Source of the DNA: a virus
Reading direction: 5' to 3' (one strand)
Virus record (IMG/VR): IMGVR_UViG_3300031576_000163
Coordinates: 1-39,034 of that record
DNA: 39,034 bases
The notes under the pieces are model-generated. The model did not search any database. It was not told where the DNA came from and was given only the letters and a program-made list of their open reading frames with translations. Below are positions 1-39,034 of the stretch, in pieces (within the stretch, counting starts at the first letter, position 1; each line of letters begins with the position of its first letter). A program made the position numbers and the translations under genes.

Positions 1-165
1 GGGTATACATCTAAAAAAGAAGGAAAAAAAGGTAGAGTGGATGCGCGCACAGCAGATTTTGCTAAGCTTATGGGAATAGATATTAGTAAGGACGATGTTA
101 AAAAGAAAATAGAAGAATATAGTCAGATTAGCCCACAAGATTGGGTTAAATCTAAAAAAAGATAG
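1..165 (+). CDS. 3' end of an unrecognised head-region gene (partial)
   Basis: Frame 1 is open from the window edge to a TAG at 163-165, giving the last 54 residues of a protein whose start lies outside. The piece is lysine-rich and hydrophilic, ending in WVKSKKR. It lies between the portal (at the other end of the window) and the capsid genes, the usual place of a scaffold or head-assembly protein, but no motif supports that. It is followed by an AGGA ribosome site for the next gene, which is in the same frame after the stop. Real coding is likely; function unknown. Confidence 0.6.
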   Translation, partial: GYTSKKEGKKGRVDARTADFAKLMGIDISKDDVKKKIEEYSQISPQDWVKSKKR

Positions 166-174
166 GAAATATAT

Positions 175-672
175 ATGGAACCAAAACCTTTAAATAAACT
201 TCTACAAGGTAGACAATCTATTTCTCTAAAAAGTAAAGTGGGACCTAAATTTGATGGAGAAGAGGATGTCTTTGGCAATTTATTAAAAATATCTGATAAA
301 TTAAAAGCTCAACTTAAATCTTTAGGATATGATATAAGATTTATCAGCAAGAAGGATTTAGATGAAGCAGGAGGCTATCATAAAAGGGGCTGGAAGGTTC
401 TTAAAAGAAGCGATTTTAAGGACGAAGAAGGTCGTGATATAATAGATTTAGAACAATATCTTTGGGGTACAAGTCCTGAAGGTATTATTCAAAGAAATGA
501 AATGGTATTAGCTATTAGACCTCTTACTATGAGCAAAAAGCATAGAGAAATTATTGACGAACGTACTCAACGTCAAAATGCTCAATATAGTAAACAAGTA
601 GCTGAGCAGCTTCGACAAGATGCAAAAAGAGCAAATGTTGATATGCAAGTAGTAGAGGGATATGACGATTAA
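175..672 (+). CDS. Hypothetical head-region protein
   Basis: 165 residues, hydrophilic, with a charged and probably helical C-terminal half (about 115-155, rich in Q, R, K and E) and no membrane segment or signal peptide. The start is an ATG 8 nt after AGGA. It sits two genes before the major capsid gene, so a role in capsid assembly (scaffold-like or internal head protein) is possible by position only. I do not recognise a family. It ends TAA then TAG, a double stop, just before the next gene's GGGAGG site. Confidence 0.75.
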   Translation: MEPKPLNKLLQGRQSISLKSKVGPKFDGEEDVFGNLLKISDKLKAQLKSLGYDIRFISKKDLDEAGGYHKRGWKVLKRSDFKDEEGRDIIDLEQYLWGTSPEGIIQRNEMVLAIRPLTMSKKHREIIDERTQRQNAQYSKQVAEQLRQDAKRANVDMQVVEGYDD

Positions 673-688
673 TAGGGAGGAAATATAA

Positions 689-1177
689 ATGGCTAACAAT
701 GACCAACCCAGTGGTTTTCAACCATATGGTGAAACCAAGAAGTCTAGTGAATACACTGCTGGAGCAAGATGTTTTCCTGGCGATTGTGTTACATTACAAT
801 CCGATGGAAAAGTAGATCCTAGTACAGCAGGACAAGATATTTTCGGTGTTGCTCTTACTTATGCGGATGCAGACGGTAATAAAGTGAGAGTGTCAACAGA
901 TCCAGATCAGTTATATATTGGACAAGCAGATGAAGCTGATATTGATCTTCAGACAGATATAGGTAATAATTGCGACGTTCTAGCTACTGCAGGCAACACT
1001 ACTTATAAAGCATCTAGGATGGAAATCGATTCTTCAACAATAGCAGCTGCTACCGCACAAGTTACTGTATTAGGAATCGAACCAAAAGATGATAATGCTT
1101 TTGGAGCACAAGTAAAAGTTATTTGTAGAATCAACGAACACCAGATTATTGGTGAAAATGATTCTGCAGGTGTATAA
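689..1177 (+). CDS. Probable capsid decoration or stabilisation protein
   Basis: 162 residues, acidic, rich in Thr, Ala, Gly and Asp, predicted mostly beta, with no membrane segment. It lies directly upstream of the major capsid gene behind a strong GGGAGG ribosome site. Small beta-rich proteins that precede the capsid gene in podoviruses and siphoviruses are commonly head decoration proteins; the motifs around FGVALTYADADG and VTVLGIEP resemble that class (DUF2190-like). The role is inferred from position, size and composition; no catalytic motif is visible. Confidence 0.6.
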   Translation: MANNDQPSGFQPYGETKKSSEYTAGARCFPGDCVTLQSDGKVDPSTAGQDIFGVALTYADADGNKVRVSTDPDQLYIGQADEADIDLQTDIGNNCDVLATAGNTTYKASRMEIDSSTIAAATAQVTVLGIEPKDDNAFGAQVKVICRINEHQIIGENDSAGV

Positions 1178-1201
1178 TTTAATTTTTTAGGAGGATAACA
1201 A

Positions 1202-2140
1202 ATGCCAGCACCAGTTATGCAGAGGTCAAATTTCTCCGATCTGTTTGGGTCATCGCAGCTACCTGTATTGGAATATCTATTCCGATCAGAACTCGATAGA
1301 CACCCTTCTCGTAGAGAAATGCTTTTTAATACGAGACAGACAGATAGGGATATTTGGCAATACTCTGAAATTCATGATTTAGACCTTTTTAGTGAAGTGT
1401 CTGAAGGAACCGAGTTTTCCTTTAAGAGACCTAAACAAGGTGCTAACAAAACTCTCACCATGACAAAATTTGGTTTGGGTTTTAGCATCTCGGAAGAAAT
1501 GGTTTCTGACGGTAAATTTGATTTCATCGCAGACTCTGTTCGTAAATTAGGAAAATCAGCTCGTGAGTCTCAAGAGATTTCCGCAATGAATATTTTCAAT
1601 AACGGATTTTCTACTGAAACTACAGCTGATGGGGTGAGTGTATTTAATACTGCTCACACTCTTCCTTCTGGTTTAACCTTTAGGAACAGACTAAGCACGA
1701 ATGCAGATTTAAGCGTTACGTCTTTAGATACAGCACTTCAGGATTTTGAAACACAGTTTATCGGGGATAGCGGAATAAAATATAGCATTTCGCCAAAGTT
1801 CTTAGTGGTGCACCCCTCTAATAAGAGGTTTGCAATGGAACTAGTAGGTTCTACATTAAAACCCGAAACTGCAGATAACAATATGAACGCTTTCTTACAG
1901 GATAATCTGATGGTAGTGTCGAGCCCACATCTAACTGATTCAGATGCTTGGTTTTTAACTAGCTCTCCAGATAATCTAGATGAGAACGGATTAGTTATCG
2001 TTGTTAGAGAAGGTATTCAGACAACGGCTGCGGGCCCAGATGTTGGGTTCACTACTGATTCTATTTTCTATAAAGCAAAATATAGAGAAAAATTAGCAGC
2101 TGTTCATCCTTATGGTTTATTCGGCTCTCCAGGAGCTTAA
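1202..2140 (+). CDS. Major capsid protein (HK97 fold, Mu gpT-like)
   Basis: 312 residues, forming the icosahedral shell. Recognisable features of the Mu gpT-type group are the FNTRQTDRDIWQYSEIHDLD stretch near residue 42, a DGVSVFNTAHTLPSG segment near 145, an SPKFLVVHP strand near 200, and a closing segment with FYKAKYREKLAAVHP. About 310 residues is normal for this group, and no N-terminal scaffold domain is seen, so scaffolding would be separate. AGGAGG precedes the ATG. A terminator-like hairpin follows the gene, fitting a need for high separate expression of the capsid. Confidence 0.9.
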   Translation: MPAPVMQRSNFSDLFGSSQLPVLEYLFRSELDRHPSRREMLFNTRQTDRDIWQYSEIHDLDLFSEVSEGTEFSFKRPKQGANKTLTMTKFGLGFSISEEMVSDGKFDFIADSVRKLGKSARESQEISAMNIFNNGFSTETTADGVSVFNTAHTLPSGLTFRNRLSTNADLSVTSLDTALQDFETQFIGDSGIKYSISPKFLVVHPSNKRFAMELVGSTLKPETADNNMNAFLQDNLMVVSSPHLTDSDAWFLTSSPDNLDENGLVIVVREGIQTTAAGPDVGFTTDSIFYKAKYREKLAAVHPYGLFGSPGA

Positions 2141-2147
2141 TTAATAA

Positions 2148-2186
2148 GATAGGGGATGGGTTCTCCTTTTTCCATCCCCCTTATCT
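2148..2186 (+). terminator. Terminator-like hairpin after the capsid gene
   Basis: GATA-GGGGATGG (from 2148) pairs with CCATCCCC-(CT)-TATC (to 2186), with a small bulge and a T-rich loop of about 12 nt. The U-tract after the stem is poor (TATTC), so it may be a partial terminator or an mRNA-stabilising hairpin. It sits 8 nt after the capsid stop, where tailed phages often place one. Confidence 0.6.
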
Positions 2187-2216
2187 ATTCTAAACATTAA
2201 CCAAAGGGAATGACGA

Positions 2217-2232
2217 ACAAGATCTATCTTGT
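2217..2232. repeat. Short perfect inverted repeat before the tail genes
   Basis: ACAAGAT-CT-ATCTTGT, 7-bp arms with 2 nt between, lies in the 117-nt gap between the capsid gene and the next gene, 26 nt before the start codon. It could be a regulatory hairpin in the leader or a protein site; nothing decides between them. Confidence 0.4.
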
Positions 2233-2257
2233 CCGATTAGAATAGGAGAGGAAAAAA

Positions 2258-2959
2258 ATGGCACTTCATTTCACAGGTCCAATTTTACAATCTGAAAAAT
2301 CAGGTGGATCAAGACAATGGTATAGTAATTTACCAGTAGGTGAAGATCCTAGTTATGTATCTAGTTTTAACGATTTTCTTTTTTCTCAAAATTACGCAGC
2401 AGCAGATTGGGTAGTAACAGAAACACAAGCAGGAGCTACACAAGCAATAGCAGCAGATGAATTAAACGGAGCTCTTCTTCTTACTAATAGCGCAGCTGAT
2501 GATGATGTTAATCAATTACAAAGTACTGAAGAAGCATTTCGTCTTACTGCAGGTAAAAAAATGTGGTTTGAATGCAAGATGAAAATTAGCGATGCCACTC
2601 AGTCTGATTTTTATATAGGACTAGCCACTACAGACACTACTATTATTGCGGGTACCACAGATAGTATAGGTTTTAGAAAATTAGATGGGTCTGCTACAGT
2701 GTCTTCTATTACAGAAGATGCAACAGTAGAAACTACTAATACAGCAAATACAATAGTAACTGATACTTATGTTACTTATGGTTTTTATTGGGACGGCTCT
2801 GCTAAAGTAGAATTCTCTGTTGATAGGGCTCTTACTGCAACTCATACAACAAATATTGAGCAAACAAATAAATTAGCTCTAACTTTTACTCTACAAAACG
2901 GGGAAGCTGTAGCAAAAAATTTAACTATTGATTATTACTACATAACAATGGAGAGATAA
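2258..2959 (+). CDS. Beta-rich structural protein (lectin-like fold suspected)
   Basis: 233 residues with no signal peptide or membrane segment. From about residue 80 the pattern (KKMWFECKMKIS, DFYIGLATTDT, DSIGFRKLDG, VTYGFYWDG, VEFSVDR, LTFTLQNG, LTIDYYYI) is an alternating beta pattern like concanavalin/LamG-type jelly rolls, where aromatic strands pair across a sandwich. Similar proteins follow the capsid gene in other podoviruses as head-surface or receptor-contacting proteins. A GGAGAGG site precedes the ATG. The last base of its TAA is the first base of the next ATG (TAATG), so the two are probably translationally coupled. The fold assignment is inference. Confidence 0.65.
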   Translation: MALHFTGPILQSEKSGGSRQWYSNLPVGEDPSYVSSFNDFLFSQNYAAADWVVTETQAGATQAIAADELNGALLLTNSAADDDVNQLQSTEEAFRLTAGKKMWFECKMKISDATQSDFYIGLATTDTTIIAGTTDSIGFRKLDGSATVSSITEDATVETTNTANTIVTDTYVTYGFYWDGSAKVEFSVDRALTATHTTNIEQTNKLALTFTLQNGEAVAKNLTIDYYYITMER

Positions 2960-3378
2960 TGGCTGGTAGTTCAAATTCTCTAACTAGTAGAGTGTGGCAA
3001 GAATATGGATCTGGTGCCACATCTCGTCGTACTGAAGTGGTAACAATAGATTGGGTGGCCGATGATGCCGCCGCTACTATTCCAAACTTATCTATTGAGC
3101 TTCGAGGCTATTGTGTGAAAGCCATTACTAATCCTGGTGCCACAGCACCCACAGATAATTATGATATTGCTTTAGGAGATCCAGAAGATTCAGCCTTAGA
3201 TGCTTTAGCAGGTGCTTTACAAAATAGAGATACAACTACAACAGAACAAGCTCAACCCGTAATTACAAGTGCTCAAACACCTGTTTTATTGGCAGGCACT
3301 TATACTTTATCTGTTTCTGGAAACGCAGTAAATAGCGCCACAGGTCGAATTATTTTTTATTTAACTGATAGTGTTTAA
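2959..3378 (+). CDS. Small beta-rich structural protein
   Basis: 139 residues, rich in Thr, Ala and Ser, probably a beta sandwich: RTEVVTIDWVAD, SIELRGYCVKAIT, NYDIALGD, VLLAGTYTLSVSGN and ATGRIIFYL look like successive strands. It has no membrane segment and no catalytic motif. It is coupled to the upstream gene through TAATG. Position among head and tail genes suggests a virion decoration or fibre-associated protein; I cannot name a family. Confidence 0.6.
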   Translation: MAGSSNSLTSRVWQEYGSGATSRRTEVVTIDWVADDAAATIPNLSIELRGYCVKAITNPGATAPTDNYDIALGDPEDSALDALAGALQNRDTTTTEQAQPVITSAQTPVLLAGTYTLSVSGNAVNSATGRIIFYLTDSV

Positions 3379-3387
3379 TGGATAAGA

Positions 3388-3702
3388 ATGGCTGTAAGAA
3401 TAAGAACATTAACGACAGTAACAATTGCTGTATCAGGCACTCCTCAAACCATATCATCCACAGTAGAAGATAGAGCTGCTTCAGTTCTTATTCAAGCCCA
3501 TCCATCTAATTCTAGTTTTATCTGGATAGGCGATAGTACAATAGCTGTAAATAAAGGTATTTCGCTCCAACCAGGAGAATCAGTAGAGATAGCGGGATCT
3601 GAACGTCCTAGTGGTACAGATGAATTTTATATAGATGAGATATTTGTTGATGCCACTACAGGTGGTGATAGAGCTCTTATAACAGCTTTTGGGAGAAGAT
3701 AG
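3388..3702 (+). CDS. Small beta-rich structural protein
   Basis: 104 residues. The pattern TVTIAVSGTPQTISS, SVLIQAHPSNSSFIWIGDS and ISLQPGESVEIAG is a compact beta domain of the kind found in phage structural clusters, where it may be repeated: the 119-residue product at 8520 has a similar overall plan (EVSIPPESGLVL against SLQPGESVEI). The ATG follows GGATAAG. The TAG stop is 2 nt before the next ATG. The exact virion role is unknown. Confidence 0.6.
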   Translation: MAVRIRTLTTVTIAVSGTPQTISSTVEDRAASVLIQAHPSNSSFIWIGDSTIAVNKGISLQPGESVEIAGSERPSGTDEFYIDEIFVDATTGGDRALITAFGRR

Positions 3703-3704
3703 AG

Positions 3705-5666
3705 ATGTCAGGCTTCCATAGAAAATCTAAACAACGCCTATTTGAAACCATCTCCACTCCTTTAGGCACTTCTCCTATAGCAGATCTTCCTCAAGATATC
3801 TTAACATTTACATCTTCTGATTCCAGTATAAGTATTACTGGTACAGCCGCCACTGATACGATTAATTTTACAGCTTCTCCAACTAGTATAGGTGTACTAT
3901 CCTTCTCTACAATAAATGCGCCAGCAGGCACTGATCCAATAGCTGACACTGCCACTGATACATTAAATCTTACTTCATCTGCAGGCCTAACTATCACAGG
4001 CACAGCTGCGACAGACACTATAGATTGGACATTATCGGATAATTTAGTGGATATTGCAGGCCTATCTGATGCAGATAATAATTTTATTGTTGGTAATGGT
4101 ACAAATTTTGTTGCTGAAAGCGGAGCCACAGCACGAACTAGCTTAGGATTAGGTACAGGCGACAGTCCAACTTTTACAGATCTCACTCTTTCTGCTCTTA
4201 CGGCTTCTCGTCTTGTCCAAACAGGTGCTGGATCGTCTTTAGATAGTGTGGCTAATTTTACTACATTTGTTGCTGGAACAACAAACCAAATTTCTGTTGC
4301 TGATGATGGCGATGGTACTATTACTCTTTCTACTCCACAGAATATACATACTAGTGCCACCCCCACTTTCTCTGATCTTACTTTATCTTCTTTTACATTA
4401 GGTTCAGTGCTATTTGCCGGCACTGCAGGTGCTATTAACGAAGACAATGCAAATTTTTTTTGGGATGATACTAATAATAGATTAGGTATAGGAACTACTT
4501 CTCCAGCTGTAGCTCTTCATAATACTGGAAAAACTTATACAACAGATGTTTTTAATGGCACATCTACAGTTAATAGTTTAAATTTAGGGGGCTATGATGC
4601 AGCCTATGCACCAGAAAATTTCGGAAAAATAAAGATTATGACTTCTATGGCATGGGCCGAATCTTTTACAATGGCAGCAAATGCTACTGATCCAATATTA
4701 AGTGTTACAGGAACTGTAACCAAAACTGGCGGAAGTGTTGCTTTTCTTCCAGTTATAAACGATTCGAGAATATTAAGATATGCTACAGGAAATGCTTTTA
4801 CTATTATTCCTGCTTTATATACGCAATTTATTTATACTCCTACTGCAACAGGCTTATTAGATGCACTTACTAGTTATACAGGAGTTTTTTCGCAGCCTCA
4901 ATATATTCCTGATGTCGGTGCGGGCAACACTGCTGCTACTCCATTAATTTGTGGATTTCATGCCAATCCAAAAGCAGCTATGACAAGCGGCACTTCTTCT
5001 ACTATTACACTCTTAGCAGGGTTTCATACTTGGGACTATGAATTTTTTTCTAATACTGTGTCTGGTGCCACTACAGTAACTAATTTTGTTCATTATAATT
5101 GCGGGGCTATTGTGAAAGCTGGTGCCTCCACTTTTACTAATATGTATTCATTTATAGCTACAGTTAATGGAGCTGGATCTACTTTAAATGCATCTTTTGC
5201 TTCTCCATTAAATGCCAATAGTACTATTAATTGGAATATTTATCAAACCGGCACTGCATTAAATAGATTAAGGGGCGACACCCATATAGGAGTGAATTCT
5301 GGTTCTCCAGGTACAACATTAGAATTAACAGGAGATCATTCTCGTATACCTACAACGTTTGCTCCAGCAGCTGGTAATAATAATAATGTAGCCACTACTG
5401 ACACATCAGTTATTTTTATGTCTGCTAGTCCAGGTGCGGGCTTTACTATGACAGGATTTGCTGGAGGTGTGAATGGTAAACGATTAGATGTAATAAATGC
5501 AACCGGTCAAATTATGACTATAGCCAATCAAGACGTTAACAGTACAGCAGCCAATCGCATCATCACTGCTACAGGAGCTAGTCAAGTGACAGTAGGGGAT
5601 GGTGCATCTACATTTATTTATATTGGAAGCGAATCTAGATGGCGCCTCACTAATTTAGAGGGATAG
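3705..5666 (+). CDS. Large tail-fibre-like protein with internal repeats
   Basis: 653 residues. The N-terminal third carries two copies of a unit around ITGTAATDTI (about residues 44-55 and 98-110), then LGLGTGDSPTFTDLTLS and SATPTFSDLTLSS repeats, and a DDTNNRLGIGTTSP unit near 255 of the kind typical of phage fibres and other trimeric beta-structured rods. The C-terminal half has low-complexity beta-rich sequence ending in VTVGDGASTFIYIGSESRWRL, a common fibre terminus. No intramolecular chaperone (S74-type) domain is obvious. It probably forms a trimeric receptor-binding fibre. It lies upstream of the adaptor, not after the nozzle, so it could instead be a head fibre. Confidence 0.7.
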   Translation: MSGFHRKSKQRLFETISTPLGTSPIADLPQDILTFTSSDSSISITGTAATDTINFTASPTSIGVLSFSTINAPAGTDPIADTATDTLNLTSSAGLTITGTAATDTIDWTLSDNLVDIAGLSDADNNFIVGNGTNFVAESGATARTSLGLGTGDSPTFTDLTLSALTASRLVQTGAGSSLDSVANFTTFVAGTTNQISVADDGDGTITLSTPQNIHTSATPTFSDLTLSSFTLGSVLFAGTAGAINEDNANFFWDDTNNRLGIGTTSPAVALHNTGKTYTTDVFNGTSTVNSLNLGGYDAAYAPENFGKIKIMTSMAWAESFTMAANATDPILSVTGTVTKTGGSVAFLPVINDSRILRYATGNAFTIIPALYTQFIYTPTATGLLDALTSYTGVFSQPQYIPDVGAGNTAATPLICGFHANPKAAMTSGTSSTITLLAGFHTWDYEFFSNTVSGATTVTNFVHYNCGAIVKAGASTFTNMYSFIATVNGAGSTLNASFASPLNANSTINWNIYQTGTALNRLRGDTHIGVNSGSPGTTLELTGDHSRIPTTFAPAAGNNNNVATTDTSVIFMSASPGAGFTMTGFAGGVNGKRLDVINATGQIMTIANQDVNSTAANRIITATGASQVTVGDGASTFIYIGSESRWRLTNLEG

Positions 5667-5951
5667 ATGAACTTAGTAATAAATGAAAAAGAAGAGATAA
5701 TGACTTGGTTTGTAAATCAACAATTAACCAATGTTATAGTAGGAAATAATACTTGGATAGTGGATTTTTATAATAAAACAAAATATGATCAACATTTAGA
5801 GATTAGAGATTTTATTCTAAGTAAACGTATACAGGCTGAAACAGATAAATCGTTAGCTGAAGTAAATAATAATACACCAGAGACTATTCGCTTAACATCT
5901 TTTATAACTTTATTAAATAGCATAATAGATAAGATAAATGTGGAGCTATAA
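5667..5951 (+). CDS. Hypothetical small protein
   Basis: 94 residues, mixed charge, no membrane segment, probably alpha-helical in the C-terminal half. The ATG directly follows the TAG of the fibre gene and is in the same frame; GAGGG in the fibre gene's last codons serves as ribosome site. A second possible start is the ATG at 5700. It ends GAGCTATAA, where the GGAG just before is the ribosome site for the next small gene. No family recognised; the position suggests a chaperone or accessory protein for the preceding fibre. Confidence 0.6.
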   Translation: MNLVINEKEEIMTWFVNQQLTNVIVGNNTWIVDFYNKTKYDQHLEIRDFILSKRIQAETDKSLAEVNNNTPETIRLTSFITLLNSIIDKINVEL

Positions 5952-5953
5952 CT

Positions 5954-6106
5954 ATGGAAAAACAAGAAGCAATAAAAATAATAGACCAAGTGCTGGCTTC
6001 TTTTAAAGGCACTAGACAAGAGCATCAAATTATTCTGCAGGCATGGCAAGAAATATTAAAAGAGGAAAAAAATGGGCAGGTTCGTCAAGATAAGACCAAT
6101 GAATAA
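5954..6106 (+). CDS. Small helical protein
   Basis: 50 residues, highly helical, starting MEKQEAIKIIDQVLASFKG and followed by a second helix LQAWQEILKEE. Very short helical proteins of this pattern occur in marine and freshwater podovirus tail regions, but no function is known to me. GGAG lies 8 nt before the ATG. The 3' end overlaps the next gene by 35 nt in another frame. Confidence 0.6.
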   Translation: MEKQEAIKIIDQVLASFKGTRQEHQIILQAWQEILKEEKNGQVRQDKTNE

Positions 6107-6218
6107 AATATCTAAATATCAAGAACGAGCTATAAAATTTAGATATAGATCATTATGGGTGGCTTTTTTGTTATATGGTGCTATTAGTGCTTATTATATA
6201 ATGCACATGTTAAAATAG
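6072..6218 (+). CDS. Small single-span membrane protein
   Basis: 48 residues: a basic N-terminal half (KIRPMNKISKYQERAIKFRYR) and one transmembrane helix (about residues 28-46, LWVAFLLYGAISAYYIMHM). The positive-inside rule suggests a cytoplasmic N-terminus. AGAGG lies before the ATG at 6072; an inner ATG at 6099 is less well supported. A small membrane protein within the structural cluster could be a holin, an antiholin or an accessory factor; the sequence does not decide. Confidence 0.6.
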   Translation: MGRFVKIRPMNKISKYQERAIKFRYRSLWVAFLLYGAISAYYIMHMLK

Positions 6219-6225
6219 AGGATAG

Positions 6226-6528
6226 ATGGCAAACACTAGAAATGGTAATACTTTTTATATAGATACATCAGTTGAAACAGTGAGTACAGATAAAAATCAG
6301 CGAATAGCTTATGTGGTGCTTACTGCTACTGCAGCTAATGGCCGTATAGTGCTAGCTGATCCTAGTGTAAGTGGCAATCCACCTAAAGTAGATTTAAGAG
6401 TGGCGGTTTCTGGAACTACAGAAGTGTTTGATTTTAGTAGATTACCTCTATATTTTCCTAATGGTATGCGTGTGAATATATTAACTAATGCTTTAGCAAC
6501 TTTAGTAATGACACAATCAGGCGGATAA
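6226..6528 (+). CDS. Small beta-rich structural protein
   Basis: 100 residues; strands TFYIDTS, RIAYVVLTATAANGRIVLAD, KVDLRVAVSGTTEVFDFS and MRVNILTN give a compact beta domain with no membrane segment. GAGGAT precedes the ATG. It lies between small genes and the adaptor gene, 4 nt before the latter, so a connector or decoration role is possible. No family recognised. Confidence 0.6.
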   Translation: MANTRNGNTFYIDTSVETVSTDKNQRIAYVVLTATAANGRIVLADPSVSGNPPKVDLRVAVSGTTEVFDFSRLPLYFPNGMRVNILTNALATLVMTQSGG

Positions 6529-6532
6529 CAAT

Positions 6533-8503
6533 ATGGCAATATTTCAATTAAAAACATTTAAAGATATTCAAGACGCCATAAAAGAAGAACTAAAATTAGG
6601 TACCTCTACCACTGATCTCAATCGTATAAAAAGAGATATAAATATAGTTTATGAAGATATTGTTAGTAGAGCTAGATGGTGGTGGCTACGTAAAAATATA
6701 TCTTTACATAAAGAAGCCGTCATTAATAGCGGTACTGTAACAGTTACACAAAACAGCACTACTATTACGTTTACAGTTGCTCCAGCAAAATCAGTAGATG
6801 GATATTTCTTTTCACAGGACGGTTCTACTGAAATATACACTATTGAATCCCACACTGCCAACTCCACTACTGCTACTTTACAAACTCCATTTTCTGCTGC
6901 TACTAATTCGGCTGCTAATTATAAATTATGGACAGATGCTATAGCACTTCCTTCTGATTGTAGAGAAACTTTTGAAGTGGTGCAACATTTTCAATCTGTT
7001 CCTCTTCGTAATCAAGGATTACAAGATTTTAGACGCACTGTGGTCATACAACCAAAAGCTGAGGCCAGGCCAGAATATTATTCAACAAGTGATTTTAAAG
7101 ATCCAGCAAAATTTGACACTATATCAGGATTGCCTGCTCTTTCAACAAGGGCCTCTAATGGTTTTGTTAAAACTTTAGTATTTGCTACCACTGTAGCAGC
7201 ATTAGTTGCCGAAGAAGATCGGATTAGAATTACAGGAGCAGGAAATAGGGCCTATAACGGTATATATAAAATATCTTCTGTCTCCACTACAACCATTACC
7301 TATACTTCTACAGAAGCTCTATCTGAATCCGCTGTAGCAGATTCTGCTCTTACAATTAAAAAAGAGAATGTTGAAAAGAATATAGAAAAATATAGAGAGC
7401 TTCTTCTCTACCCATCTATTTTTACTAGTCGCACTACATTATATGTAGATTATATTCAAGATGCTCGTCCATTAGAAAATGATACAGATGAACCTCTTCT
7501 TCCAATGGAGGATAGAGTTGTTATTCTATACGGCGCCTTGCATAGAACATGGTCAAGAGAACGTAATCCTGAAGAAGCAGGAAGGAATTTACAACTCTTT
7601 ACAATAAAACTTGATCAAATGGAAGGCAGATGGCAGGACATGACCGAGACTGCCAAGCTCACTCCTCATAAACTTTATCTTCGAGCAAAACGAGGTATAT
7701 CTAAAACTCCTCTTCTTAGCAAATCATTATATGAATTTGGTGGAGGGTCAAGCGGTCAAGTAATAACTGGCACTGCTTCACGGGTAGCTATATTTAATGC
7801 CCAAGGCGAATTAGAGGGCTCCACTACCATCACTACTACAGAATTAGGATTTTTAGATGGGTTGCTTAGCTCAGCGGTAGGAATATCCGACACTCAGACA
7901 TTAACAAATAAATCGCTTGTTGATAGTTCTACATCTATTGTAGATGCTACTGTAGCGAGTAAGACAATTAAATTTGATGCTGGGGGTACTGCTGCCACTT
8001 CTACCACTATTTTAGCAGCTCAAACAACTAATAGAACTATCACTTTACCTGATGCTACTACAACATTGGTAGGCACCGACACTTCACAAACATTAACAAA
8101 TAAAACTATAGACAGCGATAATAATATTATTACTAATATTGTTGATGCTGATATTAAGTCTACAGCTGCTATTGCTCGTACTAAAATTGCAGATGGATCC
8201 GCTAATCATGTAGTGATCAATGGCGGTACAGGAACTTTATCTAGCGAAGCAACTCTTGCTATAACTCGGGGAGGAACAGCAGGATCTACTTCTGTATCAG
8301 GATTTAATAATCTTTCTCCAACAACTACAAAAGCTGATTTAATAACAAGAGATAGTACTAATAATGTTAGATTAGTTGTAGGAACAAATGGACAAGTACT
8401 AACCGCTAACTCTGCCACTACGACAGGATTAGAATGGCAAACTCCTGCAACAGTAAATTTTCAAAGCGATCAAAATATTTTAGCTAATCAAATTTTTAAT
8501 TAA
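6533..8503 (+). CDS. Head-to-tail adaptor fused to a fibre-like domain
   Basis: 656 residues. Residues 1-400 look like the podovirus adaptor family (T7 gp11 / P22 gp4-like): DLNRIKRDINIVYEDIVSRARWWW near 28-51, a beta insertion, LPSDCRETFEV near 139-148, then LYVDYIQDARPL and a helical EDRVVILYGALHRTW segment near 326-340. A separate beta insertion (about 200-280) is present. Residues 405-656 are unlike adaptors and resemble tail fibres: ITGTASRVAIFNAQGEL, DTQTLTNKSL, QTLTNKTIDSDNNIITN, ITRGGTAG. The adaptor ring sits under the portal and normally anchors fibres as separate proteins; here anchor and fibre stalk appear to be one chain. The junction is in frame with no internal start signal needed. 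Confidence 0.75.
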   Translation: MAIFQLKTFKDIQDAIKEELKLGTSTTDLNRIKRDINIVYEDIVSRARWWWLRKNISLHKEAVINSGTVTVTQNSTTITFTVAPAKSVDGYFFSQDGSTEIYTIESHTANSTTATLQTPFSAATNSAANYKLWTDAIALPSDCRETFEVVQHFQSVPLRNQGLQDFRRTVVIQPKAEARPEYYSTSDFKDPAKFDTISGLPALSTRASNGFVKTLVFATTVAALVAEEDRIRITGAGNRAYNGIYKISSVSTTTITYTSTEALSESAVADSALTIKKENVEKNIEKYRELLLYPSIFTSRTTLYVDYIQDARPLENDTDEPLLPMEDRVVILYGALHRTWSRERNPEEAGRNLQLFTIKLDQMEGRWQDMTETAKLTPHKLYLRAKRGISKTPLLSKSLYEFGGGSSGQVITGTASRVAIFNAQGELEGSTTITTTELGFLDGLLSSAVGISDTQTLTNKSLVDSSTSIVDATVASKTIKFDAGGTAATSTTILAAQTTNRTITLPDATTTLVGTDTSQTLTNKTIDSDNNIITNIVDADIKSTAAIARTKIADGSANHVVINGGTGTLSSEATLAITRGGTAGSTSVSGFNNLSPTTTKADLITRDSTNNVRLVVGTNGQVLTANSATTTGLEWQTPATVNFQSDQNILANQIFN

Positions 8504-8519
8504 ATTTTAGGAGAATTAT

Positions 8520-8879
8520 ATGGCTACTTTTACAAAAGAAATTTTAACAGGATCAACTGACGGTAGGGCTATTCTTGTTGTTGCAACAGCTACTCCAGGA
8601 ACTACACTCCATACTGGTCCGTCTACTGCTGCGGATATTGATGAGATTTGGCTTTATGCTCAAAATACTAGTACATCTGCTATTAAATTAACTATAGAAT
8701 GGGGTGGAGTCACTGCTCCAAATGATCTAATAGAAGTTAGTATACCTCCAGAATCAGGACTGGTATTAGTAGCTCCAGGAATATTAATTAAAGGAAATGC
8801 TACTCCTTTAATTGTTAGAGCTTTTGCTGGTAGTGCTAATTTAATTACAATTCATGGATTTGTTAATTCAATAGTTTAA
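8520..8879 (+). CDS. Small beta-rich structural protein
   Basis: 119 residues, no signal peptide. Strands EIWLYAQNTST, IKLTIEWGGV, DLIEVSIPPESGLVLVAPG and PLIVRAFAGSANLITIHGFV give a sandwich typical of small phage surface or connector proteins. It has a strong AGGAG site. It follows the adaptor-fibre gene and precedes another beta-rich gene and the nozzle, so it probably belongs to the tail. Exact role unknown. Confidence 0.65.
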   Translation: MATFTKEILTGSTDGRAILVVATATPGTTLHTGPSTAADIDEIWLYAQNTSTSAIKLTIEWGGVTAPNDLIEVSIPPESGLVLVAPGILIKGNATPLIVRAFAGSANLITIHGFVNSIV

Positions 8880-8889
8880 TAGGAGCTAT

Positions 8890-9384
8890 ATGGCAAGACG
8901 ATCATTAATAGGAAAAATTAGTCAAACTAATTTACCACTTAGAAGTGAAATTAGATTAGATACCTTCACTGCTTATGGATCCACAGATACCCGTATTCCT
9001 CAGTTTACAACTAGTTCTACTACTGGTACAGCTCTTACATTAACAACAAATAATGCTACTAATGGAGCTTCTATTACTGTTAATGAAAATGGAATATATT
9101 CTGCTACCTTTACTATAAATGGTGCTTCAGGAGGAAGAGCAGTGGCAGCTATTACTAAAAATGAAACTTCTCCTGGAGACACCACCACTAATGCTACAGC
9201 TTTATCTAATACTTTACGATTACAAATAGATTTTGATCCTATTGTTGCAGCTAATGATAGTAATGCATTTTGTACTTGGACAGGTATTTTGTCTCAAGGA
9301 GATATAATTAGACCTCATACAGATGCCGGAACACCTGCAACAGCTGCTTTATCTATTTTTACTATATGTAAGGTGAGTGAGTAA
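8890..9384 (+). CDS. Beta-sandwich structural protein (C1q/TNF-like pattern)
   Basis: 164 residues. The pattern ASITVNENGIYSATFTINGASGGRAVAAITKN, LRLQIDF, TCTW-like WTGILSQGDIIRPHTDAG and LSIFTICKV resembles the C1q/TNF-like jelly rolls common as phage fibre or decoration domains: a GIY strand near the middle and a QGD turn near the end. It overlaps the nozzle gene by one base (TAATG), suggesting coupled expression. Fold assignment is by pattern only. Confidence 0.6.
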   Translation: MARRSLIGKISQTNLPLRSEIRLDTFTAYGSTDTRIPQFTTSSTTGTALTLTTNNATNGASITVNENGIYSATFTINGASGGRAVAAITKNETSPGDTTTNATALSNTLRLQIDFDPIVAANDSNAFCTWTGILSQGDIIRPHTDAGTPATAALSIFTICKVSE

Positions 9385-11372
9385 TGCCTAAACGTACACA
9401 ACTATTATCAGTGGTGCCGTGGACTGGAGGCCTCAACACTTCTTTAGAGGAAGGGCTTATTGGTCCTAATCAGCTTACTATTGCTAATAATCTTCTATTT
9501 AGAGAACAGCAATCTAAATTAAAAAGAGATGGAATTAATTTTAATTTCGATACAGCTACTGCAGGATCTAATAATATTATAGGACTAAATGATTTTTATT
9601 TTATATCTGCTTCTACTAAAGTTCATAGATTATTTTCTATTGATGAAACAGGAGCATTTTTCTCTTATGTAGAAGGTGGCACTCGCACCACTCGTACACC
9701 GGCTGCGACAGCTGAAGTGACATCTATTACATGTCCAGCAAAAGCTACTATAGGTGCTTCTCAATTTTTTTTAATAAATAGCGCAAATAACACAACAGAA
9801 TACTATGTATGGTATGACACTACAGGAGCTGATACAGATCCGGTTAATCAATCTCCTCCTGCTATATTTGGATTAAGTGGGAAAACAGGTATAAAAGTAG
9901 TAATTACAACAGATGTGACGGCTACAGATGTAGCTGTACGTACCACCACTGCTATTAATGCTACAGGCGGGGCAGATTTTACTGCTACTAGTACAGGCGC
10001 TGTGGTGACGAATACAAATGATGCTACAGGTCCAGCAAAAGATGCTACTAATATAAATGTAACAAGTCTCACTATCTCTATCACCACTCAAGGATCTGGT
10101 GCTAAATGGACCACTCCTACTATTGTATCAATGAAAACAATTAATAATATTCTTATTATGGCAGCAAATGGTACTGGAAATAATTTATTTTATTGGGATG
10201 GCGCCACTACACTAGCTTTAGATTTAACAACTAATCCAAATTATGACCCCACTGATCCCAATCCACCTAGTTGCTCCTTACTTCAAACTCATTTAGGACG
10301 TCTTTGGACAAATGATAAATCTAATTTTGATAGATTACATTTTAGCGAAACTTTTAATCCTTTTAAATGGCAAGGTGCAGGCGACAGTGGAGCTATAGAT
10401 GTAGGAACAGGAGATGGTGATCCAGAAGGCATAATAGCTATTTTTCCTACTTTTAAAGGAGAACTATTTGTAGCAAAGCGTACAAAGCTCTATCGTATAT
10501 CTGGCTTCACTCCAGAAACATTTCAAGTAATATTAGTAAGTGATGGTATAGGTGCTATTAGTCAAAATGCGGTGGTGCCGGTGGAACAAGACGATATATA
10601 TTGGATAAGTGAAAGAGGCATTCATTCTTTAAACGCCACTGCTTCTTTTGGCGATGTAGAATCTAAATTTGTTTCTGCTGATATTCAGAAAACTTTTAAT
10701 GATGATTTTACTAAAACCCGTCTAAAGAATAGTTGGGGAGCTTATTTAAATACAATAAATAGTATAGCATTTGCTATCACTTTATCTACAAAAACTTTTA
10801 ATAACGATCTTTTTCTTTATAACATACCTTTAAGAGCTTGGTATAAATGGCCTGATATAGATTGCGAAAGTTTAATTACAGCAACTGATGCTGCTCAAAA
10901 AAGATTCTATTTAGGCGGATCTAATGGCAGAGTATTTAAAACTTTCACGGGAGATAATTTTGATACCAATAATGCAGGATCTCAAGTAAGTGTGCCATTT
11001 AAAGTAAAAACGGGTCGTATATTTCCAGATAATAGTCCTTATACCTTTAAAGGGTATAAAAAATTCTCTCTTGTTTTTAGACCAATCGGTTCGCAAACTA
11101 TTTCTAGTATGATAAAGATAGATAGTCAATTAGAACAATCTTTAGCTTTTGGTCAAACAGGCTCTGTAGATTTATTAGGCACCACTTTTATATTAGGATC
11201 ATCAATATTAGGAGCTGAGTTTATTATGGAACCCTATACCCAGTCAATAGAGGGCTTTGGTAGAGGAATTCAAATAACGCTAGAGCAAAACGATGCAAAT
11301 GAATCTGTGGAAATTCAAGGATTTATGGTAGAATATGAGCAAGCTGGCGATAGCCAAGAAGTCTTGGTATAA
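9384..11372 (+). CDS. Tail nozzle / tail tubular protein B-like
   Basis: 662 residues. The start, VPWTGGLNTSLEEGLIGPNQL, and later blocks DRLHFSETFNPFKWQG, GIIAIFPTFKGELFVAKRTKLYRISG, DIYWISERGIHSLNA, and LRAWYKWPDID followed by KRFYLGGSNGRVFK are characteristic of the beta-propeller nozzle that ends the short tail of podoviruses (T7 gp12 / P22 gp10 type). Residues about 95-260 are Thr/Ala-rich, unlike the core, and probably an inserted Ig-like or fibre-docking domain. A nozzle gene together with an adaptor and no tape measure is the main reason for calling this a podovirus. Confidence 0.8.
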   Translation: MPKRTQLLSVVPWTGGLNTSLEEGLIGPNQLTIANNLLFREQQSKLKRDGINFNFDTATAGSNNIIGLNDFYFISASTKVHRLFSIDETGAFFSYVEGGTRTTRTPAATAEVTSITCPAKATIGASQFFLINSANNTTEYYVWYDTTGADTDPVNQSPPAIFGLSGKTGIKVVITTDVTATDVAVRTTTAINATGGADFTATSTGAVVTNTNDATGPAKDATNINVTSLTISITTQGSGAKWTTPTIVSMKTINNILIMAANGTGNNLFYWDGATTLALDLTTNPNYDPTDPNPPSCSLLQTHLGRLWTNDKSNFDRLHFSETFNPFKWQGAGDSGAIDVGTGDGDPEGIIAIFPTFKGELFVAKRTKLYRISGFTPETFQVILVSDGIGAISQNAVVPVEQDDIYWISERGIHSLNATASFGDVESKFVSADIQKTFNDDFTKTRLKNSWGAYLNTINSIAFAITLSTKTFNNDLFLYNIPLRAWYKWPDIDCESLITATDAAQKRFYLGGSNGRVFKTFTGDNFDTNNAGSQVSVPFKVKTGRIFPDNSPYTFKGYKKFSLVFRPIGSQTISSMIKIDSQLEQSLAFGQTGSVDLLGTTFILGSSILGAEFIMEPYTQSIEGFGRGIQITLEQNDANESVEIQGFMVEYEQAGDSQEVLV

Positions 11373-11389
11373 TGTTAATAGGAGAATAA

Positions 11390-12154
11390 ATGCCTACTTT
11401 AACAGTTACTAAAAACTATGATGATGGGACAGTGTTGACAGAAAGTCAACTAGATGATATTAAAACTAGTTTAGAGACCTTTTTTAACACTACTAAAATA
11501 GATAATGATAATATTCAAACGGGCGGTGTGGGCGCTGCAAGCATTGCTTCTAGTGCCGTTACAGCTATAAAATTAGCTACTGATGCTGTAGAAACAGCTA
11601 AAATTAAAGACGCTAATGTTACAGCAGCAAAACTTGCTACTGATTCCGTCACCACTGTAAAAATTGCTGCAGCTAACGTCACTCATGCAAAATTAGCAGA
11701 TAGAACTGTCACTACAAATGGGACAGATCCTGGTGCTGGTGGAATAAGTATGAGTTCTAGTATTGCTTTTTCTACAACTTCTACATCTTTTATAGATGTT
11801 ACAGGAGCTTCCTGTACGCTTACTACGACAGGAAGACCAGTACAAGTTACTTTAATATCAACTGGAACTTCTTTAGGATCAGATAATGGTATTATAAGAT
11901 CTAGTAGATCTTCTGGAGATAATACTTCCTCACAATTTTTGTTTGTTAGAGATGTAACAGCAATTGGTGGATATGTTTTAGATTGTCAAGGAGCTACAGC
12001 AACTACAAAAACAACAACAGTTCCAGCTTCTTCCGCTATTTTTATTGATGATATTGCATCTGGTACTTATACTTATAAATTACAGGTAGCATCTTCACTT
12101 AGTTCAATAACTACCTCTGTTAATAATGCAAGATTGGTAGTGTATGAACTTTAA
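11390..12154 (+). CDS. Tail fibre-like protein with heptad-type repeats
   Basis: 254 residues. The N-terminal part contains ESQLDDIKTSLETFF, then a repeated unit VTAIKLATDAVETAKI / VTAAKLATDSVTTVKI / VTHAKLADRTVTT (about residues 58-110), a standard trimeric fibre shaft repeat. The C-terminal half (from about 115) is a beta domain, SSIAFSTTSTSFIDVTGASC to ARLVVYEL, likely the receptor-binding or cap domain. It follows the nozzle directly. The end overlaps the next gene by 11 nt. Confidence 0.7.
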   Translation: MPTLTVTKNYDDGTVLTESQLDDIKTSLETFFNTTKIDNDNIQTGGVGAASIASSAVTAIKLATDAVETAKIKDANVTAAKLATDSVTTVKIAAANVTHAKLADRTVTTNGTDPGAGGISMSSSIAFSTTSTSFIDVTGASCTLTTTGRPVQVTLISTGTSLGSDNGIIRSSRSSGDNTSSQFLFVRDVTAIGGYVLDCQGATATTKTTTVPASSAIFIDDIASGTYTYKLQVASSLSSITTSVNNARLVVYEL

Positions 12155-12527
12155 TATAAGAGCTTATAAACAATCTGACTATGAAATTCTTTCCTCTTGG
12201 TGGAGAGGATGGTCTTGGCCCCTTGTACCTAAAGAATGTCTGCCTCAGACAGGTTATATAATTGATGATTTGTGTGCTGGATTTCTTTATAAAACTGATA
12301 GCTCTATAGCATGGATGGAATGGATAATTAGTAATCCTAAAGCAGATAAATTTGTAAGAGGAGAAGCTCTTGATGTATTAATAGTTTCTTTAATAGAAAA
12401 AGCCAAAGAACAAGGATTTTCTAGTATTTTTACATCAAGTAATAAATTGTCATTCAAAGACCGCTTAATTAAACATAAATTTATAGAGACAGATAAAGAT
12501 GTTTCTCAATTTATAAGGAGCTTATAA
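12144..12527 (+). CDS. GNAT-like acetyltransferase-fold protein
   Basis: 127 residues with the layout of short GNAT proteins that occur in phage tail clusters: N-terminal IRAYKQSDYEILSSWW, a central WMEWIISNP strand, then a helix (ALDVLIVSLIEKAKEQG) and FSSIFTSSNKLSFKDRLIKHKF resembling the acetyl-CoA helix and the closing beta5-alpha4 unit. The Q/R-x-x-G-x-G/A loop is not well conserved (FVRGEAL), so activity is uncertain. It overlaps the fibre gene by 11 nt and sits 1 nt before an ejection-type gene. Such proteins are thought to modify virion or host proteins; that is family knowledge, not shown here. Confidence 0.55.
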   Translation: MNFNIRAYKQSDYEILSSWWRGWSWPLVPKECLPQTGYIIDDLCAGFLYKTDSSIAWMEWIISNPKADKFVRGEALDVLIVSLIEKAKEQGFSSIFTSSNKLSFKDRLIKHKFIETDKDVSQFIRSL

Positions 12528-12528
12528 T

Positions 12529-13251
12529 ATGCCAGCACTTACATCTATAGCTTTAGGGGGAGCTGCATTAGCAGGAGGTTTAGCTGGAGCAGGAGGAGAA
12601 GAATCTACAACAACAAGAGTATTGCCTAGACAATCTAAATTCGAAGCTGAATTAGCAGCAGGTCAAGCAGGACAATTTAGAGATTTACAAAGTATATTAG
12701 AAGGAGGCTTTAGTACTGCTCAGGCTACACAAGCTCAAACAAATTTAGCGGATTTATTAAGAGAATTTAGTCGTACAGGAGGATTACCTGGAGCACAAGA
12801 TATACAACAGTCTCAACAATTAGCACAACGATTGGCAGCTCCTCAATTATTAGCTCAACAACAACAATTTGAAAGGCAGCAAACACAATTTGGTAGACAG
12901 GCAGCTTTAATGGGACGCACTACAACAGATCCTGTTCTAGCTAATCAACTAGCACGATCACAATTTCAACAGAGTTCTTTACTTCAGTCTCAAATAGGAG
13001 CACGAGGAGAAGAACTTGCCCAACAACAGCCTTTAAGAAGATTGCAGTTTACACAAGGATTGGCAGAACAAGCACAACGTAATAGACTCACAGCTTTAAG
13101 TTTAGGTCAGCAGCTTTTAGGGGCAGAAAGACAATTTAGAGTGGCGCAAGCAGGTGAACAAACAGAAAGTGGTGGAGGCTTTGGTGGATTTGTTAGCGGT
13201 GCTCTAGGAGGATTTGGAGCAGTTGCTAAAGGAATGGGTGGATTTGGATAG
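12529..13251 (+). CDS. Gln-rich ejection / internal virion-type protein
   Basis: 240 residues to the TAG. It starts with a short Gly/Ala-rich helix (LTSIALGGAALAGGLAGAGG), then a long Gln- and Leu-rich helical region (about 30-210) with many QQ pairs, and ends in a Gly-rich tail (GGFGGFVSGALGGFGAVAKG). This resembles podovirus ejection proteins (T7 gp14 / P22 gp7-type) that leave the virion with the DNA and build a channel through the envelope. The reading frame stays open for 31 more codons after the TAG (see the next entry). Confidence 0.6.
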   Translation: MPALTSIALGGAALAGGLAGAGGEESTTTRVLPRQSKFEAELAAGQAGQFRDLQSILEGGFSTAQATQAQTNLADLLREFSRTGGLPGAQDIQQSQQLAQRLAAPQLLAQQQQFERQQTQFGRQAALMGRTTTDPVLANQLARSQFQQSSLLQSQIGARGEELAQQQPLRRLQFTQGLAEQAQRNRLTALSLGQQLLGAERQFRVAQAGEQTESGGGFGGFVSGALGGFGAVAKGMGGFG

Positions 13252-13347
13252 ACTGCTACTCAGTCCATACTGCCCAATACGCCAGGCAGCAGACAAACTG
13301 TGGTGGGCAGAAGTGATACGCCTGATTTTAATTTATTTAGGGCATAA
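13252..13347 (+). other. Open in-frame extension after TAG (possible readthrough)
   Basis: The 99-nt gap to the next gene is long for this cluster. In the frame of the preceding gene it reads ACT GCT ACT CAG and continues for 31 codons to TAA at 13345-13347, giving a plausible tail that includes NTPGSRQTVVGRSDTPDFNL. A second frame is also open across most of the gap, so openness alone is weak evidence. There is no start codon with a ribosome site inside. It could be TAG readthrough, a recent nonsense mutation, or chance. Confidence 0.35.
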
Positions 13348-13350
13348 ACT

Positions 13351-14364
13351 ATGGCTAATTTAAGTTTAAGAGACGCATTAATTCTATTTTCTGATGGATT
13401 GCAATCTTTAGGCAAAGCTCGTACTATTGATAAAGCTAACGAAGCAGCAGAAAAAATAAGAAGAAATGAGGAATTAAATCAAGAACAGAGAAGTCAAGAA
13501 TTACAACAATTAAGTAATCGGTTTAGACTAGATTTAATAAAGGGGGGTTCTAGTGCAAATGAAGCAGGATTAGCTAGTGAAGCTCTTACTCCTTCTATTC
13601 CTACTTCTATAAATAATGCTCTTTTTACAGGCTTATTAACAGGCGATAAAAATTTAGTAGAGGTAGCAGAAAAAGTACAAGATATAATTTCTCGCCCTTC
13701 TATGGAAGCTATGGGTATTAGAGAAAAGATTCAAAAATCTGAAAAGAAAGAAAAAATGGATGTTGAAAAATTAAATAGGATCAACACCACTTTAAATAGA
13801 TTTACAGATAAAGAATCTAAAAAAGAATTAGAATCTCTATCTGCTGTTGAAGGAATAAGATCCAACTTAAAAACACGCACACAACCAGGATTTGGTTTGG
13901 CACAAAGAGGATTAGCACGTCTAGCACAAGGAACTGGAGTGATAAGTGATAAGGATGCTGCGGCTATTAATCCAGATCCAGATTTCGTCACTGCGGCAAG
14001 AAATTTCTTTTCTACTGGATTTAGTGGATTGCCCGCTGAAAAAAGATTTTTAACATTAGAAAAATTAACGGACGGGCTAGAAAAAGTTCAACTACAAAGA
14101 TTAAAAGCTAATGCAGTTAGATTTTCAAAAAGCAGAGAGGGATTAATTCCTGGTCTCACTGCACAAGAATTAGAATCAAGACTACTGCAATCAACAATAG
14201 GAAATAGAATGGATAAAATAGCAGGAGAAGAACCGAAGCCGAGTAAAAAATCTACTAGTTATATCGATCCTTCTACAGGTAAAGTGCTACAAGGAACTAT
14301 AGATCATAATGGAATTATTTTTAATATTGAAGGAAAACCTGTAGCTAGAATTAGAAGGGAATAA
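13351..14364 (+). CDS. Ejection / internal virion-type protein
   Basis: 337 residues, strongly helical and charged, with several predicted coiled-coil stretches (about 25-60, EAAEKIRRNEELNQEQRSQELQQ; about 120-150, KIQKSEKKEKMDVEK). No signal peptide or membrane segment, and no enzyme motif. It lies between the Gln-rich protein and the 620-residue protein, the usual three-gene ejection block of podoviruses. Role inferred from position and composition. The next gene starts 2 nt after its TAA. Confidence 0.6.
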   Translation: MANLSLRDALILFSDGLQSLGKARTIDKANEAAEKIRRNEELNQEQRSQELQQLSNRFRLDLIKGGSSANEAGLASEALTPSIPTSINNALFTGLLTGDKNLVEVAEKVQDIISRPSMEAMGIREKIQKSEKKEKMDVEKLNRINTTLNRFTDKESKKELESLSAVEGIRSNLKTRTQPGFGLAQRGLARLAQGTGVISDKDAAAINPDPDFVTAARNFFSTGFSGLPAEKRFLTLEKLTDGLEKVQLQRLKANAVRFSKSREGLIPGLTAQELESRLLQSTIGNRMDKIAGEEPKPSKKSTSYIDPSTGKVLQGTIDHNGIIFNIEGKPVARIRRE

Positions 14365-14366
14365 AA

Positions 14367-16229
14367 ATGGCAGATGAAACTAATCTTCCCATTACAGAAG
14401 CTTTTGATAAAGCATTAGAAGGTGTAGATACATTAAGTTTGCCTGAAGTGCAGGTGCTAGCAGAAAGAAAAAGCGGCTCTAGTCCAGAAACATCTATAGG
14501 CAAATCTCCACTTACAGCTTTAGAAAGAGGTGCTTTTGGTTGGTTGCGTACTCCCGACATACAAGAAAAATTATTAAAAAGAAAATTTGGCCCCAAAAAT
14601 ATTGTTTTTGTTGCAGGAGAAGGAGAAGGTAAATTTTCTATAAAACAAGACGACGGTTTATGGTATGAAGCCGATCCTGGATTCAAATGGGATTTACAAG
14701 GAATGAAGCAAAATTTAGAGGACCTACCTAAAGATATGGCCGAATTTATTGGCAGATATGGTACTCGTATAGCAGGCGCTACTGCAGGTGCTGCTCGTGC
14801 TGGCGCAAGCACTGCAGGACTTAGTCCATTTATTGCTGTCCCATCAGCTATAGCAGGAGCGGGTGCTGGAGCAGCAGCTGCGGAAGCCGCTGATATTGCT
14901 GCTCGTAAAGCTATATCATCTGAATTAGATATTGCAGAATCTCCCGAGGAAGTAATGCAAAGAATTGGTGCCGCCTTTCTTTTTGGAGCGGAGACAGAAG
15001 CTGGAGGGGCTTTTTTAAAGGGGGCCGTTAAAGGTTTAAGTGGAACGTTAAAACGTCTATCTAGTACTCCAGAAGGAAAATCAGCTGCTACAGATTTCTT
15101 AACTATGGTAGCAGGTAAGGGAGAGAAAAACCGCCCTTTAATTAGAGCCAGAGTAGAGAATCCATTAGAAACAGCTTCTTTTGATGAAATTGCTTTAAAA
15201 GATGTAGTAAATAATACAAATATGTTACAAAAAACAATGCAACAAGAGATTGAAATATTTTCTAAAAAAGCCAGCCGAGCATTAAAATTAAAAGGAAAAG
15301 CTTTAGGAAATATAGAGCGAATTGCAGATAAAGGTAATTTTAATCCTGCCAGTTCTGTTGATCGCTTTAATAAAAACCTACAAGAATTAAGAATAACAGA
15401 TAACCAAGGAAATTTCTTACGAACTACTACAGATCAATTAGCACGAGAATTAGCAGTTCCTGAAGAAGAAGCTTTAAAAATTTTAACTAGGCAATCAAAT
15501 GCTTTATTAGGAAAAAATGCTAAACAAAATAAAGTAACATTAAATGATATAAAATTAGTTACAGACAAAATAGATGATTTATTTTCTACTACTATAAATC
15601 CTACTAGTAAGATAGGACGATCTATTGCTCTTCTTAGAGTGGACCTTAAAAATGAAATATCCAGAGGTATAAATGAACTTAGTCCTAAATTAAATGCATC
15701 TTGGTCTAGATTAAATTCAGAATTTGCAAATAGCAAAAATTTAGTAGAAACTTTAACAGCTAAAAGTTCTCCTGATAAAGTTGATGCTTTTATGAAACAA
15801 ATAATTAAAGATGACGGAACATTTAATTCAGAACTAATAGGTAATATTAGTAATTTATTAAAAAAACAAGATCCAACAGGAAGATTATTACGAATGCAGT
15901 CTGCTAGAGAATCTACTCAATTATTCCAAGGATCTGCTTTAAATAGGCTGGTTCCTTCCGGAACTCCTCGAGGAGTCGCTGCTTTATCAACAATAGGAGG
16001 ATCAGCTACAGAATTAGGTCGACGAGTAACAAATGCTATTCCTTTTGCTCAACAATCTTTAAATACTTTAAAACAATTAGGAATAGAAACTAGAGATCAA
16101 TTGCTTAGAGATAGTCTATTTAGAAATACATTAAGAAATTCTATTTTAACAGGTGCTCTTCAAGATGAGCAGGTTGATGAGGTTCTTAAACAAGTGACAC
16201 CACAAGAATCTATTGGAAGAAAATTTTAA
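14367..16229 (+). CDS. Large ejection / internal virion-type protein
   Basis: 620 residues. A central Ala/Gly-rich region (about 130-180, with RIAGATAGAARAGASTAG and AIAGAGAGAAAAEAADIAA) could insert into or cross a membrane; the rest is helical and charged, with long segments typical of internal core proteins. No transglycosylase or peptidase motif is visible, so it is not of the enzyme-bearing T7 gp16 kind. Together with the two preceding genes it would form the ejected DNA-translocation apparatus. Confidence in the role comes mainly from position. Confidence 0.6.
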   Translation: MADETNLPITEAFDKALEGVDTLSLPEVQVLAERKSGSSPETSIGKSPLTALERGAFGWLRTPDIQEKLLKRKFGPKNIVFVAGEGEGKFSIKQDDGLWYEADPGFKWDLQGMKQNLEDLPKDMAEFIGRYGTRIAGATAGAARAGASTAGLSPFIAVPSAIAGAGAGAAAAEAADIAARKAISSELDIAESPEEVMQRIGAAFLFGAETEAGGAFLKGAVKGLSGTLKRLSSTPEGKSAATDFLTMVAGKGEKNRPLIRARVENPLETASFDEIALKDVVNNTNMLQKTMQQEIEIFSKKASRALKLKGKALGNIERIADKGNFNPASSVDRFNKNLQELRITDNQGNFLRTTTDQLARELAVPEEEALKILTRQSNALLGKNAKQNKVTLNDIKLVTDKIDDLFSTTINPTSKIGRSIALLRVDLKNEISRGINELSPKLNASWSRLNSEFANSKNLVETLTAKSSPDKVDAFMKQIIKDDGTFNSELIGNISNLLKKQDPTGRLLRMQSARESTQLFQGSALNRLVPSGTPRGVAALSTIGGSATELGRRVTNAIPFAQQSLNTLKQLGIETRDQLLRDSLFRNTLRNSILTGALQDEQVDEVLKQVTPQESIGRKF

Positions 16230-16230
16230 T

Positions 16231-16401
16231 ATGAATATATATTTAACAGATAAACTACAATGGGCTCTTTCTAAAGAAGCAAAAGAAGCTTTAGAATTTT
16301 TAATTAACAAAGGAATAGATCAAGATGTAGCCTTTGAACTTTTACATCTCACTGTAAAAGAAGAAGATATGTATAATTTAGATGGGAATGACGCAGCTTA
16401 A
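16231..16401 (+). CDS. Small acidic helical protein
   Basis: 56 residues from the ATG at 16231, one base after the TAA of the preceding gene (an in-frame TTG lies slightly upstream inside that gene and is less likely). The sequence, WALSKEAKEALEFLINKGID then VAFELLHLTVKEEDMYNLD, forms two or three helices with an acidic end. No family recognised. It is directly followed by the coiled-coil membrane protein gene. Confidence 0.5.
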   Translation: MNIYLTDKLQWALSKEAKEALEFLINKGIDQDVAFELLHLTVKEEDMYNLDGNDAA

Positions 16402-16656
16402 ATGGAAAAGAAACTAGAACAAATTCAACTAATTTGTGAGAAACTAGATACTAGAATAGATAGTATGGATCAAACCCTCACCAGAAATACTGTTATTTTA
16501 GATGAACATGTACGGCGTACTTCTTTGCTAGAAGATGATTTTCGTACACGCATCCCCCCTTTAGAAAGACATGTTGTTAAAGCTACTTTTATTGTTAAAG
16601 TTCTTCCGTGGATCTTAGGTGTAGCCTCAACGGTGCTGGCTTTTTTTTCTCACTAA
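16402..16656 (+). CDS. Coiled-coil plus C-terminal membrane anchor (XhlA-like)
   Basis: 84 residues: a coiled-coil N-terminus (about 3-45, QIQLICEKLDTRIDSMDQTL) and one transmembrane helix at the end (about 62-82, FIVKVLPWILGVASTVLAFF). This layout matches XhlA-like and other small phage lysis-accessory proteins, whose job is to help or tune membrane disruption. The last 62 nt overlap the converging protease gene on the other strand. The ATG directly follows the TAA of the previous gene. Confidence 0.6.
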   Translation: MEKKLEQIQLICEKLDTRIDSMDQTLTRNTVILDEHVRRTSLLEDDFRTRIPPLERHVVKATFIVKVLPWILGVASTVLAFFSH

Positions 16657-17344
16657 GAAATTTCTTTATAGTAGAGGTTGGAATAAATAAACCAAAATTA
16701 GTTGTAGCTGAAGCGGCAAATACTATTCCTTTAACATTTAAATTATTATCTACAACAGGTGATCCACTATTCCCCGGGAACACTTCAGCATCTGTATAAT
16801 AGGAATCAACTTTTCTTACACACACCCTAATTTCTTGTAAAAATAAAGTTTTCTTTTGAATATGAAGCCCCTCTCCTTTACATTTATCTAAATCTATATC
16901 TTCTAGAAAATGAGCAGTTTCTATTCCTAATATATATCCTTTACTTAAATGCACCGCTTTTAATTCTGGATATCCTACTATATACACTTGATCGTCTATA
17001 TTTATTTGCTTTGCAAAATTAAGGCCATATACATCAAAGATAGATTCAATTAAGCATAAATCATGAGCTTTATCTACTCTTTTAACAATTCCGTATCCTT
17101 TGCTTTTTAAATATTCTGAATAAATAGCCACTATATTATCCCTGCCCACTTCACAAACATGAGCATTTGTAATAAGATGGGTAGTATTATTATAATTAAT
17201 AAAAAAACCTGTACCGCCTCTTCGTTCTGTATCAGGAGAATAAATACGGACTAATTTAGAATTAACAATATTTTTTCGTTTTATATCTTGAGTGTTGGCA
17301 CAAGCGCTTATAGCAAGAATAGAAACTATTAATAACAGTTTCAT
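16595..17344 (-). CDS. Trypsin-like serine protease lipoprotein
   Basis: 249 residues from the ATG at 17344. An earlier in-frame start is possible, but the ATG chosen gives a clean lipoprotein signal, MKLLLIVSILAISAC, with the lipid-bearing Cys at 15. The full triad is visible: His62 in LITNAHVC, Asp95 in KAHDLCLIE and Ser193 in PGNSGSPVV, with TGFF near 45 before the His strand. The fold is chymotrypsin/HtrA-like without a PDZ domain. The product would act at the envelope, possibly on host surface or periplasmic proteins during lysis, release or exclusion. The start overlaps the stop of the upstream gene as ATGA, next to the spanin-like genes. The 3' end overlaps the plus-strand gene. Confidence 0.85.
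   Translation of the reverse strand: MKLLLIVSILAISACANTQDIKRKNIVNSKLVRIYSPDTERRGGTGFFINYNNTTHLITNAHVCEVGRDNIVAIYSEYLKSKGYGIVKRVDKAHDLCLIESIFDVYGLNFAKQINIDDQVYIVGYPELKAVHLSKGYILGIETAHFLEDIDLDKCKGEGLHIQKKTLFLQEIRVCVRKVDSYYTDAEVFPGNSGSPVVDNNLNVKGIVFAASATTNFGLFIPTSTIKKFLSEKKKPAPLRLHLRSTEEL
16623..16648 (+). terminator. Weak terminator-like hairpin at the end of the plus-strand operon
   Basis: AGCC (16623) and GGCT (16638) can pair around an 11-nt loop, followed by a run of eight T (16641-16648). The stem is only 4 bp but the T-run is good, and it lies at the last codons of the plus-strand block, where a terminator is expected. It is inside the 3' part of the opposing protease gene. Confidence 0.4.
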
Positions 17345-17688
17345 TTTGCCACTCCTATTATCACTCCTGTTACCAATGTACCAGCTAAAGCCCCTAATAC
17401 AAACCAAAACATTCCTCCGCCTCCATTAGATTGCTCTAATTCTGTTGTGTGTTGTTTATATAGATCTAAATGTTTATTTTGAGTGTTAATGAGGTAATCT
17501 TTAGCGTCTGTATTAGCTTTGCACGATGTGAGCGCCTTATCACAAGATTTAAGTAGATCAATTAGTTCCTTCGTCTCCATTGGACTTAGGATTGGATCCG
17601 ATGCCCAGCTTACGGAGAAGCTCAACAGAAGCTGTCCTAAGAGCATCATATTCACTGCTATCTTTTTTAAATTGCTCTGAAGATGCAT
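17341..17688 (-). CDS. Secreted coiled-coil membrane protein (spanin-cluster member)
   Basis: 115 residues from the ATG at 17688; other in-frame starts at 17709 and 17649 are possible and ribosome sites are weak. The N-terminus has basic residues (NLKK) then a hydrophobic core ending SFSVSWASDP, a probable signal peptide. Then comes ELIDLLKSCDKALTSCKA, a motif seen in phage proteins next to spanins, a coiled-coil region, and a C-terminal membrane helix (FWFVLGALAGTLVTGVIIGV). The first part is nested in another frame inside the preceding gene. It probably takes part in envelope disruption. Confidence 0.6.
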   Translation of the reverse strand: MHLQSNLKKIAVNMMLLGQLLLSFSVSWASDPILSPMETKELIDLLKSCDKALTSCKANTDAKDYLINTQNKHLDLYKQHTTELEQSNGGGGMFWFVLGALAGTLVTGVIIGVAK

Positions 17689-17848
17689 TCTCAAGTTTTT
17701 TTGCTTCATTTGATTCTTGCTCCATATCTTTTTCTTTAATATCAAATTCTAACTTTTGTACTTCTTTCTTCTTTCTATTATACAAATAATAGAACAAAGA
17801 AGCTAGTCCTATTGCTATAAGTGATAAATATCCCATAAAATTAACCAT
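17558..17848 (-). CDS. i-spanin-like membrane protein
   Basis: 96 residues: an N-terminal transmembrane helix (about 5-22, MGYLSLIAIGLASLFYYLY), a basic stop-transfer NRKKK, then a charged coiled coil (about 30-75). That is the topology of inner-membrane spanin subunits, which span the periplasm to fuse inner and outer membranes at lysis. The gene has another gene nested in a different frame over its 3' half, as in Rz/Rz1 systems. The ATG overlaps the end of the 44-residue holin-like gene. The partner with a lipobox is not present in the nested gene, so the exact spanin arrangement is uncertain. Confidence 0.6.
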   Translation of the reverse strand: MVNFMGYLSLIAIGLASLFYYLYNRKKKEVQKLEFDIKEKDMEQESNEAKKLENASSEQFKKDSSEYDALRTASVELLRKLGIGSNPKSNGDEGTN

Positions 17849-17975
17849 TTACGTTTAATGCAAGAGCTATTAAAGAAGCTCCTAATCCTATTATACTATA
17901 AGTAAGATCGTGTTTTATAGCTCCTAGGAAAGAAAAAACTAAGGAAAATATGCAAAATGCTATTTGTATCATCAT
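17841..17975 (-). CDS. 44-residue two-helix membrane protein (holin-like)
   Basis: MMIQIAFCIFSLVFSFLG, a short polar turn (AIKHDLTY), then SIIGLGASLIALAL: two transmembrane helices with a small loop, the topology of class II/III holin-like proteins. It begins inside an ATGA overlap with the phosphatase gene and ends 2 nt before the gene for the i-spanin-like protein overlaps. Too short for routine gene finders, but the perfect stop/start coupling on both sides supports it. If real, it would start lysis by permeabilising the inner membrane. Confidence 0.65.
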   Translation of the reverse strand: MMIQIAFCIFSLVFSFLGAIKHDLTYSIIGLGASLIALALNVNG

Positions 17976-18343
17976 TTATTATTCCATCCTCTTGTACCAT
18001 CAGGTAATATGTGTTCACCCATCCAAGTGGAACAATCTAAATCATCTATATACCATTTTGGCTTACACATTACTGTTGCCACATATTTCTGCAATTTTAG
18101 CTTCTTTACTACTGCTTCTGCCCATTCAGCTCCACCTTGACTCCATACTATCACAGCATGTCCTCTTATATAATGCCTTTTAATTTGTTTAATAAGATCG
18201 TAATTTGGATATACTTCCATATTTCCGTATTGACAGTCTAATTCAATAGGAGTTCCAGTATATCCTTTTATAGGTTTCTCCCAATAAATCAATGTTTCGT
18301 CCACATCTATCATCACTACATTATCGTTTCTAGGTACAATCAT
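17972..18343 (-). CDS. HAD-superfamily phosphatase-like protein
   Basis: 123 residues from the ATG at 18343 (a TTG further up lies inside the preceding gene). Motif I is IDVDETLIYW (Asp13 nucleophile, Asp15), motif II is HAVIVWSQGGAEWAE (Ser), and the acidic motif IV is KPKWYIDDLDCS. The cap is minimal, as in small HAD and polynucleotide-kinase-type phosphatase domains. The substrate could be a nucleotide or a nucleic-acid end; no kinase domain is attached. It is coupled downstream to the holin-like gene by ATGA. Confidence 0.75.
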   Translation of the reverse strand: MIVPRNDNVVMIDVDETLIYWEKPIKGYTGTPIELDCQYGNMEVYPNYDLIKQIKRHYIRGHAVIVWSQGGAEWAEAVVKKLKLQKYVATVMCKPKWYIDDLDCSTWMGEHILPDGTRGWNNK

Positions 18344-18351
18344 ATATCTGT

Positions 18352-18756
18352 TTATTCTCTTAATAAATTCCAAGCTTCTTTATATTGATTATATTTAGAA
18401 TCAGTGTAGCCAATGCCTATTCCTGTTTTATTTAAGATTTCTTTCATAGGTATTATATACCATTCATTTAAAGGCACCACCTGAATGGCCAGTATATCAA
18501 AATCATTTTCCTGATAAGCTCCGCCAGTTCGCTTAGATCCTGGTAAAGACTTTACAATATTGATTTGATACACCCCTCTTCTAGAATGCATTCCATGACT
18601 GGTACTTTTTATTTGCACTCTTTTTACTATTCCCTCTTTTTCTACAATAAAATCATAGGTCTGATTATCACCAAAGGGCTTCGACACCACGTATTCTCGT
18701 TTAGTGGCCTCCACTTGAAACATCATTTCTGCTAATTCGCCCTTTACTTTTGACAT
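18352..18756 (-). CDS. PDDEXK-family endonuclease-like protein
   Basis: 134 residues. The sequence follows the pattern of the PDDEXK_5-type group: KGELAEMMFQVEATKREYVVS (Glu in the first helix), KPFGDNQTYDFIVE (catalytic Asp), GIVKRVQIKSTS (Q-x-K in place of E-x-K), and a DFDILAIQVVPLNEWYIIPM strand pair. Members of this group are predicted metal-dependent nucleases, some close to resolvases. It could process replication intermediates or act on host DNA. The HNH gene lies immediately upstream (6 nt). Confidence 0.75.
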   Translation of the reverse strand: MSKVKGELAEMMFQVEATKREYVVSKPFGDNQTYDFIVEKEGIVKRVQIKSTSHGMHSRRGVYQINIVKSLPGSKRTGGAYQENDFDILAIQVVPLNEWYIIPMKEILNKTGIGIGYTDSKYNQYKEAWNLLRE

Positions 18757-18762
18757 ATTGTT

Positions 18763-19065
18763 TTATCTTTTTTTATTCTCTTTTAAAGTTTTTTTCTTAT
18801 GGCACACTTTACACAAGATTTGATACCCATCCACAGAGCAAAACAAGCGAGATATATAAATGTCCCAGGTAAGAAAACCATCACTACTATCAATAACAGA
18901 TTGGATATGATCCCTTTGTACTTCTTTTCTTTTAAAAGATTTTTTACATTTTGCGCATTCATATTGGTCTACTCCTCTTTTTGCTTTTTTTAAAGCAGCA
19001 TATGCTGGAGGCCATTTATAACTAATTCGTCTAAGTTGCCCAATAAACCATCTTTGAAATTGCAT
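18763..19065 (-). CDS. HNH endonuclease
   Basis: 100 residues. It has CAKCKKSF, a VQRDHIQSV motif with the first catalytic His, and LCKVCHKKKT with the second zinc pair and the final HNH His, giving the usual beta-beta-alpha-metal plan with a structural zinc. The N-terminal RRISYKWPPAYAALKKAKR is shared by a common phage subgroup. Free-standing HNH proteins may nick or cut DNA in packaging or as homing enzymes; no intron is seen. The ATG overlaps the stop of the upstream gene as TAATG. Confidence 0.85.
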   Translation of the reverse strand: MQFQRWFIGQLRRISYKWPPAYAALKKAKRGVDQYECAKCKKSFKRKEVQRDHIQSVIDSSDGFLTWDIYISRLFCSVDGYQILCKVCHKKKTLKENKKR

Positions 19066-19283
19066 TAATGTTTTTCATTACTTTCTGGAATAATAGAAGT
19101 AAGATTAATATGTATTCCAAGAGCTTCAATATTTTCTATAGTGAGCTTATTTTCAATAAGTTCATAATAAATAATATCATAAGATGCCTGCCAATTAATA
19201 GCTCCATTCACCCCCTTAGCAAAATTTGTAAGAAATGTTGCATATTGTCTTACGTCTTCATTATTATCATAATCATTTAACAT
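19065..19283 (-). CDS. Hypothetical small protein
   Basis: 72 residues, acidic and soluble, with no membrane segment or known motif (contains VRQYATFLTNFAKGVNGAINW and IENIEALGIHINL). It is linked to its neighbours by short overlaps (11 nt with the GroES-like gene and TAATG with HNH). The overlaps argue for a real gene; function unknown. Confidence 0.65.
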   Translation of the reverse strand: MLNDYDNNEDVRQYATFLTNFAKGVNGAINWQASYDIIYYELIENKLTIENIEALGIHINLTSIIPESNEKH

Positions 19284-19713
19284 TTTCTTTTTTTTCTTCT
19301 TCTAAAAGAGACATGGCTGTTTTATAAGCATTCTCTCCAAAGAATCTCATTTGTATTTCGCTTTCTCTTATCATTCCTAAAACTGTAGTGCCGCTACTAA
19401 CTAAAGGGCCAAAATAAGAAATGCGTCTCACTGCATGTTGACCTATTAGCACTATGTCGCCCATCTCCACTTCAAGCGGTACGGGTTGATTCTCTTCATC
19501 ATAAAATCCTTCTCCTATTAGCAGCACTCTAGCAAATAGCGGTCTATCTACAAATACACCATCGACAGATTTTTTAAATTCTGTGGGAATGATAATACCC
19601 TTAGTTTTTATTTCTTTCGTTTCCAATATCTCTACTAGAATACAATCGCCTATAAGCCGAAACAATGGCTGACGCTGTAGATTTAATTTTTTAAAAGCAT
19701 TTAAAAAACTCAT
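19273..19713 (-). CDS. GroES-like co-chaperonin
   Basis: 146 residues. After a 20-residue leader, the core has the GroES layout: IGDCILVEILETKEIKTKGIIIPTE at the start (like the GDRVVV...GGIIIP pattern), ARVLLIGEG, VEMGDIVLIGQHAVRRIS, and LGMIRESEIQM at the end (like ILRESDIL). The mobile-loop region (about 46-60) is present. Phage co-chaperonins replace or adapt host GroES for capsid folding, as T4 gp31 does; that function is inferred by family. It is larger than the roughly 95 residues of bacterial GroES because of both tails. Confidence 0.7.
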   Translation of the reverse strand: MSFLNAFKKLNLQRQPLFRLIGDCILVEILETKEIKTKGIIIPTEFKKSVDGVFVDRPLFARVLLIGEGFYDEENQPVPLEVEMGDIVLIGQHAVRRISYFGPLVSSGTTVLGMIRESEIQMRFFGENAYKTAMSLLEEEKKENVK

Positions 19714-19724
19714 ATATTTTCTAT

Positions 19725-20444
19725 TTATGCTGCGATTTTTTCGAGAATAGTTTTAACTTCTTCAATACTCGTGGGTTTAATATATGCTCTCGCAGTATCG
19801 AGTTTTTCCCAGCCCATGATTGAAAGTAGAGTAAATTCATCAAGTCCTTGTTTATAGAAAAACGTTGCTGCCAATTTTCGGAGATCATGCGGCTTAATAC
19901 CAATTCTTTTAATTGCTCGTAAAAATGTTGCGTAAGATTTTTTATAATCAGGCCCTGGAATCTCGGGTTTATAGATAATTCGTGGTTTATTACCTTTGCC
20001 GCATATAGAGCTTGTGCTACTGCAGTACGTGAACGATTCCTTCCATCTAAGGCCGCTGTAAAGAATTTCCAATGCTTTTCTTTTAATTGCTTGATCAGAT
20101 ATGTTCTGTATTCTTTCTTTTGCTTCTTCAAATGTAATAGTAGGGAATTTTCTTTGGTATACATATTTAAATAATCTCCTATTTTCGTCTTTAAATATTT
20201 TATAAGAATTGGGCGACTGCATACGTTCGTTCCTTATAGCCCAATCGACAAAAACTACCACTCTTGTCCAATAAGTGGTACGGGTATAGGGGGAAAAATG
20301 TTCTATAGCTTTCCATAGAATCTCGGGATGATGAGGCACTAAATAAGAAATAATAGATAATAGTCTACTTCGTTCAGATCGTTTAGTAGATTCTGACCAG
20401 GATAGATCCCTAGATTTTAAATAATCTAAAGCAATAGATAACAT
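19725..20444 (-). CDS. int: Tyrosine recombinase / integrase
   Basis: 239 residues. Catalytic residues are all visible: Arg133 in YSGLRWKE, Lys150 in CGKGNKPR, His186 and Arg189 in KPHDLRKLAA, Trp212 in IMGWEKLD, and the nucleophile Tyr221 in ARAYIKP. An N-terminal SAM-like core-binding helix bundle (about 1-100) precedes the catalytic domain, but the arm-binding domain of lambda-type integrases is missing, so it is compact like Xer or phage-satellite recombinases. It probably integrates the phage or resolves dimers. I found no attachment site. Its start overlaps the TAA of the upstream gene (TAATG). Confidence 0.85.
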   Translation of the reverse strand: MLSIALDYLKSRDLSWSESTKRSERSRLLSIISYLVPHHPEILWKAIEHFSPYTRTTYWTRVVVFVDWAIRNERMQSPNSYKIFKDENRRLFKYVYQRKFPTITFEEAKERIQNISDQAIKRKALEILYSGLRWKESFTYCSSTSSICGKGNKPRIIYKPEIPGPDYKKSYATFLRAIKRIGIKPHDLRKLAATFFYKQGLDEFTLLSIMGWEKLDTARAYIKPTSIEEVKTILEKIAA

Positions 20445-20827
20445 TATTTCACCTTATGTATTTGGCTTGTTGTTTGATCTAAACCGGCAGCTGTAATAAT
20501 ATAACTAATACCTTTTTGTGTAGTAGAATTTGCATCTACAATAGAATTAGTTTTTTCCATTAAAGAATTAAGAGAATTAGACATGGAATCTAGTCTAACA
20601 GAAACAGGGGATAAATCAGTAGCTTCCATTTCTGGGGCTTTTTTATCTTTAATAGCTATAGCCATATGCTCCACACCATTACCTAAAAAGAAACCCACTC
20701 CAATGAATTTTAATAATTCAAGTAAATTGGTTGATAAGCCATTTTTTGCCACGCTGTCCACCACTACTCCTATAGCCACTACCAACATTCCTAAAAATAT
20801 TTTCCTTCCACCTAATTTCTCAATCAT
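20444..20827 (-). CDS. Membrane protein with coiled-coil tail
   Basis: 127 residues: two likely membrane helices near the N-terminus (IFLGMLVVAIGVVVDSVA about 10-27; LLKFIGVGFFLGNGVEHMAIA about 38-58), then a soluble, probably coiled-coil, tail (SVRLDSMSNSLNSLMEKTNS). This resembles holin-like or antiholin-like proteins, but it is next to the integrase, not the lysis cluster. The ATG is 4 nt inside the preceding gene. Confidence 0.6.
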   Translation of the reverse strand: MIEKLGGRKIFLGMLVVAIGVVVDSVAKNGLSTNLLELLKFIGVGFFLGNGVEHMAIAIKDKKAPEMEATDLSPVSVRLDSMSNSLNSLMEKTNSIVDANSTTQKGISYIITAAGLDQTTSQIHKVK

Positions 20828-21144
20828 TCCTTTTTCTCCTCAATAACATTGTAAGTAAAATTGTATGTATTTCCTAAATTAAGCTTATTTAAAAACTCTC
20901 TAAAAGTCAAGCCTCTTGGATGCCAAAATAATCCTAATTCATTCAGCATATTACAAGCCCATAAACTAGATTCTAATGTATCTCTGGATAGATAAATACA
21001 TCCCATATCTAATTTATTAGTAATAGTATCTAAAGTATTTGATGTATCTGTAAATCCAATTTCTTCAGACTGTGCTGCTCTATAGATATTATAAAGCAAC
21101 ACAGCTGAAGTTAGAAGATTTATTTTAAATTCTTTATTAGTCAT
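20824..21144 (-). CDS. Hypothetical protein
   Basis: 106 residues from the ATG at 21144, which overlaps the end of the upstream gene by 8 nt; a longer in-frame version is possible but would run far into that gene. The protein is mixed, mostly helical, with the block GFTDTSNTLDTITNKLDMGCIYLSRDTLESSLW and an acidic end (VIEEKKE). No family recognised. It lies between the membrane protein and a small gene in the integrase-side cluster. Confidence 0.6.
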   Translation of the reverse strand: MTNKEFKINLLTSAVLLYNIYRAAQSEEIGFTDTSNTLDTITNKLDMGCIYLSRDTLESSLWACNMLNELGLFWHPRGLTFREFLNKLNLGNTYNFTYNVIEEKKE

Positions 21145-21403
21145 ATGATGCTGGGGTGAACTTCTTTTTAAAACCTTCGTTTTGTTCTTGTTTCTCTCTA
21201 ACCATAATAGCCCCATTTAAATGTTCCTGTTCGCCTTTTTTTCCTACGCTCACTACTACTACAACGCCTTTAGTACAATTGGAAGCTTGTTTAAATTGTT
21301 CAAAAAAAGATACAGCTGAATCCTTATTTAATCTTAAAACCAAGACATCATTATCTTGTTTTTTAAATTTCGATACACTACTAAATTTAAACCAATTTGA
21401 CAT
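21137..21403 (-). CDS. Hypothetical small protein
   Basis: 88 residues, beginning MSNWFKFSSVSKFKKQ with a beta-rich middle (VLVLRLNKD, GVVVVVSVG) and a basic C-terminus (EGFKKKFTPASYD). The alternation of beta strands and basic residues would suit a nucleic-acid-binding or SSB-like accessory protein, but no motif proves it. GGAG precedes the ATG, and the next gene downstream overlaps by 8 nt. Confidence 0.6.
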   Translation of the reverse strand: MSNWFKFSSVSKFKKQDNDVLVLRLNKDSAVSFFEQFKQASNCTKGVVVVVSVGKKGEQEHLNGAIMVREKQEQNEGFKKKFTPASYD

Positions 21404-21404
21404 T

Positions 21405-21587
21405 TTATTCTCCTTTTATTTTTCTTTCTATTTCTTCTAAAGACTCTTTTACTGGAAGCATGGCGCCTCCATTAAAAAGAACTAAACAAGCTTTATGAGT
21501 GGCACTATAATAAAAAGCCGCTACAAGATCTTTAACGATCATAACGCTTTCGTTTAAATTTGCATGTGTAAGAGATATTAATTTCAT
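21405..21587 (-). CDS. FlbD-like small protein
   Basis: 60 residues. The pattern MKLISLTHANLNESVMI, AAFYYSATHKACLVLFNGG and LPVKESLEEIERKI follows the short FlbD-like beta-hairpin/helix plan found in many phage genomes. The function in phages is unknown. Another protein of similar size and plan is encoded at 24370-24594. Confidence 0.6.
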   Translation of the reverse strand: MKLISLTHANLNESVMIVKDLVAAFYYSATHKACLVLFNGGAMLPVKESLEEIERKIKGE

Positions 21588-21886
21588 ATCTTTTCTATTG
21601 ATAAAAGTTTTCCTTGAAGATCAAGAAGCATTTCTTTTTCATCTCTAACCAATTCATAAAAAGCTTCATTTTCTTGTTTAGGCTCTAATTGGTCTAATGT
21701 TAAAGATAACTTTGATATATTAGAAGATATAAGTAATTTAAGAAATTCATAATCTAAAACATTAAAATTATAATTAATTTGTTTAATTTTTTTATGAAGA
21801 CTTATAGCAGAAGGATGTAATAAATCTTTAGTTTTTGAAGCCATCCAATTTAATTCTTCTTCTGTTATGTCTATTGTATTATCCAT
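21584..21886 (-). CDS. Hypothetical helical protein
   Basis: 100 residues from the ATG at 21886, which overlaps the stop of the upstream gene; an in-frame TTG at 21904 would add six residues. The product is helical and acidic, with several leucine-rich stretches (LDYEFLKLLISSNISKLSLTL, EKEMLLDLQGKLLSI). No membrane segment. The tight overlaps on both sides support coding; function unknown. Confidence 0.65.
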   Translation of the reverse strand: MDNTIDITEEELNWMASKTKDLLHPSAISLHKKIKQINYNFNVLDYEFLKLLISSNISKLSLTLDQLEPKQENEAFYELVRDEKEMLLDLQGKLLSIEKI

Positions 21887-22046
21887 TGTTTTTGTAGTGT
21901 TCAAGATCTTGATCCAATCTTTTTAATTCATTTCGAAAAAATAGCGTATCTAAAAGAGCATCTGAGTCTTCTGCTTCTTTTAAATTTTTTTCTATTTCAT
22001 CTCTTTTCTTTATCATTTCTATTAAATAAAAATCAGTTAAAATCAT
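21879..22046 (-). CDS. Small coiled-coil protein
   Basis: 55 residues: MILTDFYLIEMIKKRDEIEK then a charged helix continuing to LKRLDQDLEHYKNNG, predicted as one long coiled coil. Coupled upstream by ATGA with the nuclease gene and overlapping the next gene by 8 nt. Its length is below common cut-offs, but both junctions are tight. Function unknown. Confidence 0.65.
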   Translation of the reverse strand: MILTDFYLIEMIKKRDEIEKNLKEAEDSDALLDTLFFRNELKRLDQDLEHYKNNG

Positions 22047-23137
22047 AATTTAGTCCTTTTTAATACTAAAGCCGTCTTTAATTGTTTTACCATATATATA
22101 TAACCGTTGTCAAGGGATAATTTATTTACTTTTTCATTTAATAATATAGCTATAATTTTTTCTTCTACCTCTATCTTTCTTTTCGAAGCCTCTGTTAAAT
22201 CCTGATATTCTTTAAACATTTCTATAAGTAGGTTTTTATTTTTAAGTTTGTTTATATTCTTGGGCCAAGATTTAGAAGGAAATGTATTAAACCATTCTTT
22301 TAAAGTATCCTTATCTCCCCAGCATTGTTTAGAGTAAGGGCAAAAAGCACATCTCATTGATCCTAAGGTATAATCTCTAGGCACATCAATAGGATTTTTT
22401 GTTGATTCTATAGTATTATAAATAAATGTAAATTTTTCTTTTAATTGTTGAAAAAGCTTTTCAGAAGGTTTAAATCTAATCTCATAATGTCTAGAATCAT
22501 TTTTATTATATTTGTATATAGATCCAAAACTAACTTCACGTTGTTTAAAAAAATTAGAACAACAATAAGCATTAAGTTGATGAAAATTATCTTCTAAAAA
22601 TGGGTCTTTAATTTCAAACAAAAATTTTTCTAAATCTTCTGCATAAAAAGATGTGTCGCTTATAAGTGACAAAGATGACAGAGTTTTAAATTTCTCTAAT
22701 GTGGCATCCCATTTAGATTTATAAAAAGCAGAAAATTTATCTCCAGAAGATTTTATATCTATCACTCCTTTCCATTCCGGTGTATACACCACACCGTCTA
22801 CAGAGCCCTCGATTAAATCTTTTCCTATAGAAAACAAAGTAACTATTTGTTGTTTATATTTTATATCAAACTTTTTACATAAATCAAAATTCTTAAATGC
22901 ACTATATTCTATACTATGTCCTAAATTCAATAATCTATATATTTTAGGTTCTTGGGGATTTATAGTATATGTAGCATATTTTTTATATTGCATAAGTTCA
23001 TATGCAAGTTTTCTTGAACAATGGCCAGCTGAAGAGGGGCGTAGTGGATAGAATTCTCGCTTCGATTCTTTTAAATGTATTTTTATGGCTTCATCTAATA
23101 TATCAGTGATGCCTTCTTTAGGTCCTGGAATATTCAT
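22043..23137 (-). CDS. PD-(D/E)XK nuclease with Fe-S cysteines (Cas4/AddB-like)
   Basis: 364 residues. The nuclease core is visible: GHCSRKLAY with Cys40, then IEGSVDGVV (Asp114), GVIDIKSS (Asp127 and Lys129), and the QxxxY motif FHQLNAYC (Gln187, Tyr191). The C-terminal cluster Cys263-x2-Cys266-x5-Cys272 (RCAFCPYSKQC) completes four cysteines with Cys40, the signature of 4Fe-4S clusters of Cas4/AddB-type exonucleases. Such enzymes resect DNA ends in recombination and replication; here it sits with MazG-like and other DNA-metabolism genes. The residues after 275 form a helical extension of unknown function. No cas1 or cas2 neighbour exists, so a CRISPR role is not indicated. Confidence 0.85.
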   Translation of the reverse strand: MNIPGPKEGITDILDEAIKIHLKESKREFYPLRPSSAGHCSRKLAYELMQYKKYATYTINPQEPKIYRLLNLGHSIEYSAFKNFDLCKKFDIKYKQQIVTLFSIGKDLIEGSVDGVVYTPEWKGVIDIKSSGDKFSAFYKSKWDATLEKFKTLSSLSLISDTSFYAEDLEKFLFEIKDPFLEDNFHQLNAYCCSNFFKQREVSFGSIYKYNKNDSRHYEIRFKPSEKLFQQLKEKFTFIYNTIESTKNPIDVPRDYTLGSMRCAFCPYSKQCWGDKDTLKEWFNTFPSKSWPKNINKLKNKNLLIEMFKEYQDLTEASKRKIEVEEKIIAILLNEKVNKLSLDNGYIYMVKQLKTALVLKRTKL

Positions 23138-23163
23138 TTTTACTTTCTATATATTTTAATCTT

Positions 23164-23409
23164 TTAAAGATGATACTTAAAATCAGGATCTCCTTCTTGA
23201 ATAAGTCTAACAGCCATTGCTATAGCTTGAATAGATTCTTTTATAATATTTTTCTTTGTACCTTTTCCTTGATGATAATCCATCATAGCTTTTGTAACTT
23301 CACCTGATTCTTCGTTAAAAGCCGCCAATAAATGTTTATTAGACGGGAATTTATTTCTAGCATAATAAATTTCTTTATTAACTTTTTTAAAAATAGTTTC
23401 AATTTTCAT
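23164..23409 (-). CDS. MazG-like pyrophosphohydrolase family protein
   Basis: 81 residues. The block LLAAFNEESGEVTKAMMDY contains the Glu-rich E-x-x-E helix of MazG/all-alpha NTP pyrophosphohydrolases, and KESIQAIAMAVRLIQEG is the second helix, where the expected E-x-x-D has become E-x-x-Q. Members hydrolyse non-canonical or excess NTPs, including ppGpp in some phages. Loss of the Asp may reduce activity. Together with the diphosphohydrolase-like gene at 24800 it suggests nucleotide-pool control. Confidence 0.7.
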   Translation of the reverse strand: MKIETIFKKVNKEIYYARNKFPSNKHLLAAFNEESGEVTKAMMDYHQGKGTKKNIIKESIQAIAMAVRLIQEGDPDFKYHL

Positions 23410-23596
23410 TCTTCACCTCAAACCCAGGAATATAAGAATGCCTTAAAATATATAATTCAAGCGCTTTAAATTTAATAAGATCAATATAAGATACATCTAA
23501 AAATGAAGAATCAGACTTTTCTTTAAAAAGTCTAATAGCAATATCGTGTATATTTGATATATCTTTTTGTGTTATAAATAGCTTTTGCTTTTCCAT
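23399..23596 (-). CDS. Hypothetical small protein
   Basis: 65 residues from the ATG at 23596, placed 5 nt after AAGGA; longer starts lie in the transglycosylase gene. The product is mixed helical (KQKLFITQKDISNIHDIA, DLIKFKALELYILRHSYI) with no motif. It overlaps the upstream transglycosylase-like gene by 65 nt and the downstream MazG-like gene by 11 nt. Function unknown. Confidence 0.55.
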   Translation of the reverse strand: MEKQKLFITQKDISNIHDIAIRLFKEKSDSSFLDVSYIDLIKFKALELYILRHSYIPGFEVKNEN

Positions 23597-23948
23597 ATTC
23601 ATCCTTAACTTTTTGTATATAATCTGGATTGATATTAAGTTTACATTTACCAGCATTATAAGCACTCACTATACAATCTGAATTCATAGGATACCGATCT
23701 TGTTGCCATTTTAAATATTGTGCTGCGTAATAAATATTATTAATAGGATCTTGCAATTCTTTTTTAGTTATATTTTTTTTAAACATTCGTGCTGTATCCA
23801 ATTTTATTTGGCATACTCCATAAGAGGCATTTCCATAATCTTTTAAATTATCTATATTTTGAAAATTAGTTTCAACAGAACACACTGCATATAATAAGAT
23901 AGGACAAATTTTTATATTATAAGAAATAATAGCTATAGCTTCAGTCAT
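23532..23948 (-). CDS. Lytic transglycosylase-like (SLT) protein
   Basis: 138 residues from the ATG at 23948, which lies 2 nt after the preceding TAA. SLT-type motifs are present: YAVCSVETNF with the catalytic Glu26, YGVCQIKLDTAR (G-x-x-Q), NNIYYAAQYLKW, and IVSAYNAGK. No clear signal peptide, although the N-terminus is hydrophobic (IAIISYNIKICPILLY). It would cleave peptidoglycan glycan strands, either for entry (virion-associated) or lysis. A second cell-wall enzyme, the M15 peptidase, is at 28570. Confidence 0.75.
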   Translation of the reverse strand: MTEAIAIISYNIKICPILLYAVCSVETNFQNIDNLKDYGNASYGVCQIKLDTARMFKKNITKKELQDPINNIYYAAQYLKWQQDRYPMNSDCIVSAYNAGKCKLNINPDYIQKVKDEYGKAKAIYNTKRYIKYTRYCY

Positions 23949-23950
23949 AA

Positions 23951-24136
23951 TTAATCCCAAACAGATTTCCGACCATCGGGCCAAGTATAATCGGTTTCTC
24001 CAACCGTTAATTTTTCTTTTTTACAGCTCTTGCAAATCTCTTTCCAAGCTGTAATAGGATAAGAAACTAGCTTAGCTCCCGCTTTGCTGCAACATTCTAT
24101 ACATTGAGGCCATTCAAGTTTAGTAAACATCTCCAT
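23951..24136 (-). CDS. Small zinc-finger-like protein
   Basis: 61 residues from the ATG at 24136 (an ATG two codons later is also possible). Two cysteine pairs, CIECC and CKSCK, 21 residues apart can form a zinc ribbon. The ending DYTWPDGRKSVWD is Trp-rich. It overlaps the stop of the DUF6899 gene and precedes the transglycosylase-like gene by 2 nt. Possibly a nucleic-acid- or protein-binding adaptor; no family named. Confidence 0.6.
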   Translation of the reverse strand: MEMFTKLEWPQCIECCSKAGAKLVSYPITAWKEICKSCKKEKLTVGETDYTWPDGRKSVWD

Positions 24137-24368
24137 TTTCTTTCTTCTTCTTATTCTCATATGGAATCGCTACTCTTCTATAAAATTCTAATTTAGTTCC
24201 TTCTAATACCCCCAATATATCATTTATTTTTTGATAAGTCAACCCAAAACCACAATATTCTTTTATCACCTTAGTAAAATAATAATTAAGTTCTCCTACA
24301 GTTCTAGGTATATTAGATGCTTTGTCCTTATCCAAATATTTTCTATCTTCTTTTTTTATATAAGGCAT
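24120..24368 (-). CDS. DUF6899-family phage protein
   Basis: 82 residues that match the very recognisable phage family with start MPYIKKEDR, central GELNYYFTKVI and LTYQKINDILGVLEGTKLEF, and end YRRVAIPYENKKKKENGDVY. The family is common in tailed phages and metagenomes near nucleotide-metabolism and DUF5664-type genes; its function is unknown. The start is ATG 4 nt after the upstream gene's region. The full expected length is present. Confidence 0.85.
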   Translation of the reverse strand: MPYIKKEDRKYLDKDKASNIPRTVGELNYYFTKVIKEYCGFGLTYQKINDILGVLEGTKLEFYRRVAIPYENKKKKENGDVY

Positions 24369-24369
24369 A

Positions 24370-24594
24370 TTAGATAACTTCTATTAATTTCTTTAATTCA
24401 AATAAATCATGACTAGTAAATATTCGTTCTTCATTAACAAACCGAATTTCTGTTTTTATATCATCAAACTTTTGAATCCATCCTTCTTGAACAACTTTTC
24501 CTATAAGACAAATATTGTCCGGATTTATTAATACCTCCTCTTTCCAAAAAGAAGCATAAGTTTTATTTAATTTCGTTACTTTAATTAATTTCAT
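24370..24594 (-). CDS. FlbD-like small protein
   Basis: 74 residues. The MKLIKVTKLN start, an EVLINPDNICLIGKVV strand, and the ending IFTSHDLFELKKLIEVI match the plan of short FlbD-like phage proteins, like the gene at 21405. Ends 1 nt before the DUF6899 ATG. Function unknown. Confidence 0.6.
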   Translation of the reverse strand: MKLIKVTKLNKTYASFWKEEVLINPDNICLIGKVVQEGWIQKFDDIKTEIRFVNEERIFTSHDLFELKKLIEVI

Positions 24595-24806
24595 TTAAAC
24601 TTAAACTTTCTATAAAATCCATTTTCAGCTTGCCACCTACCTGTTTCTATTCCTATAATAGTTTCTAAAGATAATTCTTTTTTATTTTCATCGTATCTAT
24701 CTTCTATTTCTTCCCATTTATTACATAGCATTCTATATTCAGCTAGTTCAGCCCATATACTAAACCATCCTGTTTTTCTATAGATAAAAGACCAAAATTT
24801 TAACAT
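24591..24806 (-). CDS. Hypothetical small protein
   Basis: 71 residues, aromatic-rich, starting MLKFWSFIYRKTGWFSIWAELAEYRML with a central acidic helix and a C-terminal WQAENGFYRKF. No membrane segment certain, though the N-terminus is amphipathic. Overlaps both neighbours by 4-7 nt. No family recognised. Confidence 0.6.
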   Translation of the reverse strand: MLKFWSFIYRKTGWFSIWAELAEYRMLCNKWEEIEDRYDENKKELSLETIIGIETGRWQAENGFYRKFKFK

Positions 24807-25129
24807 TTATTATTCTTTATTTCCTTTATCCACCTGTCATCTAAATCAGCATGGCGATATGCATAATCAAGTAGAAATAATATATTACATGCTGCATGAG
24901 CAAGATGATGTATATTAGATTCCTCATCTACATCTTCTCCATTATTCCATTTCATTATATGTCTTAATGTAGCTGATGTAAGTCGAGACCATTTCATTCC
25001 TTTCATCCAATTAAATCTACCATATTTTTTAGCACCAAATTCTAATACTTTCGCCACTTCAATTAAAGGAAATGCCGGCAATAAATCCATAGCTGGTTTA
25101 TTTTCATCATACTTAATTCCTTCAATCAT
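24800..25129 (-). CDS. dATP/dGTP diphosphohydrolase-like protein (DUF5664)
   Basis: 109 residues from the ATG at 25129 (ATGA overlap with the upstream gene). It follows the DUF5664 pattern: GIKYDENKPAMDLLPAFPL, VLEFGAKKYGRFNWMKGMKW, TLRHIMKWNNGEDVDEES and HHLAHAACNILFLLDYA. This domain occurs in phage dATP/dGTP-hydrolysing enzymes. It is expected to act on the purine dNTP pool, a feature of some modified-DNA phages. No adenylosuccinate-synthetase-like (PurZ) or other base-Z gene is visible in the window, so a Z genome is not supported here. Confidence 0.8.
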   Translation of the reverse strand: MIEGIKYDENKPAMDLLPAFPLIEVAKVLEFGAKKYGRFNWMKGMKWSRLTSATLRHIMKWNNGEDVDEESNIHHLAHAACNILFLLDYAYRHADLDDRWIKEIKNNKC

Positions 25130-25428
25130 TCTTTTGCTCCATTCATATACCAATCTTTAAACATTTGTATTTCATCTTCTTGTATTCCTATGCCTATTTT
25201 AAATGGAGGCATGTTTTTTTGTATCACTACTCTTGTATATATTTTCTTTTTATTTTTAAAAACGATTGCATATTCTAACCAATTGAGCGGATAAGTATTA
25301 TGGCACATAACACATCTCTTTTTTATAATAGGTAATAGATCTGTTTTATAAGAAGGCGATTGTCCTATTTTATAATCAAGAGGATAACAAGAAGAAAATA
25401 AACTAAGTATAATCAATCTTATCAACAT
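25126..25428 (-). CDS. c-type cytochrome-like lipoprotein
   Basis: 100 residues. The N-terminus MLIRLIILSLFSSC is a lipoprotein signal with lipid Cys14. Then DLLPIIKKRCVMCHN carries a CxxCH haem-attachment motif (Cys39, Cys42, His43), followed by QKNMPPFKIGIGIQEDEIQMFKDW, where Met73 in MPP is a likely second haem ligand and the EDEI...DW helix matches the C-terminal helix of small cytochrome c domains of the kind attached to bacterial lipoproteins. It would be anchored to the inner or outer membrane, in the periplasm, and could carry one haem. Coupled downstream by ATGA to the diphosphohydrolase-like gene. A phage-borne cytochrome is unusual. Confidence 0.8.
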   Translation of the reverse strand: MLIRLIILSLFSSCYPLDYKIGQSPSYKTDLLPIIKKRCVMCHNTYPLNWLEYAIVFKNKKKIYTRVVIQKNMPPFKIGIGIQEDEIQMFKDWYMNGAKE

Positions 25429-25431
25429 ATA

Positions 25432-25647
25432 TTATTTTTTCTTTTTAAAACTTCCCGCTCCAATTTTAACTGCACTCTCTCCTCTTATCCAGTTTATTTT
25501 ATATCCGCCAATAGAAGAAGGCAATCGTTCAGACTTATCTCCACCGCAATTAGGACATATTAATTCTTTATCAGAAGGAGACACTAAAGATTCAAAAACT
25601 TGTTTACAAGATTCAGATAGGCATACAAAATCATAAATAGGACTCAT
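25432..25647 (-). CDS. FmdB-family zinc-ribbon protein
   Basis: 71 residues. The start SPIYDFVCLSESCKQVFESLVS and the middle LICPNCGGDKSERLPSS follow the FmdB zinc-ribbon pattern: two Cys pairs (C-x4-C and C-x2-C) with the characteristic ERLPS. Proteins of this family are small putative regulatory or nucleic-acid-binding ribbons. The tail ends in GSFKKKK. It sits just before the cytochrome gene in the cassette that starts at 25910. Confidence 0.8.
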   Translation of the reverse strand: MSPIYDFVCLSESCKQVFESLVSPSDKELICPNCGGDKSERLPSSIGGYKINWIRGESAVKIGAGSFKKKK

Positions 25648-25910
25648 ATAGGTTTACTTTCTAGATAGTCTTGAATTCTTTTAAAATCAAGAACAAATGG
25701 AATAAAGCTTTTATTACCCATATGAGCTTGTAATTGCAAAAAATTAAATCCTACTAATTTATGTGTTTTTATTGATTTAAAATAAAAAATTTTATTTTCT
25801 ATATCCTGTCCTTGATATTTATATAATTCATATTTAGGAACAAAAAAATAACGCCAAAAAGACCAATATCTTACACCCCATAAAGAGTCTTCAGCTTTAA
25901 TTACTGCCAT
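25644..25910 (-). CDS. Hypothetical protein, first gene of the promoter cassette
   Basis: 88 residues, rich in aromatic residues (LWGVRYWSFWRYFFVPKYELY), mixed charge, no signal peptide. Strong GGAG site 7 nt before the ATG. It is the first gene downstream of the -35/-10 promoter at 25929-25957 and ends in a 4-nt overlap with the FmdB gene. No family recognised. Confidence 0.65.
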   Translation of the reverse strand: MAVIKAEDSLWGVRYWSFWRYFFVPKYELYKYQGQDIENKIFYFKSIKTHKLVGFNFLQLQAHMGNKSFIPFVLDFKRIQDYLESKPI

Positions 25911-25928
25911 TTATTTACTCCAATTTTT

Positions 25929-25957
25929 AATGTAACATTCCTCTATAATATTGTCAA
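25929..25957 (-). promoter_or_regulatory. Strong sigma70-type promoter
   Basis: On the minus strand: TTGACA (25957-25952) matches the -35 consensus exactly, 17 nt spacer, then TACATT (25934-25929), 4 of 6 of the -10 consensus. The start of transcription would be about 25922, giving a leader of about 10 nt that carries the GGAG site. It drives the cassette 25910 leftwards (at least to the DUF5664 and nuclease genes). Confidence 0.7.
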
Positions 25958-25981
25958 TTTAGTTATTAAAGGCTATCTATA

Positions 25982-26010
25982 TATAGACTTTAGATAACAA
26001 TAAGTCTATA
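25982..26010. repeat. 9-bp inverted repeat between polymerase stop and promoter
   Basis: TATAGACTT (25982-25990) and AAGTCTATA (26002-26010), separated by 11 nt. It lies just after the polymerase gene's stop and upstream of the promoter. It could be a weak terminator/stem-loop or an operator; no T-run follows on the minus strand. Confidence 0.5.
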
Positions 26011-26022
26011 CATATGATGCCT

Positions 26023-27939
26023 TTATTTACTCCAATTAGTACTCGCTTTTCCTTCTACTTTTAATGCAATAGCCCCTTGCGGTGTTATCAATTTAAAATC
26101 AGTCATTTGTTCTTTAATAATTTCAATTGCTTCTCTTTCTTTTTCTTCTGGAATCTCTACTACTAATTCATCATGAACTAATAATAAAACATTACCTTTT
26201 ATATTTCGGTCTTTAAATTCTTTTGTTATTTTATAAGCAGAATCTAATACAAGATCGGAAGCAGAAGATTGGATTAAAGTATTAAAACCTTTCATATAAA
26301 TTTCTTCTTTATTATAAAAATAAATCGGCCTTCCTAATAAATTAGTTACTGATTTATATAAAAATATTTCATCTAATTTTCTTTTATAATTAAATACTTG
26401 TTGATATTCTTTTTTAAATAATTCGTGCTTTTCTTTACAATTAGCAAATGACCACATAAAGCCATGTTTTTGAGCCGATTGTTTTATACGTCTTATTCCG
26501 GCTCCGTAAAATAAAGCTAACCCTATTTCTTTAGCTAATTTTCTTTCTCTTGGATAAAGATCTTTTATTTTATTTAGAGGCTCTTTTAAATTAAAAAATA
26601 TCTTTGTATTATAAGTGTGAAAATTTATATTATCCTTTATAAGCATAAATAATATAGGATCATTAGTAAAATAAGCAATAATTATAGGCTCAATAGATTC
26701 CATATCAAAAGCTGCTAATTTATATCCTATTTTAGAAATAAATAATTTATGAAGATTAGCGGGCACTTGCTGTAGATTAGGATAAGAAGAAGAAAGTCTA
26801 CCTGTTCTAGTACCAGTAGGATTGAAAGAACAATGTATAATACCTTCTACTTGTAAGTCTAGATAACTAGGAAAAAAAGATGTGCATAACTTTTTATTTT
26901 TTCTATATTCTAGAAATAATTTTATATCCTCTTTATTATAAGAAGCCAATTTCTCTAATACTTCTCGTCCTGTACTTTCCTTTCCTAAAAATCCTTTTAT
27001 ATTTAATTTAAAGTAATCTTTTAGTAACCAATTTAATTGTGTTGATGAATCTAGATTAAAATCTTTTATTTTACTTTTTGCTTTATCTTCTAATTTTTTA
27101 TATCTTTCAACCGTTTTATTTTTATCTTTCGCTTTTTCTATTCTTATTTGTTTTTTTTGTTCATATTTAGTCTCTATTTCTTTTAGTTTAATATCCTTAT
27201 AAGTTTTATAGGCTTCTTTCCATAAAGTATCTATCTGAGTTTTTAAACCTATAGTTATATCTTTTGTATTTGTACGCTCTTTTATTAATTCTTTTAAATC
27301 AATTTTTATTCCTTTTATTTCGGAAGATAAAAGAACTTTTGCCCATTCAATAAGTTTTGTAAAATAAAATTTATATCCATTTTCTTTTTGTAATTTAGAA
27401 TAAAATAATTCATATAATTTATATGTGTATTCACAATCTTTTAAAACATATTCTTCATTATTATGATTAGTAGGATCTTCCCAAAAAGGATCTATTTTAA
27501 GAAAAAAAGGAGCTAATATTTTTAAAGAGTGATTACCTGTTTTTCTATGATTATAGCCTTTTGGTAATAATTTATTTTTTTCTATTCTTTTTAGTTCATA
27601 ATTAATTGAATAATCTTCTGGAATTTTTTCTATAAGAACATGTGCCATTATTTGTGTATCATGCGACCAATAATTTATTAAGTCTAAACCATGAACATAT
27701 AAAGTATGGAGATCAAATTTTAAATTATGGCCTATTAATTCTATGCTTTTAAAAGTATTAAGAAAATACTTTAAGTCATCAACTTTAGTAAATGTAGCAG
27801 TTTTATATTCATTATTTTCCTTATAGTATACTCCAATAATTGTTATTTTATTTCTATAAGGATCCAATGGATGTTTACAATGTTTATCTTCACATGTATC
27901 CATGTTACATTCAGTTTCAACATCTAAACTAATTAGCAT
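26023..27939 (-). CDS. Family A DNA polymerase with 3'-5' exonuclease
   Basis: 638 residues. N-terminal DnaQ-type exonuclease: LISLDVETE (Asp6, Glu8), IGHNLKFDLHTL (Asp76), YVLKDCEYTYKLY (Asp168). Polymerase motifs: PTGTRTGRLSS (about 374-384); motif A AFDMESIEP (Asp412); motif B RKLAKEIGLALFYGAG with Arg466, Lys470, Leu474 and Tyr478; motif C LVHDELV (His589, Asp590, Glu591). Leu474 aligns with E. coli Pol I Phe762, a position where Leu is reported in many temperate or slow phages. There is no 5' nuclease domain. A long charged helical insertion is at about 240-300. It copies the phage DNA, presumably with the Prim-Pol/helicase at 32140. Start overlaps the next upstream gene by one base. Confidence 0.9.
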   Translation of the reverse strand: MLISLDVETECNMDTCEDKHCKHPLDPYRNKITIIGVYYKENNEYKTATFTKVDDLKYFLNTFKSIELIGHNLKFDLHTLYVHGLDLINYWSHDTQIMAHVLIEKIPEDYSINYELKRIEKNKLLPKGYNHRKTGNHSLKILAPFFLKIDPFWEDPTNHNNEEYVLKDCEYTYKLYELFYSKLQKENGYKFYFTKLIEWAKVLLSSEIKGIKIDLKELIKERTNTKDITIGLKTQIDTLWKEAYKTYKDIKLKEIETKYEQKKQIRIEKAKDKNKTVERYKKLEDKAKSKIKDFNLDSSTQLNWLLKDYFKLNIKGFLGKESTGREVLEKLASYNKEDIKLFLEYRKNKKLCTSFFPSYLDLQVEGIIHCSFNPTGTRTGRLSSSYPNLQQVPANLHKLFISKIGYKLAAFDMESIEPIIIAYFTNDPILFMLIKDNINFHTYNTKIFFNLKEPLNKIKDLYPRERKLAKEIGLALFYGAGIRRIKQSAQKHGFMWSFANCKEKHELFKKEYQQVFNYKRKLDEIFLYKSVTNLLGRPIYFYNKEEIYMKGFNTLIQSSASDLVLDSAYKITKEFKDRNIKGNVLLLVHDELVVEIPEEKEREAIEIIKEQMTDFKLITPQGAIALKVEGKASTNWSK

Positions 27940-28166
27940 TAATTATAATCCTTGGGTGTTTTATTTGGATAGGCCGTTTTATCTATAATATTAGTTAATA
28001 TTTTAATTGTTTCTTTTTCTTGTTTCTTTGTTATCATATATGATAATAGCTGAGAAGCCAGATATAGTGACAATAAATAAAATGTTAATGCTGAATCTAC
28101 TTTATTTAATATTTTAATAAATATTATTAAATATGTAAATTGTAATAATAGTTTTATAACTATCAT
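27939..28166 (-). CDS. Small membrane protein
   Basis: 75 residues with two probable membrane helices (IVIKLLLQFTYLIIFIKIL about 2-20; TFYLLSLYLASQLLSYMI about 28-45) and a basic soluble tail (KKQEKETIKI...NKTPKDYN). It overlaps both neighbours by 1-4 nt. It might be a holin-like or replication-membrane anchor; position before the polymerase favours no particular role. Confidence 0.6.
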   Translation of the reverse strand: MIVIKLLLQFTYLIIFIKILNKVDSALTFYLLSLYLASQLLSYMITKKQEKETIKILTNIIDKTAYPNKTPKDYN

Positions 28167-28570
28167 TTTGTATACTCTTTATATGTTTTATTTTTTGATT
28201 TATAATCTTCTGGTAACTCTTTAAGAAAGATTATTGTTTTTTCCCATTCTGATTTAGTTAACGAAAAAACTTGTTGACGATTATCCTTTATTATTTCTAC
28301 ATCAATATAATTAGGTAAAGACCAGTCATATCTATAGTATAAAAGAGTTCCTTTATTTATTTTTCTATCCCCCGTACCATAATATTTTATATAAGGGGCG
28401 GCCACTAGCATCCCTAGCATTGTAAAATCTTGATCAACAATATATTCTTTTATTTCTCTATTTTTAAGATGGAATAGATTATCTAGCCAATCTTTTAAAC
28501 TTGACCCATTTGGTTTATATTTTGTTAAAGGTTTTAAAAACCATTCAACAATTTTATCTCTAACATCCAT
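28163..28570 (-). CDS. Hypothetical protein
   Basis: 135 residues from the ATG at 28570, chosen because GGAG is 6 nt upstream and it overlaps the M15 gene's TGA; an in-frame ATG at 28582 is a poorer choice. The protein is mixed alpha/beta, with WFLKPLTKYKPNGSSLKDWL early, IKYYGTGDRKINKGTLLYYR in the middle, and a helix EWEKTIIFLKELPEDY near the end. No family recognised. Confidence 0.65.
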   Translation of the reverse strand: MDVRDKIVEWFLKPLTKYKPNGSSLKDWLDNLFHLKNREIKEYIVDQDFTMLGMLVAAPYIKYYGTGDRKINKGTLLYYRYDWSLPNYIDVEIIKDNRQQVFSLTKSEWEKTIIFLKELPEDYKSKNKTYKEYTK

Positions 28571-28995
28571 CAATAACTCCATCTTCTTATTTTGTCATCT
28601 CTTGTATCTAGATGTAAAAAGCTCTTAGCTATTCCAATTGATTTAAAATAGCATTCACAAATAAGCATTAATTTATCCATATCTCGACATGTAACGTCTA
28701 CAGCATTCCCTAAAAGATGCTGAGAATTAGGCGATGTTTTATACCCAAGTGTTTGTAAATATAATTGATACTCGGCTGTTCTATAAGCACTTGTAATAGA
28801 CAAGGGCATCTTTAAGGCATTTCTTACATTTTGAAGGCGTTGCACTAAGTCTTGGCTTATACATTGAAGATCACCGCTCTTACTCCCAGCACATTCAAAT
28901 TCTGTTGTAACAAAATGAGATGATAGCTGTAGTATAGTTCCCTTTTGCCATTTATAATAACCTTTTGATAATAATACTTTATCTGGATAGGTCAT
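28570..28995 (-). CDS. M15-family peptidase (endolysin-like)
   Basis: 141 residues. Zinc and catalytic motifs of Peptidase_M15_3 are visible: SAYRTAEYQ (Arg72), SQHLLGNAVDV with His93 and Asp100, and FLHLDTR with His128 and Asp130. It would cut peptidoglycan cross-links or D-Ala-containing peptides. There is no signal peptide or wall-binding domain, so release would depend on a holin, possibly the 44-residue protein at 17841. Its ATG is preceded by GAGGA. Confidence 0.85.
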   Translation of the reverse strand: MTYPDKVLLSKGYYKWQKGTILQLSSHFVTTEFECAGSKSGDLQCISQDLVQRLQNVRNALKMPLSITSAYRTAEYQLYLQTLGYKTSPNSQHLLGNAVDVTCRDMDKLMLICECYFKSIGIAKSFLHLDTRDDKIRRWSY

Positions 28996-29224
28996 ATTTC
29001 CTCACTTTAGTTTTTTCTTTTAAATAAATAATATAATATCCGCAATAAATACAAATATCTTGATAAGCTAATGTGGGCACTAAAGGGGGGCTATTTTTTT
29101 CATCATAAATGCTTCCGAATATATATTGTGTTTTTCTAAAGGACAGCCCTGTATAAACAGAATAAGATTTTAAACAGCTACAAGCGGGGTACGGGGGGAC
29201 TAAGATCTTTTTCCTTTTCCTCAC
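28979..29224 (-). CDS. Hypothetical protein with Cys pairs (GTG start)
   Basis: 81 residues beginning at a GTG, 7 nt after AAGGA, which is the best start. Cysteines: CSC near 15, and CIYCG near 57; a structural zinc is possible. The C-terminal part (YYIIYLKEKTKVRKYDLSR) is amphipathic and basic. It is coupled to both neighbours by overlaps of 17-47 nt. Function unknown. Confidence 0.55.
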   Translation of the reverse strand: MRKRKKILVPPYPACSCLKSYSVYTGLSFRKTQYIFGSIYDEKNSPPLVPTLAYQDICIYCGYYIIYLKEKTKVRKYDLSR

Positions 29225-29357
29225 TGTTTGTTCCTTTTTCTAAAGCAGCTAGTTTATTCTCTAACTGCCCCACTTTCATTCTAAGGAACATTAGTCCATA
29301 AATCAAGTCATTTTTACTAAATTGTTTTAATCGCTTCTTTTCTTCTTTAAAATTCAT
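29178..29357 (-). CDS. Small coiled-coil protein
   Basis: 59 residues with a helical, charged middle (KRLKQFSKNDLIYGLMFLRMKVGQLENKLAALEKG cut here into heptads) and a Pro-rich end (DLSPPVPRL). ATGA overlap with the upstream barrel-like gene and a 47-nt overlap with the next gene. Below common length cut-offs but well placed. Function unknown. Confidence 0.6.
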   Translation of the reverse strand: MNFKEEKKRLKQFSKNDLIYGLMFLRMKVGQLENKLAALEKGTNSEEKEKDLSPPVPRL

Positions 29358-29797
29358 TGTTGACTCTTATATATAATAAATCTTATTCCTACGCTATCTT
29401 GTACAGGAAATGATGTAGAGGTCCATTTGGTGTCCATTAAGTGCTGAGAAAAATGGGCATATTCTATCTCAATTTGTCTTGTTAAAGCCGCCCCTAAAGA
29501 AAAAGCCCAGCTAATAGCTCTAAACTGGCCGTCATGTACATAATTATCCTCGTCTGTATAAGCACTTATATTATTTCTCCAATAAAAGGTGTTGTCTATA
29601 AGTCCAAAATCAATCCCTAATATAAGTTCTTTATCTAAGGTTTTACCCGGCACATGATTTATAACTAAATTACGAGATCCATCAAAATAATGTTTATAAC
29701 TAAGATCTACTTTAGATAGAGATATCAAACTAAAAGCCTGAGCAGGATAGGCTAGAAATAAACATAGGCCTATACAAAGTTTATGGATAGAATTCAT
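29354..29797 (-). CDS. Secreted outer-membrane barrel-like protein (PagL-like motif)
   Basis: 147 residues from the ATG at 29797. A signal peptide is evident (MNSIHKLCIGLCLFLAYPAQA). The mature part has alternating beta strands (SKVDLSYKHYFDGSRNLVIN, ELILGIDFGLIDNTFYW, ALTRQIEIEYAHFSQHLMD, DSVGIRFIIY) ending in an aromatic residue pattern, like small outer-membrane barrels. The H-x-S in YAHFSQH resembles the catalytic His-Ser of lipid A deacylase PagL. It may alter the lipopolysaccharide of the infected cell. The similarity is short and the assignment tentative. Confidence 0.55.
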   Translation of the reverse strand: MNSIHKLCIGLCLFLAYPAQAFSLISLSKVDLSYKHYFDGSRNLVINHVPGKTLDKELILGIDFGLIDNTFYWRNNISAYTDEDNYVHDGQFRAISWAFSLGAALTRQIEIEYAHFSQHLMDTKWTSTSFPVQDSVGIRFIIYKSQQ

Positions 29798-30065
29798 CTT
29801 CAATCTTTTTAGCACATCCCTTAAATTCTGGTGTGTGCATAAGTTTACAATAAGAACAATAAAAATGCAAAGAACAACTATATAAACTATCTGATTGTTT
29901 TAACAAATCTTCAAAAGCTCTTTCTAATTCGCCCATTTCAAAACTATTTAATTCTTGAGGCTGTATTTCTTCTTTACATGGGGAACAATACCAATAAGCA
30001 TGTGTGACGCCTATGGCTTCCCATTCAACAAATCGGCCTTCTTTGTTACATTTATTACAAATCAT
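29781..30065 (-). CDS. Zinc-ribbon-like protein
   Basis: 94 residues. Cysteine pairs: CNKC near 3-6, CSPC near 27-30, and a second set at CSYC near 70 with a nearby CAKK, enough for one or two zinc ribbons. Acidic middle (ELNSFEMGELERAFEDLL). No known family. Overlaps both neighbours. Confidence 0.6.
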   Translation of the reverse strand: MICNKCNKEGRFVEWEAIGVTHAYWYCSPCKEEIQPQELNSFEMGELERAFEDLLKQSDSLYSCSLHFYCSYCKLMHTPEFKGCAKKIEDEFYP

Positions 30066-30309
30066 AATAGGTCCTATCTGGAGTGTCGAGCTTAGTACGG
30101 GGGCCGCAAGTGACTAGATAATTGTTAGGAGCCATTTTAGCGAATTCTTGTACACAAGGCATATCTGGATACATCACTTCGCATTTTTTCTTGCCTTCCC
30201 CTAAATTAACAATATCTTGCTGCACCCAAGGCATTTGGCTATTGTTTACCATTTTTGTTTGTGGGCATCCAATAGAAGCAGCTACTAAATAGCTAATCAG
30301 AAGATTCAT
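30055..30309 (-). CDS. Small lipoprotein
   Basis: 84 residues with the lipobox signal MNLLISYLVAASIGC (Cys15). The mature part contains a Cys-rich block (KKKCEVMYPDMPCVQEF, NYLVTCGP), similar in layout to small phage lipoproteins with a CVxEF...xxCG pattern. It would sit on the periplasmic face. Overlaps the flanking genes by 11-17 nt. Confidence 0.65.
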   Translation of the reverse strand: MNLLISYLVAASIGCPQTKMVNNSQMPWVQQDIVNLGEGKKKCEVMYPDMPCVQEFAKMAPNNYLVTCGPRTKLDTPDRTYYDL

Positions 30310-30460
30310 CCTTGTCTCCTTTTGACATTTTCTTACTAAATTCCGCCAATTCTTCTTCTAGTCTACGCTTCTCTTCCTTTTCTGAAAAAGTGAGCCCTGA
30401 TGTAGATTCTTTGAAAGATAGGGCCACTAGTCTCGCTTTTATTGGATTTATATTAGCCAT
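30293..30460 (-). CDS. Small charged helical protein
   Basis: 55 residues from the ATG at 30460. Acidic/basic mixed helix (MANINPIKARLVALSFKE, EEKRRLEEELAEFSKKM, GDKDESSD). A longer upstream start in the same frame lies within the DUF6496-like gene and is less likely. Overlaps its neighbours by 8-17 nt. Function unknown. Confidence 0.6.
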   Translation of the reverse strand: MANINPIKARLVALSFKESTSGLTFSEKEEKRRLEEELAEFSKKMSKGDKDESSD

Positions 30461-30611
30461 ATTTTCTATTAGCCTTTCTTTGTTCACTAAACGCAATAGC
30501 CAAAGCTTGTTTAAGCTCTGTAACTTTTCGGCCATTAGACGATTTTAATTTTCCCTCTTTAAATTCTCTCATCACTTTTTTAGCTTTAGCTTTTATTTTA
30601 GTCCCAGCCAT
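30453..30611 (-). CDS. DUF6496-like small basic protein
   Basis: 52 residues from the ATG at 30611. It has the signature of the DUF6496 phage family: KKVMREFKEGKLKSSNG then KVTELKQALAIAFSEQRKA. Very basic, so nucleic-acid binding is possible, but the family has no known function. Overlaps the membrane-protein gene upstream by 14 nt. Confidence 0.75.
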   Translation of the reverse strand: MAGTKIKAKAKKVMREFKEGKLKSSNGRKVTELKQALAIAFSEQRKANRKYG

Positions 30612-30843
30612 AACTAAATATATCATCCTCATCATCTTCTATTTTTATATCAAGTTTTTTCTCAATAGTTTTAAGCCTCTTGCTATGATAAGACATACCG
30701 GGATGCATTATACGTCTTACCGAATGCTTAAAAAAATATGGCTTAGAGGCTAGTCTTTTTTCAAGCAAATGTTTAAAAAGAATATAAGACAATGCAGTGT
30801 AGAGCGTGAATCCGAAAGCATAAGCAGCTAATTGTATAAGCAT
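30598..30843 (-). CDS. Single-span membrane protein
   Basis: 81 residues: one N-terminal membrane helix (LIQLAAYAFGFTLYTALSYILF), a basic region (KRLASKPYFFKHSVRRIM), and an acidic C-terminus (KIEDDEDDIFSYGWD). GAGGA lies 8 nt before its ATG, inside the end of the 22-residue gene. Function unknown. Confidence 0.6.
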   Translation of the reverse strand: MLIQLAAYAFGFTLYTALSYILFKHLLEKRLASKPYFFKHSVRRIMHPGMSYHSKRLKTIEKKLDIKIEDDEDDIFSYGWD

Positions 30844-30849
30844 TACTAA

Positions 30850-30918
30850 TTATTCCTCATTTGTTGCAAATAAGAGAATAACAAACAAACTAAGAACAAG
30901 CAAGACACTTTCAAGCAT
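30850..30918 (-). CDS. 22-residue transmembrane micro-protein
   Basis: MLESVLLVLSLFVILLFAT followed by NEE: a single short membrane helix. The ATG overlaps the TAA of the 54-residue gene (TAATG), and the stop is 6 nt before the next ATG. Both junctions match normal phage coupling, which argues for a real small protein, although it could be a leader. Confidence 0.5.
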   Translation of the reverse strand: MLESVLLVLSLFVILLFATNEE

Positions 30919-31082
30919 TAATCGTTATCCAACATTAATCCTTCTAGCATTACATCTTGCACATCTTGTAAAAAATCATCTATATTATTTTCAGAAGGCT
31001 TAGCTAGGGTGAGCTCTCGCACATATGTGCCGCCAGTGGTGTGGAGAGTGATGTTAATTTCTATTTCTTTTAATTGATCCAT
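30918..31082 (-). CDS. Small acidic protein, first gene of the leftward operon
   Basis: 54 residues: MDQLKEIEINITLHTTGG, a short basic centre (VRELTLAK) and an acidic end (NNIDDFLQDVQDVMLEG...DND). AAGGA lies upstream. It is the first gene after the divergent repeat region, so an early regulatory or anti-repressor-like role is possible by position only. Confidence 0.65.
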   Translation of the reverse strand: MDQLKEIEINITLHTTGGTYVRELTLAKPSENNIDDFLQDVQDVMLEGLMLDND

Positions 31083-31456
31083 ATACCGATAGTCCTTTCT
31101 TTATTTAATGCGTCTTCAGCATTTATTCTACTGTATCACATCTTCGATCTAAGCCTCAGCCCTATAAGCATATGCTTATGCCTTGTTTATGCTTATACTT
31201 GTATAAGCATAAATAAGTAAATGCTTAAGCAAGTGCTTATGCATAAGCTTTATATAAGCAGTATAGGCTGTATAAGCCGTATACATCAATGTCTATTATA
31301 TTTCCTATGCTTAAGCAATTGTATATACATATGCCTATACACCAATTGTATATACATATGCTTATACATATAGGTATACAACAATTGTATAAGTACCTTT
31401 ATAGTAAATAGGCGAAAATATGTATCCTATTGTTATTATTCGTATAAATATATATA
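31083..31456. repeat. Palindrome- and repeat-rich intergenic region (ori/operator candidate)
   Basis: No gene is seen between 31083 and 31507. The core 31160-31393 is packed with GCTTAT/ATAAGC units: a perfect 16-bp palindrome at 31164-31179; a 28-bp inverted repeat with 13-bp arms at 31186-31213; TGCTTAAGCA at 31222-31231; GCTTATGCATAAGC at 31235-31248. A 25-bp tandem repeat follows at 31316-31340 and 31343-31367 (one mismatch), then a third partial copy at 31382-31393. The region separates leftward and rightward transcription units. Such arrays often bind an initiator or repressor in phages. Confidence 0.8.
31260..31289 (-). promoter_or_regulatory. Leftward promoter candidate
   Basis: On the minus strand TTGATG (31289-31284), 18-nt spacer, TATACT (31265-31260, 5 of 6 to consensus). 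It would transcribe the leftward operon starting at 31082, with a leader of about 170 nt across the palindromes. It lies between the palindrome cluster and the tandem repeats, so factors binding them could control it. Confidence 0.45.
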
Positions 31457-31485
31457 TTGACTTATACAGACGCGGTAGATATAGT
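31457..31485 (+). promoter_or_regulatory. Strong rightward sigma70-type promoter
   Basis: TTGACT (31457-31462), spacer of exactly 17 nt, TATAGT (31480-31485): one mismatch in each box. Transcription would start near 31492, giving a 16-nt leader that carries GAGGAG before the lipoprotein ATG at 31508. Confidence 0.75.
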
Positions 31486-31507
31486 AAGAGACAAAGAGGA
31501 GACACAA

Positions 31508-31753
31508 ATGAAAAAGATTTTATTAATAATAGGCTTGATGGCCTTATCATGCGGGGATGAAGAAGGTTCTGTGTTTGCTCCGATGCTAGAATCCTCTCCT
31601 TCTCCTGCCCCCTGCACTGTCAATGAATGCGCTTGGATCGACCCAGAGGGGTCATGCTTAAACAAATATGACGCTTGTAAGGCAGCTTGTGAGCCCCAAA
31701 CACTAAAAAAGTTCACCCCCGGCACAGACGAATGTCTATGCGATACGCACTAA
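31508..31753 (+). CDS. Cysteine-rich lipoprotein
   Basis: 81 residues from the ATG at 31508, after GAGGAG (a longer upstream start lies within the promoter). Signal MKKILLIIGLMALSC with lipid Cys15. The mature part is short and contains seven further cysteines (C36, C41, C50, C57, C61, C76, C78) in a pattern suited to several disulfides in the periplasm or outside. It is the first gene transcribed from the strongest promoter of the switch region. A superinfection-exclusion or lysogenic-conversion role is possible; the sequence alone does not show it. Confidence 0.75.
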   Translation: MKKILLIIGLMALSCGDEEGSVFAPMLESSPSPAPCTVNECAWIDPEGSCLNKYDACKAACEPQTLKKFTPGTDECLCDTH

Positions 31754-32037
31754 CCCCATCCTACACGAAGGGGGAGAGACTAACCCTCTCTTCCCCTATA
31801 TTTTCTATAGGAGAGAAAGTGAAGCACTTATCTTTTAAAAAATACGGAATCATAATAAAAGTGTTTCCTTCAGAAGCCATTAAAGCAGAATGCAATAGAT
31901 CTACCCCATATTGTGAATGGCAATATTATGTTCAGCATTCAGGCTGGATATGGTCGGTGTCCGAATATGCACTAAAAAGCTATCAGATAAAACAGGATAT
32001 GAAAAGTGACAAAAAAGAGCATAATAATATCCACTAG
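31732..32037 (+). CDS. Small SH3-like (KOW-type) protein
   Basis: Up to 101 residues. The domain FSIGEKVKHLSFKKYGIIIKV, then CEWQYYVQHSGWIWSVSEYAL, resembles small SH3-like barrels. The start is uncertain: ATG at 31732 or 31738 has no ribosome site and overlaps the lipoprotein, whereas a GTG at 31819 follows TAGGAG well but would cut into the domain. The hairpin at 31769-31797 lies between these choices. It probably binds nucleic acid or protein next to the replication gene; function unknown. Confidence 0.5.
   Translation: MSMRYALTPSYTKGERLTLSSPIFSIGEKVKHLSFKKYGIIIKVFPSEAIKAECNRSTPYCEWQYYVQHSGWIWSVSEYALKSYQIKQDMKSDKKEHNNIH
31769..31797 (+). terminator. Hairpin after the lipoprotein gene
   Basis: A 10-bp stem: GGGG/GAGAG (31770-31778) pairs with CTCTC-TT-CCCC (31786-31796), 2-nt bulge, 7-nt loop, then TATATTTTC. 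The T-rich tail is modest. It may end most lipoprotein transcripts and reduce flow into the Prim-Pol operon. Confidence 0.5.
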
Positions 32038-32139
32038 ATACAAAGAGCAAAAATGCTAATTTCCAATATGAGGCACGATCGGCATGTTAATTAGGATTTG
32101 TACACATTTCTTATTAAAAACTCTGCTAATAGGCGATTT

Positions 32140-33723
32140 ATGATAAAAGATGCCTTATCACTAGCTAGAGATGGATGGAGGGTGTTCCCCTGTGTCCCAA
32201 ATGACAAAGCCCCTTTAGTGCCAAGGGGTGTGTCAGAAAGTACAACAAATATCGACCAAATACAGCTTTGGTGGAACCGTTGGCCATCAGCCAACATTGG
32301 CCTAGCTACAGGTAGGGGGGTAGTGGTGATAGATGTAGATACAAGAGAAGGGGCATTAGCTACTTATAAAGCCTTGCTTAGAGAGGTGAACACCTACACT
32401 GTGCGCACTGGTAAGGGGGGACTACATCTTTATTATAAATATGATGAAAAATTAACAATAAGGAATAAAGTAAATCTATTCCCAGGAATTGATGTGAGAG
32501 CAGATGGAGGATATGTGCTGGTGCCCCCTAGTCAAACAAATGCCTTATACAAAATAGAGACGGATATGGATCTACAGCCTTTGCCTAAGCATTTGTTAGA
32601 ACAGTTAATCAATAAGCCTGAGAAGAAAGTGGCTATTATACAAAATAATGTATTAGAAGGGGGCAGAAATGACTATATAATGCGGGCAGCAAGTGCTATG
32701 TTAAACAAGGGCTTAGACAAAGAGGCTGTGGTGGAGGCATGTTTAATAGAAAACACTAAAAAATGCTCTCCCCCATTAGAAGACGACGAAATAGAGGCTA
32801 TTGTCGATAGTGTGAGCAGATATGCCCCAAATAACGTGATACAGCTCTCTAAAACAAATTATATAAAAGCATTTGAATTATTTAATCCAATGTGTCTCTA
32901 TCTTCAAAATAAGGATAAAGTGCAAGGCGAGCCAACAGGATTTAAAGAAATAGACGGTATGCTTGGTGGCGGAAAACGTACAGGCGAGCTCACAGTGTGG
33001 CATGCAGAGGCTAAAACAGGAAAGAATGCTTTTTGGCACAAGCTTATGCACATATGGCTCACTAAAGGAATTCCTATTGGGTATGCATCACGAGAGCTAT
33101 CGCCAGAAACAGAGGTGTTACCTAATCTATTATCTATAGAATATAAAAAGAATGCTTGGTTAGATAATTTAACAAAGGCTGAAGCAGAGGCTATGCTAAA
33201 AAAATGGCCTCTTTATTTTTCTAAGGGATATGGATTTTTTAATATTGTTGAAATAGAGAATTGGATAAAAGATCTTAAAAACTTAGGAGTGAGGTATTTT
33301 TATTTTGATCATTTGCATTATATGTTAGAGGAGCCAGAAGAACATAAAGATGCGAGTAAATTAATAAAACAGCTTAAAACATGGTGTAAAGAACAAGATA
33401 TTCATATTGATATTATTGTTCAGCCTAATAAATTAATGGAAGGACAAAGACTAGGATTGGGCACTATTAAAGGGGGTGCTGCCATTGGCCAGGCTTTAGA
33501 TAATTTATTTATTTTAGAACGAGAAAAGAATGAGGATAAAAAAGATATTTTAAAAGTAAAACTAGATGTAGCTCGTTCACGTTTAGCTACTCCAGGAGAA
33601 ACCTATTTTGAATATAATAGAAACACAACAGACTTTATAGAATTGAATGTTGAATATATAAAAGAGATAAAAACAGTTGATCCTAAATCATTTAAGCCTT
33701 GGGTTTTCAATAAGAGCTCTTAA
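32140..33723 (+). CDS. Prim-Pol primase/helicase
   Basis: 527 residues from the ATG at 32140. N-terminal bifunctional primase/polymerase (about 1-150): ALSLARDGWRVFP, catalytic VVVIDVDTREG (Asp65, Asp67), GKGGLHLYYK (His96), and VRADGGYVLVPPS. PriCT-like helix (about 172-230): GGRNDYIMRAASAML to EIEAIVDSVSRY. C-terminal RecA/DnaB-like helicase: the P-loop is HAEAKTGKNAFW (Lys295), with Asn instead of the usual Ser/Thr, Walker B FYFDHLHY (Asp390), and QALDNLFILEREK to LDVARSRLATPG as later motifs. It would open and prime DNA for the family A polymerase. It lies next to the repeat region, a likely origin. Confidence 0.85.
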   Translation: MIKDALSLARDGWRVFPCVPNDKAPLVPRGVSESTTNIDQIQLWWNRWPSANIGLATGRGVVVIDVDTREGALATYKALLREVNTYTVRTGKGGLHLYYKYDEKLTIRNKVNLFPGIDVRADGGYVLVPPSQTNALYKIETDMDLQPLPKHLLEQLINKPEKKVAIIQNNVLEGGRNDYIMRAASAMLNKGLDKEAVVEACLIENTKKCSPPLEDDEIEAIVDSVSRYAPNNVIQLSKTNYIKAFELFNPMCLYLQNKDKVQGEPTGFKEIDGMLGGGKRTGELTVWHAEAKTGKNAFWHKLMHIWLTKGIPIGYASRELSPETEVLPNLLSIEYKKNAWLDNLTKAEAEAMLKKWPLYFSKGYGFFNIVEIENWIKDLKNLGVRYFYFDHLHYMLEEPEEHKDASKLIKQLKTWCKEQDIHIDIIVQPNKLMEGQRLGLGTIKGGAAIGQALDNLFILEREKNEDKKDILKVKLDVARSRLATPGETYFEYNRNTTDFIELNVEYIKEIKTVDPKSFKPWVFNKSS

Positions 33724-33885
33724 TTCATTTAATTCATTTTGCATATTTTTATAATTAGCCTCTAAATAATTAAGATAGCCATATACAACAAGTGTATTTA
33801 TAACAAAAAAGATTATAAAAGCACTAATATAAGAAATAAAATCAAAAAATAGCAGCCCCATTAATAATAAACAAATAGTAACCAT
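33688..33885 (-). CDS. Small membrane protein with coiled-coil tail
   Basis: 65 residues: an N-terminal hydrophobic half of one or two spans (VTICLLLMGLLFFDFISYI and FIIFFVINTLVVYGYL) and a helical tail (EANYKNMQNELNELRALI). AAGGAT lies before the ATG. The end overlaps the end of the Prim-Pol gene by 36 nt on the opposite strand. Function unknown. Confidence 0.55.
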   Translation of the reverse strand: MVTICLLLMGLLFFDFISYISAFIIFFVINTLVVYGYLNYLEANYKNMQNELNELRALIENPRLK

Positions 33886-33896
33886 ACATTATCCTT

Positions 33897-34109
33897 TCAA
33901 GCAGCTTGTTTTAATAAATTTTTAATCATATCTTCTATTGTATTTATCCAAGAATCTAATTTAAATAAATGCTCATCTAATTTCTTTGTAATATAAACTG
34001 CCATTGGATTGGTTTTTTCATATATTCTTTCAACAATTTTTCTTTGGCCTTGGAGCATTAAATAGGTTTTCTGTAACTTAATTAAATTCTCTTCTTGATT
34101 TGGGGTCAT
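33897..34109 (-). CDS. Helical hypothetical protein
   Basis: 70 residues from the ATG at 34109 (GGAG lies 8 nt upstream; an in-frame GTG three codons earlier has no room for one). Helical and mixed charge, with LQKTYLMLQGQRKIVERIYEK and KLDEHLFKLDSWINTIEDMI. Possibly dimeric. Overlaps the next upstream gene by 32 nt. No family recognised. Confidence 0.6.
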   Translation of the reverse strand: MTPNQEENLIKLQKTYLMLQGQRKIVERIYEKTNPMAVYITKKLDEHLFKLDSWINTIEDMIKNLLKQAA

Positions 34110-34260
34110 TTTGTTCACTCCTTTTAATAAAATCCTCTATAAAATTTACTAATGTTACTATGTCCCCTACTCTATCTAATTCTTTTTGTAAACTTTCAAG
34201 TCTGAGATTAGATCGTTGTTTAATATTTATACATAATCTTAAGATATCTTTATTATTCAT
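34078..34260 (-). CDS. Helical hypothetical protein
   Basis: 60 residues from the ATG at 34260 (GAGGA upstream). Predicted helices NNKDILRLCINIKQRS, LRLESLQKELDRVGD and VTLVNFIEDFIKRSEQN. The ATG overlaps the 33-residue gene's stop as ATGA. Function unknown. Confidence 0.6.
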   Translation of the reverse strand: MNNKDILRLCINIKQRSNLRLESLQKELDRVGDIVTLVNFIEDFIKRSEQNDPKSRREFN

Positions 34261-34358
34261 AAATTCCTCATTAAAAAATAGTAGCAAAATAAGTAATATA
34301 GAAAAGGTGTAGAGATAACTAATAAATTTAAGATTAATTCATAATTAATATTCTTCAT
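34257..34358 (-). CDS. 33-residue transmembrane micro-protein
   Basis: MKNINYELILNLLVISTPFL and a hydrophobic continuation to MRNL form one membrane helix. It has one of the best ribosome sites in the cluster, AGGAG 7 nt before the ATG, and ends with an ATGA overlap into the next gene. Both argue for a genuine gene despite its size. A role in membranes, perhaps with the 65-residue protein at 33688, is only a guess. Confidence 0.65.
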   Translation of the reverse strand: MKNINYELILNLLVISTPFLYYLFCYYFLMRNL

Positions 34359-34371
34359 TTATATTCTCCTT

Positions 34372-34599
34372 TTAAAGATTTTGATAAGTTTTTTCTATAT
34401 ATTTTATAGCTTTATTATAGTCTTTTTCTGATACAATTTCAAGCACTATATCTTTCCAATATATATATCCGGAGGAAATAGTATTAACAATTGCATCACA
34501 ACAAGGATAAACAGCATTTGTATATGCCTTACACGTCATACAATGACCATCAACAAATAGCCAGTCTTTTAACTGTTTTTTTTGATCCTTAGTTAACAT
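34372..34599 (-). CDS. Small Cys-rich protein
   Basis: 75 residues: cysteines at CMTC near 20-23 and a CC pair near 33-34 may bind zinc (DGHCMTCKAY, VYPCCDAI). The rest is helical (IVLEIVSEKDYNKAIKYIEKTY). The ATG overlaps the end of the coiled-coil gene. Function unknown. Confidence 0.6.
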   Translation of the reverse strand: MLTKDQKKQLKDWLFVDGHCMTCKAYTNAVYPCCDAIVNTISSGYIYWKDIVLEIVSEKDYNKAIKYIEKTYQNL

Positions 34600-34768
34600 G
34601 TTCTATTTCCCTATAATAATTAAAAAGTTCTTGTAATATATCTTTTTCTACTAAAAAAACTGTTCTTTCAGTTTCATTTAAACGCATTTTTAAATCTCTT
34701 ATTTTAGCTTTAAGGAATCTATTTTCAATGTCTTGATCTTTTTTTGTTGTTTTTATCCTATTATTCAT
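34589..34768 (-). CDS. Small coiled-coil protein, first gene of the short leftward operon
   Basis: 59 residues: MNNRIKTTKKDQDIE, then a charged heptad-like region to LNETERTVFLVEKDILQEL. GAGG lies upstream of the ATG. It is the first gene on the left of the 34769-35400 region. Possibly a small dimeric regulator, but no HTH is evident. It is too short to have been picked up by usual length limits. Confidence 0.65.
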   Translation of the reverse strand: MNNRIKTTKKDQDIENRFLKAKIRDLKMRLNETERTVFLVEKDILQELFNYYREIEHVN

Positions 34769-34872
34769 ATTATTACCTCAATAAATATTTATCTTAAATT
34801 GATATTAATGCAACAATTACGCCATTAAAATTGTCTATAATTTCAACCCAAAGTAAAGAAAACAATGGTTAA

Positions 34873-34891
34873 TTGTCAGTCATAGTGACAA
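34873..34891. promoter_or_regulatory. Operator-like inverted repeat
   Basis: TTGTCA-GTCATAG-TGACAA: 6-bp perfect arms with a 7-nt centre that is itself partly symmetric, 19 bp total. It lies between two divergent units, in the size range of repressor operators. No second copy was noticed in the window. Confidence 0.4.
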
Positions 34892-34948
34892 ATATTGGTT
34901 CTATATAATCTATATGTGTTATACTTTTAAGTTACAAAGAAGGGCGCG

Positions 34949-35149
34949 ATGCATGAATATTCGTATCCCTTTATAAGCATAAATATAATTTTTATAGTTT
35001 CTCTTTGTTTATTTTTGTGTTTGCAAATGTATAGCAATACATTGTCATCAGTATTACATTATCTAATAGAATCAATAGCTTATCTACCCCCTCTGTATAA
35101 GCCCTTGCACCCCTCAGCATTCCTGCCTAACACCCCCCACATTAAGTAA
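34949..35149 (+). CDS. Possible small membrane protein
   Basis: 66 residues from an ATG after AAGAAGG. One hydrophobic helix (ISINIIFIVSLCLFLCLQMY), then a Pro-rich end (YLPPLYKPLHPSAFLPNTP). Composition and the proline-rich tail are odd for this genome, so it may be chance. Listed because no other gene covers this stretch. Confidence 0.3.
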   Translation: MHEYSYPFISINIIFIVSLCLFLCLQMYSNTLSSVLHYLIESIAYLPPLYKPLHPSAFLPNTPHIK

Positions 35150-35382
35150 GAGTAATTGTTGTATAAGTTGTGGTCCCTTACCATATCCCCAATAGATACA
35201 TATACTTAGGCAAGGGGCGCGTACCTGCCCGCTCGCTTACCCTCCCCAATCATATTCTGCTTCACAGATGGATTAGGATTAAAAACTCTCTGCCTAAGCC
35301 CTTGTATTCATTAGAGGATTTGTCGCACAAATGCATTTCAAGCCTTTTACTAAAATTAAGCAATTATATCTAAAAAAATATA

Positions 35383-35391
35383 TGCTACACT
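35383..35391 (+). promoter_or_regulatory. Extended -10 candidate before the terminase gene
   Basis: TG-C-TACACT: an extended -10 (TG plus TACACT, 4 of 6). No convincing -35 box is present 17 nt upstream. Transcription would start only 1-5 nt before the ATG at 35401, and there is no Shine-Dalgarno sequence, so the terminase message could be leaderless. Confidence 0.35.
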
Positions 35392-35400
35392 TGATAAGCC

Positions 35401-35790
35401 ATGTCGAAAAGACAACATAATAGAAAATCCGGCCATCAAGCAGAAGACCATAGGATTCGTTTAGTAGATGATTTAAATGCTTTTGACGAATTTAAGGAGA
35501 AAATCCTTCCAGCCCTTCGGCGCGATTTGTTAAAAGGAATGCCTTCAGAAAAGCTAAGAGAAAAATACTCGGCCTATATTACAGCAGGAATGATAACAAC
35601 GGCTCTTATAGATGAAGATCCAGGCAAGCGCTTAGCAGCAGGCAAAGATTTAATAGATCGAGTGGAAGGCAAAGCTAAGGAACGTAAAGAAATTGAGCAT
35701 AGGCTTACACGCTTAAGTGAAGACGAACTGAATGCCGTCATAGCTTCCGAAATACAAGATTTAGATGAACTTGAAAAACAGAAACATTAA
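35401..35790 (+). CDS. terS: Small terminase subunit-like protein
   Basis: 129 residues, charged, helical. An N-terminal basic part (MSKRQHNRKSGHQ), the FDEFKEKILPALRRDLLKG helix, LREKYSAYITAGMITTALI, and a C-terminal helix (ERKEIEHRLTRLSEDELNAV) match the small terminase subunits that recognise the packaging site and assemble as a ring. It directly precedes and overlaps the large terminase gene by 26 nt. There is no visible ribosome site upstream; see the promoter entry. Confidence 0.75.
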   Translation: MSKRQHNRKSGHQAEDHRIRLVDDLNAFDEFKEKILPALRRDLLKGMPSEKLREKYSAYITAGMITTALIDEDPGKRLAAGKDLIDRVEGKAKERKEIEHRLTRLSEDELNAVIASEIQDLDELEKQKH

Positions 35791-37255
35791 AGGTCTATCT
35801 AAAGAAGAAAAGCTCTATTTATATGACCTCATCCAAGAAAAGAAGAAACGGCTTAGAGCCACCAAACTTCTTTATCAAGCCAACACTATGCAATCCATTA
35901 TTCATGCCTGCACTAAGCAAATAAGAGTGGTGCTCTCGGGCAACGGAGCAGGCAAAACCGTTGCCCTCATACAAGAAGCATTTTGGGCAGCCACCGGATA
36001 TAATCCGTCCACCGAATCCTATACAAAAGTGCCTGCCCGCGTCATAGTGGTGCTCGACCATCCAAGCAAGGTGAAGGACAAGTGGATACCAGAGTTTAAA
36101 AAATGGTTTAATTTTAATGAGGACCAGTTTAAGAAAGACGGAAAGCCCTACATTTCTAGAATAGAATTTCCTAATGCCTCTGAAATAAGCTTTATGTTTC
36201 ATGAACAGCCTGATATGGCCTTTGAATCTATAGAAGCCGCAGCCTTTATATATGACGAGCCTCCTCCAAGACGTATATGGTATTCGTTAATGCGCGGCGG
36301 CAGAGAGAAAAACTATGCACCAATGTTTCTTTTAGCTGGCACCCCCATTGCTCAAGCCTGGATAAGACAGGAAATATTGGAGCCCTGGTCAAAAGGGAGT
36401 TTAAAGGATACAGAATGTTTTAGATTTGATAGCGATGTTAATAAGGATAATTTAAATTGGGCTGCTTTAGAACTTTATTTTGAAAGGCTTTCAGAGAAAG
36501 AAAAACAAATAAGACGCCACGGAATGTTCTTTGATTTAGAGGGACTAGCTCTCTCTCATCTTTGGAAGAGGGATGTTCATATTATTACTGATTTGCATTG
36601 GGATGAAAAATGGCCTTGTGTAATAGCTATAGATCCGCATCCATCTAAGGCCCATCATGCTGTAATGGCAGGAGCAGACAAAGATGACTATATCGTTGCA
36701 TTAAAAGAGATGAGCGATAAATGCTCTCCTCGTGAATTTGCTAGAAGAATCAAAAGCTGGTACAAAGGCTATAGGGTTACTGACATTGTTGTTGATAGCT
36801 TAGGAAGTCAAGATATGACAGGAGGAGAAGGATTCAAGAGTTTTATACAAGTATTGAATGAAGAAGGAATAAGGGCCCGTAGCACCACATATGAAGAAAA
36901 ACAAGATGAGGCTTTTATAGCTCGTATTCAGGATGCTTTGCTTATTCCCCAAAAAGCCAATAATTTTGGGATGGCTATACCTAAGCTTAGAGTGCATAGC
37001 TTTTGTAGAGGATTAATAAATGATATAGAGAATGTACAATGGGCTAGGGATAAGAGAAACGATGTTAATAAACCAAAGCTAGATATAAGTAATAAAGACT
37101 TTTTAGCTTGTCTTAAATATGCCCTAGCTACCAACATTCACTTTAAAAAAGGTAAAGAGAAAGTGCACTATGCAGATAAGCCCACCACATATGGGGGAAA
37201 GCCCAAGAAAAATAAACCAGTATATATGTCAGTGAAGGCTTGGCTAAAAGACTAA
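35765..37255 (+). CDS. terL: Large terminase subunit (ATPase/nuclease)
   Basis: 496 residues. Walker A is LSGNGAGKT (59-65, Lys64), Walker B FIYDEP (Asp164, Glu165), and coupling motif LLAGTPI (189-195). The nuclease domain has IAIDPHPSK (Asp290), DIVVDSLGSQD (Asp344), and NKDFLACLKYAL near the end with the third acidic residue. It cuts concatemers and drives DNA into the prohead through the portal. The start chosen is the ATG at 35765 inside the small-subunit gene, the only good match to family length; the local ribosome site is weak, suggesting coupling. Confidence 0.9.
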   Translation: MNLKNRNIKGLSKEEKLYLYDLIQEKKKRLRATKLLYQANTMQSIIHACTKQIRVVLSGNGAGKTVALIQEAFWAATGYNPSTESYTKVPARVIVVLDHPSKVKDKWIPEFKKWFNFNEDQFKKDGKPYISRIEFPNASEISFMFHEQPDMAFESIEAAAFIYDEPPPRRIWYSLMRGGREKNYAPMFLLAGTPIAQAWIRQEILEPWSKGSLKDTECFRFDSDVNKDNLNWAALELYFERLSEKEKQIRRHGMFFDLEGLALSHLWKRDVHIITDLHWDEKWPCVIAIDPHPSKAHHAVMAGADKDDYIVALKEMSDKCSPREFARRIKSWYKGYRVTDIVVDSLGSQDMTGGEGFKSFIQVLNEEGIRARSTTYEEKQDEAFIARIQDALLIPQKANNFGMAIPKLRVHSFCRGLINDIENVQWARDKRNDVNKPKLDISNKDFLACLKYALATNIHFKKGKEKVHYADKPTTYGGKPKKNKPVYMSVKAWLKD

Positions 37256-37289
37256 TTTATATGTTAAAATATAGAACAGGAGCTTAATA

Positions 37290-39034
37290 ATGAGTAAGCT
37301 AGTTACAGATAAAAATGTTTTAGAAGGGCGAAGAAAGAATAAGCTACAAAATGTAGAGGTGCCGCTTCGCGATCAAATTGTTGATAAGCTCATCACTAAA
37401 CTTGAAGAAATGCGATTTGGAGAAAAAATAAGTAATCTTTGGCATGATGAGAATGCTAATAGACAAGTGTGGCTAGAGCGCCAGCAAGTGTATTTAGCTA
37501 ATTGGGATGAATTTAATCTCTCCTCTGCTGAAGGGCCTTTTGAAGATAGCTCCTCTTTACATTTGCCTGTAGCTTTTACGGTGGTAAAGACCTATCATGC
37601 CCGAATGTTACAAACTATAGTGGGCGTGGATCCCCCTTTCAATGTAAAGGCACGTCGAGCAGACAGCACTGAACGCACTCAGCTTATAGAAGATTTAATG
37701 AGTTATGCATTGAGCGAATGGATAAATGATAGACAAGGCATAGATTTAGTATTGGATACATTTATATGGGATTGGATAACAACCGGTGTAGGCATAGCTA
37801 AAATAAGCTGGGATGTTAAATATCAAAAATTTATAGATGTGGAAGAAGTGCCAGAAGAAGGTCCCCCTAGATTTGTAATTGATGAAGAAGGTAATGAACG
37901 ATCTTTTCCCACTATTCAAATGAAAGAACAAGAAGTGGAGCGAGTTATAGAGAAATTTAGAGGTCCTCGTCTTGATCATATAAGAGCAGAAGATTTGATT
38001 ATTGTTGGAGGAGATGGTGACCCTGATCAAGCGGATGTGGTGCTTCATAGGCAATATGTCACTGCTTCTGAACTTTGGACTTTATCAGATAGAAAAATTT
38101 TTAGAGAAGATGCAGTGAGAAAAACAATACATTCTGGTCCCGATAGCAGAGAATCGGGTATATCAAATAATATAAAGCTTCAGCGGTCACAAGATGCAGG
38201 ATTTAGTCAATTAGATAATGACAATGATTTAGATAGATATGAAATATATGAAGCATATGCATCAGCTGATGTAGATGGATCTGGAATAAATAGCGAAATA
38301 ATCGTTTGGGTGCATGCTAAAACGCGTGAAATATTGCGCGCCACTTATTTAAATAGAGTGAATAAGGCAGGAGATAGACCTTTTGCAAAAATAGATTTTC
38401 ATAAACGTCCTGGAGAAGTGTACGGTATGGGACTCATCGAAATATTGCATCCTCTCACTACCGAAATGGATGCTATGCATAATATGCGTATAGATTTTGG
38501 AATGCTCTCCACCATGCCTTATGGTTTTTATAGACCTAGTTCCAGTATAGAGCCGGAAGAAATAGAATTAAGACCTGGAGCCCTCATTCCTGTAGATAAT
38601 CCGCAAACAGATGTTTTTTTCCCTAATTTAGGAAACCGTACAGTATTTGGATTTCAAGAAGAAGCCGCTCTTCAGACAATGATTGAGCGTCTAACTGGTA
38701 TAAGCGATCTCTCACTAGGGGTGTTAAGTAGTCAGCAAGGTGCGACTCGTACTGCCACAGGCGCTCGTGCACTAATTGGAGAAGCTAGTGCTAATTTAGA
38801 TGTTCATCTTCGTCGGCTTAATGTAGGCTGGAAAAAAATTCTTGAGACTATTTTGCATACATTACAGCAACGTATGCCTCAAGGATTTTCTTTCAGAGTG
38901 ACTGGCCAAGATGGTGCTGATTATTTTGCACAAATAAAAGATCGAGAACAGATAATGGGTGATTTTGATTTTGATCTATCTTCCAACACCTCAAATTCTA
39001 ACAAAGCTATTCAACAGCAAGCTGCTCAACAAAT
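37290..39034 (+). CDS. Portal protein (3' end outside the window)
   Basis: 581 codons from ATG at 37290 (after AGGAG) to the window edge, with no stop. Recognisable portal features are a long N-terminal helical region, TYHARMLQTIVGVDPPFNVKARR, the FGMLST/GISDLSLGVLSSQQGATRTATG stretch (cut here), and GARALIGEAS followed by helical LDVHLRRLNVGWKKI, typical of podovirus portals that form a dodecamer at the packaging vertex. More than 580 residues suits that group. It is followed in the missing part by the end of portal and probably other head genes. Confidence 0.85.
   Translation, partial: MSKLVTDKNVLEGRRKNKLQNVEVPLRDQIVDKLITKLEEMRFGEKISNLWHDENANRQVWLERQQVYLANWDEFNLSSAEGPFEDSSSLHLPVAFTVVKTYHARMLQTIVGVDPPFNVKARRADSTERTQLIEDLMSYALSEWINDRQGIDLVLDTFIWDWITTGVGIAKISWDVKYQKFIDVEEVPEEGPPRFVIDEEGNERSFPTIQMKEQEVERVIEKFRGPRLDHIRAEDLIIVGGDGDPDQADVVLHRQYVTASELWTLSDRKIFREDAVRKTIHSGPDSRESGISNNIKLQRSQDAGFSQLDNDNDLDRYEIYEAYASADVDGSGINSEIIVWVHAKTREILRATYLNRVNKAGDRPFAKIDFHKRPGEVYGMGLIEILHPLTTEMDAMHNMRIDFGMLSTMPYGFYRPSSSIEPEEIELRPGALIPVDNPQTDVFFPNLGNRTVFGFQEEAALQTMIERLTGISDLSLGVLSSQQGATRTATGARALIGEASANLDVHLRRLNVGWKKILETILHTLQQRMPQGFSFRVTGQDGADYFAQIKDREQIMGDFDFDLSSNTSNSNKAIQQQAAQQ

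Follow-up and report, generated by a model that had tools for sequence, protein, structure and literature searches.

A dense array of probable binding sites in the divergent control region of an uncultured tailed phage

Stoperators of the L5 type are asymmetric sites which are found both at the early promoter and dispersed over the genome, with up to ~30 copies per genome and mostly in one orientation (PMC6550527). They appear to be the closest functional analogy to the locus reported here, which belongs to an uncultured tailed phage known from an IMG/VR virus record; the whole record, 39,034 bases long, is referred to as the window. As in the Cluster A mycobacteriophages L5 and Bxb1, many copies of an asymmetric site of 12-13 bp are found at and around an early promoter, with a moderately supported excess inside early genes. 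On the leftward half of the genome the units point mostly with transcription (10 of 13), and the bias in orientation is limited to this half (8 versus 12 elsewhere). Unlike in L5 and Bxb1, a stretch of 300 bp holds about 18 densely spaced sites arranged as dyads, and the satellite copies lie within 4 kb instead of being spread genome-wide. The phage also differs from L5 with respect to the repressor, since no match to a repressor family, and hence no L5-type immunity repressor, is present among the early-region proteins scanned.

A second comparison is provided by the repeated element SPBRE of phage SPbeta, which is bound by MrpR, a protein that has lost its catalytic residues (PMC10516654). 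Both systems combine a repeated element at scattered intergenic sites with a protein of the tyrosine-recombinase fold, while the dense array is a feature of the present locus and not of SPBRE as described there. In contrast to MrpR, the small tyrosine recombinase of this phage keeps all catalytic positions (R, K, H, R, W and Y), as do its homologues in four relatives (G005, G011, G019 and G022, 29-40% identity), except for a His to Lys exchange in G005.

The origins of lambda and of plasmids are defined by iterons arrayed next to A+T-rich DNA (PMC5043065), and semi-palindromic repeats serve the origin of a phage satellite (PMC7145576). With these origins (lambda ori, P1, RK2 and the PLE satellite) the locus shares a cluster of repeated, partly palindromic sites that has A+T-rich DNA and a gene for replication nearby, but it differs from them by the missing helical phasing, the mixed orientations, the larger number of sites and the extra sites before a late operon.

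Gene layout and repeat content

The capsid protein (gene at 1202-2140) shares 56% identity with its counterpart from the Manatee Spring phage MW202601. A leftward gene set extends from ~31.1 kb down to ~16.6 kb and a rightward set begins at 31508, with the divergent control region in between (Table 1). The Prim-Pol/helicase gene is located beside this region, as had been proposed, with two small genes between, and its product is assigned by the Pfam families PF09250 (6.8e-36), PF03796 (9.6e-12) and PF08708 (8.6e-10). In its helicase part the Walker A motif, usually GK[ST], reads AKTGKN, and G021 and G005 have this same AKTGKN. No family match was obtained for the 81-aa product of the first rightward gene. 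A basic protein of the DUF6496 family is encoded at 30453-30635. A GroES-like co-chaperonin gene is found at 19273-19713 on the minus strand, with homologues in five relatives.

Table 1. Coordinates of the control region, its repeated elements and the genes referred to in the text
Feature	Position	Strand	Remarks
Small tyrosine recombinase, 239 aa	19725-20444	-	
Family A DNA polymerase	26023-27939	-	
Satellite units, first leftward genes	28852-30844		Units at 30833, 30817, 29836, 29765, 29555, 29150, 28852
First leftward gene, acidic 54-aa protein	30918-31082	-	pI 4.1, net charge -9
Divergent intergenic control region	31083-31507		Between leftward ORF 30918-31082 and rightward ORF 31508-31753
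Candidate leftward -10 box TAGAAT	31125-31130	-	Weak -35; read by eye, absent from promoter scan
Array of ~18 copies of the asymmetric 12-bp unit TATGCTTATACA	31161-31468		Both orientations; iterated weight matrix
22-bp dyad CCTATAAG-CATATG-CTTATGCC	31161-31182		Contains a 16-bp perfect palindrome
Perfect palindrome ATAAGCATATGCTTAT	31164-31179		
28-bp inverted repeat TTTATGCTTATAC-TT-GTATAAGCATAAA	31186-31213		13-bp arms; two units tail to tail
Overlapping units	31220-31249		TGCTTAAGCA and 14-bp palindrome GCTTATGCATAAGC
Perfect palindrome GCTTATGCATAAGC, 14 bp	31235-31248		
Three units, 9-bp pitch	31251-31283	-	TATAAGCNG repeats
26-bp tandem repeat, copy 1	31316-31341	+	Holds dyad TGTATATA-CATATG-CCTATACA at 31320-31341
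26-bp tandem repeat, copy 2	31343-31368	+	Holds dyad TGTATATA-CATATG-CTTATACA at 31347-31368
Third, partial tandem copy CAATTGTATAAGTACC	31382-31397	+	CAATTGTATA at 31382
Rightward sigma-70-type promoter TTGACT-17-TATAGT	31457-31485	+	10/12 consensus matches
First rightward gene, 81-aa lipoprotein-like product	31508-31753	+	Begins MKKILLIIGLMALSC
Prim-Pol / PriCT_1 / DnaB-type helicase	32140-33723	+	Alternative TTG start 32098; Pfam
Second control region, unit-enriched	34769-35400		Upstream of terminase operon; units at 34970, 34976, 35094, 35160, 35201, 35289 and others
Terminase large subunit	35765-37255		
Ideal dyad TGTATAAG-CATATG-CTTATACA			Half-site TATGCTTATACA
22-bp dyad TGTATATACATATGCTTATACA			

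The control region is the most repeat-dense noncoding DNA of the 39-kb record. Compared to 500 dinucleotide-shuffled versions of its 425 bp, it contains 47 excess repeated 9-mers (shuffle mean 7.7, maximum 23, reached in 0/500), six palindromes with arms of at least 6 (1.85 in shuffles, 5/500) and a longest inverted arm of 13 (shuffle mean 6.5, 1/500). Away from this area no other 425-bp stretch of the window exceeds 20 excess repeated 9-mers, which bears out the original prediction that the densest structured DNA is located here. The palindromes, the inverted repeat and the tandem repeat named in that prediction are all present, including the 28-bp inverted repeat with its 13-bp arms. The tandem repeat, given there as 25 bp with one mismatch, measures 26 bp, with two copies that are 25/26 identical at a pitch of 27 bp and a third, partial one. 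Furthermore, TGCTTAAGCA is present twice (31222-31231 and 31308-31317), and folding of the region as single-stranded DNA yields a z-score of -6.6 relative to shuffles. An RNA element was considered and rejected, as no Rfam family matches the region and weak matches to microRNA models are far below threshold and attributable to chance; coding was rejected as well, the overlapping ORFs of 50-62 aa being by-products of the repeats without further support.

One 12-bp unit inside and outside the array

Almost every palindrome and repeat described above is a variant of the single unit TATGCTTATACA. A weight matrix seeded with this unit converges on the 18 sites of the array, with scores of 7.5-17.1 bits. 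In the three 22-bp dyads centred on CATATG (31161-31182, 31320-31341 and 31347-31368) two units are positioned head to head with an overlap of two bases. Inverted and direct units are mixed, and no helical phasing of the array sites is found (best period 9.9, null P 0.18). There is no exact DnaA box in the control region, and the four one-mismatch matches were discarded because all of them belong to the unit or to the promoter. We know of no LexA, ParB or other host motif that matches the unit.

Promoters had been proposed on both strands. The rightward one is a good match, and one unit (31457-31468, 9.7 bits) overlaps its -35 element and spacer; the leftward one is a weak candidate read by eye, and the promoter-like matches in the area are as frequent as by chance (8 versus 7.8 in a promoter scan).

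In order to locate further copies, a matrix trained on the array alone was employed. Outside the array, 13 of the 19 matches above 10 bits lie within 4 kb, versus 1.9 expected, and this clustering is reached in 0/200 local shuffles and by 0/500 column-permuted matrices. Ahead of the terminase operon, in the second control region, first- to third-order models predict 0.9-1.6 sites above 8 bits, and 7 are observed (0/200, 0/300); this region is overlapped by two small ORFs, 34949-35149 and 35170-35373, without homologues or family support. Within the first leftward genes (28.5-31.07 kb) there are 7 units above 10 bits versus ~0.8 expected (0/200 local shuffles). When synonymous codons are permuted with the proteins kept fixed, 6 such satellites stand against 2.6 expected (8/500, P ~0.016), and because of this raised expectation they are only moderately supported; the unit may thus be over-represented within these genes. 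The weight-matrix scan gives no excess in the distant part of the early region or among the late genes.

The second control region also harbors GCGCGTACC (35217-35225), upstream of the small terminase gene, which occurs once in the genome with 0 expected by chance. It is found at a like position in G019/G020 (L071:2430) and G021/G022 (L066:5670) and is a candidate packaging (cos/pac) signal.

Operator and origin readings

The reading ranked first is that the array constitutes a multi-site operator with ~18 predicted sites for one sequence-specific DNA-binding protein, and we put the chances of this at about even. A single protein, we infer, would occupy the DNA that separates the leftward early promoter from the promoter of the rightward Prim-Pol/helicase operon, and would repress, or coordinate, both. 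The unit over the rightward -35 element and spacer, when occupied, would keep RNA polymerase off the promoter, and repression would extend to the leftward promoter as the array fills cooperatively, while the sites upstream of the terminase operon would put the late genes under the same protein.

Several observed features agree with an operator: one 12-bp matrix covers all 18 sites across 31161-31468, the repeated unit is positioned between divergent transcription units as well as over a rightward promoter matching the consensus at 10 of 12 positions, and it is enriched again before the terminase operon. Counting against it, most sites are located between the promoters instead of on them, the leftward promoter matches the consensus poorly, 18 sites are far above the need of simple operators, and the leftward-gene satellites shrink under fixed protein sequence to the numbers given above. 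With respect to the binding protein, no recognisable transcription regulator is found among the ~45 proteins scanned. The product of the first leftward gene, which had been suggested as a binder of the array, is unlikely to bind DNA because of its acidic pI and its net charge of -9, and is rejected on this ground.

Ranked second is a replication origin, in which the units would act as iterons bound by an initiator, either the Prim-Pol/helicase or a small partner; we consider this possible, though rather unlikely. In its fuller version, to which the same tentative standing is given, the A+T-rich flank at 31391-31460 would melt and the adjacent Prim-Pol/helicase would be loaded, the promoters being either neighbours or origin-activating. 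The array is noncoding, with the primase-helicase gene only two small genes away. As in an iteron origin, the repeated sites have an A+T-rich stretch and a replication gene as neighbours. The TpA density of the array region is the highest of any 300-bp stretch (65 versus a mean of 31.8), and a 50-bp segment at 31416 falls into the 99.6th percentile of low stability. On the other hand, DNA stability is lowest at other places in the window (28101 and 34315), the sites lack helical phase and mix inverted with direct orientation, unlike phased plasmid iterons, and the DnaA-box-like words are inherent in the unit. An origin alone also does not predict the extra sites before the terminase operon. 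Cumulative GC skew, which had been put forward as a check, turns at 31805, but the turn is explained by gene orientation: the leftward genes at 33724-34768 have a skew of -0.226 despite their position right of the turn. As the skew follows gene direction, it is uninformative on the origin and the turning point is no evidence for one.

The original prediction had left open an origin, an operator or both. It is the operator that gains support, from the common unit, the promoter overlap and the recurrence before the terminase operon; the two functions are not mutually exclusive and could both hold. A more far-reaching form of the operator reading, which we regard as improbable, is that the array and its satellites form a silencing or counting network, outside the mycobacteriophages, for a regulator of no known family. 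Here an 18-site, dyad-forming array would serve for nucleation, with early and late satellites, possibly coupling early transcription to the start of replication.

If the operator reading is true, the locus would represent a compact control element of a widespread group of uncultured tailed phages, comprising dozens of IMG/VR contigs with capsid proteins 52-71% identical, for which no known regulator or origin was met in the searches performed here. The 22-bp dyad would then be a ready bait toward a new family of DNA-binding proteins.

Conserved position and lineage-specific sequence

Searches with single proteins (Prim-Pol and DNA polymerase) returned no close relatives. Relatives were reached only through alignment of the capsid protein, two capsids leading to 15 viral contigs and a deeper alignment to 38. 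The gene order is largely common to MW202601, G005, G011, G019, G021, G022 and G038. In the Manatee Spring siphovirus (MW202601.1), G005, G021 and G038, which have homologous capsid, terminase or DNA polymerase genes, a noncoding gap recurs between the leftward early operon, which carries the DNA polymerase, and the primase-helicase gene or operon. This conservation also speaks for an origin. The gap of G021 measures 800 bp and shows at its right edge a TTGACA-17-TATAAC promoter (read by eye); the corresponding gap of G011 comprises only ~70 bp.

The gaps of these four relatives contain other sequences. No cluster of TATGCTTATACA is found in the relatives, where the densest 425 bp hold at most 3 matches versus 17 here, and an exact search with two dyad forms in all viral contigs gave nothing. 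Repeats of another kind are in excess in the G021 gap (38 versus a maximum of 37 in 300 shuffles). Since no relative found carries the motif cluster, the array is lineage-specific; since the gap recurs with other sequences, its position is conserved and its sequence is not. Absence of the repeat units from relatives had been named beforehand, together with replication starting elsewhere, as an outcome that would refute the prediction, and in this respect the units are indeed absent while the position is retained. Such gaps with other sequences are what coevolution of operators with a rapidly changing regulator would lead one to expect. The locus is described as a real, strongly non-random and lineage-specific array of probable binding sites at a conserved regulatory position.

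The same absence of the motif from relatives is compatible with a non-functional or selfish repeat expansion, in which short TATA and GCTTA words would have multiplied, via slippage and local duplication, in a stretch that evolves fast and has few genes. The 26-bp repeat with its 25/26 identity resembles a recent tandem duplication, and the array and its satellites are located in segments whose genes are without homologues in the relatives compared. However, slippage does not yield inverted pairs at several spacings, a single unit is kept across diverged copies, and the unit is also over-represented ahead of the terminase operon at a distance of 3.5 kb, so that such an expansion is considered doubtful at best. 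Least probable is a recombination site with the dyads as targets of the phage's own tyrosine recombinase: this protein has intact catalytic positions and homologues in four relatives, and dyad arms of ~11 bp around 6-8 bp are compatible with dif/lox geometry, but recombinases use one or two core sites and not 18 units, the gene lies 11 kb from the array, and the recombinase-bearing G005, G011, G019 and G022 are without such a cluster in the DNA examined.

The small genes at 28979-31082, 31508-32037 and 33688-35149 form a hypervariable segment without homologues in the relatives compared, surrounded by replication and packaging genes for which homologues are present. Upstream of its terminase operon, G038 harbors a cluster of TCAAGTATT-like words of its own, six in 400 bp (L063:2661-3066) and nowhere else in the parts of G038 covered. 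At L071:2236-2253 and L066:5474-5494, in two relatives and also upstream of the terminase operon, an inverted repeat AGTGTAT-N4-ATACACT is found with differing loops. A very strong internal repeat, with 173 excess 9-mers per 425 bp, is present in G005 (L034:10851-11275).
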